Positions 1 to 64,000 of a DNA stretch of 64,000 nt are shown one piece after another. Below the pieces are notes generated by a model, which did no database searches, was not told the origin of the DNA, and saw nothing but the letters and a program-made list of their open reading frames with translations. Source of the DNA: Zoogloea dura (GTDB lineage: Bacteria; Pseudomonadota; Gammaproteobacteria; Burkholderiales; Rhodocyclaceae); contig NZ_JABBGA010000002.1 in assembly GCF_012927165.1 (NCBI RefSeq), positions 310,001 to 374,000 of the forward strand. Direction: 5' to 3'. The position numbers and the translations under genes were made by a program. Within the stretch, counting starts at the first letter, position 1. Every line of letters starts with the position of its first letter.

Positions 1-827
1 AGGCGGCTCACGACGGCGGCGTGGTGAAGCTCGGCGGCGAGGGCAGTGCCAGCCAGGTCTATGAAGATGCCCGCATGGTGGACGACTACATGCTGCTCCA
101 CCACGGAGAACCGCAATCCCAGATGCCGTGGCCCGGCGGCCCGCAGTGCGCCACCGCCTTTCCGCAGCGCTGTGCCGACTGGCTGATCGACGGCGCCCGC
201 AAGTTCGGCTCCGGCACCGCCCGCGCCCTGGATGTGGGTTGCGCGGTGGGCGGCGCCAGCTTCGAGCTGGCCCGCGGCTTCGACGAGGTGCTGGGCGTGG
301 ACCTCTCCCGCGCCTTCATCGACGCCGCCAATGTGCTCAGGAAGGATGGCAGCCGCGACTACTTCCGGCGTGACGAGGGCAATCTGGGCACCACCGTGAC
401 GGCCCGCATCGATCCGTCCATCGAACGCCAGCGGGTCAGCTTCCGCCAGGCCGACGCCTGTTCGCTGCCGGCCGAGCTGGTGGACCTGGACGCCGTGCTG
501 ATGGCCAACCTGCTATGCCGCCTGCCCAGCCCCAGGTCCCTGCTCGGCCGCCTCGGCGGCCCGCGGGGTCTGGTCAAGGTGGGGGGGCTGGTGGCCTTGT
601 TCTCACCCTATTCGTGGCTGGAGCAATTCACCCCGCAGGAGGCGTGGATCGGCGGCTTCGAGAAGGACGGCCAGCCGCTGCGCAGCGCCGACGCCCTGAA
701 GGCCTTCCTGAGGGACGAGGGCTTCGTGCTGCGGCGCGAGGAGGAGGTGCCACTGGTGATCCGCGAGCACGCCCGCAAGTACCAGTTCATCGTCACCCAC
801 GGCATGCTCTGGCAGCGGGAGCGCTGA
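1..827 (+). CDS. ovoA: Probable C-terminal part of OvoA: 4-mercaptohistidine N1-methyltransferase domain (5' end outside window)
   Basis: This SAM-dependent methyltransferase domain is predicted to methylate the imidazole N1 (pi) of 4/5-thiohistidine, the last step of ovothiol A synthesis. The SAM motif ALDVGCAVGGASFELA is visible, as are the family blocks VYEDARMVDDYMLLHHG, MANLLCRLP and SPYSWLEQFTP, which match the C-terminal domain of OvoA as I know it. The reading frame stays open to the first bases of the window and a GTG at 21 is only a possible internal start, so I infer that this is the 3' part of a fused OvoA (sulfoxide synthase plus methyltransferase) rather than a stand-alone enzyme. 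It ends 18 bases before the convergent protease gene. Confidence 0.8.
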   Translation, partial: AAHDGGVVKLGGEGSASQVYEDARMVDDYMLLHHGEPQSQMPWPGGPQCATAFPQRCADWLIDGARKFGSGTARALDVGCAVGGASFELARGFDEVLGVDLSRAFIDAANVLRKDGSRDYFRRDEGNLGTTVTARIDPSIERQRVSFRQADACSLPAELVDLDAVLMANLLCRLPSPRSLLGRLGGPRGLVKVGGLVALFSPYSWLEQFTPQEAWIGGFEKDGQPLRSADALKAFLRDEGFVLRREEEVPLVIREHARKYQFIVTHGMLWQRER

Positions 828-845
828 GCCAGCGCCAGGCCCGCC

Positions 846-3203
846 CTATTCGGGCAGGCTGGCCGCGCCGGCGACGCCGTTGGCCATGGCCTGGCGCCGC
901 AACTGGCGCGCCATGTCGGGCGCAGCCGCCAGCATGCGCTCGAACATACTCCTGGCCGCGGGCAGATCAGCCTGCATCAGCAAGGCCACCACCTCGAGGC
1001 CCAGTACCTGGGGCGCCTGGGGCAGGCGGCGGAAAAGCTGGGCCGTCTGCTCCCGGGTCTTCGCGGGCAGGCGCGCCACCAGGTAGGCCTGAGCCAGGAA
1101 GAGCCGCGCATCCATGGCCTCCGGCTCCAGGGAGATGGCCTTCTCCAGGGCCTGGATGGCACGCGCCAGGTTGCGGTTCTTCAACTGGGCCTCGCCGAGA
1201 TTGATCCACGGATTGGCCACGCCGGGCTCGAGGCGGACCGCGGTCTCGAGCGCCTGCACGCCTTCGGCCACACGCCCCAGCTTCACCAGCGCATAACCCT
1301 TGCTGCTCCACGTCACGCCGTTCGCCGGCTCGATCTCGAGGGCACGCTCCAGGTAGGCCAGGGCGCCATTCATGTCCCCACGCTGCCCGAGCACCTTGGC
1401 GGTGATCTGACACATGCGCAGGAAGCGCGGATCCTTCTCCTCCAGCGCCTTGAGCGTCTTCAGCGCAAGCTCCCCATGGCCGTTGCCCAGTTGGGCTTCG
1501 GCCCGGGTGGCCTGATCATCCAGCGGCAGGGGCCCCAGGCCGGCGGCCGTCTCATACGCAGACTCCGCATCCGCATAACGGCGCATGTCGGTCAGGACCC
1601 GGCCCAGGGCACGCCAGCCGTCGATCTGTGCGGGGAAGCTCTCGGACGCCAGGCGGGCATCCGCCAGCGCCTCCTCCAGGCGCTTCTGGCCACGCCGCAG
1701 TTCGGCCCGGTTGAAGAGCACCGCGAGGTTCGGACCATCGAGCGCCAGGGCACGCTCGAAAGCCCTCTCGGCCTCGGCGGATCGCTGCGTGCCGGCAAGC
1801 ACCATGCCGAGCCCGCCCCAGGCGGCCCCGAGCTCGGGCGCCTGCTCGACAGCCCTGCGCATGGCCTCCTCGGCGGCCTTGATACGCCCCTGCCGGAATT
1901 CCGTCATGCCCAGCAGGATCTGGGCAAGCGCGCCCTGCCGCCCCGCCCCCTCCCCCCTCTGGACCGACCGCGAGGCCTGGCCCAGGTCACCCGCCCTGAA
2001 ATGGTTCACCGTCAGGCGTCGCCGGACCTCGTCGGAGGCATCCCCAAGGCGTGCCGCCACGGCAAAGGCCCTGGCCGCCTCCGCCGGCCGCCCCTGGGCT
2101 TCCTCGATCAGGCCCAGTTGCCGCCACAGGGAAGAACTCGAGGGCGAACGCAGGATCGCCTCGCGGCTGAGCTTCCCGGCCTCCACCAGGCGGCCCGCCT
2201 GGCGCAGCCACTCCGCCCGGAAGAAGGGCACATTCGGATTGGCGGGAAAGCCGGCCTCGGCCTTGCCAAGGGCTTCCTCCGCCTCGGCCGTGCGCCCCTG
2301 CAGATGCAGGGCACGAGCCAGGGTTGCCCAGGCCCCCACATGGAAAGGATCCAGGCCGAGGGCCCGTCGCGCCGCCCCCTCTGCCTCTTGCGGACGGTTC
2401 GACATGAGCAGGGCGGTCGCCAGGCTGGCCGCCGCCTGGGCCGCAGTGGGCTGGGCAATGAGCCAGTTGCGCGCCAGGTTCTCCAGGGCGGTCCAGCGGG
2501 CGCCCTGCTCGGCCACCTCGGCTTCGGCCACCCAGGCCCGCTCCGGCGCTGGCGGCTCCGGGCGCTGCGGCGGCGCATCGCCCGACTCAAGGAGGCGCGC
2601 TACCGCCGCAGCGGGGATGGCCCGGCTGACGTTCTGCGCGGCCCCCATGATCGCCCGGCTGATCCCTACCAGGCGGCCTTCCAGGTCGAACAGGCCACCG
2701 CCGCTCGACCCGGGGGACTGGGCCGCCGTGTTGATCAGGTGAGGATAGGGCTGCTCGCGCTCCACTCCGGCGAGCAGGCCGGCGCTCACCGCCAGGCCGA
2801 AACCCAGGGGGTTGCCGACGGCATAGACCGGCAGGCCCACGGGCTGATCCGCCCCGCTGCGCAGCTTCACGGGCAGCGCCTTGAGCCCCGCAACGCGCAG
2901 CAGGCACAGATCGAGGGGCGCATTGCGGCGCACCCACTCGGCGTCGAAGGCCTGCTCGCCGGCCACGACACGGATGCGCCGGGCATCCTCGATCACGTGG
3001 CAGGCGGTCACCACCTGCTCGCGGCCGACCACCACCCCGCTGCCCTGCCCATCCTCCCGCCCTGCGGCATCCAGGGTCCGCACGGTGAGCACCGAAGGCG
3101 CCACCCGGGCAAACACCTGGCGTGCCTCGTCGGTCTCGTCGGCCAGCGCAAGCCGGACCGCAAGACCCAGCAGCACCCCGCACACCACGTCATGGCGCCT
3201 CAT
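846..3203 (-). CDS. Secreted trypsin-like serine protease with C-terminal TPR repeats
   Basis: A predicted exported protein of 785 residues: signal peptide at 1-21, a trypsin-like (S1C/DegP-type) domain at about 28-205, then a long array of tetratricopeptide repeats to the C terminus. The catalytic triad is complete: His69 in TACHV, Asp98 in LDLCLL and Ser167 in SPGSSGGG. The TPRs probably recruit protein partners or substrates in the periplasm. Its start overlaps the stop of the upstream paralogue by four bases (ATGA), so the two are translationally coupled. I see no PDZ domain, which separates it from DegP/DegQ. The physiological substrate is unknown. Confidence 0.8.
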   Translation of the reverse strand: MRRHDVVCGVLLGLAVRLALADETDEARQVFARVAPSVLTVRTLDAAGREDGQGSGVVVGREQVVTACHVIEDARRIRVVAGEQAFDAEWVRRNAPLDLCLLRVAGLKALPVKLRSGADQPVGLPVYAVGNPLGFGLAVSAGLLAGVEREQPYPHLINTAAQSPGSSGGGLFDLEGRLVGISRAIMGAAQNVSRAIPAAAVARLLESGDAPPQRPEPPAPERAWVAEAEVAEQGARWTALENLARNWLIAQPTAAQAAASLATALLMSNRPQEAEGAARRALGLDPFHVGAWATLARALHLQGRTAEAEEALGKAEAGFPANPNVPFFRAEWLRQAGRLVEAGKLSREAILRSPSSSSLWRQLGLIEEAQGRPAEAARAFAVAARLGDASDEVRRRLTVNHFRAGDLGQASRSVQRGEGAGRQGALAQILLGMTEFRQGRIKAAEEAMRRAVEQAPELGAAWGGLGMVLAGTQRSAEAERAFERALALDGPNLAVLFNRAELRRGQKRLEEALADARLASESFPAQIDGWRALGRVLTDMRRYADAESAYETAAGLGPLPLDDQATRAEAQLGNGHGELALKTLKALEEKDPRFLRMCQITAKVLGQRGDMNGALAYLERALEIEPANGVTWSSKGYALVKLGRVAEGVQALETAVRLEPGVANPWINLGEAQLKNRNLARAIQALEKAISLEPEAMDARLFLAQAYLVARLPAKTREQTAQLFRRLPQAPQVLGLEVVALLMQADLPAARSMFERMLAAAPDMARQLRRQAMANGVAGAASLPE

Positions 3204-5050
3204 TGCGCGGCCTCCTCGAAAGGCGCGATGACGCTGGCCCAGGCCTCCGCGGCGGCCGTGCCGTCGATGGCGCGCAGGCGCTCATAGGCCTCGATGGCGC
3301 TGGCACGCCGGTCAAGCGCCTGCAGGCTTTCGATCATCGCCCGCCACAGCCTGGGCTGCCGGGGATCGAGCTGCAAGGATCGCTCCATGGCCGCCAGCGC
3401 CTCCTCATGGCGATCCAGGACAGCCCGCGTAAAACCGACCTGCCGCCAGTTGGCGGCATCGCCCGGCGCCCGGGCCGCCAGCTCCTCAAACAGTACCAGG
3501 GCCTCGGCGGGTCGCCCGCCATCCTTCAGGGCAACCCCGAGTTGATAAGCAAAACCAGACTGCTCCGGATTGGCCCGGTGAGCCGCTTCAAGCGCTTCGA
3601 TCGCCTCCGGAAAGCGCTTCATGCCGTAGTACGCGGTGCCCATGCCGGACCAGCACCAGCCGGGCTGCCGGCTCTGCCGTGCCAGGGCCTCGCGGAAGGC
3701 ATTGACCGCCGCCTCCGGGCGCTTCAGGCTGGCCTCGATGATGCCGCGCCAATACCAGGCATCGGCACTCTCCTGCTCGGTGGCAGGCAGACGCTCCAGG
3801 GCCGCCAGCGCGGCAGCGGGCATCGAGGCGGCGAGATAGGCCTGGACCAGGGCCAGACGCAGGCTGCTGTCATCGGGCAGCAGGCTGGCCAGGCGCCGCT
3901 GGATAGCGATCCGGCTGGCGTGATCTCCTCTGGCCGCCGCCAGCTCCCCCAGGCTCCGGTAGGCGGGCATCAGCCACGGCTCCAGCTCGAGGGCCCGGCG
4001 CAGGGCCGCCTCCGCTTCATTCAGGCGGCCTTCAGCCTGCAGGATCAGCCCCAGCAAGTTATGGCCCTGGGCGAACTCCCGATGCCTGGCAAGCAGCTCG
4101 CGAACCACCTCCTCGGCCTCCTTGAAGCGCCCGAGGGCCGCCAGCTGCGCCCCCAGGATCAGACCCGACTGGGGCCGGTCGGGGTGGATGCGCCAGAGCG
4201 TGCGTGCCGCCTCGAGCCCCTTCTCGTGCTGCTTGAGCTGGCGCGCCGCCTCCGCCACGAAACCCCAGGCATCGGTGCTGTCGGGTTCCTCGCGAACCCA
4301 GCGGCCGGCCAGTTCATCCAGTTCGACCCAGCGCGCGTCGCGGACCAGGGCACTGGCCGCATCGAAGCGCCGGAGCTGGTCGGCTGCGGCCGCCGCACGG
4401 GCCTCTATCTCCCCCACCACGGCCACCACCCGGGCGAAATTGACGTTCTGACCATCCCGCCGGCGATAGTCGATGATGCCGACCAGCGCGCCCTCCGCAT
4501 CCACCAGCGCGCCGCCCTGGGATCCCGGCGAGATGGGCGCGGAAAACTGGATGTAGGCGCCATCCGGGTAGTGCCTGACCCCCGACACCACCCCTTCGGA
4601 AATCCCGACCCCCATGCCAAGCGCGTTTGATACCGCGAACACCCGGCTGCCGGGCGGCGGAGCTGCGGCCTGCACCAGCCCCGGAGTGACGAGCCCTTCA
4701 ACCTCGAGCAGGCACAGATTGCGGCCACGGTCACGGGCGGTGACGATTGCCGGACGACGCGCTGCAGCCACCTCGGTGCGCAGCGCGGCAGCCCCGTCGA
4801 GGGAGTCACAGACGGTGACGAAGCGCCCGGCCCCCAACGCGGTGGCCGACAGGCTGAGGCCAACACGGCCCTCGGCATCCAGGGTTTCCACCACCGCCAC
4901 CGCGGGCGCCACCCGGGAATGGATCTGCGCCGCAGTCAGGGCTGTCGCTGCCGGCGCCAGCACGGCCAGGACGGAAGCGGACAGAACGCGCAGCAGGGAG
5001 GAGGGTTCAAAGCGGCGGCAAGAACCTTGCCGGGAAGTGAGGAGGATCAT
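3200..5050 (-). CDS. Trypsin-fold/TPR paralogue with all three catalytic positions replaced (pseudoprotease)
   Basis: Paralogue of the following gene with the same plan: N-terminal signal anchor, trypsin-like domain at about 45-225, then TPR repeats, 616 residues from the chosen ATG. Aligned with the neighbour, the catalytic His is Asp82 (VCDSL versus ACHVI), the Asp is Asn111 (RNLCLL versus LDLCLL) and the nucleophile is Gln178 (SPGSQGG versus SPGSSGG). The fold is kept but proteolysis by the usual mechanism is not expected. A longer frame opens at a GTG at 5152, but the signal sequence directly follows the ATG at 5050 and a promoter-like sequence lies inside the longer version, so I prefer the shorter start. 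The role is probably scaffold or regulator of the active partner (inference). Confidence 0.75.
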   Translation of the reverse strand: MILLTSRQGSCRRFEPSSLLRVLSASVLAVLAPAATALTAAQIHSRVAPAVAVVETLDAEGRVGLSLSATALGAGRFVTVCDSLDGAAALRTEVAAARRPAIVTARDRGRNLCLLEVEGLVTPGLVQAAAPPPGSRVFAVSNALGMGVGISEGVVSGVRHYPDGAYIQFSAPISPGSQGGALVDAEGALVGIIDYRRRDGQNVNFARVVAVVGEIEARAAAAADQLRRFDAASALVRDARWVELDELAGRWVREEPDSTDAWGFVAEAARQLKQHEKGLEAARTLWRIHPDRPQSGLILGAQLAALGRFKEAEEVVRELLARHREFAQGHNLLGLILQAEGRLNEAEAALRRALELEPWLMPAYRSLGELAAARGDHASRIAIQRRLASLLPDDSSLRLALVQAYLAASMPAAALAALERLPATEQESADAWYWRGIIEASLKRPEAAVNAFREALARQSRQPGWCWSGMGTAYYGMKRFPEAIEALEAAHRANPEQSGFAYQLGVALKDGGRPAEALVLFEELAARAPGDAANWRQVGFTRAVLDRHEEALAAMERSLQLDPRQPRLWRAMIESLQALDRRASAIEAYERLRAIDGTAAAEAWASVIAPFEEAAQ

Positions 5051-5095
5051 GGTTGGCGGAGGTGGGCCCGCCCGTGACCCGCCTCGAAGTGACGA

Positions 5096-5125
5096 TTTAT
5101 CACATTCTAACGTCATCTCCCTCAA
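5096..5125 (-). promoter_or_regulatory. Putative sigma70 promoter of the protease pair
   Basis: On the minus strand TTGAGG (5120-5125) is separated by 18 bases from GATAAA (5096-5101), which is preceded by an extended TG. Transcription would start near 5089, about 40 bases before the preferred ATG at 5050. This is pattern matching only. Confidence 0.4.
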
Positions 5126-5155
5126 GGCCGCGGACCACGGGTATTTCTCCACCCC

Positions 5156-6076
5156 TCAACCGTGATCTTCGCCACCGCCGCCCAGACAAGGCCCCGCCTG
5201 CTGCAGCGCCGCGCGCAGCCACTCCACGAAAGCCCTCACCCGCGCCGGCTGCAGGCGGGCGTGGGGATAGACCACACTGATCGGCCGCGGCGGGGCCTCG
5301 AAGTCCTCGAGCACCACCTGCAGGCGGCCGTCCGCCAGGTGACGGGCCACCTGGTAGGAGATGAACATGCCAAAGCCCAGGCCCGCCGCACAGGCGTCGA
5401 CCGCGGGCGCCACGTGGTTGAACTCCAGGTTGCCGCTCACCGGCAGGGTGTAGCTGCGCCCCTTTTCCTCGAAACCCCACCACGGCCCCGCGCCCGTGGA
5501 AAAGCCGATGCAGTTGGCCTTGAGCAAGTCCCGCGGGTGGGCAGGCAGGCCCTGCCGGGCCAGGTAGGCCGGGCTGGCCACCACCATGCGGCGCACCGTG
5601 CCCACCCGGTGGGCGATCAGCGACGAGTCCTCAAGGTGGCCGATGCGCACCCCCACATCGATCCCCTCCTCCAGCAGGTTGGTGACCCGGTCGAACAGCA
5701 GCAGGCGGCAGCGCACCCCCGGGTGATGCTGCACAAAGGCCGTCACGGCAGGTGCCACGTACATCTGGCCGAACAGCACCGGCGCCGTCAGGGTGAGCTG
5801 GCCCGACAGGTCGCCGGCCTCATCGCGCAGAGCCGACTCCGCCTCGTCGAGCGCGGCCAGCAGGTTGCGGCAGCTGTCCAGGTAGTGACGGCCCTCGTCG
5901 GTCAGGGCGATACGCCGCGTCGTGCGGTTGAACAGGCGCACCCCCAGTTCGGCTTCCAGTGCCGCCAGGCTGCGCACCACCGCCGGCAGCGAAGCCCCGC
6001 TGCTGCGGGCCGCCGCGCTCAGGCTGCCAGCCTCGGCGATCTGCACGAAGGTCGCCATGGCCTTGAGTTTGTCCAT
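5156..6076 (-). CDS. LysR-family transcriptional regulator
   Basis: A 306-residue LysR-type regulator. An N-terminal winged helix-turn-helix (FVQIAEAGSLSAAARSSGAS, about 8-27) is followed by the usual recognition-helix region with LGVRLFNRTTRRIALTDEG and a periplasmic-binding-protein-like effector domain from about 90. The start at 6076 is set by GGAG eight bases upstream and by the family's typical MDKL..M beginning; the frame continues upstream without homology. It is divergent from a glutathione S-transferase gene, the classic arrangement in which a LysR protein controls its neighbour. The effector is unknown. It resembles the large AaeR/DsdC-independent subgroup often found beside GST or quinone oxidoreductase genes. 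Confidence 0.88.
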   Translation of the reverse strand: MDKLKAMATFVQIAEAGSLSAAARSSGASLPAVVRSLAALEAELGVRLFNRTTRRIALTDEGRHYLDSCRNLLAALDEAESALRDEAGDLSGQLTLTAPVLFGQMYVAPAVTAFVQHHPGVRCRLLLFDRVTNLLEEGIDVGVRIGHLEDSSLIAHRVGTVRRMVVASPAYLARQGLPAHPRDLLKANCIGFSTGAGPWWGFEEKGRSYTLPVSGNLEFNHVAPAVDACAAGLGFGMFISYQVARHLADGRLQVVLEDFEAPPRPISVVYPHARLQPARVRAFVEWLRAALQQAGPCLGGGGEDHG

Positions 6077-6099
6077 GGGAATTACTCCATTTATCGAAG

Positions 6100-6161
6100 C
6101 AGTGAAATACACACGACGGCATTTATCCGCCATCTGCATTAAAGCACACTGCTGTTCACTG
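6100..6161. promoter_or_regulatory. Divergent regulatory region between LysR gene and GST with spaced inverted repeat
   Basis: CAGTGAA (6100-6106) and its exact reverse complement TTCACTG (6155-6161) flank the centre of the LysR-GST intergenic region. Such a spacing could place LysR dimers at separate recognition and activation sites, but no canonical T-N11-A site stands out, so the assignment is tentative. Confidence 0.3.
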
Positions 6162-6185
6162 ATTCCCCCACCCCAGAGGTCCGCC

Positions 6186-6821
6186 ATGAAGCATCCCGCC
6201 CAGCCCATCAAGCTCCACCGCTTCACCCTGTCCGGCCACAGCCACCGGGCCGAACTCTTCCTGTCCCTTCTCGGCCTGCCGGTCGAGGCGCTGGACGTGG
6301 ATCTCCTCGGCGGCCAGCAGAAGAGCCCTGCCTACCTGGCCATGAACGCCTTCGGCCAGGTGCCGGTGATCCAGGACGGCGACGTAACGGTGGCCGACTC
6401 CAACGCCATCCTGGTGTACCTCGCCCGCCGCTACGGCGCCGCCCACTGGCTGCCGGACGACCCGGCCGGTGCCGCCCAGGTCCAGCGCTGGCTGTCGGTG
6501 GCCGCCGGGCAGGTAGCCTACGGCCCCTGCGCCGCACGCCTGATCACGGTGTTCAAGATGAACTTCAACGCCGACGAGGTGATCGCCCGTGCCCATACCC
6601 TGTTCGACATCATGGAAAAGGAGCTGGCCGGTCGCCCCTGGCTGGTCGCCGGCGAAGCCCCGACCATCGCCGACGTGGCCAACTACACCTACATCGCCCA
6701 TGCGCCCGAGGGCAATGTGTCGCTGCAGCCCTACCCGGCCATCCGCGCCTGGCTGGCCCGAGTCGAAGCCCTGCCAGGCTTCTTCCCGATGCCGAAGACC
6801 GCCATCGGCCTGGCCGCCTGA
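6186..6821 (+). CDS. Glutathione S-transferase family protein
   Basis: A 211-residue cytosolic GST. The thioredoxin-like N-terminal domain (about 8-82) begins with KLHRFTLSGHSHRAELFLSL and contains the conserved cis-proline stretch FGQVPVIQDGDVTVADSNAI; the all-helical C-terminal domain contains the N-capping segment EAPTIADVANYTY. It probably conjugates glutathione to an electrophile or reduces a small substrate. The ATG at 6186 is preceded by AGAGG; the frame is open further upstream but that part is intergenic and overlaps the LysR start region. It is followed after five bases by a flavin-binding protein gene and is probably controlled by the divergent LysR regulator. Confidence 0.88.
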   Translation: MKHPAQPIKLHRFTLSGHSHRAELFLSLLGLPVEALDVDLLGGQQKSPAYLAMNAFGQVPVIQDGDVTVADSNAILVYLARRYGAAHWLPDDPAGAAQVQRWLSVAAGQVAYGPCAARLITVFKMNFNADEVIARAHTLFDIMEKELAGRPWLVAGEAPTIADVANYTYIAHAPEGNVSLQPYPAIRAWLARVEALPGFFPMPKTAIGLAA

Positions 6822-6826
6822 AGATC

Positions 6827-7702
6827 ATGGCTGCCGTCTTCCACGCTGGAGAAACCCGCCTGCAGGCCGTGGCCGGCAGCCGGGACCGGCTCGCCGAGGT
6901 AGGCCCCCGGGTGATCCGCAAGGAAATGCCGGAACAGCACCGGGATTTCTTTGCCGGCCTGCCCTTCATCGTGGCAGCCGGCGTGGAGGCGGACGGCCAG
7001 CCTCGCGCCACCCTGCTGGCCGGCCCGCCGGGCTTCATCTCGGCACCGGACGGCAGCCAGCTGTGCATTGCCGCCACGCCGGAGCCGGGAGCCCCCTTGG
7101 CCGACCTGCTGGTGCCCGGCGCACGGATCGGCCTGCTCGGCATCGAAGCGCACACCCGGCGCCGCAACCGGGCCAACGGCCGGGTCCTGGCCGGCCCGGC
7201 CGGCAACTTGGTGGTGGCCATCGAGCAGAGCTTCGGCAACTGCCCGAAATACATCCAGCCGCGCCTCGCCGTGTTCGACCCCGCCCCCCGCCAGGTGCAG
7301 CCGGCCCACCTGCACGACAGCCTGAGCGAGGCAGAGCGCGGCTGGATCCAGGCCGTCGACACCTTCTTCATCGCCAGCGCCCATCCATCGGATGACGGCG
7401 ATCCAGCCCACGGCGTGGATGTGTCCCACCGCGGCGGGCCGCCGGGCTTCATCCGCGTGGAGGGCGATGCGCTGCTGATCGATGACTTCGCCGGCAACAA
7501 CTACTTCAACACCCTGGGCAACCTGCTGCTCAACCCACAGGCGGCCCTGCTCTTCCCGGACTTTGCCGGAGGCGGCCTGCTGTCCCTGGCGGTCCGGGCG
7601 GAGATCCTGCCCGGACCGCCCCGTCAGTTGCGCCTGCGGGTGCACCAGGTGCGCCATCAGGCGGCCGCCCTGGCCCTGCGCTGGCTGGCGCCGGAGGGCT
7701 GA
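6827..7702 (+). CDS. Pyridoxamine 5'-phosphate oxidase-like FMN-binding protein
   Basis: A 291-residue protein of the split-barrel flavin family. Features are RDFFAGLPFIVAAGVEADGQPRATLLAGPPGF near the N terminus, a central ANGRV..AGNLVVAIEQSFGNCPKYIQPR block and a second barrel-like half with SHRGGPPGFI and DFAGNNYFNTLGNLLLNPQAALLF, the usual FMN-site sequences of this family. It lies five bases after the GST gene and is probably co-transcribed with it, so a role in detoxification or quinone/flavin redox chemistry is more likely than vitamin B6 synthesis. The substrate cannot be named. Confidence 0.75.
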   Translation: MAAVFHAGETRLQAVAGSRDRLAEVGPRVIRKEMPEQHRDFFAGLPFIVAAGVEADGQPRATLLAGPPGFISAPDGSQLCIAATPEPGAPLADLLVPGARIGLLGIEAHTRRRNRANGRVLAGPAGNLVVAIEQSFGNCPKYIQPRLAVFDPAPRQVQPAHLHDSLSEAERGWIQAVDTFFIASAHPSDDGDPAHGVDVSHRGGPPGFIRVEGDALLIDDFAGNNYFNTLGNLLLNPQAALLFPDFAGGGLLSLAVRAEILPGPPRQLRLRVHQVRHQAAALALRWLAPEG

Positions 7703-7710
7703 GCGCGGCC

Positions 7711-7727
7711 CCTGCCCCCGGGGCAGG
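7711..7727. terminator. Short GC hairpin between convergent genes
   Basis: CCTGCCC and GGGCAGG form a compact inverted repeat between the stops of the flavin-protein gene and the small minus-strand ORF. There is no T-tract on either side, so it may only be a weak or factor-assisted terminator. Confidence 0.3.
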
Positions 7728-7731
7728 AGGA

Positions 7732-7878
7732 TCAGGGCCCGCCGGCGATCCAGCGGGCCACATCGCTGAGGAAGAGCGCGGCGCCGCTGCCCGTCAGCAG
7801 CGCCCCCAGGATGAAGCGCAAGGCGTGTTTGGCAACCCGGACCCGGGCTTCCTTGGGGGCGATCTGGAGCGTGCTCAT
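7732..7878 (-). CDS. Small 48-residue protein with one predicted membrane segment
   Basis: A short gene encoding 48 residues. The N terminus is basic and polar (MSTLQIAPKEARVRVAKHAL), followed by a hydrophobic stretch RFILGALLTGSGAALFL that could form one membrane helix, then SDVARWIAGGP. The ATG at 7878 has an excellent Shine-Dalgarno AAGGAG six bases upstream and the frame is uninterrupted, which is the main support. It is divergent from alkB with a shared intergenic region. I do not recognise the family; a single-pass membrane peptide is the simplest description. Confidence 0.6.
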   Translation of the reverse strand: MSTLQIAPKEARVRVAKHALRFILGALLTGSGAALFLSDVARWIAGGP

Positions 7879-7970
7879 GTCGGTCTCCTTCAAAGGGCGG
7901 GATCTGCCCTTGCAGTGTCGGCCGGCCCCCCAGGGAGGTCCAATTGCATGTGGCTCTGCAAACCATTGCG

Positions 7971-7989
7971 GCAGGCCATGATGGCCTGC
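7971..7989. promoter_or_regulatory. Perfect 19-base palindrome in the alkB upstream region
   Basis: GCAGGCCAT-G-ATGGCCTGC is a perfect inverted repeat with nine-base arms, between the small ORF and alkB. It could be an operator for either gene. It does not look like an Ada box. Confidence 0.35.
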
Positions 7990-8051
7990 AGAGGGTGCGC
8001 TCCGGCCCGGCTCAGGCTAGATTGTCGACATCACCTGACCTGCCGGCCGCG

Positions 8052-8699
8052 ATGCATTCCGACCTCTTTCCCGAAACCCTGGCCCCCTGGCGCGAGGACA
8101 TCGTCCCTGGCGCCGTGGTGCTGCGCGCCTTCGCCCTCGCCGACGCAGCGTCACTGCTCGACGCCGTGGCCCGGCTGGTGGTGGCAGCCCCTTTCCGCCA
8201 CCTGCAGACGCCCGGCGGCCAGACCATGTCGGTGGCCATGAGCAACTGCGGAACCCGCGGCTGGGTCTCCGACCGGCGCGGCTACCGCTACGCCGAAACC
8301 GACCCGGCCAGCGGCCTGCCCTGGCCGCCCATGCCCGCCGCCCTGGCTGGCCTGGCCCGCCGGGCGGCTGCCGCAGCCGGCTTCGAGGACTTTGCGCCGG
8401 ATGCCTGCCTCATCAACCACTACGTCCCGGGGAGCCGCATGGGCCTCCATCAGGACCGGGACGAGGCCGACCTCACCCAGCCCATCGTCTCGGTGTCCCT
8501 CGGCCTGCCGGCGATCTTCCTGTTCGGTGGCGCCACCCGCAGCGACCGCCCAGTCCGCCTGCCCCTGGAACACGGCGACGTGGTGGTGTGGGGCGGCCCG
8601 GCACGCCTGTTCTTCCATGGCATCGCGCCGCTGAAGGACGGCCATCATGCGGCCACCGGCGCCTGCCGCCTCAACCTGACCTTCCGCCGGGCACTGTAG
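8052..8699 (+). CDS. alkB: AlkB, Fe(II)/2-oxoglutarate-dependent DNA repair dioxygenase
   Basis: Removes alkyl groups such as 1-methyladenine and 3-methylcytosine from DNA or RNA by oxidative demethylation. From the ATG at 8052 the protein has 215 residues, the same size as Escherichia coli AlkB, and the iron ligands His133, Asp135 (LHQDRDE) and His189 and the 2-oxoglutarate arginines Arg206 and Arg212 (RLNLTFR) fall two positions from their E. coli equivalents. Blocks such as TPGGQTMSVAM, PDACLIN and LEHGDVVVWGG are near identical to the family. The ribosome site is weak; an earlier in-frame ATG at 7944 would only add an unconserved tail. It lacks an adjacent ada. Confidence 0.95.
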   Translation: MHSDLFPETLAPWREDIVPGAVVLRAFALADAASLLDAVARLVVAAPFRHLQTPGGQTMSVAMSNCGTRGWVSDRRGYRYAETDPASGLPWPPMPAALAGLARRAAAAAGFEDFAPDACLINHYVPGSRMGLHQDRDEADLTQPIVSVSLGLPAIFLFGGATRSDRPVRLPLEHGDVVVWGGPARLFFHGIAPLKDGHHAATGACRLNLTFRRAL

Positions 8700-8749
8700 T
8701 CAGACCATGCCTCGATACAAATAGAGACAAAACATACGTGGAGACAAAA

Positions 8750-9220
8750 ATGAGCACCGTAGCCCCCATCCCCGCCGGCATGCCCACCCTCACACCGCAC
8801 CTGGTGTGCCGCAATGCCGCCGCCGCCATCGACTTCTACGTGCGCGCCTTCGGTGCGGTGGAACTGGCCCGCCTGCCCGCCCCCGACGGACGCCTGATGC
8901 ACGCCATGCTGCGGGTCGGCGACTCGCCCCTGATGCTGGTGGACGAATTTCCCGAGATGGGCTGCCACAGCCCCCAGGGGCTGGGCGGCTCGCCGATCAC
9001 CTTGCATCTCTACGTCATCGACGTGGATGCGGCCCTGGCCCGGGCGGTGGAGGCCGGCGCCCGGCTCACCCTACCTGCCACCGACATGTTCTGGGGTGAC
9101 CGCTACGGCCGCGTCGAAGACCCGTTTGGCCACCAATGGTCCATCGCCACCCACATCCGCGACCTGAGCCCCGCCGAGATCCTGGCCGCCTCGGCCCAGG
9201 GCTGTCCGGGCACCCCCTGA
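8750..9220 (+). CDS. VOC-superfamily protein (PhnB/glyoxalase-like)
   Basis: A 156-residue protein of the vicinal oxygen chelate superfamily, close to the PhnB/YdcJ-like group. Visible features are TPHLVCRNAAAAIDFYVRAFGAVE at the start of the first beta-alpha-beta module, a middle GGSPITLHLYVIDVDAALARAVEAGA repeat and the C-terminal WGDRYGRVEDPFGHQWSIATH signature. These proteins bind a metal or small ligand; some are antibiotic-binding or lyases, but this one cannot be assigned. GGAG lies before the ATG at 8750. It stands alone between alkB and the parvulin gene. Confidence 0.85.
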   Translation: MSTVAPIPAGMPTLTPHLVCRNAAAAIDFYVRAFGAVELARLPAPDGRLMHAMLRVGDSPLMLVDEFPEMGCHSPQGLGGSPITLHLYVIDVDAALARAVEAGARLTLPATDMFWGDRYGRVEDPFGHQWSIATHIRDLSPAEILAASAQGCPGTP

Positions 9221-9388
9221 GGGGAGGGAAGACGGGGCCACCGGGGCTTGACGAGCGGATCGCGTTGACGAGCAGGGCCACCCTTCGGAATACTGCCGGA
9301 CGCGTCGGGAAAGTGAACATTCCCTTCGCATGACCCGGGCGCCCGGCAAGACTGCCCCGCGCCCCGTACCCCACACCAAGGAAAGTCA

Positions 9389-10198
9389 ATGAAGTCCTCT
9401 TCGTCCCTGTTCCGCCTTGCCCTGATCGCCGGCCTGCTGGCCCAGGCGCCCGCCTTCGCCGCCGAACCGGCCAAGTCCGCCGCCGCCAAGCCCATCGCCA
9501 CGATCAACGGCGTGGCCATCCCCCAGGGTGCCTATGACCTGCTGCTCGCCCGTGCCAAGGCCCAGGGCGCCACCGACAGCCCGCAGCTCACCAATGAACT
9601 GCGCGGCCGCCTGATCCAGGCCGAGCTGCTCAGCCAGGCTGCCAAGAAGAAAAACCTGGACAAGAAGTCCGACATCGCCCTGCAGCTCGACATGGCCCGC
9701 CAGCAGATCCTGGCCAGCGCCTACGTAACCGAGTTCCTGCAGGCCAACCCGGTCACTGACGAGGCCGCCCGCGCCGAGTACGACCGCCTGGTGGCCCAGG
9801 CCGGTGGCAAGGAATACCGTTCCCGCCACATCCTGGTGAAGGAAGAGAAGGAAGCCCTGGACATCATCGAGCGCCTCAAGATGGGCGAGAAGATCGAGAA
9901 GCTGGCCACCCTCTCCCTCGACCCGGGCTCCAAGGACAAGGGCGGCGAGCTTGGCTGGAACGTGCCGGGCGCCTTCGTCGAGAGCTTCGGCAAGGCTCTC
10001 GCCGGCCTGACCCCTGGCACCTACACCCAGACCCCGGTGCAGACCCAGTTCGGCTACCACGTGATCCAGCTGGAAGAAGTGCGCGACCTGAAGGCCCCTC
10101 CCTTCGAGGAAACCAAGCCCCAGATCCTGCAGCGCCTGCAAGCCCAGAAGATCGACGAGCATATCCAGGGCCTCGCCAAGGCAGCCAAGATCAACTGA
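9389..10198 (+). CDS. Periplasmic peptidyl-prolyl cis-trans isomerase (parvulin/SurA-PrsA type)
   Basis: A 269-residue exported foldase. The signal peptide ends near residue 24 (APAFAAEP). An N-terminal helical chaperone region (about 30-135) precedes one parvulin domain (about 143-237) that starts with YRSRHILVKEEKEA and contains DPGSKDKGGELGW and QTQFGYHVIQLEE. The plan fits single-parvulin SurA/PrsA-like proteins which help outer-membrane protein folding; the exact clients are unknown. The start is preceded by AAGGAAAG. A strong intrinsic terminator follows directly. Confidence 0.9.
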   Translation: MKSSSSLFRLALIAGLLAQAPAFAAEPAKSAAAKPIATINGVAIPQGAYDLLLARAKAQGATDSPQLTNELRGRLIQAELLSQAAKKKNLDKKSDIALQLDMARQQILASAYVTEFLQANPVTDEAARAEYDRLVAQAGGKEYRSRHILVKEEKEALDIIERLKMGEKIEKLATLSLDPGSKDKGGELGWNVPGAFVESFGKALAGLTPGTYTQTPVQTQFGYHVIQLEEVRDLKAPPFEETKPQILQRLQAQKIDEHIQGLAKAAKIN

Positions 10199-10221
10199 TC
10201 GCCGCCTGCCAGGAATGCAGA

Positions 10222-10247
10222 ACGGGAGCCCGCGGGCTCCCGTTTTT
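10222..10247 (+). terminator. Rho-independent terminator of the parvulin gene
   Basis: An inverted repeat ACGGGAGCCCG / CGGGCTCCCGT with almost no loop is followed by TTTT on the plus strand. On the minus strand, where frdB ends nearby, the hairpin has only two T residues after it. Confidence 0.85.
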
Positions 10248-10267
10248 CATGGTTGTGGCACAGCGGC

Positions 10268-10990
10268 CTACAGGCCGGTGCTGGCCATCTTGCGCCGCAG
10301 GAAGGCGATCTGGGTCTGCAGCGGCAAGCCCTTGGGGCACACGTCGTGGCAGCCCAGCAGGCTCATGCAGCCGAACACGCCGGAGTCGTCGCCGATCAGC
10401 TCGTAGAAATCCTCATCGGTCCGGGTATCCCGCGGGTCGAGGCGGAAACGCGCGATCTTGTTGAGCCCCACCGCGCCGACGAAGTCCTCGCGCATGCGCA
10501 GGGTGCCGCAGCCGGCCACGCAGCAGCCGCACTCGATGCAGCGATCCAGCTCGTAGATGGCCTCGGCCAGCGCCGGCTCCATGGGGGCTTCGAGGGCCGT
10601 CAGGTCGGGCTCCGTCTGGGCATGGATCCAGGTCTGCAGCCTTTCGGCAGTGCCACGCATCCATTTCCCGGTGTTCACCGACAGATCGCCGATCAACTCG
10701 AAGACCGGCAGCGGCGCGAGGGTGATGACCGGCCCGAGGTCGCGGGTCAGGGCCCGGCAGGCCAGCCCCGGCCGGCCGTCGATGAGCATGCCGCAGCTGC
10801 CGCAGATGCCGGCCCGGCACACGAAGTCGAACTGCAGCGAGGGCGCCAGGGTCTCGCGGACTTCGTTGAGGGCGATGAAGAGGGTCATGCCCTCGGCCTC
10901 CTCGACGCGGAAATCCTCCCAGTGGGGCGACTGGCCCTCGCCCGGGCTGCTTCGCAACACGCGCAAGGTGAGGGTGCGGAGATCGCTCAT
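10268..10990 (-). CDS. frdB: Fumarate reductase/succinate dehydrogenase iron-sulfur subunit
   Basis: A 240-residue electron-transfer subunit between the flavoprotein and the membrane cytochrome. Three cluster motifs are complete: C58, C63, C66 and C78 for [2Fe-2S] ([10 protein letters not shown]), C151IECGC..C161 for [4Fe-4S], and C208, C214 and C218 ([14 protein letters not shown]) for [3Fe-4S]. The ATG at 10990 has GGGGAGG upstream and overlaps the frdA stop by four bases (ATGA). The frdC-A-B order matches the Wolinella-type menaquinol:fumarate reductases rather than enterobacterial frdABCD or sdhCDAB. Direction of catalysis in vivo is not determined by sequence. Confidence 0.92.
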
Positions 10991-12966
10991 GAAGCCTCCC
11001 CAAGTCGGGCGTTGCGGCCCCGGAAGCACTCCGGAACCAGGTGTTCATAGGACATCAGGGCCTGCTGCACGGTGAAGCGGTCGGCGTGGCCGAAGGCCTG
11101 GCGGATCGCCGCGATCTCGCTCACCCGCCCTGCCGTGAGGGGGTGCTCGATGGCATCGCGGGCACCATAGCCACGCCAGCCGGGCGGCAGCTCCATGGAG
11201 GCCACGTCGAGATCCTCGTAGCTGAGCGTGGGCAGGGTCTGGAAGGCATCGCTCCAGGTGGCGAGGGTGCGCTTGAGCCACTGCGCGTCGTCGCGCCGGG
11301 GAAAGTCCTCGCGGTAATGGGCGCCCCGGCTCTCGGTGCGCTGCAGGGCGCCCCAGGCCACGCAGAGTGCCAGCTTGAGCATCTTCTGCACCCGGTAGGC
11401 GGTGACCAGCTCCGGGTTGGCGCCGGGCCGCCGGGTGCTGATCCCGATCTGACGGCTGCGCACCAGCAGGGCCTGCAGCTCCTCCACCGCGGCGCTCAAC
11501 AGCTCGCCGCTGCGGAAGATCCCGACCTTGTCGGTCATGATGTCCTGCATGCGGCGCATCAGTTCGCCCGCGTTCTCGCGGCCATTGCCCTGCAGCAGGG
11601 CATCCAGGCGAGCCTGCTCGGCGTCGAGGAATTCGCGGACCAGGCTGGTGGACACCTGCAGGTCGCCATTCACCGATTCGACGAAGTCGGCCATGCTCTC
11701 GCCGACGATCATGCCGGCCACCACGGTTTCGGCCACCGAATTGCCACCCAAGCGGTTGAAGCCGTGCAGGTCCCAGCAGGCCGCCTCACCGCAGGCGAAC
11801 AGCCCGCGCAGGCCGCGCGCCTGGCCCCGCGCATCGGTGCGGATGCCGCCCATCGAATAGTGCTGGGCCGGCCGCACGGGGATCAGGTCACGGCTGGGGT
11901 CGATGCCCAGGAAGTGCTGGCAGATCTCCTTTACCTCGCGCAGGCGGCCGTCGATGTGGGCCGCCCCCAGCAGGGTGATGTCGAGCCACAGGTGGTCGCC
12001 GAAGCGGGTCTTCACGCCTTTGCCGGCACGGATGTGCTCCTCCATGCGGCGCGACACCACGTCGCGGGAGGCCAGCTCCTTCTTCTCGGGCTCGTAGTCG
12101 GGCATGAAGCGGTGGCCGGCGGCATCCCGCAGCAGCCCGCCGTCACCGCGACAGCCCTCGGTGACCAGGATGCCGGCCGGGAAGATGGTGGTCGGATGGA
12201 ACTGCACCGCCTCCATGTTGCCCAGCATGGCCGCACCGGTCTCGAGGGCGATGGCGGCCCCCATGCCTTCGTTGATCACCGCATTGGAACTGACCCGGTA
12301 GATCCGGCCGAAGCCGCCGGTGGCGATACAGGTGGCCCTTGCCACGTAGGCCGACAGCTCGCCGCTGACCAGGTTGCGCACCACGGCGCCGTGGCAGCGC
12401 GTGCCGTCGTGGATCAGGGCGATGGCCTCCATGCGCTCATGGACGGGGATGCCTTCGGCCACCGTGCGGTCGCTCACCGCGTACAGCATGGCGTGGCCGG
12501 TGCCGTCCGAGACGTAGCAGGTCCGCCATTTCTTGGTGCCGCCGAAGTCCCGGGCGGCGATCAGGCCGTGGGCTTCGGGGCGCTCCGAGAGGCTCACCCG
12601 GCGGCCGTCCATGACCACTTCCCGTTCGCCGGCCGCCACCCGGTTCCAGGGCACCCCCCAGGCCGCCAGCTCACGCACGGCCTGCGGCGCGGTGTGGGTG
12701 AACAGGCGCGCCACCTGCTGGTCGCACCCCCAGTCGGAGCCCCGCACCGTGTCCTCGAAATGAACGTCCTCGTTGTCGCCCTCACCCCTGGCCGTATTGC
12801 CGAGGCTGGCCTGCATGCCGCCCTGGGCCGCCGCCGAATGGGAACGCTTGGGTGGCACCAGGCTCAGGATGATCACGTCGTGGCCCCGCCGCCGGGCGCC
12901 CACCGCCGCCCGCAGGCCGGCCAGCCCGCCGCCCACCACCAGCACATCGGTATAGACGATACGCAT
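10987..12966 (-). CDS. frdA: Fumarate reductase/succinate dehydrogenase flavoprotein subunit
   Basis: A 659-residue catalytic subunit. The N-terminal dinucleotide fold has [14 protein letters not shown]; His43 in [10 protein letters not shown] is the residue that carries covalent FAD in this family. The substrate region shows the expected VQFHPT, GCRGDGG and [11 protein letters not shown] elements, and the capping region with [13 protein letters not shown] binds FAD. The ATG at 12966 lies two bases after the frdC stop. The frame is open much further upstream, through frdC in another frame, but homology begins at this ATG. It transfers electrons to FrdB on the cytoplasmic face of the membrane. 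Confidence 0.94.
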
Positions 12967-12968
12967 GC

Positions 12969-13847
12969 CTATTCCCCCGGCCGCCGCGACAGGGCGAACT
13001 CCAGCCCACCGGGCCGCTCGTGGCCGGCCAGCCTGGAGGCGGCCTTGTGCGGCACATAGCGTTCGCCGGCCCGGTCCGCGTGGGCGATGCCGAGCTGCAC
13101 GTAGGCAAGCAGGGTCACCAGGCCCAGGCCCAGGAAGAACAGGCTGAAACAGGTCCGCGCAATACGCAGGCGCCGCCGCCCGGCCAGCGGATCCGCGCCC
13201 TGCAGCCAGCCCCACTTGAGGGCCAGCCGGTACAGGCCGATGCCTCCGTGGATCTCGACGGCAAACAACAGCAGCAGGTAGATGGGCCACATGTTGCCGG
13301 TCCAGATCCGGTCGGCGGACTCGTAGGGGCCGATCAGCTCCGGCTGGGTCAGCATGCCGAAGAGATGCACCGAGGCCAGGAAGAACAGCGCGAAGCCGGT
13401 CCACAGCTGAACCCACCACAGGCCGGTATCACTATGGCGCAGCTGCTCCTTGTGTTCGATGAAGATGCGGTACTGGCGGAAGCTGGCCGGAAACTTCCGC
13501 AGGGCCAGCCAGGCGTGCAGCATGAACAGCGCCATCACCACGCCCACCACACAGGACACGATCCACGGACGGGGCTCGGCAAGGAACGCAGCCCCCTCGA
13601 AGAAGCGGGCGATCGTATAAAAGGCCTGCTGGCTGACCAGGATCGACGACACGAAGAACATGTGGGCGATCAGGAACAGGGCCAGCAGCAGGCCCGAGAG
13701 GCTCTGCAACAGGTCCAGCCGGGCCGGCCAGCGGCTTGCCCGGAGACGGGAGCGGGAGGGAACGCCCCGCGCAGCGTCGGCGGCGTTCATCGCGGGCTCG
13801 CCGGAAACCGGGCGGGCAGCGGTTGCTTGCTCCAGGGAACTGGCCAT
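12969..13847 (-). CDS. frdC: Fumarate reductase/succinate dehydrogenase cytochrome b subunit (Wolinella type)
   Basis: A polytopic membrane protein with five predicted helices, which anchors FrdAB and oxidises or reduces quinone. Four histidines expected to ligate two b hemes are in place in [33 protein letters not shown] and [17 protein letters not shown]. The start is uncertain: ATG at 13847 gives 292 residues with a soluble N-terminal tail, while ATG at 13790 gives 273, nearer to the family. Neither has a strong Shine-Dalgarno. It is first in frdCAB. The two-heme single-subunit form is the type B class, associated with menaquinone in Wolinella. Confidence 0.88.
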
Positions 13848-13982
13848 GGCGGGTGCTCTCTCGTTGGACGCCAGCCCGGGCGGCGGGCGCAAGAAACCGG
13901 AACCAGCATGGCCGGCACTCGCGTCTCCCACCGCGCTCACCCAGGGGGATATTTCTGTTATGGAGCTAATCTAGCACAGTTT

Positions 13983-13997
13983 TGTTGCAGCGCAACA
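13983..13997. promoter_or_regulatory. Palindrome upstream of frdCAB
   Basis: TGTTGC-AGC-GCAACA is a perfect 6+3+6 inverted repeat about 140 bases before frdC, near a possible minus-strand promoter (TTGCGC, 16 bases, TAGATT). It is a candidate operator; it does not match the FNR consensus. Confidence 0.4.
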
Positions 13998-14083
13998 TAC
14001 CAACTCACCCGCGTCGGCCCCACGGGAGATGAGCACGCCGGATGTAGGGTTACACTTCCGGCCTTTGCCACCGGGAGCGCCCC

Positions 14084-14542
14084 ATGCACATCTGGATCGA
14101 CGCCGACGCCTGCCCTGTCGTGATCAAGGACATCCTGTTCCGCGCCGCCGAGCGCCTGCAGATCGAGACGATCCTGGTCGCCAACCGCCTCCTGCGCACG
14201 CCGCCGTCACGCTTCATCCGGGCCGTGCAGGTGCCGGCAGGTTTCGATGTGGCCGACGCCCACATCGTCGATCAGATGGAAGAAGGCGACCTGGTGATCA
14301 CCGCCGACATCCCGCTGGCCTCCGCGGTGCTGGCGCGCAAGGCCCACGCGCTCAACCCGCGCGGCGAGCTGTACACGGCGGCGAACATTGCCGAACGGCT
14401 GTCGATGCGGAATTTCCTGGAGGAGTTGCGCGGCGCGGGAATCCAGACCGGTGGCCCGGCGGCCTTCAGCCAGGCCGACCGCCAGGCCTTCGGCGCCGCC
14501 CTGGACCGCTTCCTGGCCCGCCTCCCCCGCCCCGCCGGCTGA
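14084..14542 (+). CDS. YaiI/YqxD family protein (UPF0178, DUF188)
   Basis: A 152-residue conserved protein of unknown biochemical function. The family hallmarks are clear: [17 protein letters not shown] at the N terminus, [35 protein letters not shown] and [22 protein letters not shown]. The two early aspartates and the ITADIPLA motif resemble PIN-like nuclease folds, so a nuclease or metal-binding activity has been suspected for the family, but I infer no function. It is divergent from frdCAB and convergent with the CDF transporter gene. Confidence 0.9.
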
Positions 14543-14558
14543 CCCGGCAGCGGAAAAC

Positions 14559-15593
14559 TCAGCCCTTGCCGGCAGGCCGCACGGGCGGCCGGCAACCATC
14601 GTCGATGCCGTCGATCTCGATCTGGATGGTCGGGTGATGGATACGGAAGCGCTGCTCCAGCAGCACCGCGAGCTCGGTGAAGAAGACATCCCCGGGATGA
14701 CCGCCGGGCATCACCAGGTGGGCCGTGAGGGCCACGTGAGAGGTGCCGAGCGCCCACACGTGGAGATCATGGACGTCCTTCACGCCAGGCAGGCCGCGCA
14801 GGCAGGTGTCCACCGCGGAGAGGTCCACCCCCTCGGGCACCCCGTCGAAGGCCAGGTGCAGGGACTGGCGGAACAAACCCCAGGTGCCCAGCACGATCAC
14901 CACGGCAATGAGCAGGCTCACCACCGGGTCCAGCCACACCCAGCCGAACTCCAGGTAGGCCAGGCCGGCCGCCACCACCCCCAGGGACACCAGGGCGTCA
15001 CCCGCCATGTGCAGGAAGGCCCCGCGCAGGTTGAGATCGTCCTTGCTGCCCGCCATGAACAGGGCCGCGGTGATGCCGTTGATCACCACGCCGATCGCCG
15101 CCACGATGATCACCGTCCAGCCCGACACCGGCTCGGGCGACTGCAGGCGCTGTACGGCCTCGACGGCCAGCGCCCCCATGGCCAGCAACAGCAGCAGCCC
15201 ATTGCCCAGCGCCGCCAGGATGGAGGCCCGCAACCAGCCATAACTGCGGGTCAGGGTGGGCTGCAGGCGCCCCGCCAAGGCTGCCCCCCAGGCCAGGACC
15301 AGCCCGGCCACGTCCGACAGGTTGTGCCCCGCATCGGCCAGCAGGGCCAGGGAGTCCGCCTGCCAGCCATACAGGGCCTCCACCACCACGAAGGCCAGGT
15401 TCAGCGCGATGCCGATGGCAAAGGCGCGATTCCAGTCGGTGGGCGGTGCGTGATGGTGATGATGGCCGTGAGAGTGGTGGCTGTGGGAGTGGGGCTCTGC
15501 CTGCGAATGGCCGCCCCCTTGCGGATGGGCCTGATGCTCGTGCCCATGGTCGTCATGAGCATGGCTACAGGCCGGGCCGTGGGTGTGAGGCAT
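14559..15593 (-). CDS. Cation diffusion facilitator (CDF) metal exporter with His-rich N terminus
   Basis: A 344-residue inner-membrane metal/proton antiporter of the DmeF/CzcD-like group. Residues 1-50 are extremely rich in histidine and include a run HGHHHHHA, a probable metal-sensing or metal-buffering tail. Six helices follow; the transport site uses His90 and Asp94 (ADAGHNLSD) on helix 2 and the HMAGDAL motif on helix 5. A cytoplasmic dimerisation domain with GVKDVHDLHVWALG ends the protein. Substrates are probably Zn, Co, Ni or Cd; the helix-2 and helix-5 motifs do not discriminate safely. No regulator or second efflux component is adjacent. Confidence 0.9.
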   Translation of the reverse strand: MPHTHGPACSHAHDDHGHEHQAHPQGGGHSQAEPHSHSHHSHGHHHHHAPPTDWNRAFAIGIALNLAFVVVEALYGWQADSLALLADAGHNLSDVAGLVLAWGAALAGRLQPTLTRSYGWLRASILAALGNGLLLLLAMGALAVEAVQRLQSPEPVSGWTVIIVAAIGVVINGITAALFMAGSKDDLNLRGAFLHMAGDALVSLGVVAAGLAYLEFGWVWLDPVVSLLIAVVIVLGTWGLFRQSLHLAFDGVPEGVDLSAVDTCLRGLPGVKDVHDLHVWALGTSHVALTAHLVMPGGHPGDVFFTELAVLLEQRFRIHHPTIQIEIDGIDDGCRPPVRPAGKG

Positions 15594-15599
15594 GCCGGC

Positions 15600-16478
15600 T
15601 CAGCGTCCTGCGCGCATCGCCCGCAACTGGCGGCGGGCGATCGCCAGACCGATCTGCTGGATCGGATTTCGGTTGCCCCAGGGGCGCCAGGTCTTCACGT
15701 AGCGATTGCGGTAGGCATCGAACTGGTAACCCCACGGGGCGCACATGACCTCGCCCCGCCCAAGCAGGATCTTGAGGGACTCCGTCGCCGTCGCCCCGGC
15801 ACACAGCTGGCACGCGGCGATGGTGCTCGGCCCGCGCCGGGCCACGAAATCGACCCGCGAAGGATCGGCCAGATAGCCCCGCTGCAGCATGGCCGGCGAC
15901 AGCCCGAGCAGGAAGCGCACCGCCATTTCATCCTCGTCGCAGCCGTCAAGACGGAAGTACTCCTCGAAGCTCATCCTGCCGGGCAGAAAGCTGAGCACGG
16001 CGGTGCCCATCCCCAGGGGTGCCGCCGTGACGGCCGGAATGCCGCGCTCCCAGCAGGCCCTGAAGGTATCCCGTCGGGCCTGGAAGGCGAAGAAGTCGAG
16101 GCCGTCCACGTAGAGATCCACCCCGTCGAGGAAGGCATCGAGATTGGCCGCATCGACCCCACTGCCGAAAACCCTGATGTCCAGCTCCGGATTGATGTCC
16201 CTGGCCATCTCGGCCATGACATCCGCCTTGGGGCGATCCAGCGTGGACATCATGGCCCCCGCCTGGCGGTTGAAATTGACCAGGTCGAAGGTGTCCATGT
16301 CGGCGATATGGAAAGCTCCGATTCCCAGGCGTGCCAAGCTCAGGAGATGCACGCCGCCGACGCCCCCGACGCCCGCGATGGCGATGCGCTTGCCGCGCAG
16401 GGCGGTCTGCTCCGTCTCGGTCACCCAGCCGATATTGCGGGCAAAGGCCTCTTCGTAACGAAAGCGTCCGTCAGACAT
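15600..16478 (-). CDS. ThiF/MoeB/HesA-family (E1-like) protein
   Basis: A 292-residue protein of the E1-like adenylyltransferase superfamily. The nucleotide-binding glycine motif IAGVGGVGG (35-42) and the following DMDTFDLVNFNRQ, an E1 hallmark, are present, and PKADVMAEMARDINPEL follows as expected. The C-terminal region with FVARRGPSTIAACQLCAGATATE and WGYQFDAYRNRYVKTWRPWGNR is typical of an orphan subgroup often found alone or fused to nitroreductases. No ThiS/MoaD partner lies nearby, so the activated substrate is unknown. The start at 16478 is where homology begins; it is seven bases downstream of the CDF stop direction and probably a separate unit. Confidence 0.75.
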   Translation of the reverse strand: MSDGRFRYEEAFARNIGWVTETEQTALRGKRIAIAGVGGVGGVHLLSLARLGIGAFHIADMDTFDLVNFNRQAGAMMSTLDRPKADVMAEMARDINPELDIRVFGSGVDAANLDAFLDGVDLYVDGLDFFAFQARRDTFRACWERGIPAVTAAPLGMGTAVLSFLPGRMSFEEYFRLDGCDEDEMAVRFLLGLSPAMLQRGYLADPSRVDFVARRGPSTIAACQLCAGATATESLKILLGRGEVMCAPWGYQFDAYRNRYVKTWRPWGNRNPIQQIGLAIARRQLRAMRAGR

Positions 16479-16570
16479 AGGCGGTGTAATCCCAGCGGTG
16501 AATATTTTCTTATGATACGTCAGATCGGCGCGCCGGCAGCCAACACCACGCCAGCCATACGGCCATCCCG

Positions 16571-16658
16571 TTTTCATGAAAATGCTTCGTTGCAGGATGC
16601 AGACTCGCGGAACTTGGCGCACACTGAGCGCCGTTGCAAGCCCCTGTCGAGTCAGGGG
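16571..16658. promoter_or_regulatory. Regulatory region between ThiF-like gene and acyltransferase gene
   Basis: The 256-base divergent spacer holds a perfect palindrome TTTTCATGAAAA (16571-16582) and a second inverted repeat CCCCTG-N6-CAGGGG (16641-16658). Either could be an operator; I cannot assign a regulator. Confidence 0.35.
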
Positions 16659-16734
16659 CCCTTCAAGATTCGAGGCCTGGTTGCCGTTAAGTGCCAGACG
16701 CCCGCCTTGTTTTCCCACAGGGGAATGACCCGCC

Positions 16735-17496
16735 ATGTCCTTACTTGATCGATTCAGCCTCGGCGAAGGCTTCAAGAAATACTTCGAAATCGCCCCCGCC
16801 TTCGACAAGGGCCGGCGCAACGAGGTGTTCGGAATCCGCCATGAAGTCTATTGCGAGGAGCTCGGTTTCGAGCCCGTCCGCCCCGACCGCATGGAGACCG
16901 ACGAATACGACCGCCACAGCCTGCACTGCCTGATGCGCACCGTGAACGAGCCGCAGACCCTGGTCGGCTGCAACCGGCTGGTCATGGCCCGGCCGGAAGA
17001 CCCCGACTACCTGCTGCCCTTCGAGCGCACCTGCGCGGCCACCCTGGACCGCAGCATCATCGATCCGGCCCGCCAGCCGCGGGGCGCCATCGCCGAAGTG
17101 TCGCGCCTCGCAGTACGCGCCCACTACCGGCGCCGGCGGGGTGAGACCAAGGCGGCCGTGGCACTCAGCGACGAGGATTTCGGCACCAACAACCAGCCCC
17201 GCTTCCCCTACATCCCGATCGGGCTCTACCTGGCCGTGGTGGCGATGGCCAAGCGGGAAGGCATCGAGACCCTCTTCGTCCTCACCGAGCCCCGGCTGGC
17301 CGACCACTTTGCCAAGCTGGGCGTCAAGATCACCCAGATCGGCGGCCCTGTCGAACACCGGGGCATCCGCATTCCGTCCATGATGGACGTGAACGCCATC
17401 ATCAAGGGCCTGCGCTTCTTTGTCCGACCCATCTGGCGCGTCATCGAGGCCCAGATCGACGAAGGCTATTCCCACCCCGGCCGGCCCCCATTCTGA
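16735..17496 (+). CDS. PEP-CTERM/exosortase system-associated acyltransferase
   Basis: A 253-residue protein of the GNAT-like family that co-occurs with exosortase/PEP-CTERM systems and resembles N-acyl-amino-acid (autoinducer synthase-like) synthases. Supporting segments are YFEIAPAFDKGRRNEVFGIRHEVYCEELGFEP, the acceptor-like RPDRMETDEYDRHSLHCL, AEVSRLAVRAHYRRRRGE and IPIGLYLAVVAMAKREGIE. Such genes normally sit in exopolysaccharide/exosortase loci, but here no exosortase (EpsH), PrsK/PrsR or PEP-CTERM substrate is visible in the window, so it is an isolated member. The acyl donor and acceptor are unknown. It is followed by a phasin gene. Confidence 0.82.
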   Translation: MSLLDRFSLGEGFKKYFEIAPAFDKGRRNEVFGIRHEVYCEELGFEPVRPDRMETDEYDRHSLHCLMRTVNEPQTLVGCNRLVMARPEDPDYLLPFERTCAATLDRSIIDPARQPRGAIAEVSRLAVRAHYRRRRGETKAAVALSDEDFGTNNQPRFPYIPIGLYLAVVAMAKREGIETLFVLTEPRLADHFAKLGVKITQIGGPVEHRGIRIPSMMDVNAIIKGLRFFVRPIWRVIEAQIDEGYSHPGRPPF

Positions 17497-17654
17497 ACGC
17501 CGGCGAATTGCCACAGCGCGCCCGCACACCTCCCTGAACGATATCGGCGGTGAGGCGGTCGGAGACATCGCCGCATCCCTGTCACCCGACTGCAACCGCC
17601 ACGGCCTAGGCTTGCGGCAACGCATTCCCACACGCCAATCCTCAAGGAGTCCCC

Positions 17655-18188
17655 ATGTACCTGTCCCCCACCGACCTCCAGAAAGCACGCCACGCTGCCC
17701 TCGACCACCTGCAGGCGGCTTCCCTGGTGATGATCGAGACAGCCGGCAGGCTCGCCGGCCTGAGCCTGGAGGCATCCCGCCGGGTTCTCGACGAAGGACA
17801 CCAGCAGCTCGACGGCCTGATCGCCGGCAGCCCCTCCGGTCTTGAACCGCCGCCCCTGTCGCGCCTGGTGTCCTGGCGCAGCGAATCCGCCGGGCAATTG
17901 CGCGAAGCCATCGAGATCATCGGCGACGCCCACCAGCGCATGCTCGAGGCCACCCGCGAGCAGGTGGCCAGCTTCGACCAGCTCCTGATGCGCCAGATGG
18001 ACCGTGCCGCCCTGAGCGCCGACCCGGCCGGCGAAGTGGCCATCGACCACGTCCGCAACACCATCCGGCAAGCCGAGGCGGGCTTCAACGAACTCACCGA
18101 TGCCGCCGCGCGCAGTGCGGACATGCTCGAGGAGCAGGTCCGCCAGGTGTCCGAGGCCCTGTCCTCCGACGGGACCAAGGCGGACTGA
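17655..18188 (+). CDS. Phasin family protein (PHA granule-associated)
   Basis: A 177-residue, mainly alpha-helical amphipathic protein without signal peptide. The pattern of long heptad-like helices, for example QKARHAALDHLQAASLVMIETAGRLAGLSLEASRR and QVASFDQLLMRQMDRA, matches phasins that coat polyhydroxyalkanoate granules and affect granule size. GGAG precedes the ATG. No PHA synthase gene is adjacent. Phasins are low in sequence conservation, so a general coiled protein cannot be fully excluded. Confidence 0.75.
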   Translation: MYLSPTDLQKARHAALDHLQAASLVMIETAGRLAGLSLEASRRVLDEGHQQLDGLIAGSPSGLEPPPLSRLVSWRSESAGQLREAIEIIGDAHQRMLEATREQVASFDQLLMRQMDRAALSADPAGEVAIDHVRNTIRQAEAGFNELTDAAARSADMLEEQVRQVSEALSSDGTKAD

Positions 18189-18314
18189 AGCAGTCCCGTC
18201 ACCAGGCCGCTCCCGCGGCCCGCGGGTGCACTTGCGGGCTTCCGCGCCCTAGAATGACGGGCTAGTCCGATGGCGCCGGCTGGCGTCATCGGCTCATCAA
18301 CCGCAAGGAAACCC

Positions 18315-19136
18315 ATGAACGCCCGCGCCTCCCTCTACCAGGCCCGCTATGGCTCTGCCGATACGCCGCAGCCCGCAGCCGGCTCCACGATCATCGACCA
18401 CCTGCTGGCCCACCGCTCGGTGCGTGCCTACTTGCCCGACCCGGTCAGTGACGACAGCCTGGCCGCCATCATCGCGGCCGCCCAGTCGGCAGCCAGCTCG
18501 TCCAATCTCCATGCCTGGAGCGTCGTGGCCGTCCGCGACCCGGTGCGCAAGGCGCGCCTGGCGGAGTTCGCCGGCAACCAGGAACACATCGTCGAGGCAC
18601 CGCTGCTGCTGGTCTGGCTGGCCGACCTGGCCCGCCTCGAAAGCGTGGCCCGGCGGGTTGGCGAGAGCCATGACGCGCTTGACTACCTGGAGATGTTCGA
18701 GGTCGGTGTGATCGATGCCGCCCTGGCCGCCCAGAACGCGGTGGCCGCGGCCGAATCCCTCGGCCTCGGTACGGTGTACATCGGCGGCATGCGCAACCGC
18801 CCCCTGGACGTTGCCGCCGAGCTGGCCCTGCCGCCCCGCGTGGTGGCGGTATTCGGCCTGTGCGTGGGCACCCCCGACCCGGACAAGCCCGCCAGCGTCA
18901 AACCGCGCCCGCCACGGCCGGTGGTGCTGCACCAGGAGCAGTATTCCCTCGAGGCCCAGCAGCCCGGCCTGCTCGAGTACGACACCGCAATGAGCGAGTT
19001 CTACGCTGCCCAGGGCATGAAGGTGCGCGGCACCTGGTCCAACCACTCGGCCAAGCGGGTCCGCGACGCGGCCTCCCTGTCAGGGCGTGATCAGCTGGTG
19101 GAAGCGCTGCACCGATTGGGCTTTCCGCTCAAGTAA
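18315..19136 (+). CDS. NADPH-dependent nitroreductase family oxidoreductase (NfsA-like)
   Basis: A 273-residue FMN-binding oxidoreductase. The FMN phosphate site HRSVRAYLPDPV (HRSVR) and SAASSSNLHAWSVVAVRD are classic, as are the central GVIDAALAAQNAVAAAESLGLGTVYIGGMRN and the NfsA/FRP-like C-terminal arm that binds NADPH (EYDTAMSEFYAAQG, WSNHSAKRV). It probably reduces nitroaromatics, quinones or flavins with NADPH. AAGGA precedes the ATG at 18315. It is convergent with nrtD, with a long hairpin between the two stops. Confidence 0.9.
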   Translation: MNARASLYQARYGSADTPQPAAGSTIIDHLLAHRSVRAYLPDPVSDDSLAAIIAAAQSAASSSNLHAWSVVAVRDPVRKARLAEFAGNQEHIVEAPLLLVWLADLARLESVARRVGESHDALDYLEMFEVGVIDAALAAQNAVAAAESLGLGTVYIGGMRNRPLDVAAELALPPRVVAVFGLCVGTPDPDKPASVKPRPPRPVVLHQEQYSLEAQQPGLLEYDTAMSEFYAAQGMKVRGTWSNHSAKRVRDAASLSGRDQLVEALHRLGFPLK

Positions 19137-19166
19137 CCGGGCGGGCGCCGATGCGCCCTTCCAATG

Positions 19167-19207
19167 CAAACGGCCCGGACTGCGGCATTGCCGGTCCGGG
19201 CCGTTTG
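19167..19207. terminator. Bidirectional terminator hairpin between nitroreductase and nrtABD
   Basis: A perfect 14-base stem, CAAACGGCCCGGAC with GTCCGGGCCGTTTG, encloses a 13-base loop. Both orientations end in TTTG, so it can serve both convergent units. Confidence 0.75.
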
Positions 19208-19226
19208 ATGTGCCGCAGCACGCCGC

Positions 19227-20018
19227 TCAGGCGGCCTTCTTCATCTGCTTCTGGTACAGGAACTCCAGGATCGCTCCACGACATTCGGCAAAGTGCGGAT
19301 CGTGGGCCAGCGCCAGGCGGTCGCGGGGCTTGTCCAGCTTGACCTCGAGGATCTCGCCGATGGTCGCCGCCGGGCCGTTGGTCATCATCACCACCCGGTC
19401 GGACAGCAGCACCGCCTCATCCACGTCGTGGGTCACCATCACCACGGTGGCGCCGGTCTTCTCCATCACGCCGATCAGCTCGTCCTGCAGGGAGGCCCGG
19501 GTCAGCGCATCCAAAGCGCCAAAGGGCTCGTCCATCAGCAGGATCTTGGGCTCCATGGCGAAGGCCCGGGCGATCCCGATACGCTGCTTCATGCCGCCGG
19601 AGATCTCGTGGGGCATCTTCTGGGTGGCATGGGTCATGTGCACCATCTCCAGGGCCGCCGCGGTGCGCTCCTTCAATTTGGCCTTGCCCTCCTTGGCGCC
19701 GAAGACCCGCTCGACGGCCAGGTAGACGTTCTCGAAACAGCTCAGCCAGGGCAACAGGGAGTGGTTCTGGAAGACCACCGCCCGCTCGGGCCCGGGGCCG
19801 GCGATCTCGCGGCCGCTGCACAGCATGACCCCCGAAGTGGGCAGGGTCAGGCCGGCGATCAGGTTGAGCAGGGTGGATTTGCCGCAGCCAGAGTGGCCGA
19901 TCAGCGACACCACTTCGCCACTGCGGATCTGCAGATTGACATCCTTCAGGGCGACGAAGCGGCCCTTCTTGGTCTCGAAGGCCATGCCGACGTTTTCGAC
20001 CTTGACGATTGCGTTCAT
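19227..20018 (-). CDS. nrtD: Nitrate ABC transporter, ATP-binding protein
   Basis: A 263-residue ATPase of the NrtCD/SsuB/TauB family that powers uptake of nitrate (or nitrite/cyanate). Walker A is GHSGCGKST (41-49), the signature is EISGGMKQR, Walker B is ILLMDEPFGALD and the switch is VTHDVDEA. The ATG at 20018 has AGGAG upstream. It is the last gene of nrtABD. There is no NrtC-like fused solute-binding ATPase. It acts on the cytoplasmic face with a pair of NrtB permeases. Confidence 0.93.
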   Translation of the reverse strand: MNAIVKVENVGMAFETKKGRFVALKDVNLQIRSGEVVSLIGHSGCGKSTLLNLIAGLTLPTSGVMLCSGREIAGPGPERAVVFQNHSLLPWLSCFENVYLAVERVFGAKEGKAKLKERTAAALEMVHMTHATQKMPHEISGGMKQRIGIARAFAMEPKILLMDEPFGALDALTRASLQDELIGVMEKTGATVVMVTHDVDEAVLLSDRVVMMTNGPAATIGEILEVKLDKPRDRLALAHDPHFAECRGAILEFLYQKQMKKAA

Positions 20019-20041
20019 GACGAAACTCCTCGATCCGGTTA

Positions 20042-20998
20042 TCAGTTGGTGCCGTAGCTGAAGCGACGGGCAATCAGCAGCAGCAGTTGTTCGAGCAGCA
20101 GGCCGACGATGCCGATCACGAAGATGGCGATGATGATGTGCTCGACCTTGAGGTTGTTCCATTCATCCCACACCCAGAAGCCGATGCCGACGCCGCCGGT
20201 GAGCATCTCGGCCGCCACGATGACCAGCCAGGCGGTGCCGATGGACAGGCGGATGCCGGTGAGCATGTATGGCAGCACCGAGGGCAGGAGGATCTTGGTG
20301 ATGATCTTGAACTCGGACAGGTTGAGCACCCGCGCCACGTTCAGGTAGTCCTGCGGCACCCGCTGCACGCCCTGGGCGGTGTTGAGGATCATCGGCCAGA
20401 TGGAGCAGATGAAGATGGTCCAGGTGGAAGCCGGATCGGCGGCCTTGAAGACCATCAGGCCGATGGGCAGCCAGGCCAGCGGAGACACCGGGCGCAGGAT
20501 GCTGATGATCGGCTCGAGCATGCTGTTCATGAAGGCGAAGCGGCCGATGATGAAGCCCATCGGAATGCCCACCAGCGCGGCCACGCCAAAGCCGATGGCG
20601 ACCCGCTTGAGGGACGACAGGATGTTCCAGCCTATGCCCTGGTCGTTCGGGCCGTTGCGGTAGAAGGGGTCGGAGAACAGCGTGACGGCGGCATCGAAGG
20701 TCTTTGCCGGGCCGGGAAAGTCGGTCGAGCTCATGGCAACCAGCGCCCACAGGCCGATCACGAAGGCGAAGCCCAGGAAGGGCGGAATCACGGCACGGAA
20801 AAGCTGGCCGACGCGCTCACCAAAGGGCGTGCCGGGCTCGGCGACGGGCGCCGGAGCTGCATTCTGGATGGGCGTCGAGGAGGCCATATCGGATTCCTTG
20901 GCAGGGGTGGCTTCGCTGCGGGCCACGGGCGCCGGGTGAGCCGGCGCGGCTTCGGGCGCAACGGCCCCGAGCGCAGACGTGAGGGTTGCAGTATTCAT
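20042..20998 (-). CDS. nrtB: Nitrate ABC transporter, permease protein
   Basis: A 318-residue inner-membrane permease. A roughly 65-residue Ala/Pro-rich hydrophilic N-terminal extension precedes the first helix (FLGFAFVIGLWALVAM), then a BPD-type permease domain with the cytoplasmic EAA-like loop around LNVARVLNLSEFKIITKILLPSVLPYML and the last helix ending RRFSYGTN. This form is typical of NrtB. The ATG at 20998 has GGAGAT upstream. It lies 92 bases after nrtA and 23 bases before nrtD in the operon. Confidence 0.92.
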   Translation of the reverse strand: MNTATLTSALGAVAPEAAPAHPAPVARSEATPAKESDMASSTPIQNAAPAPVAEPGTPFGERVGQLFRAVIPPFLGFAFVIGLWALVAMSSTDFPGPAKTFDAAVTLFSDPFYRNGPNDQGIGWNILSSLKRVAIGFGVAALVGIPMGFIIGRFAFMNSMLEPIISILRPVSPLAWLPIGLMVFKAADPASTWTIFICSIWPMILNTAQGVQRVPQDYLNVARVLNLSEFKIITKILLPSVLPYMLTGIRLSIGTAWLVIVAAEMLTGGVGIGFWVWDEWNNLKVEHIIIAIFVIGIVGLLLEQLLLLIARRFSYGTN

Positions 20999-21090
20999 GA
21001 TGATCTCCGTTAGTCGCCGGGAGGCCCTTGAGCCTGCCCTTTCACATTGAACGTACGAGGCGGACGGGGGGCGGCACCGCCCCCGCCGGA

Positions 21091-22350
21091 TCAGGCGGCC
21101 TTGATCTTGAAGGAGGCGGCGTACTTCTTCGGGTCCTTGCCGTCCCACACGACACCGTCGAAGAACTTCGAGCTGCGGAAGTCGGACTTGGGCACCGGCG
21201 TGCCGACGATGGAGGCGGCCTGCTTGTACAGCTCGGTCTTGTTGATGGCCTTGGCCACGGCCAGGTAGTCCACGTCCTGCTTGAGCAGGCCCCAGCGGCG
21301 ATGCTGGGTCAGGAACCACATGCCGTCGGACAGGTAGGGGAAGTTCACCAGGCCGTCGTTGTAGAACTTCATGTAGTTCTTGTCCGACCAACTCTTGCCC
21401 AGTCCATTTTCGTACTGGCCGATCATGCGGCTGCGGATCACATCCACGTCGGTGTTCACATAGCTCTTGGCGGCCACCGTCTCGGCGGTCTTGGAGCGGT
21501 TGGCGGCGCTGGCGTCGATCCACTTGGATGCTTCGAGGATCGCGCAGATCATGGCGCGGGCGGTGTTCGGGTACTTGGCCGCGAATTCGGCGGTGGCGCC
21601 CAGCACCTTCTCGGGGTGGTCGGTCCAGATATCCTGGGTGGTCATCGCGGTGAAACCGATCTTGTCCACGATGGCACGCTGGTTCCAGGGCTCACCCACG
21701 CAGTAGCCGTCCATGTTGCCGACCCGCATGTTGGCGACCATCTGCGGAGGCGGCACGACGATGTTCTTGACGTCCTTGAAGGGGTCGATGTCGTGGGCCG
21801 CCAGCCAGTAGTAGAGCCACATGGCGTGGGTGCCGGTGGGGAAGGTCTGGGCGAAGGTGTATTCCTTCTCCTTCTTCGCCACCAGCTTCGACAGGGAGGC
21901 GCCATCCACCGCGCCCTTGTCCTTGAGCGCGTTCGACAGGGTGATGGCCTGGCCGTTGTTGTTGAGGGTCATCAGCACGGCCATGTCCTTCTTGGGACCG
22001 CCGATACCCAGGTGCAGGCCATATACCAGGCCGTACAACACATGCGCCGCGTGCAGCTCGCCGTTGGCCAGCTTGTCCCGCACACCGGCCCAGGAGGCTT
22101 CCTTGCTGGGGGTGATCTTGATGCCGTACTTCTTGTCGAAACCCATGACCGAAGCCATGACCACCGAGGAACAGTCGGTCAGCGGGATGAAGCCGATCCT
22201 GACTTCTTCCAGCTCCGGTTTATCCGAACCGGCAGCCCACGCGCCGGCAGAGGGGAGCATCGTGCCCATTGCAGCCATACCTCCAAGGGTTGCCCCAGCC
22301 TTGAGAAAGCCGCGGCGGGAAAGATTCTTGTCGTCGAAACGCTCGCTCAT
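21091..22350 (-). CDS. nrtA: Nitrate ABC transporter, periplasmic substrate-binding protein (Tat substrate)
   Basis: A 419-residue NrtA/NasF-type binding protein. It carries a twin-arginine signal, SRRGFLKAG (11-19) with a hydrophobic core to about 40. Family features include RIGFIPLTDCSSVVMA, DKLANGELHAAHVLYGLVYG, PPPQMVANMRVGNMDGYCVGEPWN and QYENGLGKSWSDKNYMKFY. It delivers nitrate to NrtB. The start codon lies just after a leader terminator, so expression depends on readthrough. The ribosome site GGGGCGAG is modest. Twin-arginine export is usual in this family. Confidence 0.93.
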   Translation of the reverse strand: MSERFDDKNLSRRGFLKAGATLGGMAAMGTMLPSAGAWAAGSDKPELEEVRIGFIPLTDCSSVVMASVMGFDKKYGIKITPSKEASWAGVRDKLANGELHAAHVLYGLVYGLHLGIGGPKKDMAVLMTLNNNGQAITLSNALKDKGAVDGASLSKLVAKKEKEYTFAQTFPTGTHAMWLYYWLAAHDIDPFKDVKNIVVPPPQMVANMRVGNMDGYCVGEPWNQRAIVDKIGFTAMTTQDIWTDHPEKVLGATAEFAAKYPNTARAMICAILEASKWIDASAANRSKTAETVAAKSYVNTDVDVIRSRMIGQYENGLGKSWSDKNYMKFYNDGLVNFPYLSDGMWFLTQHRRWGLLKQDVDYLAVAKAINKTELYKQAASIVGTPVPKSDFRSSKFFDGVVWDGKDPKKYAASFKIKAA

Positions 22351-22374
22351 TGCTCGCCCCTGATCCGAAAATAC

Positions 22375-22430
22375 AAAAAAAAGAGGGCGTCTCACTCCTC
22401 CGCGAATGATTCGCTGAGGAATGGACGCCC
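22375..22430 (-). terminator. Leader (attenuator) terminator in front of nrtA
   Basis: On the minus strand GGGCGTC (22424-22430) and GACGCCC (22385-22391) enclose further pairing (TCCTC with GAGGA, GCGAA with TTCGC) and are followed by eight T residues (22375-22382). The hairpin lies about 25 bases before the nrtA start and therefore ends the transcript before the coding region unless it is disrupted. Confidence 0.9.
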
Positions 22431-22437
22431 TTGTCCA
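22422..22437 (-). promoter_or_regulatory. ANTAR-target hairpin P2, overlapping the attenuator
   Basis: TGGAC-AAGGGC-GTCCA: a five-base-pair stem with a six-base loop having A at position 1 and G at position 4, as in known ANTAR targets. Bases 22422-22430 are also in the 5' arm of the terminator, so P2 and the terminator exclude each other. Confidence 0.75.
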
Positions 22438-22454
22438 AGTCTGATCGCCTGATC

Positions 22455-22480
22455 AAGCCGGGCCGCCGTTGGACCGACTT
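22455..22480 (-). promoter_or_regulatory. ANTAR-target hairpin P1
   Basis: AAGTCGGTCC and GGCCCGGCTT pair over ten positions with one U-C mismatch and one U-G wobble, closing a six-base loop AACGGC with A at position 1 and G at position 4. Together with P2 it forms the two-hairpin element bound by NasT/NasR/EutV-type regulators. A short extra stem (TGATC/GATCA) lies between the two. Confidence 0.72.
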
Positions 22481-22493
22481 CGAGGAGTACTAA

Positions 22494-22508
22494 GCGAGCG
22501 CTGTGCCA
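22494..22508 (-). promoter_or_regulatory. Sigma54 (-24/-12) promoter of nrtABD
   Basis: TGGCACAGCGCTCGC on the minus strand matches TGGCAC-N5-TTGC except for one base. Start of transcription would be near 22482, directly in front of hairpin P1. Confidence 0.75.
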
Positions 22509-22515
22509 GAAAAAA

Positions 22516-22528
22516 TAAGATGTTGATT
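22516..22528 (-). promoter_or_regulatory. IHF-binding site match upstream of the sigma54 promoter
   Basis: AATCAACATCTTA on the minus strand agrees fully with WATCAANNNNTTR and lies in an AT-rich stretch between the NtrC-like palindrome and the -24 element, where DNA bending is expected. Confidence 0.55.
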
Positions 22529-22568
22529 AATATGAATATACTCAAAAAACAAAACAACTTACCCCTTT

Positions 22569-22587
22569 AGAGGTAAATAAAACCTCT
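22569..22587. repeat. Inverted repeat in the nrt upstream region
   Basis: AGAGGT and ACCTCT flank a seven-base AT spacer. No T-tract follows on the plus strand. It may be a second operator; no regulator is proposed. Confidence 0.3.
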
Positions 22588-22595
22588 CACACTCA

Positions 22596-22612
22596 TGCAC
22601 TGCGGCAGTGCA
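22596..22612. promoter_or_regulatory. NtrC-type upstream activator site
   Basis: TGCACTGCGGCAGTGCA is a 17-base palindrome (one central base) that fits the NtrC consensus TGCACY-N5-RGTGCA. It lies about 90-105 bases upstream of the -24 element, a usual enhancer distance. Confidence 0.7.
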
Positions 22613-22683
22613 GCATGCACCGCTTTGGCGTCATCCCGATAAGAACAGGCTTCCTCATCAGCACAAGCAGCTGAAACAGAAAG

Positions 22684-22719
22684 AAAAAGGGCGGAAGCCG
22701 GTTTTCCGGCTGCCGCCCC
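22684..22719 (-). terminator. Rho-independent terminator of nasT
   Basis: On the minus strand GGGCGG.AGCCGG / CCGGCT.CCGCCC around a four-base loop is followed by TTTTTC. It separates nasT from the nrt promoter region, so nrtABD needs its own promoter. Confidence 0.85.
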
Positions 22720-22753
22720 ACAAGATGCACCCCGGCAAGGCCGGATATCTCTT

Positions 22754-23329
22754 TCAGAGTAGAAGACTGGCCATGTCGATCACGTCGCGCGCCACCTCAG
22801 CCAGCTTGCGGCCCCGCTCCATGGCCAGCTTGCGCAGGGCGTGATAGGCCGCGTCCTCGTCCAGCCCACGGGCCTTCATGAGCAGCCCCTTGGCCCGGTC
22901 CACCAGGATCCGCTCAGACAGCTTGCGATTGGCGTCGTCCAGCTCGGCACGCAGGTGCTGGAACTCCTCGAACTGGGCGATGGCCACCTCGACCAGCGAA
23001 TCCAGGCGCTCGGGCGTAACGGAATCAACCACATAGGACGACACGCCGGCCTTCACGGCACGCCGGATCATCTCGGAGTCGGTGTCCTGGGAGAACAACA
23101 GCACCGGTCGCGGACAGTCCCGATTCATGGTGGCGAGGTGTTCCAGGGTGTCCCGGCTCGGTGAATCGGCCTGGATGAAGATCACATCAGGCTTGGTAGC
23201 GAGCACCTGATCGGACAAATCGAGCGCACTCGAAAGCGCCGCCACCACCTGATGACCTGCCAGGGCGAGGGCCGCGCAGACATCGGCGGCACGTTCGCGG
23301 GAAGAATCGACAACCAGTACTCGCAGCAT
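22754..23329 (-). CDS. nasT: NasT-like antiterminator: receiver domain plus ANTAR RNA-binding domain
   Basis: A 191-residue regulator with an N-terminal receiver-like domain (MLRVLVVDSSRERAADV, about 1-120) and a C-terminal ANTAR domain (about 130-190) whose signature is ILVDRAKGLLMKARGLDEDAAYHALRKLAMERGRKL. NasT proteins bind two-hairpin RNA elements and prevent leader termination of nitrate-assimilation operons; in known systems they are held inactive by the nitrate sensor NasS. The nrtA leader next door has such hairpins. No nasS gene is in the window. The ATG at 23329 is preferred; a GTG four codons upstream is possible. It is not the NIT-domain NasR form. Confidence 0.88.
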   Translation of the reverse strand: MLRVLVVDSSRERAADVCAALALAGHQVVAALSSALDLSDQVLATKPDVIFIQADSPSRDTLEHLATMNRDCPRPVLLFSQDTDSEMIRRAVKAGVSSYVVDSVTPERLDSLVEVAIAQFEEFQHLRAELDDANRKLSERILVDRAKGLLMKARGLDEDAAYHALRKLAMERGRKLAEVARDVIDMASLLL

Positions 23330-23432
23330 GGCGGAGACCACCGTAAAGACAATACTTTCGGTGTAGCAGGAAGCACGCCATCTTTCCTTGGCGTCCTGCG
23401 CCGCGTGCCTGGCGCAGGAGGGCTGGCAGGGC

Positions 23433-24989
23433 TCAGCCCCGCAACATGGCAGGATCCGCGCAGTCGAGGAGGAGCACCGAGACGTCGTCCCCCGCCGGTT
23501 GCCCCGCCAGGTGGCGGGTCAGGGCCTGGCGCAGAAGGCCCAGGTGGCTGGCTCGCCCGCCTCCGGCCAGCGCACGCACCAACCCCTCGTGGCCGAAAGG
23601 CTCGCCGGCCTGGTTCTCGGCCTCGGTCAGGCCATCGGAGCACAGCACGATCTGCCCCGGGCCATCCCAGGTGAAGGCTTCACAGACCACCGCCGCCTCT
23701 GCCGAGGGCAGGATGCCGAGGGGCAGCTGGCGGGACGGGAAGCGCTGCCGCACCTGCCCATCCTCGCTCACCTGCAGCACATCCGGCACGCCGCCGACCC
23801 AGATCTCGCCGGACGGACGGGACGCTTCCAGGCGCACCAGCGCGGAGGCCACGAAATGCCCGGGAGGCAGCAGGCCGCAGAGCAGGTCGTTGAGCTCCGT
23901 CACCAGCCCTGCCAGGGGCAGGTTGCGGGCGGCGCCGCGGTAGAAGGCACCCAGGGCCGGCAGCACGCTGACCGCGGCGGCAAGCCCGTGGCCGGTGGCG
24001 TCGGCCAGCATCGCATAGAGGGCGCCATCGTTGGAGCGGGCCACCGCCACCACGTCGCCCGAGAAGTTGCGGGCCGGCATCACGGCATATTGCACGGCCT
24101 TGTCATGCAGCCAGTCGGAGCGGATCTGCCGCTCCATGATCTTCATGGCAAGCTCCTGCTCGCGCTCGGACTCATCGTGGTAGCGCTGCAGCCGGGCCGC
24201 GTCCTCGGCCAGCTGGCGCTGGATGCGACGGGCTTCCGACACATCGCGCACGATGCCGATGAACATGCGCCGGTTGGGCAGCTGCAGGTCGGACACGCCG
24301 ATCTCCATCGGGAAGATCGTGCCATCCTTGCGGCGGCCGGTCATTTCCCGGATCTGCCCGACCACCCGCTTCTCGCCGCCCATCACGTGGCGCTGCAGGT
24401 AGCTGCTGCCGCCTTCGGAGGCATCCGGCGGCAAAAGCATCGAGAAAGGCCTGCCGATCATCTCGGGGGCGCCGTAGCCGAAGATGTGGCTGGCAGCCCG
24501 GTTGACCGACAGGATCATGCCCTGGTCGTCCGCCGAGATGATGCCGTCGATCACGCCGTTGGCCACGGCCCGCACCTGTTCGAGCGAGCCGGACAGGCGG
24601 CGCTGCATGTCGAGCAGGCGGCGCAAGGCCTTGAAGCGGGCCGAGAAGACCGGGAAGGACAGGGGCTTGGCCAGGTAGTCGTCGGCCCCGATCTCGAGGC
24701 CGTGGACAATGTCACCCTCGCCGCTCAGCGCCGACAGGATGATGATGGGCACCCAGCGATCCTCCGACAGCGCCCGGATCTGCTTGATCGCCTCGAAGCC
24801 ATCCATGCGCGGCATCATCAGGTCCATCAGCACGATGTCGGGGGACTCCTGGCGGAAGATCTCCACGGCATCCACGCCGTCGGCGGCATACAGGGGCTGG
24901 CAGTTGAGGTGGCCCAGGAAGGCGCCCACGATCGTCCGGTTTGAGGCGATATCGTCGGCCACAAGGACTCTCAATGTATTTTCAGACAT
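23433..24989 (-). CDS. Response regulator with PAS and PP2C (SpoIIE/RsbU-like) phosphatase domains
   Basis: A 518-residue signalling protein: receiver (about 6-122, phosphoacceptor Asp56 in VLMDLMMP), PAS (about 145-265, with FGYGAPEMIGRPFSMLLP), a coiled linker (about 268-310) and a SpoIIE-type serine/threonine phosphatase (about 320-515; YAMLADATGHGLAAA, VLCSDGLTEAENQAGE, GDDVSVLLL). Such proteins dephosphorylate STAS-domain anti-anti-sigma factors. It is the last gene of a three-gene set after a histidine kinase and a receiver-HATPase. The STAS partner is not in the window. Confidence 0.9.
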   Translation of the reverse strand: MSENTLRVLVADDIASNRTIVGAFLGHLNCQPLYAADGVDAVEIFRQESPDIVLMDLMMPRMDGFEAIKQIRALSEDRWVPIIILSALSGEGDIVHGLEIGADDYLAKPLSFPVFSARFKALRRLLDMQRRLSGSLEQVRAVANGVIDGIISADDQGMILSVNRAASHIFGYGAPEMIGRPFSMLLPPDASEGGSSYLQRHVMGGEKRVVGQIREMTGRRKDGTIFPMEIGVSDLQLPNRRMFIGIVRDVSEARRIQRQLAEDAARLQRYHDESEREQELAMKIMERQIRSDWLHDKAVQYAVMPARNFSGDVVAVARSNDGALYAMLADATGHGLAAAVSVLPALGAFYRGAARNLPLAGLVTELNDLLCGLLPPGHFVASALVRLEASRPSGEIWVGGVPDVLQVSEDGQVRQRFPSRQLPLGILPSAEAAVVCEAFTWDGPGQIVLCSDGLTEAENQAGEPFGHEGLVRALAGGGRASHLGLLRQALTRHLAGQPAGDDVSVLLLDCADPAMLRG

Positions 24990-25081
24990 CCACTGCTCTC
25001 TGCTTCTCGGCAGGCGGGCATCCAGGCCCGGCCTGCGGCAATCCATCGGACGGGATAGCGGAAAGGGCCATCCCGGGCGGC

Positions 25082-25987
25082 TTAGGCGGGCTTGTCCGAC
25101 TTGGGCACGGTCACCACGACCTGGTTGCCCGGAGGCAGATAGGTCAGGCTGGTGAAGGACAGCTGCCGCGACAGGGCGATCCCCCGCCCGTTTGGCGCAA
25201 AGGCCCGTTCGGGATCGAAGTCCAGGAAGCGGCGCCAGTCGAAACCCGGACCATCATCACGGATCTCGAACACCCAGCGGGAATCATCCCCCCAAACCTT
25301 CAACCTGACTGATTTGTTCCGGTTCTCCGCCAGGGACAGGCGGTGCGCCACCTCATCCTCCCAGCGGTCCTCCTCGCGCAGGCGGCTCTTCTCGGCAAAA
25401 TCGATTCCCAGGTTGCCGTGCTCGACGCCATTCACCAGCAGTTCGCAGAGCCCCATGGCCAGCGTTTCCGGCTGGGGCCCCAGCAAGGCGACGAAGGACG
25501 CCAGATTGCGCGCTTCGTCCAGGGTGCGGATGCTGAAGGCCCCTTCGGTCATGCAGTTCATCGCCTTGGCGTGGTCGTTGAGGCTGGCCCGCAACTCCCG
25601 GCGCACCCGCATGTCGTCCAGCGCCGAGCGGATGATGGTCTGCAGCGCCTCGCCCTCGAAAGGCTTGGTCAGGTAATAGAAAGCTCCCGCTGCCAGCCCT
25701 TCGCGCACCTGCTCCGGTGAAGTCGCGGCAGTCTGCATGATCACCGGGATGCTGCTCAGGCGCTCGTCGGCCTTGATCTTGCGCAGCAGCATGATGCCGT
25801 CCATGCCCGGCATCATGCGATCCAGCAGGACCAGGTCGAACTCCCGCTCCCGGTCACCCAGCGCCTCCCAGGCCGCATCGCCGGATTCGACCATGACCAG
25901 GTCGAAATCCATCTCATCCAGATACTCCGCGACGATATCCAGGTTGAAGGGTTCATCGTCGACCACCAGTATGCGTGCCCTGCTCAT
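25082..25987 (-). CDS. Response regulator fused to HATPase (RsbW-like) domain
   Basis: A 301-residue protein with a canonical receiver (about 4-120; acidic VVDDE, Asp56 in VLLDRMMPG, KPFEG) and a GHKL ATPase domain (about 155-300) of the anti-sigma/RsbW kind, with ALCELLVNG-like segment GLCELLVNGVEHGNLGI, EIRDDGPGFD and NGRGIALSR. There is no HisKA. It probably phosphorylates or binds a partner-switch protein according to receiver state. Its ATG directly follows the kinase stop codon (TAGATG), with AGGAAG upstream. A paralogue with a degenerate receiver lies about 8 kb away in this window. Confidence 0.88.
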   Translation of the reverse strand: MSRARILVVDDEPFNLDIVAEYLDEMDFDLVMVESGDAAWEALGDREREFDLVLLDRMMPGMDGIMLLRKIKADERLSSIPVIMQTAATSPEQVREGLAAGAFYYLTKPFEGEALQTIIRSALDDMRVRRELRASLNDHAKAMNCMTEGAFSIRTLDEARNLASFVALLGPQPETLAMGLCELLVNGVEHGNLGIDFAEKSRLREEDRWEDEVAHRLSLAENRNKSVRLKVWGDDSRWVFEIRDDGPGFDWRRFLDFDPERAFAPNGRGIALSRQLSFTSLTYLPPGNQVVVTVPKSDKPA

Positions 25988-28900
25988 CTATTCTTCCTTC
26001 TCCGCCACGCTGCCCGAACGGGGCAGGGACTCTGTTCCAAGGGGCAGGACGACCGAGAAGTCCGCCCCGCCAACTGCATTGTTGCAAGCACTGATCCGGC
26101 CGCCATGGGCCACCACGATCTCCTGGCAGATCGCCAGCCCGAGGCCCGTGCCACCGGCTCCGGTGCGCGTCCGGCTACTTTGCACGAATTTGTCGAACAC
26201 CACGTCGAGTTCCGCCAGGGGGATGCCAATCCCCTCGTCTGACACAAGGATCTCCACCGCGGGCGCCCCGTCGAGGCTGGCCATGGCCAGGCGCACCCGG
26301 ATGGCGCGCCCCTCCGGCGTGAACTTGCCCGCATTGGACAGCAGGTTGCGTATCACCTGCCCCATCTTCGCCGAATCGACCATCACCTCGGGCAGGGGCC
26401 CTGCAAGCTCCACCTGCACCATCTGCCGCCGCGACTGGAAGAGCGCGGCAAAATCGTTCAGCCCATCCCGGATGATCTGCTCGAGATCGGCCGGGGCCAG
26501 CGACAGCGTCATGCGGCCCGCCTCGAACTTGGACAGGTCGAGCAGATCGTTGAGCAACACGAGCAGCCGCTCGCCGCTGACCCGGATGCGATGGAAGTAG
26601 CCGCGCAACTTCTCGTGACCGACCTGGGTGACCCGCGTTTCACCGAGCCGCGCGTAGCTCAGCACCCCATGCATCGGCGTCCTCAGCTCGTGCGACATGT
26701 TGGCCAGGAACACCGACTTGGCCTCGTTGGCCGCCTCCGCCGCCTCCTTGGCAAGCTGGAGATCGTGAGTCCGGGCGGCCACCAGTGACGCAAGGTTCTG
26801 ATTATGGTCCAGGATCTGGCTTTCCCGGGCCTTGGCATCGTCGATGTCGGTATGGGTACCGATCATGCGCAGGGCCCGGCCATCCGGCGCGCGCTCCACC
26901 ACCAGGCCCCGGATCAGGACCCACTTGTAGCGGCCGTCCTTGCAGCGCATCCGCAGCTCCTGCGTGAACACCGGGGTCTCGCCCCTGAGGTGCGCATCCT
27001 GCGCCTCCAGCGCCGCCGCCAGGTCGTCCGGATGCACGCGCTCCGACCAGGCGCCCAGATCATCGCCGATCTCTTCGGCGGCGTAACCCAGCATCGCCGT
27101 CCAGCGCAGGGAACGGAACACCCGGCCGGTCGCCAGGTTCCAGTCCCACACGCCGTCACCGGCCCCGTCCAGGGCGAACTGCCAGCGGGCCTCGCTCTCC
27201 CGCAAGGCCAGCTCGGCCAGCTTGAGATCGGTCACATCGCGGATCACCGCCAGGCTGCCGCCGGTGCGGATGGCCCGGAAGCGGGCCTCAAAGTGGCGCC
27301 CCTTGCCGCCCCGCCGCGACGCATACTCGATCCGCTGCAGCGTGCCGGTGCGCGACGCCTGCACCGCGGCCTGGGCAAAGCGCCGGGCCATGTCGGGCGA
27401 CAGAGCGTCTTCCAGGCGATGCCCCAGGAAGGACTCCGGCGGCATCGACAGGGCGTCGCCACTGGGCGCGTGATAGCGGACGATGCGCATCCCATCGTCG
27501 AGCTGGAACAACATGTCGGGGATCGCCTCGATCAGCGACTCATTGGTCGCATGGGCTTCGCGGATGGCCTGCTGCTCCTGCCGGCGCACGGTCACGTCCT
27601 CGACGATCACCCAGCGCCCCGCATCGCGGCTGCCGACCCGCGTGGTGGTGACCAGGACCGGCACCCGGTGGCCGTTCTTGTGCACCATCTCGGTCTCGTA
27701 GGCCTGCATCGGAGCCACCAGACAGGCATCCCCGTCGGCCTGGATGAAGCCGTCCGGATGCTCCGGCGGTGGGGGCAAGAGGCAGCCGGGGCGGCACAGC
27801 TCATCCTCGGCATAGCCGGTGATGCGGCAGAAGGCGGCGTTGGCCTGCCGGAAGCGCCCCTGCCCGTCCACCAGCGCCATGCCCAGCGAGGCATGCCGGT
27901 ACAGCGCATCGAGCTTGGCATGGGAATCCACCACCGCCTGCTGGGCGCGGCGCAGCTCGGTCACGTCCGACACCGCCCCGGCCGTGCGCAGCGGCCTGCC
28001 GCGGGCATCGAACTCGGTCTTGCCGGCCAGGTGGAACCAGCCCGAGCTGCCATCGATACGCCGGATGGGGATGACACATTCGAGCAGGGCCCGGTCCTTG
28101 ACGTGCAGACGGAAGGCACGCAGGAAGGTCCGCCGGGCCGGCGGCGTCATGGACCGCAGGACACCGCGCACCGTGCGGGGCAGCCCGCCTGCCGGATAGC
28201 CGAACAGGCGGTCGCAGCGCAGCGACAGGAACAACGTGGCGTGGCCCGCCTGCCATTCCCAGATCCCTTCATCGGTGGCGGACACCGCCAGCTCGAAGCG
28301 CTTCTCGCTGTCGCGCAGCTCACCGGTCATCTGTTCGGCGATGGCCACCGCCCGCTTCTGCTGCCCGGCCAGTGCCGCCAGCAGGAAGGCCAACAGCACG
28401 CTGGTCAGGGCTCCGCCAAAGGCCAGCAGGGTCGACGAAGCAAAGTCGCCGTCTGCGCCGGGAACCGTTACACGGACCCGCCAGGTGCGCTCACCAAAGC
28501 GGACCTCACGCTCAATCGTCGCAGCCCCTATCCCGGGAGAGTCCTTTGCCGGGTACAACTTCACGGCCCCCGCCGCCGTGACGTCCTCGACCACCAGCCC
28601 GACCCCCGACGCCGATGACTCGAGCAAGCCGTCGAACAAGGCGATCGCGTTCAGGCCCAGCATGACGATCCCCTCGGGCCCGAGGCTCGGCGCCAGCTCA
28701 TCCACCGGCCGCGCAACCCGGTACACCACCACCCCGTTCACCCGCGACGCCCCCCCCAGGACCACCAGGGACAAAGGCGGGCTCATGGCGATCCCCTTGC
28801 TGCGGATCGCCGACTCCATGGCGGCACGCCGCAGGGGCTCGGCGAAACTGTCATAGCCGATGGCCGCTTCGGTCTTCGGCGTCAGGGGCCAGAAATAGGT

Positions 28901-29386
28901 CAGGGGAAAAGTGTAGGGGCCACGCGCCGGGTCGGGCACGGGCTGGATCCGGATGTCACGCCCATAGCTGGCGGTCAGCACCGCCTCCACGGCCGCCACC
29001 CGCTCCACCTCCACGCGCCGGGCCAGGCCGATGCCGACTACCTCGGGCAAGGCCTCGGTCGGGCGCAGGCCGGCCACATAGCCCTCGAACTCGCGCCGCT
29101 CGACCAGGTGCTGGGCATCGAACAGGCCGGCCACGCCACGCAGGATGAAATCGACCTTGCCGAGCCGTTCCTCGAGTTGATGCTCAAGGCGATCCGCCAC
29201 GGCCTCGTTGCGGGCCTGCTCGATCTCCAGCTCATGGCTGTGCAGGGTCTGCCAGCCCAGGCCGGTCAGCACACCCCCCAGCAGCAGGGCCGCGACGAAC
29301 CAGTGCCCCCGCCCGCCGGGCAGGCGGCCCGAACGGATACGGCCACCAGGCAGCCTGAAGATGGACAAAAAGGGGGGTGGGCTCAT
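25988..29386 (-). CDS. Membrane histidine kinase with CHASE and multiple PAS domains
   Basis: An 1132-residue sensor: TM1 (about 29-48), periplasmic CHASE domain (about 60-260, e.g. YVAGLRPTEALPEVVGIGLARRV), TM2 (about 325-345), four PAS/PAC modules (from about 365 to 875), HisKA with the phosphorylated His in FLANMSHELRTPMHG, and a HATPase domain with NLLSNAGKFTPEG, DEGIGIP and GGTGLGLAICQEIV. It senses an unknown periplasmic ligand and cytoplasmic signals and presumably phosphorylates the two downstream receivers. A TTG ten codons upstream is an alternative start; neither has a clear ribosome site. Confidence 0.9.
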   Translation of the reverse strand: MSPPPFLSIFRLPGGRIRSGRLPGGRGHWFVAALLLGGVLTGLGWQTLHSHELEIEQARNEAVADRLEHQLEERLGKVDFILRGVAGLFDAQHLVERREFEGYVAGLRPTEALPEVVGIGLARRVEVERVAAVEAVLTASYGRDIRIQPVPDPARGPYTFPLTYFWPLTPKTEAAIGYDSFAEPLRRAAMESAIRSKGIAMSPPLSLVVLGGASRVNGVVVYRVARPVDELAPSLGPEGIVMLGLNAIALFDGLLESSASGVGLVVEDVTAAGAVKLYPAKDSPGIGAATIEREVRFGERTWRVRVTVPGADGDFASSTLLAFGGALTSVLLAFLLAALAGQQKRAVAIAEQMTGELRDSEKRFELAVSATDEGIWEWQAGHATLFLSLRCDRLFGYPAGGLPRTVRGVLRSMTPPARRTFLRAFRLHVKDRALLECVIPIRRIDGSSGWFHLAGKTEFDARGRPLRTAGAVSDVTELRRAQQAVVDSHAKLDALYRHASLGMALVDGQGRFRQANAAFCRITGYAEDELCRPGCLLPPPPEHPDGFIQADGDACLVAPMQAYETEMVHKNGHRVPVLVTTTRVGSRDAGRWVIVEDVTVRRQEQQAIREAHATNESLIEAIPDMLFQLDDGMRIVRYHAPSGDALSMPPESFLGHRLEDALSPDMARRFAQAAVQASRTGTLQRIEYASRRGGKGRHFEARFRAIRTGGSLAVIRDVTDLKLAELALRESEARWQFALDGAGDGVWDWNLATGRVFRSLRWTAMLGYAAEEIGDDLGAWSERVHPDDLAAALEAQDAHLRGETPVFTQELRMRCKDGRYKWVLIRGLVVERAPDGRALRMIGTHTDIDDAKARESQILDHNQNLASLVAARTHDLQLAKEAAEAANEAKSVFLANMSHELRTPMHGVLSYARLGETRVTQVGHEKLRGYFHRIRVSGERLLVLLNDLLDLSKFEAGRMTLSLAPADLEQIIRDGLNDFAALFQSRRQMVQVELAGPLPEVMVDSAKMGQVIRNLLSNAGKFTPEGRAIRVRLAMASLDGAPAVEILVSDEGIGIPLAELDVVFDKFVQSSRTRTGAGGTGLGLAICQEIVVAHGGRISACNNAVGGADFSVVLPLGTESLPRSGSVAEKEE

Positions 29387-29466
29387 CACGCGTGGTGTAC
29401 GGCCCCGCCCCGGCAAGCTTGAGTTGCCGCCCGCCCTTCACTACCCAAAATGAGGCGACGGACGAC

Positions 29467-29685
29467 TCAGCGGCAGGCCGCCCCATCCTTTACGCCACAC
29501 CGGCGCAGCACGATCTCCAGCGGACAGAAACGGGTGAAACCGCTCTGCAGCAGGTTGGCCCCGACAAAGGCGGTGAACCACAAGAACTTGGCGCTGACGA
29601 AAAGCGGACTCCCCTCCACGCCAAGGGCCAGGGAGATCAGGACAAACGATCCGGCGAACACCCGGACGAACTGGTTGACGGTCAT
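29467..29685 (-). CDS. YgaP-like small membrane protein (DUF2892)
   Basis: A 72-residue protein with two hydrophobic helices (FVRVFAGSFVLISLALG and SAKFLWFTAFVGANLLQSGF) ending in TRFCPLEIVLRRCGVKD. It matches the transmembrane DUF2892 part found in YgaP and in stand-alone proteins of sulfide/persulfide-responsive operons; no rhodanese domain is attached here. Its ATG overlaps the RND gene stop by four bases and is preceded by a strong AGGAGGAGG, so it belongs to the efflux operon. Confidence 0.85.
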   Translation of the reverse strand: MTVNQFVRVFAGSFVLISLALGVEGSPLFVSAKFLWFTAFVGANLLQSGFTRFCPLEIVLRRCGVKDGAACR

Positions 29686-32600
29686 GACACCTCCTCCTGC
29701 GTGGGTGCCGGGCGCCCCTGCGCCACGGCGAAGTAAAGGACTGGAATCACCACCAGGGTCAGCAGCGTGGACACCAGCACGCCGAAGATCAGGCTGATCG
29801 CCAGGCCGTTGAAGATAGGATCATCCAGGATGAAGAAGGCCCCGATCATCGCCGCCAGCCCGGTCAGGCCGATGGGCTTGGCGCGCACCGCGGCGGCATG
29901 CAGGGTGGCGCGGGCCCGGTCAACACCGGCCGCCACCTGCTGGTCGATGAAGTCCACCAACAGGATGGAGTTGCGCACGATGATGCCCGCCAGGGCGATC
30001 ATGCCGATCATGCTGGTCGCGGTGAACTGGCTGCCCAGCAGGGCGTGGCCCGGCATCACCCCGATCACGGTGAGCGGGATCGGGGCCATGATCACCAGCG
30101 GTACCACGTAGCTGCGGAACTGGGCCACCACCAGCAGGTAGATCAACACCAGGCCCACCGCGTAGGCAGCCCCCATGTCACGGAAGGTCTCGTAGGTGAT
30201 CTTCCACTCGCCGTCCCATTTCACCGCGTAGCCGGCGTAGGGGTCGTCCGGCTGATGGATGAACCACTCGCCCAGCACGCCGGCCAGGCGCTCGCCCACC
30301 AGGGGCAGATCCTTGATCCGGCTGCGGATGTCGAACATGCCGTAGAGGGGCGAATCCAGCCGCCCCCCCATGTCGCCGGTCACATAGACCACCGGCAGCA
30401 GATCCTTGTGATAGATCACCTGCTCGCGGCGGGCCGACTGCACCTGCACCAGCTCGGACACCGGCACCAGCGCACCGCCGGCCTCCGCCGCGCGGGCCCG
30501 CACCTTCATCTGCAGCAGGCTGTCGATACTGCCCAGGCGCTCCGGCGGCAGGCTCAGGCGCACCGGGATCTCGTACTTGTTGTCGCCGCCATGCAGCGGC
30601 GTCACGTTCTCGCCGCCCAGGCCGAGGCGCACCACCTCGACGATGTCGGCCTGGGCCACCCCCAGCTGCGCCGCCTTGGCCTGATTGACCCGCAGCACCA
30701 GCTTGGGCGCCTCCTCGTCCACCGTGTCATCCACCCCGACGATGTCCGGCGTCGCCTCGAAGGCCGCGCGGACCTTGGCGGCCACCGCCACCTGTCCGGC
30801 GTAGTCCGGGCCATACACCTCGGCGACGATCGGCGACAGCACCGGCGGCCCCGGCGGCACCTCGACGAGCTTGGCATTGCCGCCATGGCGGCGGGCGATC
30901 GCTTCCAGGTCGGCCCGCAGCGACACCGCTATCTCGTGGCTCTTGCGCTGGCGGTGGTGCTTGTCCACCAGGTTGACCTGGATGTCCCCCATCTCCGGCT
31001 GGGCACGCAGGTAATACTGGCGCACCAGGCCGTTGAAGTTGATCGGCGCGGCGGTGCCGGCGTAGGTCTGGAAGTCGGTCACTTCCTCGACCCGGGCCAG
31101 CCGCTCGCCCATCTCGCGCAGCACTTCGGCGGTCTGTTCCACCGGCGTGCCCACCGGCATGTCGAGCACCACCTGGAACTCGCTCTTGTTGTCGAAGGGC
31201 AGCATCTTCAGCACCACCAGCTGGACCACCGCCAGGGACACCGACAGCCCGATCGCCAGCACCACGCCGAACCATAGCTTGGCCCGCGCCCGGCGGCCCG
31301 TGGCGGGCGCCAGAAAGGGCGACATGACGCGCTGGAACAGCCGCTCCAGCGCCTGGGTCAGGCGATCGGGCCGGTGTTCCCCTGCCGCGTGCGCCATCGG
31401 CTTCAGCAGCCTTCCGGCCAACCAGGGGGTGACGATGAAGGCCACCAGCAACGAGATCGCCATGCCCATCGAGGCATTGATCGGGATCGGCGCCATGTAG
31501 GGCCCCATCAGGCCGCTGACGAAGGCCATCGGCAGCAAGGCGGCGATCACCGTGAAGGTGGCCAGGATGGTCGGCCCGCCGACCTCGTCCACCGCCTTCG
31601 GGATCAGCTTCCACAAGGGCTGGCCAGGCTCCAGATGCTGCCAGCGGTGGATGTTCTCGACCACCACGATGGCGTCATCCACCAGGATGCCGATGGAGAA
31701 GATCAGCGCAAACAGGCTCACCCGGTTGAGGGTGAAACCCCAGGCCCAGGAGGCGAAGAGAGTCGCCGCGAGCGTCAGGGTCACCGCGGCGCCGACGATC
31801 ACCGCCTCCCGTCGCCCCAGAGCCAGCAGCACCAGCAGCACCACGGCCGAGGTGGCGAAGGCCAGCTTGCCGATCAGCTTGTCGGCCTTCTCGGTGGCAG
31901 TGGCGCCATAGTTGCGCGTCACCGTGACCTCCACACCATCGGGCACGACGCTGCCCTTGAGCTGCTGCAGGCGGCGGATCACCCCGCCGGCCACGTCGGC
32001 GGCGTTCTCCCCGGGTTTCTTGGACACCTGCAGGGTCACCGCCGGAAAGCGGCTTCCCGGCCCCTCGCCGGCCTGGGCCACACCGGCCTCCGCGGCGGCC
32101 CCCAGGCCGTGCCAGACGAAGCGGGACGGCAGGTCCGGCCCATCCACCACGGTCGCCACATCACTGACGCGCACCGGCTTGCCGGCAGACACCCCGACCA
32201 CCAGCTGCCGCACATCGTCGGCGCTGGCGATGTAGGTGCCGGTCTGCACCAGCACCTCGCGGTTGCCCGCCACCAGACTGCCGCCGGGCTGGGACGCATT
32301 GGCCAGCAGCAGCGCCCCCTTGAGATCCTGCGGCGTGATGCCGAAGGCGTTCATGCGCGAGGCGTCCATCAACACCCGCAGCACATGGCCCGGACCACCC
32401 AGGGTGCTCACGTCACGGGTACCGGGCACGCGCTTCAGTTCCAGCTCCACGGCCCGCCCGACCTGCTGCAACTCAAAGGCCGAGCGGTTCTCGTCGCGGG
32501 TCCATAAGGTCAGCGCCACCACCGGCACGTCGTCGATCCCACGGGGCTTGATCAGCGGCTCGGCCACCCCCAGCTCGGGCGAGATCCAGTCCCGGTGGCT

Positions 32601-32948
32601 GTGCACGGTGTCGTACAGGCGCAGCACCGCGTCCTGGTTGCGGACACCGACCTTGAACTGCACGGTGATCACCGCCATGCCCGGTCGCGACACCGAATAC
32701 ACGTGGTCCATGCCGGTAATGCGCGACAGCACCTGCTCGGCCGGACGCGCCACCAGGGCTTCCACATCCTTGGCCGAAGCCCCCGGGAAGGCGACCAGCA
32801 CGTCGGCCATGGTCACATCGATCTGCGGCTCCTCTTCCTTCGGGGTGATGAAGGTGGCGAAGACCCCCAGGAGCAGCAGCACCAGGGCCAGCAGCGGGGT
32901 CAGGGCGTTGCGCTGGAACAGCGCGGCGATACGGCCGGAAATACCCAT
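29682..32948 (-). CDS. RND-family efflux transporter, inner-membrane pump
   Basis: A 1088-residue AcrB-like proton antiporter with the usual duplicated six-helix bundles and two large periplasmic loops. The proton-relay aspartates are in helix 4 (SIGILVDDAIVVVENIHR), and the first helix is followed by PKEEEPQIDVTMADVLVAFPGA. The ending differs from AcrB, and the sequence type is that of the HAE2/3-like pumps that pair with short adaptors of ArsR-controlled operons. The exported substrate is not predictable. It follows the adaptor gene by three bases. No outer-membrane factor gene is present in the window. Confidence 0.92.
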   Translation of the reverse strand: MGISGRIAALFQRNALTPLLALVLLLLGVFATFITPKEEEPQIDVTMADVLVAFPGASAKDVEALVARPAEQVLSRITGMDHVYSVSRPGMAVITVQFKVGVRNQDAVLRLYDTVHSHRDWISPELGVAEPLIKPRGIDDVPVVALTLWTRDENRSAFELQQVGRAVELELKRVPGTRDVSTLGGPGHVLRVLMDASRMNAFGITPQDLKGALLLANASQPGGSLVAGNREVLVQTGTYIASADDVRQLVVGVSAGKPVRVSDVATVVDGPDLPSRFVWHGLGAAAEAGVAQAGEGPGSRFPAVTLQVSKKPGENAADVAGGVIRRLQQLKGSVVPDGVEVTVTRNYGATATEKADKLIGKLAFATSAVVLLVLLALGRREAVIVGAAVTLTLAATLFASWAWGFTLNRVSLFALIFSIGILVDDAIVVVENIHRWQHLEPGQPLWKLIPKAVDEVGGPTILATFTVIAALLPMAFVSGLMGPYMAPIPINASMGMAISLLVAFIVTPWLAGRLLKPMAHAAGEHRPDRLTQALERLFQRVMSPFLAPATGRRARAKLWFGVVLAIGLSVSLAVVQLVVLKMLPFDNKSEFQVVLDMPVGTPVEQTAEVLREMGERLARVEEVTDFQTYAGTAAPINFNGLVRQYYLRAQPEMGDIQVNLVDKHHRQRKSHEIAVSLRADLEAIARRHGGNAKLVEVPPGPPVLSPIVAEVYGPDYAGQVAVAAKVRAAFEATPDIVGVDDTVDEEAPKLVLRVNQAKAAQLGVAQADIVEVVRLGLGGENVTPLHGGDNKYEIPVRLSLPPERLGSIDSLLQMKVRARAAEAGGALVPVSELVQVQSARREQVIYHKDLLPVVYVTGDMGGRLDSPLYGMFDIRSRIKDLPLVGERLAGVLGEWFIHQPDDPYAGYAVKWDGEWKITYETFRDMGAAYAVGLVLIYLLVVAQFRSYVVPLVIMAPIPLTVIGVMPGHALLGSQFTATSMIGMIALAGIIVRNSILLVDFIDQQVAAGVDRARATLHAAAVRAKPIGLTGLAAMIGAFFILDDPIFNGLAISLIFGVLVSTLLTLVVIPVLYFAVAQGRPAPTQEEVS

Positions 32949-32951
32949 GGT

Positions 32952-33998
32952 TCAAGGCTTCCGACGCAGCAGGCCGGCACGGACCGGGTCGAGGGCAAGC
33001 TCCTCGCCCCCCGCCAGACCGGCCAGGATCTCGACCGAACCATCGGCCTGGGTACTGCCGAGGCGCACCTGGCGCAGCACGAAAGCTCCCTTGCCGTCGG
33101 CCACGTACACGCCGCTCAGCTCCCCGCGGCGCAGGATCGCCGCCGCGGGAACGGTCAGGACGGGCGCCTCGCCGGGCAGGCTGAAATGCACCCGGGCGGC
33201 CATCCCCGGCACCACACCCGGCGCCTCGGCGGGCAGGTTCACCCGGATCCGCGCGGTGTGGGTGCGCGGATCGGCGGCCGGCAACACCTGGATCGACGCC
33301 GACTCCAGCCAGCGGCCGCTCTCCGGAAACTCGATACGGGCCTTCACGCCCGGGCGGGACAGATCGGCCAGCCGGGCCTGCGGCAGGTCGACCACAGCCC
33401 GCAGGCCGCCCGGCTCATGGATGATCATCAGCGGCTTGCCGGGCAGGGCCATTTCGCCCGGCTCGATCAGGCGCTGGGCCACCACGCCGGTCAGCGGCGC
33501 CGTCACCGTTGCAAAGCTGCGGCCAGCCTCCGCCTGGGCACGCCCGGCTTCGGCGGCCCGATGCTGTGCCTGGGCCGCATCGAAAGCGGCCTGGGCCTGG
33601 TCGAGCGCACTGGCGCTGATGAAGCTGCGCGCCTTCAGGCTGCGGCTGCGCTCGAGGCCGGCCCGGGCATCGACCAGGCGGGCCTGGGCTGCAGACACCT
33701 GGGCTGCCGCAGCCGCCACCGCCTGGTCGGCTTCGCGGGTGTCGATGCGCAGCAGCACATCGCCCTGGCGCACATGGGCGCCGGCGTCCACCCGGGCTTC
33801 GAGCACCCGCCCCTGCACCTGGGCCGCAACGACCGCCTGGCGCAGGGCCTCGATGGTCCCTTCCGCAGCGTAGCTGCGGGCAAGGGCCTGGAGGCGCAAC
33901 TGGAGGGTTGGAAGATCACCGGCCGGAGCCAGGCCCGGCAGGGTCAGGAGGGCGCAGCCGGCAATGGCCGTGCGGAGGACGGAGTGGTAAGGAAACAT
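32952..33998 (-). CDS. RND efflux periplasmic adaptor (membrane fusion protein)
   Basis: A 348-residue adaptor with signal peptide (to about 26, GLAPAGD), the first lipoyl half (GRVLEARVDAGAHVRQGDVLLRID), an Ala-rich alpha-hairpin (about 85-155), the second lipoyl half (TAPLTGVVAQRLIEPGEMALPG) and beta-barrel and membrane-proximal domains. It links the RND pump to an outer-membrane channel. No ribosome site precedes the ATG and the predicted promoter places the transcript start at or near the ATG, so a leaderless message is possible. First gene of the efflux operon. Confidence 0.9.
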   Translation of the reverse strand: MFPYHSVLRTAIAGCALLTLPGLAPAGDLPTLQLRLQALARSYAAEGTIEALRQAVVAAQVQGRVLEARVDAGAHVRQGDVLLRIDTREADQAVAAAAAQVSAAQARLVDARAGLERSRSLKARSFISASALDQAQAAFDAAQAQHRAAEAGRAQAEAGRSFATVTAPLTGVVAQRLIEPGEMALPGKPLMIIHEPGGLRAVVDLPQARLADLSRPGVKARIEFPESGRWLESASIQVLPAADPRTHTARIRVNLPAEAPGVVPGMAARVHFSLPGEAPVLTVPAAAILRRGELSGVYVADGKGAFVLRQVRLGSTQADGSVEILAGLAGGEELALDPVRAGLLRRKP

Positions 33999-34032
33999 AA
34001 TATAAGAATACTCTAATATTAAGTTCCGTCAA
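33999..34032 (-). promoter_or_regulatory. Promoter with AT-rich palindromic operator for the RND operon
   Basis: On the minus strand TTGACG (34027-34032), 16 bases, TATTCT (34005-34010) form a sigma70-like promoter. It overlaps the imperfect palindrome ATATAAGAATACTCTAATAT (34000-34019, plus-strand reading), which resembles operators of BigR/SqrR-type ArsR repressors. The repressor gene itself is not in the window. Confidence 0.6.
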
Positions 34033-34067
34033 GAATGCCTGCGTGGCCCGGCTGCGCAGGCGCGGCT

Positions 34068-34919
34068 TCAGCGTTTCGCCACACCCTCCACGCAGCGGCC
34101 GCCATCCAGGAAGACAAGCTCCGGGAAAGCCAGCATGCGCGCGATGGCAATGCCGCGCCCATAGGGCTCGACCGAGCGTTCGGCATTCAGATCCAGGTAG
34201 GGCGCAGGATCGAAGCCCGCACCCAGGTCGCGGATCAGGAAGCGCAGTTCCCGCGGGCGGCACTCGACCCGCAGCCACGCAAAACGCTCGGCATTCGCTG
34301 GCAGCAGCAACAGGCGCTCGACCTCGTTGCGCCACTCTCCCGCGGCCATCAGCTCGCGCTTGCGGTTGAAGCCCAGGCCGAGGTTGCCGTGCTCCACCGC
34401 GTTGACCATGAGTTCGGACAGGGCGATCTGGACCGCCGCCGGGTCGGGACTCAAACCGGCGACCAGCAGCGACAGGCTGGCCACTTCACCGAGGGTCCGG
34501 AAGGGGAAGGTGGCGCCCTCCGGCGTCACCGCCTCACCGCCGGGCAGCCGCAGGGCCGCCCGCAGCGCCTGCGCCGACGCAGGCTTGACCACCCCCGCCA
34601 CGCCCAGCCCCACGCCTTCGGCCAGCACGGACAGATCCTCCACGTCCAGCAGCAGGACCAGCGGCACGCCGGTGGCCCGCAGCGCCCGCAGCAGCCCGGC
34701 ACAACGGGGCAGGACAGACGCATCCACCACCACCCCCTCGACCCCGAGCCGGCCGGCCTGGAGGCTGGCCAGCGCCTCCCCCTCCGTCAGCGCCGTGCAG
34801 GCAAGCCCGCCTGCAGCCAGCTCGCGGCGCGGGTCCGCGCTGGCCGCCGCATCCGCCCCCACCCACCAGATGCTCCGCCCGGCGAGCGCACGCCCCTGGC
34901 CGATCTGCAGATCGTTCAT
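34068..34919 (-). CDS. RsbW-like HATPase with degenerate receiver domain
   Basis: A 283-residue paralogue of the receiver-HATPase gene at 25 kb. The ATPase half is well conserved (LSELMVNAVEHGNLGLGFNRKREL, IRDLGAGFDP, YGRGIAIAR), but the N-terminal half (about 15-130) is a worn receiver: the acidic pair expected after strand 1 is missing (SIWWVGADAAA), while an Asp66 (GVVVDAS) and a lysine (GVVKPAS) remain. It may act independently of phosphorylation. The ATG at 34919 has GAGTCTCCC just upstream, seven bases after the chelatase gene; the frame continues upstream without similarity. Confidence 0.75.
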   Translation of the reverse strand: MNDLQIGQGRALAGRSIWWVGADAAASADPRRELAAGGLACTALTEGEALASLQAGRLGVEGVVVDASVLPRCAGLLRALRATGVPLVLLLDVEDLSVLAEGVGLGVAGVVKPASAQALRAALRLPGGEAVTPEGATFPFRTLGEVASLSLLVAGLSPDPAAVQIALSELMVNAVEHGNLGLGFNRKRELMAAGEWRNEVERLLLLPANAERFAWLRVECRPRELRFLIRDLGAGFDPAPYLDLNAERSVEPYGRGIAIARMLAFPELVFLDGGRCVEGVAKR

Positions 34920-34926
34920 GGGAGAC

Positions 34927-35292
34927 TCAGGCTCCGGCGGCAAAAGCCGCCATGGCCTGCACGACGCCCTCGTCCTCCCCCACCGCCACCGCCAGCTCGA
35001 TGGTGCAGGCGGGGTGGCGTGTCCGCACGGCGTCGATGAGCGCCGGGACATCCCGCTTGAGATGCCCCCCCTGGGCCAGGAACAGGGGCACCACGCGGAT
35101 GCCCGTCGCCCCCGAGGCCGCCGCCGACTCCACCGCATCGGCGAGTGCCGGCTCCATGAGCTCGAGGAAGGCGAGTTCGACCAGGGCCTCCGGCCGCAGA
35201 CTCCGCAACGCAGCAGCAACCCGCTGCGCGGGCTTGGCCCACTCCGGATCCCGCGCCCCGTGGGCAAACAAGATGATGGCTTCCTTCGACAT
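34927..35292 (-). CDS. Short CbiX/SirB-type sirohydrochlorin chelatase
   Basis: A 121-residue single-domain chelatase of the CbiX-S type, which inserts Co or Fe (or Ni) into sirohydrochlorin as a homodimer. The metal-binding histidines are His11 (LFAHGARDPEW) and His77 (FLAQGGHLKRDVP). It would supply siroheme, which assimilatory nitrite and sulfite reductases need, or cobalamin; no other gene of either pathway is adjacent. It precedes the degenerate receiver-HATPase gene by seven bases, an unexplained pairing. Confidence 0.85.
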   Translation of the reverse strand: MSKEAIILFAHGARDPEWAKPAQRVAAALRSLRPEALVELAFLELMEPALADAVESAAASGATGIRVVPLFLAQGGHLKRDVPALIDAVRTRHPACTIELAVAVGEDEGVVQAMAAFAAGA

Positions 35293-35412
35293 GTATTCCT
35301 CCTGATCCGCTCGATGGCGATGAGCAACAACGAGCCTCGAAAAAACAGGCTTGCGCGGCTCCGTGCCCGATGTTGCAAGATGTTAATCCGCTGGGGCGCG
35401 GACTTATGCTCC

Positions 35413-35434
35413 AATTCGGCTTCAATTCCGAATT
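35413..35434. promoter_or_regulatory. Inverted repeat upstream of the M23 peptidase gene
   Basis: AATTCGG and CCGAATT are separated by eight bases and end just before the M23 start codon. It may be an operator or affect translation initiation. Confidence 0.3.
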
Positions 35435-35443
35435 CGCGTAAAC

Positions 35444-36283
35444 ATGTGTGAAATAGTCCCTGCAAGGCGCCTTTTTGCCTTCGTCATACTCGCCAGCCTG
35501 GCCGCTTTTCCCGCTCTGGCCGACTTGCGTCCCGCTTCGGTACCCGGTGGGGTCGCCAGCGTGCGGGTGGCGCCCGCCGGCCCGGAACGGCCCGAAGCCC
35601 GCTTTGCCGGCAAGCCGGTCCTGCTGCTCAGGCAAGCCGATGGCTGGCATGCCCTGGTGGGGCTGCCTCTGGACACGCCGCCCGGTGAGCAGTTCCTCGA
35701 AGTCGGCCCGGAGCGGCGCCCCCTGGCCTTTCCGGTCACGCCACGCAGCTACCCCGAACAGCGCCTGACCATCAAGAATCCGAAAATGGTCACCCCCGAC
35801 CCGGACGACCTCGCCCGCATCGAGCTCGAGCGGGAGCTGCAGATCTCCGTGCGCAGCCGACACCGCAACGTGGAGGTGCCGCGGGTGGACCTGGACCTGC
35901 CCGCCAGCGGCCGCCTGTCGAGCCGCTTCGGGCTGCGCCGGATCTTCAACGGCGAACCCCGCGCGCCCCATACCGGCCTCGACGTGGCGGTGCCTGCCGG
36001 GACCCCGGTGCGGGCGCCGGCCGACGGGGTGGTCAGCCTGGTCGAGGACTTCTACTTCAATGGCAGGACAGTGTTCGTGGACCACGGGCAAGGCTTCGTC
36101 AGCATGGTCTGCCACCTGGACAAGGCCCAGGTGGAAGTGGGTCAGGTGGTACGCCGGGGTGCGCTGCTCGGCCAGTCCGGCAGCAGCGGCCGGGCCACCG
36201 GGCCGCACCTGCACTGGAGCGTTTACCTGAACGGCGCGGCGGTGGACCCCGCCCTGTTCATCGAGCCGCCGCCAGCGCGTTGA
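35444..36283 (+). CDS. Periplasmic M23-family endopeptidase
   Basis: A 279-residue exported metallopeptidase with signal peptide (about 1-27). The C-terminal LytM/lysostaphin domain has all zinc and catalytic residues: His176 and Asp180 (PHTGLD) and His255/His257 (GPHLHWSV). The N-terminal half (about 28-130) is a beta-rich substrate-gating region typical of MepM-like proteins without LysM. It should cut peptidoglycan cross-links. The last 26 bases overlap the 3' end of tcdA on the other strand. Confidence 0.9.
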   Translation: MCEIVPARRLFAFVILASLAAFPALADLRPASVPGGVASVRVAPAGPERPEARFAGKPVLLLRQADGWHALVGLPLDTPPGEQFLEVGPERRPLAFPVTPRSYPEQRLTIKNPKMVTPDPDDLARIELERELQISVRSRHRNVEVPRVDLDLPASGRLSSRFGLRRIFNGEPRAPHTGLDVAVPAGTPVRAPADGVVSLVEDFYFNGRTVFVDHGQGFVSMVCHLDKAQVEVGQVVRRGALLGQSGSSGRATGPHLHWSVYLNGAAVDPALFIEPPPAR

Positions 36284-37061
36284 GGACCCGCGCCGCGGCG
36301 AACATGCCGACGCAAGCGGTCACCGTCACCACCGAGCCGAAACCGGCGCAATTGAGCCCGGCCGGCCCGCTGTTCGCCTGCCCCGCGGGCTGCACCTCGC
36401 AGGCGGCATCCGGCGCCGGATAGCGCAGGGGCTCGGTGGAAAACACCGCCTCCACGCCGAACTTGCGCTTCGGATCACGCGGAAAGCCGTGGCCCTTGCG
36501 CAACTGCCCGCGCACCTTGGCCAGCAGCGGGTCCTGGATGGTCCGGGACAGATCGTCCACGAGGATCCGGGTCGGATCAATCTGCCCGCCCGCCGCGCCG
36601 CAGGTCACCACCGACACGCCGGCATCGCGGCAGAAGGCGATCATCGCCACCTTGACCCGCACCGCGTCAATCGCATCGATGACGCAATCGAAGCCGCCGC
36701 CGAGCAGCACCGCCGCGTTGTCCACCGTCACGAAATCATCCACCACCGCCACCTGGCAGGCAGGGTTGTAGCCGGCGATGCGCTCGCGCATGGCCTCCAC
36801 CTTGGCCTGACCGAGGGTCGCCTCGGTGGCGTGGATCTGGCGGTTGATGTTGGATTCGGCCACGTGATCGAGGTCGATCAGGGTCAGGCGACCGACCCCG
36901 CTGCGGGCCAGCGCCTCCACCGCCCATGAACCCACCCCGCCGATCCCGACCACACACACATGGGCCGCGGCCAGCCGGGCCCGCCCGGCATCGCCATACA
37001 GGCGGGCAATGCCGCCAAAGCGGCGGGCGTCATCGGGAGTGTTCAGCGCGGCGGAATCCAT
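36258..37061 (-). CDS. tcdA: tRNA threonylcarbamoyladenosine dehydratase (TcdA)
   Basis: A 267-residue E1-like enzyme that cyclises t6A to ct6A at position 37 of ANN-decoding tRNAs, using ATP. The nucleotide-binding GIGGVGSWAVEALARSG (39-), the DLDHVAESNINRQ motif and the C-terminal PDAACEVQPAGQANSGPAGLNCAGFGS are typical of TcdA/CsdL. It normally works with CsdA/CsdE sulfur chemistry, not seen here. The sequence begins at ATG 37061, divergent from the HAD phosphatase. Confidence 0.9.
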   Translation of the reverse strand: MDSAALNTPDDARRFGGIARLYGDAGRARLAAAHVCVVGIGGVGSWAVEALARSGVGRLTLIDLDHVAESNINRQIHATEATLGQAKVEAMRERIAGYNPACQVAVVDDFVTVDNAAVLLGGGFDCVIDAIDAVRVKVAMIAFCRDAGVSVVTCGAAGGQIDPTRILVDDLSRTIQDPLLAKVRGQLRKGHGFPRDPKRKFGVEAVFSTEPLRYPAPDAACEVQPAGQANSGPAGLNCAGFGSVVTVTACVGMFAAARVLNALAAAR

Positions 37062-37155
37062 GGCATCACGTTAGGGTGTCGGGGCGCGCAAATATACCCG
37101 AGCAGGCGATAATGGCGCGCATCGCCCGACCTTCAGCCCTCCCCCAGCAACCATC

Positions 37156-37812
37156 ATGTCCCGCTACCGCCACATCCTGTTCGACCTCGACGGCACCCTG
37201 ATCGACTCCGCGCCCGCCATTCTCGCCAGCTTCCGCGACAGCTTCGCCCGCAACGGCGCACAGGCGGTGCGCAGCATCGACGAGAGCGTGATCGGCCCGC
37301 CGCTGGTCGAGACCCTCCAGCTCCTGGCCGGCAGCACCGACCAGGCGCTCATCGACCGCCTCGCCGATGGCTTCAAGGCCAGCTACGACAGCGAAGGCTA
37401 CAAGGCCACCGCCGCCTACGCCGGCGTGGGCGAGATGCTCGCCCGCCTGGCCGGCGCCGGCCTGAGCCTGTCCATCGCCACCAACAAACGCCTCCACCCG
37501 ACCCGCCTGATCCTCGAGCACCTGGGCTGGAGCCGGCATTTCGACCACGTCTACGCCCTCGACCTGTTCGAGCCGCGCCTGCCCCACAAGGCCGCGATGA
37601 TCCAGCGCCTGCTGGCCGACCAGGACATCCCGGGCGACAGCGCCATCTACATCGGCGACCGCAGCGAAGACGGCGAATCCGCCGATGCCAACGGCCTGCC
37701 CTTCGTCGCCGCCACCTGGGGCTATGGCAGCATCACTGCTGCGGAGATGCCGGCCCACTGGCGCCAGGCCACTTCGCCGGCTGCCATGGCCGACCTGCTG
37801 CTGGCAGCCTGA
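37156..37812 (+). CDS. HAD-family hydrolase, phosphoglycolate phosphatase-like
   Basis: A 218-residue HAD phosphatase with the nucleophile Asp10 and general acid Asp12 in LFDLDGTLIDS, motif II in LSIATNKR, and motif III/IV in YIGDRSEDGESADANGLPFVAATWGYG. The alpha-helical cap lies between motifs I and II, as in Gph/PpaX-like enzymes. Substrate could be 2-phosphoglycolate or pyrophosphate; no context settles it. Confidence 0.85.
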   Translation: MSRYRHILFDLDGTLIDSAPAILASFRDSFARNGAQAVRSIDESVIGPPLVETLQLLAGSTDQALIDRLADGFKASYDSEGYKATAAYAGVGEMLARLAGAGLSLSIATNKRLHPTRLILEHLGWSRHFDHVYALDLFEPRLPHKAAMIQRLLADQDIPGDSAIYIGDRSEDGESADANGLPFVAATWGYGSITAAEMPAHWRQATSPAAMADLLLAA

Positions 37813-37882
37813 CCACGCCCGCCGGCAGCCCCCCAAAACGCCGCCCCGCCAACCCCGTCATCAGCCTCCGGAGCCCTTTGTC

Positions 37883-38461
37883 ATGTTCGAACGTGCCTCC
37901 CGCCCGACCCTGATCGCCGCCGTCTGCACCGCGGCGGGCCTGGTCCTCGCCGCCGCCTCCGCCCCCAGCCACGCCGGCCGCTTCGGCGGCGGCCGCAGCG
38001 TGGGCATGAGCCGCAGCCTACCCTCGGGCAGCACTCACACCGCCCCCCACACTGCGCCCCACGTCGACACCCACGCTGAAACACCGGCTCCGGGCTATCG
38101 GGCGCCACTGATCGTGCACGAGCCACTCCAGCAGGCGGCACCGGCACGCTCCAGCTACCAGGCGACCCGCGACGCCACCATGGCCGAAGCGCTCCTGCGC
38201 AGCCGCATGCTCGCCGCCCAGCGTCGCCAGCGCGCCCAGGAGAGCGGCATGAACGCGGGTTTCAGCAGCGGCAGCGCAGCGGCGATCCCCTATGATCCGC
38301 CCGAATATCGCCCGCTCCCGCCGGTCGCCACGCCACGCGTCAGCGACCCCCGCTTCACCCGCTTCACGCCGCACGAAGCGCCGGCCACTCCCTGCGAGAT
38401 CAAGCCGGTGATGAGTGACGCCGACTACCGCGCCTGCGGCGCCACCCCGCCCAGCTACTGA
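37883..38461 (+). CDS. Small secreted protein of unknown function
   Basis: A 192-residue protein with a clear signal peptide (cleavage near ASAPSHA, about residue 31). The mature part is low in order: Ser/His/Thr-rich (GSTHTAPHTAPHVDTHAET), Pro-rich, with only two cysteines (CEIKPVMSDADYRAC) near the C terminus that could form a disulfide. GGAG precedes the ATG at 37883, 70 bases after the phosphatase gene. I recognise no family. Confidence 0.6.
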   Translation: MFERASRPTLIAAVCTAAGLVLAAASAPSHAGRFGGGRSVGMSRSLPSGSTHTAPHTAPHVDTHAETPAPGYRAPLIVHEPLQQAAPARSSYQATRDATMAEALLRSRMLAAQRRQRAQESGMNAGFSSGSAAAIPYDPPEYRPLPPVATPRVSDPRFTRFTPHEAPATPCEIKPVMSDADYRACGATPPSY

Positions 38462-38618
38462 GCATGGACGGGCCGGGCGGCCCCCGATTCCGGCAGCCGC
38501 CCCCGCCCGCGCCGCAGAATAGCCCCCCTTTCTCCCTGCTGTTCCTCGGCACGGCACGGAGCCGCCACGCATAAGATCGGCACCATCCCCCAATGAAGTC
38601 GTACCCCCTGGAGTTGCG

Positions 38619-39392
38619 ATGAAGGCCGTGATACTCGCGGGTGGCCTGGGCACCCGCATCAGCGAAGAAACAGTCAACCGTCCGAAGCCGATGATCGGCA
38701 TTGGTGGGCGACCCATCCTGTGGCACATCATGAAGATGTACTCCAGCCACGGCATCCACGACTTCGTGATCTGCTGCGGCTACATGGGCTACGTGATCAA
38801 GGAGTACTTCGCCAACTACTTCCTGCACATGTCGGACGTCACCTTCGACATGACCAACAACCGCATGGAGATCCACGAACGCCACGCCGAACCCTGGCGG
38901 GTCACCCTGGTCGATACCGGCGACTCCACCCAGACCGGCGGCCGCCTGGCCCGGGTGCGCAAGTACGTGCAGGACGAGGAAGCCTTCTGCTACACCTACG
39001 GCGACGGCGTCGCCGACATCGACATCACCGCCGAGATCGCCTTCCACCGGGCCCATGGCAAGCTCGCCACGATCGCCGCGGTGCAGCCCCCCGGCCGCTT
39101 CGGCGCCCTCAAGATCAAGGCCGACAGCACGGTCAGCGCCTTCGTCGAAAAGCCGCTGGGCGACGGCGGCTTCATCAACGGCGGCTTCTTCGTGCTGTCT
39201 CCCCAGGTGCTGGACTACATCGAAGGCGACCACAGCGTGTTCGAGGGCGCCCCCCTGGGCAAGCTCATCGCCCGCAAGCAACTGGCGGCCTACGAGCACA
39301 CCGGCTTCTGGCGCCCGATGGACACCCTGCGCGACAAGACCTTCCTCGAAGAACTCTGGCAGAGCGGCGAAGCACCTTGGAAAACCTGGTGA
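38619..39392 (+). CDS. rfbF: Glucose-1-phosphate cytidylyltransferase
   Basis: Makes CDP-glucose from CTP and glucose-1-phosphate, the entry to CDP-linked 3,6-dideoxyhexoses. The 257-residue protein has the nucleotide-binding start [48 protein letters not shown] and NGGFFVLSP blocks of RfbF. GGAG lies before the ATG. It is the first gene of a long plus-strand series and its stop overlaps the rfbG start. No JUMPstart element is visible upstream. Confidence 0.95.
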
Positions 39393-40444
39393 CCCCCGCC
39401 TTCTGGCAGGGCCGGCGGATTTTCGTCACCGGCCACACCGGCTTCAAGGGCAGTTGGCTGTGCCTGTGGCTGCAGGCCATGGGCGCCGAGGTGCATGGCT
39501 ACGCCCTGGCCCCGGCCACCGACCCGGCCCTCTTCGAGGTGGCCGGGGTAGCCCGCGGCATGCGCTCGACGCTCGGCGACGTGCGCGATTACGCCGCCCT
39601 CTCCGCCGCGCTCACCGCCGCCCGGCCCGAGATCGTGCTGCACCTGGCCGCCCAGCCGCTGGTGCCCCTGTCCTATGCCGAGCCGGTGGCCACCTTCGCC
39701 ACCAACGCGATGGGCACCGCGCACCTGCTGGAGGCCTGCCGCCAGGTGGCCGGCATCAAGGCCGTGGTGGTGGTCAGCAGCGACAAGTGCTACGAGAACC
39801 GCGAATGGCTGTGGGGCTACCGGGAGACCGACCCGATGGGCGGCCACGACCCCTACTCCGCCAGCAAGGGCTGCACCGAGCTCATCGTCTCGTCCTACCG
39901 ACGCTCCTTCCTCGGCCCCGCCGGCATCCCGCTGGCCAGCGCCCGCGCCGGCAACGTGATCGGCGGCGGCGACTGGACCGCCAGCCGGCTGGTGCCCGAC
40001 GTGCTGGCCGCCTTCGCCGCCGGCGAGCCGGTCACCCTGCGCAGCCCCGGCGCCATCCGCCCCTGGCAGCACGTGCTCGAGCCGCTCTCCGGCTACCTGC
40101 TGCTGGCCGAGCGCCTGGCCGAGGGTGGCGAGGCCTGCGCCGAGGGCTGGAACTTCGGCCCCGACAACAGCGACGCCCGCAGCGTGGCCTGGGTGGTTCA
40201 GCGCCTCGCCGAAGGCTGGGGCCCCGACGCCCGCTGGGAGGCGGCCGCCGCGCCCCAGGTCCACGAAGCCCACACCCTGCGCCTGGATTGCAGCAAGGCA
40301 CGCAGCCTGCTGGGCTGGCAACCCCGCTGGTCGGCCGACGAAGCGGTGGCCCGCAGCCTCGCCTGGTATCAAGCCTGGCGCAAAGGTGCCGACATGCATG
40401 GCTACACCCTCGCAGAGATCTCGGATTTCACCCGTACCCCATGA
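39389..40444 (+). CDS. rfbG: CDP-glucose 4,6-dehydratase
   Basis: Converts CDP-glucose to CDP-4-keto-6-deoxyglucose using bound NAD. This short-chain dehydrogenase of 351 residues has GHTGFKGSW (15-23) for the dinucleotide and the catalytic Tyr156/Lys160 (DPYSASKG). The GTG at 39389 overlaps the rfbF stop (GTGA); an in-frame TTG four codons upstream is also possible. The stop overlaps rfbH by four bases. Confidence 0.94.
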
Positions 40445-41814
40445 GCCTCATCCGCAAGACCCTGACCCCCGGCATTGACGGCCGCCTCGAGCTGGACCTC
40501 TCCGCCCACCCCGAGCTGGCCGGCCAGGCGCTGGAAATCATCGTGCGCCCGGCCCGCGCCCCCGCCACGCCGCCCGCCTGGCGCCCGGGCATCGACCCGG
40601 TGCCACCGTCCGGCAAGGTCGTCGGCGACCCGGAAAAGGACGCCATGATCGACGCAGCCCTGGACGCCTGGCTCACCACCGGGCGCTTCAACGACGCCTT
40701 CGAGCTGCGCCTGGCCGCATTCGTCGGCACGCGCTTCGCCCTCACCGTCAATTCCGGCTCGTCGGCCAACCTGGTGGCCTTCTCCACCCTCACCTCGCCC
40801 AAGCTCGGCGAGCGGGCGATCCGGCCGGGCGACGAGGTCATCACTGTGGCCGCCGGCTTTCCCACCACGGTCAACCCGATCATCCAGAATGGCGCAGTAC
40901 CGGTCTTCGTGGACGCCAGCCTGCCCGGCTACAACATCGATGTGACGATGCTGGAAGCTGCCCTGTCGCCGCGCACCAAGGCCATCATGATCGCCCACAC
41001 CCTGGGCAACCCCTTCGACCTGGACGCGGTCTGCGCCTTTGCCGAAGCCCACGGCCTGTGGCTGGTGGAGGACTGCTGCGACGCCCTCGGCAGCACCTGG
41101 AAGGGCCGCAAGGTCGGCACCTTTGGCCACCTCGCCACCCTGTCCTTCTATCCGGCCCACCACATCACCATGGGCGAAGGCGGCGCGGTGCTGACCAGCG
41201 ACCCGCAGCTGCGCCAGATCGCCGAGTCCTTCCGCGACTGGGGCCGCGACTGCTGGTGCAAGCCCGGCTGCGACAACACCTGCGGCAAGCGCTTCGGCTG
41301 GCAGCTGGGCAGCCTGCCGGCCGGCTACGATCACAAGTACACCTACAGCCACATCGGCTACAACCTCAAGATCACCGACATGCAGGCCGCCTGCGGCCTG
41401 GCCCAGCTGGACCGGCTGGAGGGCTTCATCGCCGCCCGCAAGCGCAATTTCGACCATCTCACCGCCGCCCTGGACGACGCCCGGGACTTCCTGGTGCTGC
41501 CCGAGGCCACCCCGGGCAGCGATCCGTCCTGGTTCGGCTACCCGATCACCCTGCGCCCCGAGGCCGGGGTGAACCGGGTGGACCTCCTCGAATACCTGGA
41601 CCAACACAAGATCGGCACGCGCCTGCTGTTTGCCGGCAACCTGACCCGCCAGCCCTCAATGGCCGGCCGCAACTACCGGGTCGTCGGCGACCTGCCGGTG
41701 GCCGACCGCATCATGCGGGACACCTTCTGGATCGGCGTGTGGCCGGGGCTCAGCGAGGCCCAGCTGGACTACACCGCCGCGCACATCCGCAGCTTCATTG
41801 GAGTCGAGCTATGA
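40441..41814 (+). CDS. rfbH: CDP-4-keto-6-deoxyglucose-3-dehydrase (E1/RfbH)
   Basis: PMP- and iron-sulfur-dependent enzyme that, with a reductase (E3), removes the C3 hydroxyl of CDP-4-keto-6-deoxyglucose. The 457-residue protein has an aminotransferase fold in which the usual PLP lysine is replaced by histidine ([14 protein letters not shown], about 240-241), the hallmark of this enzyme, and clustered cysteines C271, C273, C277 and C281 ([13 protein letters not shown]) for the [2Fe-2S] site. No E3-type ferredoxin reductase gene is present in the window. Four-base overlaps with both neighbours. Confidence 0.95.
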
Positions 41815-43307
41815 GCACCAAGCCCCTGATGGTCTATGAAATGGCCAACAACCACATGGGCGACCTGCCCCACGGCATCGCCACCATCCGGGCGATCCGC
41901 GAGGCCTGCCGCGGCTTCGAGGACGAGTTCGACTTCGCCTTCAAGCTCCAGTACCGCGACCTGGACACCTTCATCCATGCGTCCGTGCGGGGCCGTGACG
42001 ACATCAAGTACGTCAAGCGCTTCGAGGAGACCCGGCTGTCCGACGAGGCCTTCCGCGCCCTCGTCGCCGAGATGGACGCCCAGGGCTTCATCACCGTATG
42101 CACGCCCTTCGACGAGAACTCGGTGACGCGCATCGAGGCCCACGGCATCCACACCATCAAGATCGCCAGTTGCTCCTTCACCGACTGGCCGCTGCTCGAG
42201 CGCATCGCCCGGGCCGACAAGCCGGTGATCGCCTCCACTGCCGGCGCCACCCTGGACGAGATCGACAACGTCACCAGCTTCTTCCTGCACCGGGGCAAGG
42301 ACTTCACCCTGATGCACTGTGTGGCCGAGTACCCGACCCCCGACGACGCCCTGCAGGTCAACCAGATCGAGCTGCTGCGCGCCCGCTACCCGGGCGTGCG
42401 GATCGGCTACTCCACCCACGAATCCCCCGACAACACCCTGGCCGTCGGCCTGGCCCTGGCCAAGGGCGCCAGCGTCTTCGAGAAGCACGTGGTGCTGCCC
42501 ACCGACAAGTACGCCGCCAACGCCTACTCGGCCGACCCGCAGCAGATCCGCGCCTGGCTCGAAGCCTGCCGCCGCGCCCGCGCCATCTGCGGCAGCGGCG
42601 AGCGCTACCAGCCCTCCGCCGGCGAGCGGGCCAGCCTGCAGTCCCTGCGCCGCGGCGTGTTCAGCACCCGCGACATCCCGGCTGGCACTCCGCTGTCGGA
42701 TGACATGATCGAATTCGCCTTCCCGCCGGTGCAAGGCCAGCTCACCGCCAACGAGTGGTCCAAGTACGCCCGCTTCGTGGCCACCGAAGCCATCCCCGCC
42801 GGCCAGCCGGTACGCCATGCCCAGGTGGAAGAAACCCAGCTGCGTGGCCAGGTGCTGGAGATCGTGACCGCCGTGAAAGGCCTGCTCAAGGCCGGCAACG
42901 TGGTGGTGCCGGGCAAGTCCGACCTGGAGATCTCCCACCACTACGGGCTGGAGCGCTTCAACGACTTCGGCCTGACCATGGTCACCGTGGTAAACCGGGA
43001 ATACTGCAAGAAGCTGCTGGTCATGCTGCCCGGCCAGACCCACCCGGAGCAGTACCACCAGAAAAAGGAAGAGACCTTTGTGGTGCTCCACGGCGTGCTC
43101 ACCCTGTGGCTGGACGGCGAGCAGCGCGAAGCCCGCGCCGGTGACGTGATCACCGTGGCCCGCGGCGTCAGGCACACCTTCAAGACCCGCGACGGCGTGG
43201 TGTTCGAGGAGATCTCCTCGACCCACGACAAGCACGACTCCTACTACACCGACCCGGCGATTGCGCAGAACCCCAGCCGCAAGACCTGGCTCACCTACTG
43301 GATGTAA
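41811..43307 (+). CDS. NeuB-like sialic acid synthase family protein fused to SAF and cupin domains
   Basis: A 498-residue fusion. Residues 1-265 are a NeuB-type TIM barrel ([51 protein letters not shown]) that condenses phosphoenolpyruvate with a hexosamine or other sugar. Residues about 280-345 are an antifreeze-like SAF domain ([19 protein letters not shown]). Residues about 390-470 form a cupin with metal ligands His411, His416, Glu420 and His455. The product is probably a nonulosonate or a related keto-sugar acid; no cytidylyltransferase NeuA is present. The role of the cupin is unknown. Confidence 0.85.
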
Positions 43308-43313
43308 GCCCCG

Positions 43314-45149
43314 ATGACGATCCGCGTAGCCGACTGGATCCTGCGCCGCCTGGCCGACGAAGGCATCCGGCACGTATTCATGCTGCCGGGTGGCGGCGCC
43401 ATGTACCTCAATGACGCGGTGGCCTGCGAACCCCGCCTGGCCGCGGTGCCCTGCCACCACGAGCAGGCCTGCGCCATAGCGGCCGAAGCGGCCGGGCGCA
43501 CCGGCAACGCCGGCAATCCGGGCTTCGGGGTGACCATGGTGACCACCGGCCCCGGCGCCACCAACGCCATCACTCCGGTGGCCGGCGCCTGGATCGACTC
43601 GGTGCCCATGCTGGTCCTCTCCGGCCAGGCCAAGCGGCCCGACCGCCTGAACGGCCGGCCGATCCGCCAGGGCGGCGTGCAGGAGGTGGACATCGTGCCG
43701 CTGGTGCACTCGATCACCAAGTATGCCGTCACCCTGGACGACCCGCAGAGCGTGCGCCTCCACCTGGAGCAGGCCCTGCACCTGATGAAGAGCGGCCGCC
43801 CCGGCCCTGTGTGGATCGACGTACCCCTCGACGTGCAGGCCGCCCCCATAGACCCGGACAGCCTGCCCGGCTGGACGCCGACCGCCGCCGCTACCGCTGC
43901 CGCTGCCGCTGCTAACCCGGACCTGGCCGCAGTGCGCGCCCTGCTCGCCCAGGCCCGGCGCCCGCTGATCCTGGCCGGCCACGGGGTGCGCCTGTCCGGT
44001 GCCGCCGGGGCCTTCCGTCAGCTGGTGGACCGCCTGCAGGTGCCCGCCGTGCTCACCTGGAACGCCCTCGACCTGCTGCCCTACGACCACCCGCTCAACA
44101 TAGGCCGCCCCGGCGTGGTGGCTGCCCGCGCCGCCAACTTCGCGGTGCAGAACTGCGACCTGCTGATCGCCATCGGCGCCCGCCTCGACATGATCGTCAC
44201 CGCCTACAACCCCAAGGGCTTCGCCCGGGCGGCCCGCAAGGTGGTGGTGGACGTGGACCCCAATGAACTGGCCAACAAGCTCGAGATGGCCATCGACCAG
44301 CCCCTGGCGATGGATGCCGGCGCCTTCATCGAGGCCTTGCTCGACGGCGCCGAAACCGGCGACACCGCCGACTGGCGGGCCCGCTGCAGCAGCTGGAAGG
44401 CCCGCTACACCCAGAACGAGGGCCGCGTCTTCCCACCCGCGGGCCCCATCGGCCACGCCCACTTCGTCGAGGCCCTGTCCGACGCCGCCCCTGAGAACAC
44501 CCTGATCGCCACCGGCAGCTCCGGCCTGGCGGTGGAGTTCTTCTACGCCGGCTTCCGCAACAAGGCCGGCCAGCGCAGCTTCCTCACCTCGGGTCTGGGC
44601 GCCATGGGCTATGGCCTGCCGGCCGCCATCGGCGCCTGCCTGGGCAATGACCGCGAGCCGATGCTGGCGGTGGAATCCGACGGCAGCCTGCAGCTCAACC
44701 TGCAGGAGCTGGCGACCCTGGCCGGCCTCAAGCTGCCGGTGTGCCTGTTCATCATGAACAACGGCGGCTACGCGTCCATCCGCAACACCCAGCGCAACTA
44801 CTTCGAAGGACGCTACGTGGGCAGCGGCCCGGCCTCCGGCCTGCAGATGCCTGACCTGGAGAAGATCGCCGACACCTACGGCCTGCCCTTCCTGCGCATC
44901 GACGACTGCGCCGACCTGGCCGGCGCCCTGGCCCGCGCCCAGGCCCTGCCGCGCCCCTGCCTGATCGACGTGCGCCTGGTGGCCGATGAGAGCCTGCAGC
45001 CCAAGTGCGCCGCCATCCCGCGGGCCGACGGCTCAATCGTCTCGATGCCCCTGGAGGACATGAGCCCCCTGTTGCCCCTGGAGACCCTCAAGGCCGAGAT
45101 GCTGGTGCCGCTACTGCCTGCATCCCTTGAAGCCCCCCGCCCGGCCTGA
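43314..45149 (+). CDS. Thiamine-diphosphate-dependent enzyme (acetolactate synthase-like; YerE candidate)
   Basis: A 611-residue ThDP enzyme with the three-domain plan of acetolactate synthase. Glu50 (PCHHEQACA) is the cofactor-activating residue; the central Rossmann-like domain spans about 200-330; and the diphosphate/Mg motif is ESDGSLQLNLQEL..FIMNNGG. In Yersinia, the homologous YerE transfers an acetyl unit from pyruvate to C4 of CDP-4-keto-3,6-dideoxyglucose to make branched yersiniose. Since rfbFGH lie just upstream, this role is attractive, but a general acyloin or decarboxylation function cannot be excluded. Confidence 0.8.
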   Translation: MTIRVADWILRRLADEGIRHVFMLPGGGAMYLNDAVACEPRLAAVPCHHEQACAIAAEAAGRTGNAGNPGFGVTMVTTGPGATNAITPVAGAWIDSVPMLVLSGQAKRPDRLNGRPIRQGGVQEVDIVPLVHSITKYAVTLDDPQSVRLHLEQALHLMKSGRPGPVWIDVPLDVQAAPIDPDSLPGWTPTAAATAAAAAANPDLAAVRALLAQARRPLILAGHGVRLSGAAGAFRQLVDRLQVPAVLTWNALDLLPYDHPLNIGRPGVVAARAANFAVQNCDLLIAIGARLDMIVTAYNPKGFARAARKVVVDVDPNELANKLEMAIDQPLAMDAGAFIEALLDGAETGDTADWRARCSSWKARYTQNEGRVFPPAGPIGHAHFVEALSDAAPENTLIATGSSGLAVEFFYAGFRNKAGQRSFLTSGLGAMGYGLPAAIGACLGNDREPMLAVESDGSLQLNLQELATLAGLKLPVCLFIMNNGGYASIRNTQRNYFEGRYVGSGPASGLQMPDLEKIADTYGLPFLRIDDCADLAGALARAQALPRPCLIDVRLVADESLQPKCAAIPRADGSIVSMPLEDMSPLLPLETLKAEMLVPLLPASLEAPRPA

Positions 45150-45158
45150 AACACACGC

Positions 45159-46313
45159 ATGCCCGACAACTGCCGCATCTGCGCCCACCCGCTGCTCCCG
45201 GAGCCGCTGCTGATCCAGCGGCAGATGCCGGCCGCCGCCCAGGGGCTGCCCACCGCCGAACGCCTGGCCGACGATGCAGGGGTAGACCTGGAACTGCGCC
45301 AGTGCGGCGGCTGCGGCCTGGTGCAGTTGCCCATCGCCCCGGTGCCCTACTGGCGGGAGGTGATCCGTGCCGCCGGAATCTCGCCGGAGATGCGGGCTTT
45401 CCGCCTCGACCAGTTCGGGCGCTGGATCGGTGACCATGGCCTGACCGGGCGCAAGGTGCTGGAAGTGGGCTGCGGCCACGGTGAATACCTGGCCCTGCTG
45501 GGCGAGGCCGGCGCCGATGCCTGCGGCATCGAGCACGCCGCCGCCGCGGTGGATGCCTGCCAGGCGGCCGGGCTGCGGGTCAGCCAGGGCTTCATCGACG
45601 GCCCGCAGGCCCGCCTCGACGACGGCCCCTTCGACGGCTTCGCGATCCTCAACTTCCTCGAACACATTCCGGCCGCCCACCTCACCCTGCGGGGCATCGC
45701 CGCCAAGCTCAAGCCCGGCGCCACCGGCCTGGTGGAAGTGCCGGATTTCGACATGATCCTGCGGACACGGCTGTTCGCCGAGTTCATCCCCGACCACCTC
45801 TACTACTTCACCCGGCAGAGCCTCACCCATCTGCTGGAGGGCAACGGCTTCGAGGTCCTCGAATGCCGCTCGGAATGGCATGGCTACGTCCTCTCGGCCA
45901 CGGTGCGCAAGCGTGCGCCCCTCGACCTGTCCGCCCTGCAGGATGCCCAGGCCACCGTGAAGGCCTCCTTCGACGCCTTCCTCGAGCGCTTCGAGGCGGG
46001 ACGCGTGGCAATCTGGGGGGCCGGCCACCAGGCCCTGGCCCTGATCAGCCTGCTCGGCATCGCCCCGCGCATCCGCTACGTACTGGACTCCGCCCCTTTC
46101 AAACAGGGCCGCTTCACCCCCGCCAGCCACCTGCCCATCGTCGCCCCCGAGCGGCTCGCTGCCGGTGAGGTGGACGCGGTGATCGTGCTTGCCGCCAGCT
46201 ATTCGGACGAAGTCGCCCGCATCATCGGGCAGCGCCACGGCACGCGCTTCCAGGTGGCCGTGCTGCGCGACGACGGCCTGCACGCCGTCCCCCCCGGAGA
46301 GGCTGAGCAATGA
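45159..46313 (+). CDS. Sugar C-methyltransferase-like protein (Zn-finger / SAM / NAD-like domains)
   Basis: A 384-residue three-part protein: an N-terminal zinc-binding module with C5, C8, C49 and C52 (CRIC..CGGC), a SAM-binding domain (VLEVGCGHGEYLALL, about 99-113) and a C-terminal Rossmann-like domain (VAIWGAGHQALALISLLGI). The plan is that of NDP-sugar C-methyltransferases such as TylCIII/TcaB9. It could add a methyl to a keto-deoxysugar made by the cluster. Its end overlaps the Nudix gene by four bases. Confidence 0.82.
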   Translation: MPDNCRICAHPLLPEPLLIQRQMPAAAQGLPTAERLADDAGVDLELRQCGGCGLVQLPIAPVPYWREVIRAAGISPEMRAFRLDQFGRWIGDHGLTGRKVLEVGCGHGEYLALLGEAGADACGIEHAAAAVDACQAAGLRVSQGFIDGPQARLDDGPFDGFAILNFLEHIPAAHLTLRGIAAKLKPGATGLVEVPDFDMILRTRLFAEFIPDHLYYFTRQSLTHLLEGNGFEVLECRSEWHGYVLSATVRKRAPLDLSALQDAQATVKASFDAFLERFEAGRVAIWGAGHQALALISLLGIAPRIRYVLDSAPFKQGRFTPASHLPIVAPERLAAGEVDAVIVLAASYSDEVARIIGQRHGTRFQVAVLRDDGLHAVPPGEAEQ

Positions 46314-46864
46314 ACGGCGTCTCCCCCGAGGCCCTGCAGGCGGCCATTGCCACGATCCGCGACGCGGTCGGCTCCGCCACCCGCGGCTTGCCCGAGGAGG
46401 TCTTCCTGCTGGCCAGCAGCCTCACCCCGATGATCAACGTGGACCTGCTGATCCAGGACGAGGACGGCCGCAGCCTGCTGACCTGGCGCCACGACCGCTT
46501 CTACGGCCCCGGCTGGCACATCCCGGGCGGCATCATCCGCTTCAAGGAAAGCGCTGCCAGCCGCATTGCCGCGGTGGCCGCGGGCGAGCTGGGGGCAAGC
46601 GTCAGCGCCGGAAGCACCCCCATCGGCCTGCACGAGATCACCAACCCCAACCGGGACATCCGCGGCCATTTCATCTCGCTGCTGTATGCCTGCCGCCTGA
46701 GCTCGCCCCTCGACGAGGCCCGGCGCTTCTCGGCGGAGGCCCCGCGCAACGGCGACTGGGCCTGGCACGACCGCGCCCCCGACGACCTGATCGCCCAGCA
46801 GCGCATCTACATCCCGGACATCAACCGCAGCCGCCACACCACCGCAGGCGAGGCCGGCCAATGA
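46310..46864 (+). CDS. Nudix hydrolase, GDP-mannose mannosyl hydrolase-like
   Basis: A 184-residue protein with NVDLLIQDEDGRSLLTWRHDRFYGPGWHIPGGIIRFKE. The Nudix box is degenerate: the first Gly and Glu are kept (GIIRFKE), but the REUxEE core reads AVAAGE. GDP-mannose mannosyl hydrolases of Escherichia coli type have a similarly altered box, so a glycosyl transfer/hydrolysis role on an NDP-sugar is plausible, but activity could also be lost. Both ends overlap neighbours by four bases. Confidence 0.72.
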   Translation: MNGVSPEALQAAIATIRDAVGSATRGLPEEVFLLASSLTPMINVDLLIQDEDGRSLLTWRHDRFYGPGWHIPGGIIRFKESAASRIAAVAAGELGASVSAGSTPIGLHEITNPNRDIRGHFISLLYACRLSSPLDEARRFSAEAPRNGDWAWHDRAPDDLIAQQRIYIPDINRSRHTTAGEAGQ

Positions 46865-46971
46865 GCATCGACCGCCGCAGGCCCCCGCACGCCCTTCCCC
46901 GCCCTGCCGCCCAGCACGCGACGGCGCCCGTCATTCCGCTCTTCCGTTTCCCGGGGGCCTACCCATCGTGA
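46861..46971 (+). CDS. 36-codon ORF bridging the Nudix and aminotransferase genes
   Basis: The reading frame starts with ATG overlapping the Nudix stop (ATGA) and stops with TGA overlapping the GTG start of the aminotransferase (GTGA). The peptide (MSIDRRRPPHALPRPAAQHA..) is basic and Pro-rich and I recognise nothing in it. A relay for translational coupling is the simplest explanation; chance is possible. Confidence 0.4.
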   Translation: MSIDRRRPPHALPRPAAQHATAPVIPLFRFPGAYPS

Positions 46972-48086
46972 GCAAACCCATCTCGCCGATCTACGTCACC
47001 GAGCCGCACCTGCCGCCCCTGGAAGAGTTCATGCCCTACTTGCAGGCGATCTGGGACAAGAAGCGCCTGACCAACAGCGGGCCCTTCCACCAGCAGCTGG
47101 AAGCCGAGCTGGCCGCTTACCTCGGCGTCGAACACCTGAGCCTGTTCGCCAACGGCACCCTGGCCCTGGTCACGGCCCTGCAGGCGCTGAGGATCAGCGG
47201 CGAGGTGATCACCACACCCTACACCTTCGCGGCGACGACCCACTCGCTGCTATGGAACGGCATCAAGCCGGTCTTCGTAGACATCGACCCGGCCACCTGC
47301 AACCTCGACCCCCGGCGCATCGAGGAAGCCATCACGCCCGCCACCACCGCCATCCTGCCGGTGCACTGCTACGGTTTTCCCTGTGACATGGAGCGCATCG
47401 AGCAGATCGCCGACACCTACGGGCTCAAGGTCATCTACGACGCCGCCCACGCCTTTGGTGTGCGCCACCACGGCGAGAGCATCCTGCGCTGCGGCGACCT
47501 GTCCATCCTCAGCTTCCACGCCACCAAGGTCTTCAACACCTTCGAGGGCGGCGCCATCATCTGCCCCAACGCCAAGATCAAGCAGCGCATCGACTACCTC
47601 AAGAACTTCGGCTTCGCCGACGAGGTGACGGTGGTCGCGCCCGGCATCAACGGCAAGATGAACGAGGTGGAGGCCGCCATGGGCCTGCTCCAGCTCAAGC
47701 ACATTGACGCAGCCCTCGAGGCCCGCGCCGCCATCTACCGGCACTATGCCGAGGCCCTGGCTAGCACGCCGACCCTCACGCTGCTGCGGCCCCCGGCCGA
47801 CACCGACTGGAATCACGCCTACTGCCCGATCCTGGTGTCGGCGGACCACCCCATCAGCCGGGATGCCCTGTTCGACCGCCTCAAGGCCAACGACATCCAC
47901 GCACGCCGCTATTTCTATCCCCTGACCAGCTCCTTCCCGATGTACCGCGGCCTGCCCAGCGCCAATCCGGATCGCCTGGGCAACGCGCACCGGATCGCGG
48001 ACCAGGTGATCTGTCTGCCCATCCACCCGGCACTGGGCAACGACGATCTGACCGCTATCCTGGACGTCCTGCTCAACGCACGATGA
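46968..48086 (+). CDS. DegT/DnrJ/EryC1/StrS sugar aminotransferase
   Basis: A 372-residue PLP enzyme that transaminates an NDP-keto-sugar. Lys187 (SFHATKVFNTFEGGA) binds PLP; other family blocks are TNSGPFHQQLE, FANGTLALVTAL, PVHCYGFPCDM and YDAAHAFG. It is closest in feel to VioA/QdtB-type C3 or C4 aminotransferases. GTG start inferred from the overlap with the preceding ORF. The following acetyltransferase gene overlaps by four bases, so amino-sugar formation and N-acylation are probably consecutive. Confidence 0.9.
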   Translation: MSKPISPIYVTEPHLPPLEEFMPYLQAIWDKKRLTNSGPFHQQLEAELAAYLGVEHLSLFANGTLALVTALQALRISGEVITTPYTFAATTHSLLWNGIKPVFVDIDPATCNLDPRRIEEAITPATTAILPVHCYGFPCDMERIEQIADTYGLKVIYDAAHAFGVRHHGESILRCGDLSILSFHATKVFNTFEGGAIICPNAKIKQRIDYLKNFGFADEVTVVAPGINGKMNEVEAAMGLLQLKHIDAALEARAAIYRHYAEALASTPTLTLLRPPADTDWNHAYCPILVSADHPISRDALFDRLKANDIHARRYFYPLTSSFPMYRGLPSANPDRLGNAHRIADQVICLPIHPALGNDDLTAILDVLLNAR

Positions 48087-48781
48087 GTTCCCGACCGGAC
48101 GCCCCCCTTCCCGAAGTGCTGCTCTACGGCAATGGGCAGATTGCCCGCATGCTCTTCCACTTCATGCGCCCCACCCACCGGGTGGCCGCCTTCACGGTGG
48201 ACCGCGCCCTGATCACCGACCCGGCCTACGAGGGGGTGCCGATCGTCCCCTTCGAAGAGATCGAGTCCCTCTACCCGCCGGGCCGCTACCCCATGATCAT
48301 CGCGGTCGGCTTCGTGGACATGAACCGCATCCGCGCCGCCCGCTACGCGGCAGCCAAGGGCAAGGGATACCGCTTCATCAACTACATCCATCCGTCGGTG
48401 GTGATTCATGACAACCTGAAGCTGGGCGAGAACACCGTACTGCTCGACCATGTATCGGTCCACCCCGGCACCTCGATCGGCAATTCCACCTTCATCTGCA
48501 GCAACACCAACATCGGCCATGGCTGCCGCATTGGCGATAATTGCTGGATCAACGCCGGCGTCGCCATCGCTGGCGAAACGACGATAGGGGCCAACACCTT
48601 CATCGGCATCAATGCCGCCATCGGCGACAACCTGCAGGTCGCGGAGGCCTGCTACATCGGGGCCAGCACGCTGATCACCCGCAACACCGCCCCGGAAGAG
48701 GTCTATGTATCCGCCAGCGGAGAGCGCTTTCCCCTCCCCAGCGACCGCTTCCTGAAATTCATCGAACGACCACGGACATGA
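48083..48781 (+). CDS. NeuD/PglD-like hexapeptide-repeat acetyltransferase
   Basis: A 232-residue trimeric acyltransferase. The N-terminal half is a Rossmann-like sugar-binding region (VLLYGNGQIARMLFHFM), the C-terminal half a left-handed beta helix (VVIHDNLKLGENTVLLDHVSVHPG, GNSTFICSNTNIGHGCRIGDNCWINAGV). It should use acetyl-CoA, or another acyl-thioester, to acylate an amino group on an NDP-sugar. Located directly after the aminotransferase gene. Confidence 0.88.
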   Translation: MSSRPDAPLPEVLLYGNGQIARMLFHFMRPTHRVAAFTVDRALITDPAYEGVPIVPFEEIESLYPPGRYPMIIAVGFVDMNRIRAARYAAAKGKGYRFINYIHPSVVIHDNLKLGENTVLLDHVSVHPGTSIGNSTFICSNTNIGHGCRIGDNCWINAGVAIAGETTIGANTFIGINAAIGDNLQVAEACYIGASTLITRNTAPEEVYVSASGERFPLPSDRFLKFIERPRT

Positions 48782-50301
48782 GCGCCTCTCCGATCCACGC
48801 CCGGTTCCGGCAGGCCGCCGGGCGGAGCCCCGGCAAAACCGCAGTGATCATCGGCGATGTCACCCGGACCTATGCCGCGCTGGCCTGCGAGGTGGATGCC
48901 CTCGCCGGCGGGCTGCTCGCCGCGGGGGTGCAGCCAGGCGACCACGTGGGGGTGTTGCTGCCGAACTGCCTGGAGTTCGTGCACCTCCTGCTCGCCGCTG
49001 CGGGTATCGGTGCCGTGCTCGTCCCGATGCCCCTGTCCAGCACCGCGGGCGCCATCCGCAAGGCCTTCCACACGGCCCGGGTGAGGCATGCGGTGTGCTG
49101 GCATGCCACGCCGGAAGCCCAGGCCGCCGTGCAGGAGCTCTCCGGGCTCCGCCTGGCCATCGGTGGCCCCGTGCCGGGCTGGCAGTCCCTCAACGACCTG
49201 GTCGACCGCGACCTGCCGGCCCTGGCCCTGCCAGACCTGCCCCCGCGGACGCCCTACCTGATCCTCCTGACCTCAGGCTCCACCGGCGCCCCCAAGCCGA
49301 TCCAGCTGTCCCAGGAGACCAAGCTGGCCCGGGCCCGCTCGGCGATAGGCTTGTACGGCCTTGGCGAGGACGACGTGGTGCTGGCCGCCACCCCGATGCA
49401 CCATTCCCTGGCCCAACGCCTGACCCTGATCCCGCTGCTGACCGGCGGCACCAGCGTCATCCTCGACCGCTACACGCCAACCGCCTGGCTAGACACCGCC
49501 GAACGCCATGGCGTGAGCTTCACCATGGCGGTATCGTCCCAGCTCAAGCAGATCATCCCCTTGCTCGACACACGGCCGGCACCCTCCCGCCTGCGCTGCC
49601 TGGTGTCCTCTTCGGCCACCCTGGCCCCGGAGACCAAGGCCGCCCTGTTCGCCCGGACCACCTGCGCCTTCCATGAGATCTACGGCGCCTCGGAAGTGGC
49701 CTCGACCACCGATCTCTCGGTACGGGCCCACCCCGACAAGATGCAGTCGGTGGGCACGCCGATCCAGGACGTGGAGGTGGCCATCCTCGGCCAGGACGGC
49801 CAACTGCAGCCCCCCGGCCAACCGGGCGAGATCATCTGCCGCACGCCCCTCGCCTTCGACGGCTACTTCGACCAGCCCGAGGCGACCGCGGCCGCCCTGT
49901 GGCAGGGCTACTTCCGGACCGGCGACCTGGGCGCCATGGATGCGGACGGCTTCCTGTACTTTCTCGGGCGCATCAAGGACATCGTGATCGTGGGTGGCAT
50001 CAACGTCTATCCGCGCGACATCGAAGAAGTTGCCGAAGCCTTCCCTGGCGTGGCCGAGGCCGCCGCGATTGCGGTGGACGACCCACAGCTCGGGGAGACC
50101 GTCGGCCTCGTCATCGCACCTGCCGATGCAGGGCAGTCGATCAACCAGCGCAGCCTGCTCCGCCATTGCGCCTCGCAGTTGAACGACGCCCAGATGCCCC
50201 GCCACATCTTCCTGGTGGACCGGCTGCCCCGCAACGAGATGGGGAAGATCGACAAACCGGCCCTTCGCAACCGACTCTCCCGACCGGGACACGACTCATG
50301 A
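48778..50301 (+). CDS. AMP-forming acyl-CoA/ACP ligase
   Basis: A 507-residue ANL-superfamily enzyme. The phosphate-binding motif LLTSGSTGAPKP is at 163-174, followed by YGASEV, the hinge TGDLGAMDADGFLYFLGRIKD and the adenylation lysine in NEMGKIDKPALR near the C terminus. It activates a carboxylate and should load it on CoA or on the acyl carrier protein encoded two genes later. The acyl chain is unknown. Overlaps both neighbours by four bases. Confidence 0.88.
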   Translation: MSASPIHARFRQAAGRSPGKTAVIIGDVTRTYAALACEVDALAGGLLAAGVQPGDHVGVLLPNCLEFVHLLLAAAGIGAVLVPMPLSSTAGAIRKAFHTARVRHAVCWHATPEAQAAVQELSGLRLAIGGPVPGWQSLNDLVDRDLPALALPDLPPRTPYLILLTSGSTGAPKPIQLSQETKLARARSAIGLYGLGEDDVVLAATPMHHSLAQRLTLIPLLTGGTSVILDRYTPTAWLDTAERHGVSFTMAVSSQLKQIIPLLDTRPAPSRLRCLVSSSATLAPETKAALFARTTCAFHEIYGASEVASTTDLSVRAHPDKMQSVGTPIQDVEVAILGQDGQLQPPGQPGEIICRTPLAFDGYFDQPEATAAALWQGYFRTGDLGAMDADGFLYFLGRIKDIVIVGGINVYPRDIEEVAEAFPGVAEAAAIAVDDPQLGETVGLVIAPADAGQSINQRSLLRHCASQLNDAQMPRHIFLVDRLPRNEMGKIDKPALRNRLSRPGHDS

Positions 50302-51485
50302 GCTCCACCACCATGCCGCCCCTCAGGCTCGGCTTCATCGGCGGCGGATCCACGTCAGCCGTTGGCTACACCCATTTCTCGTCCAGCCACCTCGACAGCC
50401 TGTTCCAGCTGGAGGCCGGCGTCTTCAGCCGCCGGGAGGAGGTCAATCGCGCCTCGGGCCGGGCCTACCAGGTGGATGAGAGTCGTGTCTATCCCGACTG
50501 GCGGGCCATGCTGAACGGTGAGCGGGGGCGCCTGGACGCCATCTCGGTGCTGACGCCCACCCCCGACCACACCGACATCGTGATCGCCGCCATTGAGGCC
50601 GGCTTTGCGGTGATCTGCGAGAAATCCCTGGCCACCTCCAGCGCCGACTGCCGGCGCATCGGCGAGGCAGTCAGCCGGCATGACGGCTTTCTGGCGGTCA
50701 CCTTCAACTATTCCGGCTACCCGATGGTCCGCGAGCTGCGCGAGATGGTCCAGCGCGGCGAGCTGGGGACCCTCCACCACGTGGAAGTGGAAATGCCCCA
50801 GGAGGGCTTTGCCCGCCACACCGCCTCAGGCGAGAAGCCCCAGCCCCAACCCTGGCGCCTCAGCGACTACACGGTCCCGACCATCTCGCTGGACCTGGGC
50901 TCCCATGTACATCACCTGGTGGACTTCCTGACCGGCGGGCTGAAACCCCTCGCCGTCACCGCCCAGCAATCCTCCTACGGCAACTTCCCGGCAGTGATAG
51001 ACAACGTCAACTGCCTCGCCCGCTACGAGAGCGGCTTCAGCGCCAGCATCTGGTACAGCAAATCCGCGCTGGGCTACCGCAACGGACTCCGGGTGCGCCT
51101 GTTCGGCAGCGAAGGCAGCGCCGAGTGGCTGCAGACCACCCCCGAACAATTGCAGCTGGGTTTCGCGGACGGACGCCGGATGCAGCTGGACCTGGGGGCC
51201 GGCAACCTGCGGGTGGCCTCCCAGCCCCGCTACAACCGCTTCAAGCCCGGGCATCCGACGGGCTTCATCGAGGCATTTGCCAACCTCTATTGCGACATCG
51301 CAGCCCGGCTCCGCGCGGACCAAGTCCAGGCCACCGACCCCTCTCCCTTCGTATTCGGCGCCCTCCACGCAGAAGAGGGGCTCAACCTTCTGGAAGCCAT
51401 CGACACCGCAGCGCGCCAGCAGGCCTGGGCCGAGGTCCGCCGCCCTGGCCTCAGCCAGGAAACCCTCCGGAAAACTTCACCATGA
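50298..51485 (+). CDS. Gfo/Idh/MocA family oxidoreductase
   Basis: A 395-residue NAD(P)-dependent oxidoreductase. The N-terminal Rossmann fold has LGFIGGGSTSAVGY, the substrate side EKSLATSS (EKP-like motif; the Pro is Ser here) and the C-terminal alpha/beta domain DLGSHVHHLVDFL. Such enzymes act on sugars or inositols, often oxidising C3. In this setting it may oxidise or reduce an NDP-sugar. Overlap of four bases with the ACP gene. Confidence 0.85.
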   Translation: MSSTTMPPLRLGFIGGGSTSAVGYTHFSSSHLDSLFQLEAGVFSRREEVNRASGRAYQVDESRVYPDWRAMLNGERGRLDAISVLTPTPDHTDIVIAAIEAGFAVICEKSLATSSADCRRIGEAVSRHDGFLAVTFNYSGYPMVRELREMVQRGELGTLHHVEVEMPQEGFARHTASGEKPQPQPWRLSDYTVPTISLDLGSHVHHLVDFLTGGLKPLAVTAQQSSYGNFPAVIDNVNCLARYESGFSASIWYSKSALGYRNGLRVRLFGSEGSAEWLQTTPEQLQLGFADGRRMQLDLGAGNLRVASQPRYNRFKPGHPTGFIEAFANLYCDIAARLRADQVQATDPSPFVFGALHAEEGLNLLEAIDTAARQQAWAEVRRPGLSQETLRKTSP

Positions 51486-51730
51486 CCCACTCCGTGCGTG
51501 ACTTCATCCTCCAACTCCTGCGGGAAAAGGGCCCCCTGCCCGCGGGTGACATCGACACCTACAACTATTTCGACTCGGGTCACATCGACTCCCTCGGCCT
51601 CATCAAGTTCTTCATGCGCATCGAGGATCAGTTCAGCATCGAAATCACCGCCCAGGACATGTCGGACCCTGCCCTGCGCACGGTGGCCGGCATGGTCAGC
51701 CTGATCGAGCGGAAAGCTCATGCCGGCTGA
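51482..51730 (+). CDS. Acyl carrier protein
   Basis: An 82-residue carrier protein. The phosphopantetheine serine is Ser37 in YFDSGHIDSLGLIKFF, with the usual helix II after it, and the C-terminal helix has RTVAGMVSLIERK. It is a dedicated, non-housekeeping ACP set between an acyl ligase, an oxidoreductase and a methyltransferase, implying an acyl-thioester intermediate in this cluster. Its last 11 bases overlap the next gene. Confidence 0.92.
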   Translation: MTHSVRDFILQLLREKGPLPAGDIDTYNYFDSGHIDSLGLIKFFMRIEDQFSIEITAQDMSDPALRTVAGMVSLIERKAHAG

Positions 51731-52865
51731 CGGCGCCCTCCCGATGATGCTGGACTACCAGGCCCTGATCCGGGATGCTCAGATGGCGCCTCCCCTGTCC
51801 ATCCGGCAACGCGTAGACGCCGTCAAATGCCACGCGTCCCCGACCTTCGTGATGGGCAGAAACCCTCACGCCAGGGCGCTGATGGACAAGCTGGCCGTCG
51901 ACGGCGTGGTGGACGATTTCGAAGAAAGGGCCACCCGCTGGAACGGCAGTCCGATCATCAGGAGCAACGCGATCCCGAGCGGAGCGAGCGTCATCAATTG
52001 CGCGATGTCGATCAGCCCGAACAGCGCCCGCAAACGCATCGAGACCCGTCGCGACCTCACGCACCTGTCCTACATCGACCTCTGCCGTGCGGAGCCCTCG
52101 CTCCTGCCCCTGCCCGACTTTGTCCGCGATGCCCGTGCCGAATTCGCGCGCCATCCGGAGAAATACCTCGACGTCTTCTCCCGGCTGACAGACGCGGAAT
52201 CCCGTTCGGTTTTCAACCGGGTCATGGCCTACCGGCTGACCGGCGACATGTCGCACATGGCCGGGTTCTCGGTACGCCTGCGGGACCAGTACTTCGAGCC
52301 CTTCCTGGGCCCCCTGCGCGACAGCGTCTTCGTCGACTGCGGCGGCTACGATGGCGACACCACGGAGGAGTTCATCCGCCGCTATCCCGGGTATTCGAAG
52401 GTCTACCTGTTCGAGCCCTCCCGGGCCAACATGGCACGGGCCAGATCGCGCCTGCAGGCCTGGCGGGACACGATCGAGTTCGTCCCCCTCGGCCTCTCCG
52501 ACAGCCCCGGGGAACTGTCCTTCGATGCGGACCAGGGGTCGGCCAGCGCGGTGTCCGGCTCGGGCACCGAGACCATTCAGGTGAGCACCCTCGATGCGGA
52601 GATCACGTCGCGCGCGTCATTCATCAAGATGGACCTCGAGGGCTGGGAGCTGAAGGCACTGCACGGGGCCGAGAAGCACATCCGCAACGACGACGCGATC
52701 CTGGCCATTGCCGTCTATCACACGACCTCCGATTTCTGGAGAATCCCGGCCTACATCCTCTCGATCAACGCCGGTTACGACGTCCTTCTGCGCCACTACA
52801 CGGAAGGCTGGTCGGAGACCGTCATGTATTTCGTTCCGCGAGGCGCCACGGCAGGGCAGCCCTGA
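51720..52865 (+). CDS. FkbM-family methyltransferase
   Basis: A 381-residue protein with an N-terminal region of no recognised fold (about 1-195) and a C-terminal FkbM SAM-dependent O-methyltransferase domain (DSVFVDCGGYDGDTTEEFI, KVYLFEPSRANM, FIKMDLEGWELKALHGAE). Such domains methylate sugar hydroxyls or polyketide oxygens. Overlap with the ACP gene suggests a common operon. Confidence 0.85.
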   Translation: MPADGALPMMLDYQALIRDAQMAPPLSIRQRVDAVKCHASPTFVMGRNPHARALMDKLAVDGVVDDFEERATRWNGSPIIRSNAIPSGASVINCAMSISPNSARKRIETRRDLTHLSYIDLCRAEPSLLPLPDFVRDARAEFARHPEKYLDVFSRLTDAESRSVFNRVMAYRLTGDMSHMAGFSVRLRDQYFEPFLGPLRDSVFVDCGGYDGDTTEEFIRRYPGYSKVYLFEPSRANMARARSRLQAWRDTIEFVPLGLSDSPGELSFDADQGSASAVSGSGTETIQVSTLDAEITSRASFIKMDLEGWELKALHGAEKHIRNDDAILAIAVYHTTSDFWRIPAYILSINAGYDVLLRHYTEGWSETVMYFVPRGATAGQP

Positions 52866-52915
52866 GCGCTCCACCGGCGTCCCCCTTGCCCCATTTCGAA
52901 CACAAGGTGCTCCCC

Positions 52916-53632
52916 GTGACCCCGAACTTTCCCGATTTCGTGAATGGCTACCCCGAGCAGGGGATTCATACGATCAAGCTGAAGGATCTGCTGAACCTGC
53001 GGGCCCCGCAGGACCTCTGCCGGGACATCTCCACCGCCTTCCCTTCGGTGACCATCGGCAGCATCACCCTGGTGGACCAGATCGTCCTGCTGTGCCTGGA
53101 TGAGCTGGTCCGCCCGGAGAGCATCCTGGAGATCGGCACCTTCCAGGGGTTCACCACCCGGCTCCTGGCGAAGAACTCCATGGCCAGGACCGTCTATTCG
53201 GTGGACCTGCCCCCCACCACCCAGACCCTGATCGACACGCCCGAAGCCGGGAAGGTCCTGAGCGACGGCGACTACAACGATGACTATCTGCGCGACCTGC
53301 AGAATCGGTCAGGCGAGATCTACCTCAACAACCTGCCCCCCGCAGAGAGAAGCCGGATCAGCCTGATCAAGGCCGACTCCACCCAGCTGGACTTCGCCGC
53401 CACCTTCGGCCCGATCGAATTCGCCTTCATCGACGGCGGCCACCACTACGATATCGTCAGGAGCGATACCGAGAAGGTGGCCTCGATCATGAAGCGAGGG
53501 GTCATCGTCTGGCACGACTATTCGTCCGGCATTCATTCGGATGTCACGCGCTACCTGGCCGATCGCGCCTCGAACAACAGGATCTTCCACGTCCATGGGA
53601 GCCTGTGCGCCTTCCAGTTGGTCAGTCAGTGA
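52916..53632 (+). CDS. Class I SAM-dependent methyltransferase (CmcI-like)
   Basis: A 238-residue protein with the SAM fold: ILEIGTFQGFTTRLLAKN, VYSVDLPP, FAFIDGGHHYDIVRSDTEKV and VIVWHDYSS. These match the cephalosporin hydroxylase/CmcI-like O-methyltransferases seen in glycan clusters. The start is not certain: GTG at 52916 has AAGG eight bases upstream; GTG at 52907 and TTG at 52886 are alternatives. Confidence 0.75.
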   Translation: MTPNFPDFVNGYPEQGIHTIKLKDLLNLRAPQDLCRDISTAFPSVTIGSITLVDQIVLLCLDELVRPESILEIGTFQGFTTRLLAKNSMARTVYSVDLPPTTQTLIDTPEAGKVLSDGDYNDDYLRDLQNRSGEIYLNNLPPAERSRISLIKADSTQLDFAATFGPIEFAFIDGGHHYDIVRSDTEKVASIMKRGVIVWHDYSSGIHSDVTRYLADRASNNRIFHVHGSLCAFQLVSQ

Positions 53633-53656
53633 CTCCCGCAACCTTCGGGGCATGAA

Positions 53657-54583
53657 ATGCACATCCTGAGCATCATCGACAAGGGCGCACTGGCCCAGCT
53701 CTCCCGTCCCAGCGACCGCATCGCAACCCGGCACCTGCTGTTCCGCGTGCTGGGCGAGGCCGCGCTGTTCTCCTCAGCTGTCATGCTTCTCGATGGCTGG
53801 CCTGCAGCGGCCTTGCTGTGCTTCTATGCATGCGCGATCTGGCACGGCTTCTGGGGATACGCGGGCATTGGCCACGAGCTTTACCACTCCCGGGTTTTCT
53901 CGAACCTGCAGCTGAACAAGCTGCTGTACCGGATCGCGTCCTACCTGACCTGGAACAATCCGGGCTTCTTCCGCAAATCCCACAACCACCACCACCACCA
54001 CACCTTCGCCGCCGATGACGGGGAGGCGCAGAGCACCCAGGACTGGCGCCCGCTGGCCGTCTTCCTGTACCTGACGGTCGACCTGCCGGTACTGGTGCGG
54101 CGCCTGTATTACGCGTTCATCAACGCGGCCGGCCTGACGCCGAAGGATGGCGGATTCACCCGGATCGACGGTGCCTGCCAGCGCGAGGCCATCCTGATGC
54201 TGGCCTTCAACATCGCGGTGCAGCTCGCGCTGTGGGCGGCCTTCCAGGCCTGGCACATCAATCTCATGTGGTTCCTGCTGCCCTTCACCGGCCAGTTCCT
54301 GAACCGGCTCCTGGCGCAATCCCAGCACGTCGGCCTGGCCGGCGCCGCGAAGGAAGGTCCGCTGAAGCACTCCCGCACCCTGCCCCTGCCCGCCTTGCTT
54401 GAATTCCTGTACGCGGGCATGAACTTTCACGCGGAGCATCATCTGGCCCCGGTGATCCCCTATTACAACCTTCCCAGGCTCAACGCCCTGCTGCTGGAAC
54501 GCAAGCTGCTGAGCCGGATCGATGCCTCTTCGTTCTTCATGAAGGACATCTGGCTGGCCCTCAAGACCAGGCCCGAATCATGA
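53657..54583 (+). CDS. Membrane fatty acid desaturase-family protein
   Basis: A 308-residue integral membrane di-iron enzyme. The three histidine boxes are complete: HELYH (73-77), HNHHHHH (109-115) and HAEHH (258-262), between four hydrophobic segments. It desaturates or hydroxylates an acyl chain, or a related substrate. In this locus it could act on the ACP- or lipid-bound acyl group rather than on bulk phospholipids (inference). 24 bases after the previous gene. Confidence 0.88.
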   Translation: MHILSIIDKGALAQLSRPSDRIATRHLLFRVLGEAALFSSAVMLLDGWPAAALLCFYACAIWHGFWGYAGIGHELYHSRVFSNLQLNKLLYRIASYLTWNNPGFFRKSHNHHHHHTFAADDGEAQSTQDWRPLAVFLYLTVDLPVLVRRLYYAFINAAGLTPKDGGFTRIDGACQREAILMLAFNIAVQLALWAAFQAWHINLMWFLLPFTGQFLNRLLAQSQHVGLAGAAKEGPLKHSRTLPLPALLEFLYAGMNFHAEHHLAPVIPYYNLPRLNALLLERKLLSRIDASSFFMKDIWLALKTRPES

Positions 54584-55692
54584 GCACTCAACGACTTCTG
54601 GTATTCCCCTCCAGCATCGACTCCGCCCGCCCCTTCATGCGGGTGGCCCGGTCCCTGGGGTTCGAGATCATCGGCGCCGACTCCATCCAGGGCGGCGTGG
54701 CCTCGCCGGACGAGGATCGCCACATCCACCTGCCCTTCATCACCGACGAGCGCTTCGACGCCGCCTTTTTCGACAGCCTGGCCGAGCTGGGGATCAGCCA
54801 TGTCCACGCGCCCCACCATGGCGTCTGGTGGCATCTGAACAAGCTGCGGGAACAGCCGGGCAAGGCCTTCTTCCTGTGCGCCCCGCACCCCTTCGACAGC
54901 CACTGGGAAGCCTTCTCCCCCAGCCTCGACTGGGCGGAGAGCCAGACCACCGAGGCTCTGGCCAGGGCGCTTCCGACACCGCCACGCGGCCTCGCCGCAT
55001 CGCTGACCGCCAGCCAGCTGGCCGGCCTTCACCGCCGCTTTCTGCAGACCCCCGGCGAAACCGACGAGGACAAGCTGAGCGGCCTGTGCACCATTGCACG
55101 CATCGCCCCGGTGGGCGACGTCGTCGAGATCGGTTCGCTGTTCGGCCGGTCAGCCCTGGCCCTGTCCTGGCTGGCCAGCCATTACCGCATCGGCTCGACG
55201 CTCTGCGTGGACCCCTGGAACCTGGATGACCTGACCGACCAGGGCCCCGCGGCCAAGATCCTCCACGACGAGCCCCGCTCTCTCGACTGCGAGAAGATCT
55301 TCCGCAACTTCATGGCCACCGCCGCCTCGTCGCCGGGCGCAAGCTACATCCGCGCGCCCTCGGAGAGGGCCATCGGCACCTATGCCAAGGCCGCCGAGGC
55401 CGGCAGATATCACGCAGAAGGGCTGGACCCGGTGCCGATCCGCGGTCAGATCGCGTTGCTCCATATCGACGGCAACCATCGCTACGACCATGTCTGCGCC
55501 GACATCGCCAACTGGACGCCCTATCTGGCCGACCATGGCTGGCTGATGCTCGACGACTACATCTGGAGCTTCGGTGATGGGCCCCGGCGGGCCGGCGACG
55601 AGCTGCTGACCAGCGGTGACTACGATCACGCCTTCGTGCTGAGTGACACGCTCTTCCTGCGCCGGGCCCCCAACACCGCCCACCGCCGCTGA
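54580..55692 (+). CDS. Methyltransferase-like protein with N-terminal pre-ATP-grasp-like domain
   Basis: A 370-residue protein. The first part (about 1-110) resembles the nucleotide-sugar/pre-ATP-grasp fold (LLVFPSSIDSARPFMRVARSLGFEIIGADS), and the rest is a class I SAM-type domain (VVEIGSLFGRSALALSWLASHY, CVDPWN, ALLHIDGNHRYDHVCADI, WLMLDDY). No complete ATP-grasp catalytic domain follows. It overlaps the desaturase gene by four bases. Function is not known. Confidence 0.7.
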   Translation: MSTQRLLVFPSSIDSARPFMRVARSLGFEIIGADSIQGGVASPDEDRHIHLPFITDERFDAAFFDSLAELGISHVHAPHHGVWWHLNKLREQPGKAFFLCAPHPFDSHWEAFSPSLDWAESQTTEALARALPTPPRGLAASLTASQLAGLHRRFLQTPGETDEDKLSGLCTIARIAPVGDVVEIGSLFGRSALALSWLASHYRIGSTLCVDPWNLDDLTDQGPAAKILHDEPRSLDCEKIFRNFMATAASSPGASYIRAPSERAIGTYAKAAEAGRYHAEGLDPVPIRGQIALLHIDGNHRYDHVCADIANWTPYLADHGWLMLDDYIWSFGDGPRRAGDELLTSGDYDHAFVLSDTLFLRRAPNTAHRR

Positions 55693-55697
55693 CCCTC

Positions 55698-55718
55698 GGG
55701 GGGCCGGACGCCCCCCTT
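55698..55718. terminator. Terminator-like hairpin between convergent genes
   Basis: GGGGGG and CCCCCC are separated by seven bases, followed by TT. It sits between the stops of the methyltransferase-like gene and the minus-strand glycosyltransferase. Confidence 0.5.
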
Positions 55719-55739
55719 CACCTCCCCGTCACGCCGGCC

Positions 55740-56756
55740 TCACGCTTTTTTCGTGGACTTGAGGACGTATTCCGACAGGGCAAAGATATTGCTGGGGCTT
55801 TCGAGACGGAAGTTGCACGCCGGCTCCTCGCGGGCGTCGAAGACCATCCGCTCCAGCGCCTCGATGAGGGTGATGGAGAGGTCCAGCGAGAAGGTTGCCA
55901 TCAGGTCATGGATCTCCAAGGAGCCCATCATGTCGCCGAGGGTCGCAACGATGCCGCGGGAGGTCAGCAGCCGCCCGATCTGGTTGGCCTTGGCGATGTA
56001 GCGGTACTTGTCCTCAAAAATGCCCACGTCCTGGTAGATCACGTCGTAGCTGTGGATGGCGCACTCCTTGTAGCGCAGGGAGCCCGCCAGGCCGGCGGTG
56101 GAGGTGGCCTCGTGGATCCGGTAGCCCCCCAGGCGCTGGTTCACCACGTAGGCGGTGCCGATGGCGGCCAGGGACGAGAACAGGTAGTGGTCGATGAATC
56201 CGTGGGTCCCCTTGCTGCGGTAGCGGGCCAGTTCGCCGATGCGGGCCAGGCTCTCGCGGCGCATGACGGCAAAGGACGTGATGATCCAGTTGGTCAGGCA
56301 CAGGTACTTGAGCACGTCATGCTCGCCGGTATCCAGCGCGGGGACGAACTGGAACATGTCGCCGGTGGGCCGGTCGTCCACCAGCCGCTCGTGGAGGGTG
56401 TAGGCGAAGGTCGCCTGCGGATGCTTCTCCAGGCCCAGCTCGACGGTCTCACGGATGAAATCCGGGTAGAGGATGTCGTCGCCATGCAGGATGGTCAGGT
56501 AGGGATTCCGGGAATTCGCGATCGCCTTCTCGAAGTTGCCCAGGATGCCCAGGTTCTGCTCCCCCCGGTGGTAGGTGATCCGCGTGTCCTCGGCAGCGTA
56601 GGCGCGGCACACCGCCTCGGTCTCATCGCTCGAGCAGTCATCGTAGATCGAGATGGCCAGATCCCCGTAGCTCTGGGCCATGGCGGATTCGATGGTCCTG
56701 GCGACCAGCCCTGCCTGGTTATAGGTGGTGATGGCGATGTCTACAGTTGGGCGCAT
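55740..56756 (-). CDS. Glycosyltransferase family 2
   Basis: A 338-residue inverting GT-A glycosyltransferase. The nucleotide-binding start is VDIAITTYNQAGLVARTIESAMAQSYG, then IYDDCSSDET and the metal-binding LHGDDILYPDF. It should add a sugar to a surface glycan in the cytoplasm. The ATG at 56756 is chosen; a TTG four codons upstream is possible. It lies 96 bases after the epimerase gene on the same strand. Confidence 0.88.
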   Translation of the reverse strand: MRPTVDIAITTYNQAGLVARTIESAMAQSYGDLAISIYDDCSSDETEAVCRAYAAEDTRITYHRGEQNLGILGNFEKAIANSRNPYLTILHGDDILYPDFIRETVELGLEKHPQATFAYTLHERLVDDRPTGDMFQFVPALDTGEHDVLKYLCLTNWIITSFAVMRRESLARIGELARYRSKGTHGFIDHYLFSSLAAIGTAYVVNQRLGGYRIHEATSTAGLAGSLRYKECAIHSYDVIYQDVGIFEDKYRYIAKANQIGRLLTSRGIVATLGDMMGSLEIHDLMATFSLDLSITLIEALERMVFDAREEPACNFRLESPSNIFALSEYVLKSTKKA

Positions 56757-56852
56757 GGCATCAATCAATGACGTGGGGTGAAAGCAGGCGGGTGGCCCGG
56801 CAAGGCGTCTGCCAAGTCCATCCGGGACGAAGAGCGCGCGGTATCGCGGTAT

Positions 56853-57902
56853 TCAAGGGTGCAAGCTCTGGTCGGTGCGGGCAAGTGCCTCGGCCACCCC
56901 GCGCCGCGGACGCCAGCCAAGCGCCTCGAGGCGCCGTGTGTCGGGCAAGCCCCTGGATGTCTTGGCGGCCAGATAGGCCTTCGGGTCGGCCTCGCCGAAC
57001 AGCAGCGGCAGGGCCGGCACGCGCAGCTGGGAGGCCAGTTCGGCAAAGCGCCGCACCGACATCTCGTTGCCCGCATTGCCGACGTTGTAGGCGCTCGCCC
57101 CATCCCCCTTGAGGAGGATGTGGAACAGACCGGCAACGGTGTCGGCCAGGTAGCAGAAGGCGCGCAGGGCGCTGCCGTCGCTGGTCAGCACGATGGGCTG
57201 GCCATCCCGGGCGGCACGCAGCACGTCCGAGAAGATCCGGCCATCGTCCAGGTTCAGCCCCGGCCCGAAGGTGTGGAAGATCCTTCCGATCCCGAACTCC
57301 AGCCCGTACTGGGCCCGCCAGCTGGCCAACAGGGTCTCGGCCATGCGCTTGCTCTCGATGTAGCAGTTGCGGGGGTCCAGGGTGGGTACCGCGCCGAAGC
57401 TGTCTTCATGCACCGCGCCTTCGTTCTCGGTCGAGCCGTAAACGGCGGAACCCAGCATCAGGAAGGAAACGGGGCGCTCGCGGGCGAAGCGGTCGAGCAG
57501 GCCCAGGGTGCCCAGCGCGTTGGCGCGGATCACCCCTACCGGATCGGTCGCATAGTTGCGCGGTGAGGCGGGGCTGGCTGCATGGATCAGCACGTCGGGC
57601 GGGCCGAAACGGGAGGGCGGCGGGGCTTCCAGCGCCCCTTCGATCACCTCGCACAGCCCGGGATCGAGGGCCTTGCCCAGGCGTGCCGTCAAACGGGCCG
57701 GATCGCGGGCCAGCAGGCTCAGGCGCGGCGGGTCGGCAAGCTTGCGCTGCAGCGCCGCGACGACGAGGGCCAGGTAGCCTCCCAGCATGCCGCTGCCGCC
57801 GGTCAGGTATACATGGCAGCCGGCCAGGCGCTCCCAGGGCAGCGCCTCCTGAAGGATCGCATCAATGTCCTCGCGGACGACGGGATGGCAGGGATCGAAC
57901 AT
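56853..57902 (-). CDS. NAD-dependent epimerase/dehydratase
   Basis: A 349-residue extended short-chain dehydrogenase acting on an NDP-sugar. The NAD-binding motif is TGGSGMLGG (34-42) and the catalytic pair Tyr181/Lys185 (YIESK). RIFHTFGPGLNLDDGRIFSD is close to UDP-glucuronate decarboxylases and related 4,6-dehydratases, but the substrate is not certain. It is divergent from the FkbM gene at 58.2 kb and probably shares an operon with the GT2 gene. Confidence 0.88.
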   Translation of the reverse strand: MFDPCHPVVREDIDAILQEALPWERLAGCHVYLTGGSGMLGGYLALVVAALQRKLADPPRLSLLARDPARLTARLGKALDPGLCEVIEGALEAPPPSRFGPPDVLIHAASPASPRNYATDPVGVIRANALGTLGLLDRFARERPVSFLMLGSAVYGSTENEGAVHEDSFGAVPTLDPRNCYIESKRMAETLLASWRAQYGLEFGIGRIFHTFGPGLNLDDGRIFSDVLRAARDGQPIVLTSDGSALRAFCYLADTVAGLFHILLKGDGASAYNVGNAGNEMSVRRFAELASQLRVPALPLLFGEADPKAYLAAKTSRGLPDTRRLEALGWRPRRGVAEALARTDQSLHP

Positions 57903-58220
57903 GGAAGACGGCGGGATGGAGACCCGATTCAGACCGACGCGAATGACCAGGGAGCTGGCCTACCGGAGAACGCGACGGAACGATACCACAGCTTCAAGGG
58001 CGCAGATCCCGACCCGGAATACCGCCACCAGGACCCGATAACCTACAATGCGCCGAGCCAACAAGGCCATTTTGTCCCTGCCCCTCAAGACAGCAGGCTT
58101 TGTGCCGCTATTGCGAGAACCTCCTCACTTACGGAGCCCCCGTTTCACGACCATGACCTGCGACCCCAGCGCCCTGCCCGGCCCCGCAGCCCGGCAAAAT
58201 ACTTACCGGAGCGTTTCCCA
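57903..58220. other. Divergent intergenic region without a recognised gene
   Basis: This 318-base spacer separates the minus-strand epimerase/GT2 pair from the plus-strand FkbM gene, so it should contain two promoters. A TACAAT at 58043-58048 could be a -10 box, but no convincing -35 is present. I see no RNA gene or repeat. Confidence 0.5.
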
Positions 58221-59150
58221 GTGACCACCATCGTCCAGCTCCGGGAGGCCCACCGGGCCGGCACCCTGCCCAAGCCCTATTTCCTTGGCGCCGTATATGG
58301 GCAGCTCCGCACCCTGGTCGAATTCCAGGAGGCATTGCAGGGCACCCAGATCAAGGAAATCGTGGTCGGCACCGACGGCCTGCGCATCCGCACCGCCGAC
58401 CATGGCCTGGAGCTGGTACTCCACCCTGAAGAGGCCAACTCCCTGGTCACCGGCATGCTGGCTTTCGGCGACGCCGAACCCATGGAACGCAAGGCCCTGC
58501 TTGCCGCCGCCAGGCAGTCGGCGGTGATCCTCGACGTGGGCGCCAATATCGGCTGGTACAGCCTGCACTTTTCCCGCGTCGCCCCGCAGGCCCGCATCCA
58601 CGCTTTCGAGCCGGCGGCGCGCATCCATGAACGCCTGCTGGCCAACCTCGCGCTGAACGGCATCGACTCGGTGGTCACTGAACAGCTCGCCCTGCAGGAC
58701 CAGGAGGGCACCGACACCCTCTATTTCCACCCGGCCGAGACGGGCGCCACCTCGGTCCGCGACAACCGCGGCTTTGCCGGCGTGCAGCGCGAGGAGATCC
58801 GCTGCACCACCCTCGACCACTACTGCGCCGGGCACGGACTGCGTCCCGACCTGGTCAAATGCGATGTGGAGGGCGGCGAGCTGTCCGTCGTCAAGGGCGG
58901 CCTGGCGACTCTCCGGGAATGTCAGCCCGTGGTCTTCCTGGAGCTGCTCCGCAAATGGAGTGCCAACTTCGGTTATCACCCCAACGAGGTCATCGGGATC
59001 ATGCGCGATCTCGGTTACCGGGCCTGGTCCATCGAGCCGGAGGGCATCCGTGAATGCCCCGCGATCACCGACGCGACGGTGGCGACCAACTTCCTATTCA
59101 CCTGCGACGGCAAGCACAACGCGCTCATCCAGCAGTTGGCTCGCCTCTGA
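58221..59150 (+). CDS. FkbM-family methyltransferase
   Basis: A 309-residue protein with the FkbM SAM-dependent domain: VILDVGANIGWYSLHFSRVAP, IHAFEPAARIHERLLANLALNG and VKCDVEGGELSVVKGGL. An N-terminal part (about 1-85) may contact the glycan acceptor. The GTG at 58221 has CGGAG at good distance; the open frame upstream overlaps the epimerase start and has no similarity. First gene of the last plus-strand unit. Confidence 0.85.
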   Translation: MTTIVQLREAHRAGTLPKPYFLGAVYGQLRTLVEFQEALQGTQIKEIVVGTDGLRIRTADHGLELVLHPEEANSLVTGMLAFGDAEPMERKALLAAARQSAVILDVGANIGWYSLHFSRVAPQARIHAFEPAARIHERLLANLALNGIDSVVTEQLALQDQEGTDTLYFHPAETGATSVRDNRGFAGVQREEIRCTTLDHYCAGHGLRPDLVKCDVEGGELSVVKGGLATLRECQPVVFLELLRKWSANFGYHPNEVIGIMRDLGYRAWSIEPEGIRECPAITDATVATNFLFTCDGKHNALIQQLARL

Positions 59151-59167
59151 ACACGACGAGGCACATC

Positions 59168-60280
59168 ATGACCATTCTCGAAGCCGAAGCCAGTGGCCTT
59201 ACGGCCAGCGAAGCCGCCAAGCGCAACGACCTCGCCGCCCGCAAGCCTTACATCGCGGAGAAGCTCCGCAACATCGCCGCGATGGAAGAGCGCGGTGAGA
59301 TCAGCCCCATCATCCGGCTCGAGAAGAGCTACCTGTGCAACTTCCAGTGCACCCACTGCTCGGCCGAGTACTACATGGACCGGCACCTGGAGAAGGTCTT
59401 CAAGATCAAGGACGAGCGCCGCAAGATCGACCTGGACGACATCCGCCGCCTGTCCCGCGAGGCCGACGAGCTCGGGCTGGCCCGCTTCGTCATCACCGGC
59501 GGAGAGCCCCTGGTGATGAAGGACTTCGATGCGGTAGTGGCCGCCATCGACCCGGACCGCCACTACATCATCACCGACACCAACGGGTGGTTCCTCGACC
59601 TGGAACGGGCCAGGCACCTCAAGTCCATCGGGGTCGAGAAGGTCCAGATCTCCCTCGACAGCATGATCGAGGCCGAGCACGACGCCTTCCGCAACAAGCC
59701 GGGCTCCTACAAGCGGGTCATCCGCGCCATCGACGCCTCCCTCGAAGCCGGGCTCAATCTGATCCTGTCCACCGTGCTGGTGCGCGGGCGGGGCAAGACC
59801 GACGAGTTCCGCTCCATGTGCGAATTTGCCAAGCAGAAGGGCATCGGCCTCTACGTCTCCTATGCCAAGCCCACCGGCTCGTGCACCGAACACCCGGAAT
59901 TCGTCATCACCAAGGAAGACGCGGACATCGTGCGGGAGCTGGAGAAGGAATATCCGGTGTTCACCCACATGACCCCCTCCTACGGCTCCCACAAGGGCTG
60001 CATCACGGTCAAGGGCATCATCACGGTGACCTCCACCGCCGAGATCACCCCCTGCCCCTACATCGACTTCTCCCTGGGCAACCTGCGCGACACCTCGCTC
60101 AAGGACATCCTCGCCCGCGGCATGCGCAACCCCTGGCTGGGGCCGCACCGCCCCGACTGCCTCATCGGGGAAGACCCCAAGTTCATCAAGATCCACACGG
60201 ACAAGACCAAGGGCGCCGTCCATCTGCCCCTGCCGTGGGGTCAGGGCTTCTCAGACAACGACTCTCTGCTGGACGACTGA
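59168..60280 (+). CDS. Radical SAM protein with SPASM-like C terminus
   Basis: A 370-residue radical SAM enzyme. C57, C61 and C64 (LCNFQCTHC) bind the SAM-cleaving [4Fe-4S] cluster, GGEPL (111-115) contacts SAM, and additional cysteines (HKGC, ITPCPYIDF, PDC) near the end could hold an auxiliary cluster. The reaction is unknown; relatives epimerise, dehydrogenate or cross-link peptides or modify sugars. It precedes an unrecognised gene by three bases and lies in a glycan locus, so a carbohydrate or small-molecule substrate is more likely than a RiPP (no precursor peptide seen). Confidence 0.85.
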   Translation: MTILEAEASGLTASEAAKRNDLAARKPYIAEKLRNIAAMEERGEISPIIRLEKSYLCNFQCTHCSAEYYMDRHLEKVFKIKDERRKIDLDDIRRLSREADELGLARFVITGGEPLVMKDFDAVVAAIDPDRHYIITDTNGWFLDLERARHLKSIGVEKVQISLDSMIEAEHDAFRNKPGSYKRVIRAIDASLEAGLNLILSTVLVRGRGKTDEFRSMCEFAKQKGIGLYVSYAKPTGSCTEHPEFVITKEDADIVRELEKEYPVFTHMTPSYGSHKGCITVKGIITVTSTAEITPCPYIDFSLGNLRDTSLKDILARGMRNPWLGPHRPDCLIGEDPKFIKIHTDKTKGAVHLPLPWGQGFSDNDSLLDD

Positions 60281-60283
60281 ACC

Positions 60284-61075
60284 ATGGCTGCCGCTTCCAA
60301 CGCACTTCTATTCGACGACTTCGGGCGCTGCCTGCCCGGCGCCGTGCAGGCTCCGGCCCATCCGCGCAGCCGCCGCTACTTCACCCTGCAGCAGCCGGAG
60401 ATCGAGTACGGCGCCAGCCACGCCCGCCTGCAACGCCATCTCGGCGCAGGGGAGACCGTGGACGCCGCGGCTTTCGCCGAACGGGCCGAAGCCATCCTGG
60501 CCCGCCTGAAGGCCGACCCGCGCACCGCCGCCCTCACCCGCGGCGTGGCCGTCCCCTTCATCCTGCCCCGCCTGGCGGTGGAAAACATGGGCCGGACCCT
60601 GGACGAGCGCTTCCTGCCGGCCCTGGGCCGCGCCTTCGAAGAGACCTACCCCGACTACCGCTTCACCAACCACAACGTCGGAGGGCTCGACGGCCGCCTC
60701 CGCATCCAGCCGGACTCGCGTCATGCCGGCCTGGTGGAGGCCATGGGCCATGCGGAGCGGGTGGGCATCTATTTCCCGGCCCTGTCCGAGTATTCAATCC
60801 CGGCAGCCCTGGAGCGGGTGGCCGCCCTTCCCCGGCACTTCCTGCTGGCCGGCGGCGTGGACACCTGCGCCGCCCTGATCAGCACCCCCGGCCTGCTGCT
60901 ACGCACCGACACCTACCCGCCGCTGCTGTGGCTGGGCGCCCTGGCCGGTGACCAGCCGGGCATCGGCTATCACTTCGAAGCCTACGGCTACAATCTCACG
61001 TTCAACCGGCGCGCCCACCTGGGCCAGGCCGCCGAGTACTGGACCTGCGGGCTGAGCGTGCTCGACGGCGACTAG
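60284..61075 (+). CDS. Conserved-looking protein of unknown function (263 residues)
   Basis: I do not recognise this protein. It has no signal peptide or membrane segment, and looks globular with blocks such as AVPFILPRLAVENMGRTLDERFLPALGRAFEE, YRFTNHNVGGLDGRLRIQPDSRH and EYWTCGLSVLDGD. GC use resembles neighbours. It begins three bases after the radical SAM gene, so both probably act in one pathway. Confidence 0.7.
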   Translation: MAAASNALLFDDFGRCLPGAVQAPAHPRSRRYFTLQQPEIEYGASHARLQRHLGAGETVDAAAFAERAEAILARLKADPRTAALTRGVAVPFILPRLAVENMGRTLDERFLPALGRAFEETYPDYRFTNHNVGGLDGRLRIQPDSRHAGLVEAMGHAERVGIYFPALSEYSIPAALERVAALPRHFLLAGGVDTCAALISTPGLLLRTDTYPPLLWLGALAGDQPGIGYHFEAYGYNLTFNRRAHLGQAAEYWTCGLSVLDGD

Positions 61076-61122
61076 ACCCGGCCGCAACCCTCATCCCTAT
61101 CGAAGACAACGAGGCTTCATCC

Positions 61123-64000
61123 ATGCCCATCGTCCGGCACACCCCTGGGCTCTATGCCAAGCGGCGCCACCCCTACTACATCGCAGCTCCCGGCTACGAC
61201 CGCCGCTCCTCGGGCATCCGGGTCATGCACCAGCTGTGCGACAGCCTCAACCAGCTCGGCCTCGAAGCCTACATCCACACCCCCCTGCGCAGCCCTCGGC
61301 TCAACGCCCCCCTGCTGACCCCCGAGATCCGGGCCGAACACAAGGACGCGGGGCTCAACCCGATCGCCATCTACCCGGAGATCGTCGGCTCCAACCCCCT
61401 CGACTGCGACGTGGTGGTGCGCTACATCCTCAACCGCCCGGGCCTGCTGGGAGAAAAGCCCAACTACGGCAACGACGACCTGTACTGGCTGCACAACGCC
61501 GAAGTAGCCGACGCCCTGCCCCACCACGAAGGCGTGCTGCACATGCCCGCCGTGGACACGTCCATCTTCAACAACCTGGACAACCCCCACGACCAGGCAC
61601 GCCAGGGCGCCTGCATCTACTACGGCCGCTACACCGAAGGTGCCCAGGCCCATCCCGAGCTGGCGGCCCGCTGCACCGTCATCACCAAGACCTTCCCCAC
61701 CTCCCACGAGGAGCTGGCCGCCCTGTTCCGCCGCAGCACTCACGTGTACTGCTTCGAGAACACCTCCATCTCCATGGAGGCGCGCCTGTGCGGCTGCCCC
61801 GTGGTGCAGCTGCCGAGCCCCTTTGCCGACCCGGACAAACCCTTTGCCGACAGCCTGGGCCTGTCCGACGCGCTGATCACCTCGGACGACGAACAGTCCC
61901 TGGCCGAGGCTCGCGCCCTGCTTCCCGGGCTTACCGGAAAGTACAAGCGCATCGAGCAGACCTACTGGGAAGAGCTCGGACGCCTGGTGGAGAAGACCCA
62001 GGCGGTCGCGACAAGCCGCCCACGCAGCGAGAAAGCCCCACCCAAGGACGAAACCGACGACAGGAACTACGCAATCTGGCGCTCACGCCAGACCGTCCAG
62101 GAGATCGACGCCCAGGTCCTGGCCGAGCGCATGGTGCTCAAGTGGAACCAGCGCCCCGGCTTTCACCTGCTGCTGGCGCTCCAGGCCGGCGAGGAGAACC
62201 TCCTGGCCGACACCCTCGACAGCCTCTCCCCGCAGCTCTACCCCGAGTGGCTGCTGACGGTGGTCACGACCCTGCCCACCCCGGACGCGGTCGCCGACAT
62301 CCCCAATCTGCAATGGCTGTCGCTGCGTGACGAGGCCCACATCGGCTTCGTCATCGACGAGATGGCAGCCGCCTCGCCGGGCACCTGGCTGGCCCGCATC
62401 GAACCCGGCCTGACCCTGGAACCGCACGCCCTGCAGGTCATCGCCGACTACGTCAACGTCCGCCCCGGCTGGAGCCTGATCTATACCGACGAGGACACCC
62501 GCGAGCCCGACGACAGCTACACCCAGCCACTGTTCAAGCCCGACTTCAACCTCGACCTGCTGCGCGCCCAGTCCTATTTCGGGAGCCTCGTGCTGGTCGC
62601 CAAGGACGCCTTCCTGGCCAGCGGCCGCTACGGCGCCCGGGCCGGCGCCGAGAACTACGACCTCACCCTGCGGATTCTCGACCAGGCGGGCGAAGGCGCC
62701 ATAGGCCATATCAGCCAGGTGCTGGCCCACCTGCCGCGTGAATCCCGCCGCGGGCTCCAGCCCGAGGCCGAGAAGGCCGCCCTGGCCGACCACCTGGCAC
62801 GCAACGGCCTCGCCGCCGAGGTCCTGGATGGCGCCCTGTTCGGCACACGCCGCGTGAAGTACACGTGGCCGGACTCGCCCCACGTCACCATCATCATCCC
62901 CACCCGCGACCGCGAGGAGTACCTGCGCCCGCTGATCGAGAGCCTCGAGGAGCGCACCAGCTACCCGAACTGCGACATCCTCATCCTCGACAACGACAGC
63001 TCGGACCCGGACACCGTCAACTACCTGGCCGCGCTGCCGCTGCAGTCCGGCCGCTACCCGATCCGGGTGATCCCCAGCCCGGGCGAGTTCCAGTGGTCGC
63101 GCACGGCCAACACCGGCGCGGCTGCCGCCACCGGCGACTACCTGCTGTTCCTGGACAACGACATCCACATCGTCCAGGAAGACTGGCTCGATCGCCTGAT
63201 GGCCCTCGCCCAGCGCCCCGAGATCGGCATCACCTCACCGCGCCTGACCTTCCCGGGGAGCGGCAAGGTCCAGGACACCGGCACCCTCCTCGGCCTGCGC
63301 GGCACCGCCGGCAGCGCCTGGAACAACGATGCAGAGATCGACGACCCCGGTTACATGGGCCGCGCCCTCTGCGACCAGAACCTGAGCGCCGCCAACGGTT
63401 CCGCCATGCTGGTACGGCGCAGCGTCTTCGAGGCACTCAAGGGCTTCGACGCCGAGCGCTTCCCGCTGGTCCACGGCGCACTGGATCTATGCCTGCGGGC
63501 CGGCGACCTCGGCTTCAAGACGGTGTGGACGCCTTACAGCACACTGGTCCATTACGGCGCGGTCTCCTTCCTCGCCCGTCAGCGCAAGCTTGAGGGACGC
63601 CTCGCCGACCTGCAGGCCGGCCTGAACGCCAACGAAGCCCTGCTCGAACGCTGGATGCCCCGCCTGGCCAGCGACCCGGCCTACAACCGCAACCTGAGCC
63701 TGGCCCTCCCATACAAGCCCGATCACATCTCGCCGATCGACTGGGATGTCAATTTCCACGACCGGCCCCGCATCCTGGCCGCCCCGGTTCCGGGTGGCGC
63801 CGGCGAATATCGCCTGCGGGCACCGCTGCGCATGATCGGCCAGGCCGGCCTCGCCCATACCATGATCAGCGAACCGCCCAAGGCCTTTACGATGCGGATC
63901 CTGACCCCTGTCGAGATCGCCCGCGCAGAGCCCGACGTCCTGATCCTGCACCAGCCCCTGGACGACGGCCAGAGCGATGCCCTGGAAACCTACGCCCGCC
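61123..64000 (+). CDS. Large multi-domain glycosyltransferase (continues past the window)
   Basis: The frame from ATG 61123 (GAGG eight bases upstream) stays open for about 959 codons to the end of the window. An N-terminal GT-B-like or family-unassigned region (about 1-300; YYIAAPGYDRRSSGIRVMHQLCDSLNQLG) is followed by a weak GT2-like part (about 340-570) and a good GT2 domain from about 588 (VTIIIPTRDREEYLRPLIESL, DNDSSD, LFLDNDIHI, GALDLCLRAGDLG). A further domain begins near 880 (ILAAPVPGGAGEYRLRAPLRMIGQAG). It is probably a polymerising or multi-step glycosyltransferase for the surface polysaccharide. Confidence 0.85.
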   Translation, partial: MPIVRHTPGLYAKRRHPYYIAAPGYDRRSSGIRVMHQLCDSLNQLGLEAYIHTPLRSPRLNAPLLTPEIRAEHKDAGLNPIAIYPEIVGSNPLDCDVVVRYILNRPGLLGEKPNYGNDDLYWLHNAEVADALPHHEGVLHMPAVDTSIFNNLDNPHDQARQGACIYYGRYTEGAQAHPELAARCTVITKTFPTSHEELAALFRRSTHVYCFENTSISMEARLCGCPVVQLPSPFADPDKPFADSLGLSDALITSDDEQSLAEARALLPGLTGKYKRIEQTYWEELGRLVEKTQAVATSRPRSEKAPPKDETDDRNYAIWRSRQTVQEIDAQVLAERMVLKWNQRPGFHLLLALQAGEENLLADTLDSLSPQLYPEWLLTVVTTLPTPDAVADIPNLQWLSLRDEAHIGFVIDEMAAASPGTWLARIEPGLTLEPHALQVIADYVNVRPGWSLIYTDEDTREPDDSYTQPLFKPDFNLDLLRAQSYFGSLVLVAKDAFLASGRYGARAGAENYDLTLRILDQAGEGAIGHISQVLAHLPRESRRGLQPEAEKAALADHLARNGLAAEVLDGALFGTRRVKYTWPDSPHVTIIIPTRDREEYLRPLIESLEERTSYPNCDILILDNDSSDPDTVNYLAALPLQSGRYPIRVIPSPGEFQWSRTANTGAAAATGDYLLFLDNDIHIVQEDWLDRLMALAQRPEIGITSPRLTFPGSGKVQDTGTLLGLRGTAGSAWNNDAEIDDPGYMGRALCDQNLSAANGSAMLVRRSVFEALKGFDAERFPLVHGALDLCLRAGDLGFKTVWTPYSTLVHYGAVSFLARQRKLEGRLADLQAGLNANEALLERWMPRLASDPAYNRNLSLALPYKPDHISPIDWDVNFHDRPRILAAPVPGGAGEYRLRAPLRMIGQAGLAHTMISEPPKAFTMRILTPVEIARAEPDVLILHQPLDDGQSDALETYAR

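Follow-up and report, generated by a model that had tools for sequence, protein, structure and literature searches.

The DNA analysed here (the window) is a stretch of 64 kb from the genome of Zoogloea dura, which comprises 5.83 Mb in 83 contigs. On its minus strand lie, in this order, nasT (23341-22754), an NtrC-type palindrome, an IHF match, a sigma54 promoter, the hairpin P1, the hairpin P2 overlapping a terminator, and the genes nrtA, nrtB and nrtD. The nearest named relatives by NrtA, among the matches listed, are three Zoogloea records with 92-94% identity. The features are as follows.

22754-23341, minus strand: nasT-like gene for a REC-like and ANTAR protein of 195 amino acids with a GTG start (191 amino acids from a later ATG)
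22692-22708, minus strand: terminator-like hairpin 3' of nasT, found by pattern scan only
22596-22612, minus strand: NtrC-type palindrome TGCAC-N7-GTGCA, TGCACTGCCGCAGTGCA, with its centre some 97 bases 5' of the -24 element
22516-22528, minus strand: match to the IHF consensus WATCAA-N4-TTR, AATCAACATCTTA, between the NtrC site and the promoter
22494-22508, minus strand: predicted sigma54 (-24/-12) promoter TGGCAC-AGCGC-TCGC, with GG-N10-GC and 9 of 10 consensus bases
22455-22480, minus strand: predicted ANTAR hairpin P1 with the loop AACGGC at 22470-22465, close to the predicted transcript start and backed by folding and covariation
22422-22437, minus strand: predicted ANTAR hairpin P2, TGGAC-AAGGGC-GTCCA (GGAC-AAGGGC-GUCC in the RNA), which forms without the 3' arm of the terminator
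22375-22431, minus strand: predicted intrinsic terminator or attenuator, hairpin 22431-22384 and T8 at 22382-22375, whose first 10 bases are part of P2
21091-22350, minus strand: nrtA (ATG at 22350), nitrate-binding-type protein with a TAT signal (PF13379, 348-350 bits; TIGR01409, 22.6 bits, cut-off 16.7)
20042-20998, minus strand: nrtB permease (TIGR01183, 255 bits, cut-off 209)
19227-20018, minus strand: nrtD ATPase (TIGR01184, 330 bits, cut-off 292)

As the initial annotation had stated, nasT is the next gene 5' of the nrtA leader. Its product matches Pfam ANTAR with 70.1 bits and Response_reg with 34.7 bits, and only receiver-like and ANTAR domains were seen in it. The hairpin at 22692-22708 could possibly set nasT apart from the nrt promoter. 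Further 5' on the same strand (23433-29416, minus) a RR-PAS-SpoIIE protein, a RR-HATPase protein and a CHASE/PAS histidine kinase are encoded in a row.

The palindrome at 22612-22596 is the only one in the 64-kb window for gaps of 5-9 bases, and the IHF match at 22528-22516 is the only one on the minus strand of the window, the strand that was scanned. The GG-N10-GC core, the resemblance to the TGGCAC/TTGC consensus and the NtrC palindrome upstream together have the form of an NtrC/sigma54 promoter; the -12 element reads TCGC, not TTGC. The two strands of the 64 kb hold six sigma54 sites of such quality, this one included, and the match is therefore weak taken alone. Sigma54 transcription starts about 12 bases past the -12 element. 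This rule would place the transcript start near 22482, so P1 would extend from about +3 and be the first structure of the transcript.

Since single motifs were not decisive, the nrtA loci of relatives were compared. The comparison set consists of the best 80 of at least 593 nrtA loci. Two of these (L033 and L043), in which hardly any sequence precedes nrtA, were left out, so that leader counts refer to 79 leaders, the window and 78 relatives; upstream-region counts refer to 73 regions after removal of six with fewer than 60 bases 5' of the sigma54 site. Upstream of nrtA, 78 of the 79 leaders have a sigma54 site that agrees with the consensus at 9 or more of 10 bases, vs 34 of 1580 shuffles, and the remaining leader has 8 of 10. 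An NtrC-like palindrome, if up to 2 mismatches and a distance of up to 200 bases upstream of the sigma54 site are allowed, occurs in 62 of 73 regions vs 169 of 1460 shuffles, and in 30 of the 62 it lies at 101-110 bases from the sigma54 site. The palindrome and the promoter of the initial annotation were thus both located in the window and found again in the relatives. The full IHF match that it had listed is also present in the window, but the strict consensus recurs in only 5 of 73 regions vs 3 of 1460 shuffles (the window, two Zoogloea, L018 and L023). These counts weakly support an IHF site, which would at best be a feature of a few lineages.

The gene neighborhood recurs as well. In 59 of the 80 relatives nrtA is preceded by a same-strand gene for a NasT-type protein, within about 500 bases in 57 of them. 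By tblastn, a same-strand ANTAR frame precedes nrtA in 71 of the 80, at 1.4 and 3.1 kb in L036 and L090; no such frame was found in the other 9, for some of them because the upstream DNA is short. When the open frames of the 80 loci and the window were clustered, no same-strand cluster 5' of nrtA, the ANTAR gene apart, appeared in more than 24 of the 81 loci. These clusters are unannotated. A conserved third gene beside nasT that could act as a sensor was rejected on this ground.

The leader RNA was examined by folding. The terminator alone has a stability of -35.8 kcal/mol (z -7.30), reached by none of 200 shuffles, and ends in eight T; it was not among the matches of a simple terminator pattern scan. 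The free leader RNA folds as P1 plus terminator (z -4.14), the P1 stem having a single U.C mismatch at the third pair. P1 and P2 both fold once the 3' arm of the terminator is omitted, although the stability of that piece does not stand out from its shuffles (z -0.63, 44 of 200). The window thus has the dual hairpins with A1/G4 six-base loops that characterize an ANTAR-target RNA, and ten bases of the second, 22431-22422, also belong to the 5' arm of a predicted intrinsic terminator. The initial annotation had described the same two loops, AACGGC and AAGGGC, and the strong terminator, and both are confirmed; its overlap of nine bases is corrected to ten, and the U.C mismatch in P1, which it had passed over, is added. 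The folding it had proposed as a check bears out P1 and the terminator in the free RNA, and P1 together with P2 only when the terminator arm is left out.

P1, P2 and an overlapping terminator occur together in 57 of the 79 leaders vs 1 of 632 dinucleotide shuffles. This comparison backs the earlier description of the leader as an ANTAR double hairpin with a P2-exclusive terminator adjoining nasT. A terminator at least as stable as -10 kcal/mol occurs in 75 of 79 leaders vs 195 of 632 shuffles. By the criteria used, the full set is missing in 22 of the 79.

P2 is near-invariant in the 57 full leaders: the inner two pairs are identical in 57 of 57 and the third in 55, giving the closing GAC/GUC. 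P1 keeps its loop and varies its stem. Among 51 distinct sequences, 89.2% of the P1 cells are paired vs 56.9% in shuffled controls, 146 cells are changed on both sides vs 47.8, and the covariation score is 0.849 vs 0.233. Each of these values was reached by 0 of 500 shuffles, and sliding of the partner abolishes the signal; P1 and P2 were picked partly for pairing, so the covariation of the inner pairs is inflated and that of the outer pairs less so. The number of pairs with both-side change, seven, is not above shuffles (239 of 500). The elements, their order, the mutual exclusion of P2 and terminator, and the covariation are properties of the sequences themselves. The predicted NtrC site and sigma54 promoter are conserved across the relatives together with the putative ANTAR attenuator.

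Five relatives (L027, L030, L064, L076 and L079) have a sigma54 site 61-118 bases 5' of nrtA and show no P1/P2 and no terminator more stable than -10.1 kcal/mol. These relatives seem either to have lost the leader or not to have acquired it.

The leader resembles two families of Rfam. The narK RNA (RF03032) matches the window at 22507-22422 on the same strand with E 9.1e-5 and 31.7 bits, below the gathering cut-off of 43.2. Pseudomonas P11 (RF00625), which we take to be the NalA leader, matches on the same strand with E 0.0021 and 22.5 bits, below its cut-off of 70. No match in the whole 64-kb window passed the Rfam gathering cut-offs, and a gathering search of 8 relatives gave neither narK RNA nor P11; a sub-cut-off narK RNA match is present in L066 and L082 and none in L032 at E 0.05. 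The printed consensus of narK RNA includes GGCAC-N5-UUGC, the P1 loop CCAACGGCGG and the P2 letters GACAAAGACGUC, while the Rfam model has P1 alone paired. This suggests that the narK RNA motif is a sigma54 promoter plus an ANTAR target.

Such a system has published precedents. In the dual hairpins of the NasR/EutV type the ANTAR protein binds both loops and excludes a terminator (PMC3369931). Klebsiella nasF is reported to combine an Ntr-controlled start with ANTAR antitermination by NasR (PMC5424462), and the Pseudomonas nirBD leader NalA to combine an NtrC/sigma54 promoter with NasT antitermination (review PMC12830290). A combination of NtrC-driven initiation with antitermination is therefore not new. 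The Paracoccus nasA leader also has hairpins (PMC5424462), and Bradyrhizobium NasT is described as acting on nos and other leaders (PMC6759348).

The window shares with Pseudomonas NalA/P11 the initiation by NtrC and sigma54, a leader bound by NasT and a hairpin that blocks transcription (all three predicted here); the Pseudomonas operon is nirBD and its NasT is inhibited by NasS, whereas in the window the operon is nrtABD and NasS was not found (PMC12830290). It would share with Klebsiella nasF the two levels of Ntr control and ANTAR antitermination (PMC5424462, PMC3369931), but NasR is a NIT-ANTAR protein and the window protein has a receiver-like domain and no nitrate-sensing NIT. It shares with the NasS-NasT system of Paracoccus denitrificans a NasT-type protein, with the REC-like and ANTAR domains of that system, and hairpins in the leader of the neighboring operon. 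Paracoccus denitrificans has nasS, and nasS was not found in the Zoogloea dura genome. The NtrC site identified in Paracoccus precedes nasT (PMC5424462), while in Zoogloea dura a predicted one precedes the transporter operon.

On this evidence nrtABD very probably has an NtrC/sigma54-driven transcription attenuator that is operated by the ANTAR protein NasT. Binding of NtrC and of NasT and the direction of control are inferred by analogy with the known systems. Under nitrogen limitation phosphorylated NtrC would bind the palindrome and activate the sigma54 promoter, and the transcript would begin with the folded P1. As long as NasT is not active, the terminator would form by drawing in the second half of P2, and transcription would end at the T tract. 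NasT bound to the A1/G4 loops of P1 and P2 would hold P2, and the operon would be read.

Most of the interest rests on what NasT senses. No known nitrate-sensing domain was found in the window NasT. At the phosphoacceptor position, judged by eye, it and its three closest relatives have Gln, and five others have Asp, Asn or Glu; a pattern applied to 71 ANTAR proteins placed the residue in 29 (Asp 11, Glu 8, Gln 7, Asn 3) and failed in 42. The genome encodes two ANTAR proteins, NasT and a response-regulator-ANTAR protein on another contig. NIT fused to ANTAR was not found in the genome: the two NIT matches lie on C25 and C19, and the ANTAR domains on C12 and C10.

NasS, the cytosolic NrtA-like sensor, was not found in the Zoogloea dura genome by the PF13379 profile or by a NasS query. 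NrtA scores 350 bits with the profile, followed by proteins of 150, 82, 75, 24 and 23 bits; two reference NasS proteins from Alphaproteobacteria reach 244 and 191 bits. Judged by eye, the N-terminus of the 150-bit protein contains a twin arginine, and ABC transporter genes lie near its gene. The NasS query returned only NrtA (33%) and a 34-bit match to the 150-bit protein. Nor was a second NrtA/NasS-like frame found in the 80 loci, some of which lie on contigs with short flanks; the profile used on them does recover two NasS of Alphaproteobacteria, at 222 and 142 bits. Of 21 genomes searched from the genus, 16 have an NrtA of 347-354 bits; apart from these, just two proteins exceed 160 bits, both at about 280 bits and with N-termini left unread. 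Of 65 genomes of the family with a NasT of at least 168 bits, 41 have one strong PF13379 protein (at least 178 bits), downstream of nasT on the same strand, a count in which the N-terminus was read in few and a NasS scoring below 178 bits would be missed.

NasS nevertheless occurs in Betaproteobacteria, and the failure to find it applies to this genome, the searched genus genomes and the surroundings of nrtA in the 80 loci. Frames with a NasS-type N-terminus directly follow nasT in four family genomes (G024, G030, G085 and G089), a leaderless NrtA-like frame lies elsewhere in a fifth (L140 in G074), and in the betaproteobacterium Caballeronia an NrtA/NasS-like frame directly follows nasT (L124). 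Genes named nasS and nasT are reported in the betaproteobacterium Acidovorax citrulli (PMC10052978; nasS by name only). No paper on a NasT without NasS was found in a literature search that mostly excluded subscription journals. Two side observations concern the same protein family. A PF13379 domain lies in an unusually long open frame of about 720 amino acids in L142 (G049:C44), with similar frames in G104 and G140, and the NrtA-like proteins of L126-L130 have a Cys/His-rich N-terminal stretch (CxCGxHxS) near the start.

In 12 of the 80 relatives NasT is replaced, upstream of the nrtA leader, by a longer ANTAR protein that matches it mainly at the ANTAR end (L042, L047, L053, L054, L055, L060-L063, L072, L074 and L089). 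Both of those scanned, L053 and L060, contain a NIT domain. The leaders of all 12 have the full P1/P2 set and are counted in the 57. Two kinds of ANTAR protein thus seem to act on a single RNA design, and this points to sensors that can be exchanged while the RNA stays the same. A TAT-exported NrtA as a marker of loci without NasS was considered and rejected, since a twin arginine is present in nearly all NrtA of both classes (by eye). A first crude TAT pattern had matched 52 of all 80 NrtA and 1 of the 12 that accompany a longer ANTAR protein, a difference that was an artefact of the pattern.

A second candidate NasT target was found in the leader of nirBD elsewhere in the genome (C3 minus, L180:5843-5611). 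It has a sigma54 site with 10 of 10 bases, two hexaloops AACGAC at a spacing of 21 bases, and an NtrC-like palindrome with 2 mismatches; a T-tract before nirB was not found. The nirB comparison used 82 upstream regions, the best by NirB score and 40 further places, and the start was found in 81. A sigma54 site matching 9 or more of the 10 bases is present in 52 of these, the hexaloop pair in 29 and both features in 28. All 15 genus nirB loci that were read, four with a broken or cut nirB being left out, carry the sigma54 site and the hexaloop pair, and none of the 15 has a T-tract between P2 and nirB.

The effect on the ribosome-binding site was computed by folding 29 leaders, 27 of the 28 with both features plus L187 and L251. 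Clamping of P1/P2 raises the exposure of the Shine-Dalgarno sequence by at least 0.1 in 9 of 14 leaders outside the genus and lowers it in 15 of 15 genus leaders, Zoogloea dura included; the mean over the 29 falls from 0.47 to 0.36. These opposite effects do not support a clean translational switch at the nirBD leader. Translational control by ANTAR proteins has been described as repression in mycobacteria and is suspected elsewhere (PMC8164766, PMC3369931).

The genome was also scanned for further leaders of the nrtA type. The pattern RGACAANGGYGTCY with at most 1 mismatch gave 60 matches in the Zoogloea dura genome vs 70 for the reversed control, no excess that would point to further attenuators of this type. 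Thirty of the 60 matches were fetched and 26 of these evaluated; among the 26, P1 plus a P2-overlapping terminator was found in the window leader only. L169 has a terminator without P1, and L159 and L160 have P1-like hairpins without a terminator.

One alternative takes the hairpins as an ordinary terminator of some upstream transcript and the promoter match as chance. It could point to the six sigma54 matches of such quality in 64 kb and to the 195 of 632 shuffles that reach -10 kcal/mol, terminators being common. The conserved order in 57 of 79 leaders vs 1 of 632 shuffles, the sigma54 site in 78 of 79, the covariation of P1 and the fixed letters of the hexaloops make it extremely improbable. 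An attenuator operated by NasT is kept by the remaining alternatives, which concern the signal. The initial annotation had elongation require nitrate, making the locus an AND gate of nitrogen limitation and nitrate. The two layers, NtrC/sigma54 and ANTAR attenuator, are upheld; the nitrate arm is not supported and does not follow here, since NasS was not found in the genome or in the 80 loci (best 80 of at least 593) and a Paracoccus nasS mutant is reported to express the system constitutively without nitrate (PMC3795266). With NasS not found, NasT may be default-active or work with another partner.

A gate for nitrate and starvation would be rescued if a partner so far unrecognised, such as cytoplasmic NrtA not yet exported or a distant NasS, held NasT until nitrate is present. 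NrtA is a homologue of NasS (33% to the NasS query) and carries a TAT signal (TIGR01409). TAT substrates fold before export. Nitrate is also the natural signal given the product of the operon, and the genes named nasS and nasT in Acidovorax citrulli, known by name only, come from a betaproteobacterium (PMC10052978). These points have to be set against the missing NasS-like gene and against the twin-arginine N-termini that also occur beside the longer ANTAR proteins and so do not track the missing NasS, and the rescue is possible but doubtful. Somewhat more credible, though we would still not bet on it, is a constitutively active NasT, with the leader as a device for nitrogen status and possibly a second messenger: starvation alone would open the operon, and c-di-GMP, reported to inhibit NasT in Pseudomonas putida (review PMC12830290), could be the remaining input. 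The failure to find NasS in Zoogloea dura, the single strong PF13379 protein in 41 of 65 family genomes and the nitrate independence of nasS mutants (PMC3795266) agree with this. In the relative Azoarcus olearius, nitrate-assimilation genes except narK are up more than 50-fold in N2-fixing growth (PMC8467165), as expected if starvation alone opens the gate, but the paper names NasR, and the ANTAR protein of Azoarcus BH72 at this place may be either NasT or NasR. It would also be odd to retain an attenuator that is always open. A default-active NasT may leave the switch to follow nitrogen status, the amount of NasT or other ligands.

A wider version, which we regard as unlikely, is that NasT of Zoogloea and much of the family has shed NasS and become an orphan antiterminator that reads another signal and serves two operons with two outputs, a terminator at nrtABD and a hairpin pair without T-tract at nirBD. 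In that version P2 of nirBD would compete with pairing near the ribosome-binding site. If it is true, ANTAR binding would switch translation on in several relatives outside the genus, opposite in sign to the mycobacterial case.

With the NasT-operated attenuator, nrtABD of Zoogloea and of many Betaproteobacteria would join the operons under joint control by NtrC/sigma54 and an ANTAR protein, and the narK RNA motif of Rfam would gain a concrete reading. For the 41 of 65 family genomes with a single strong NrtA/NasS-type protein at the NrtA position, it would mean that NasT either works free of nitrate or has another nitrate-sensing partner.
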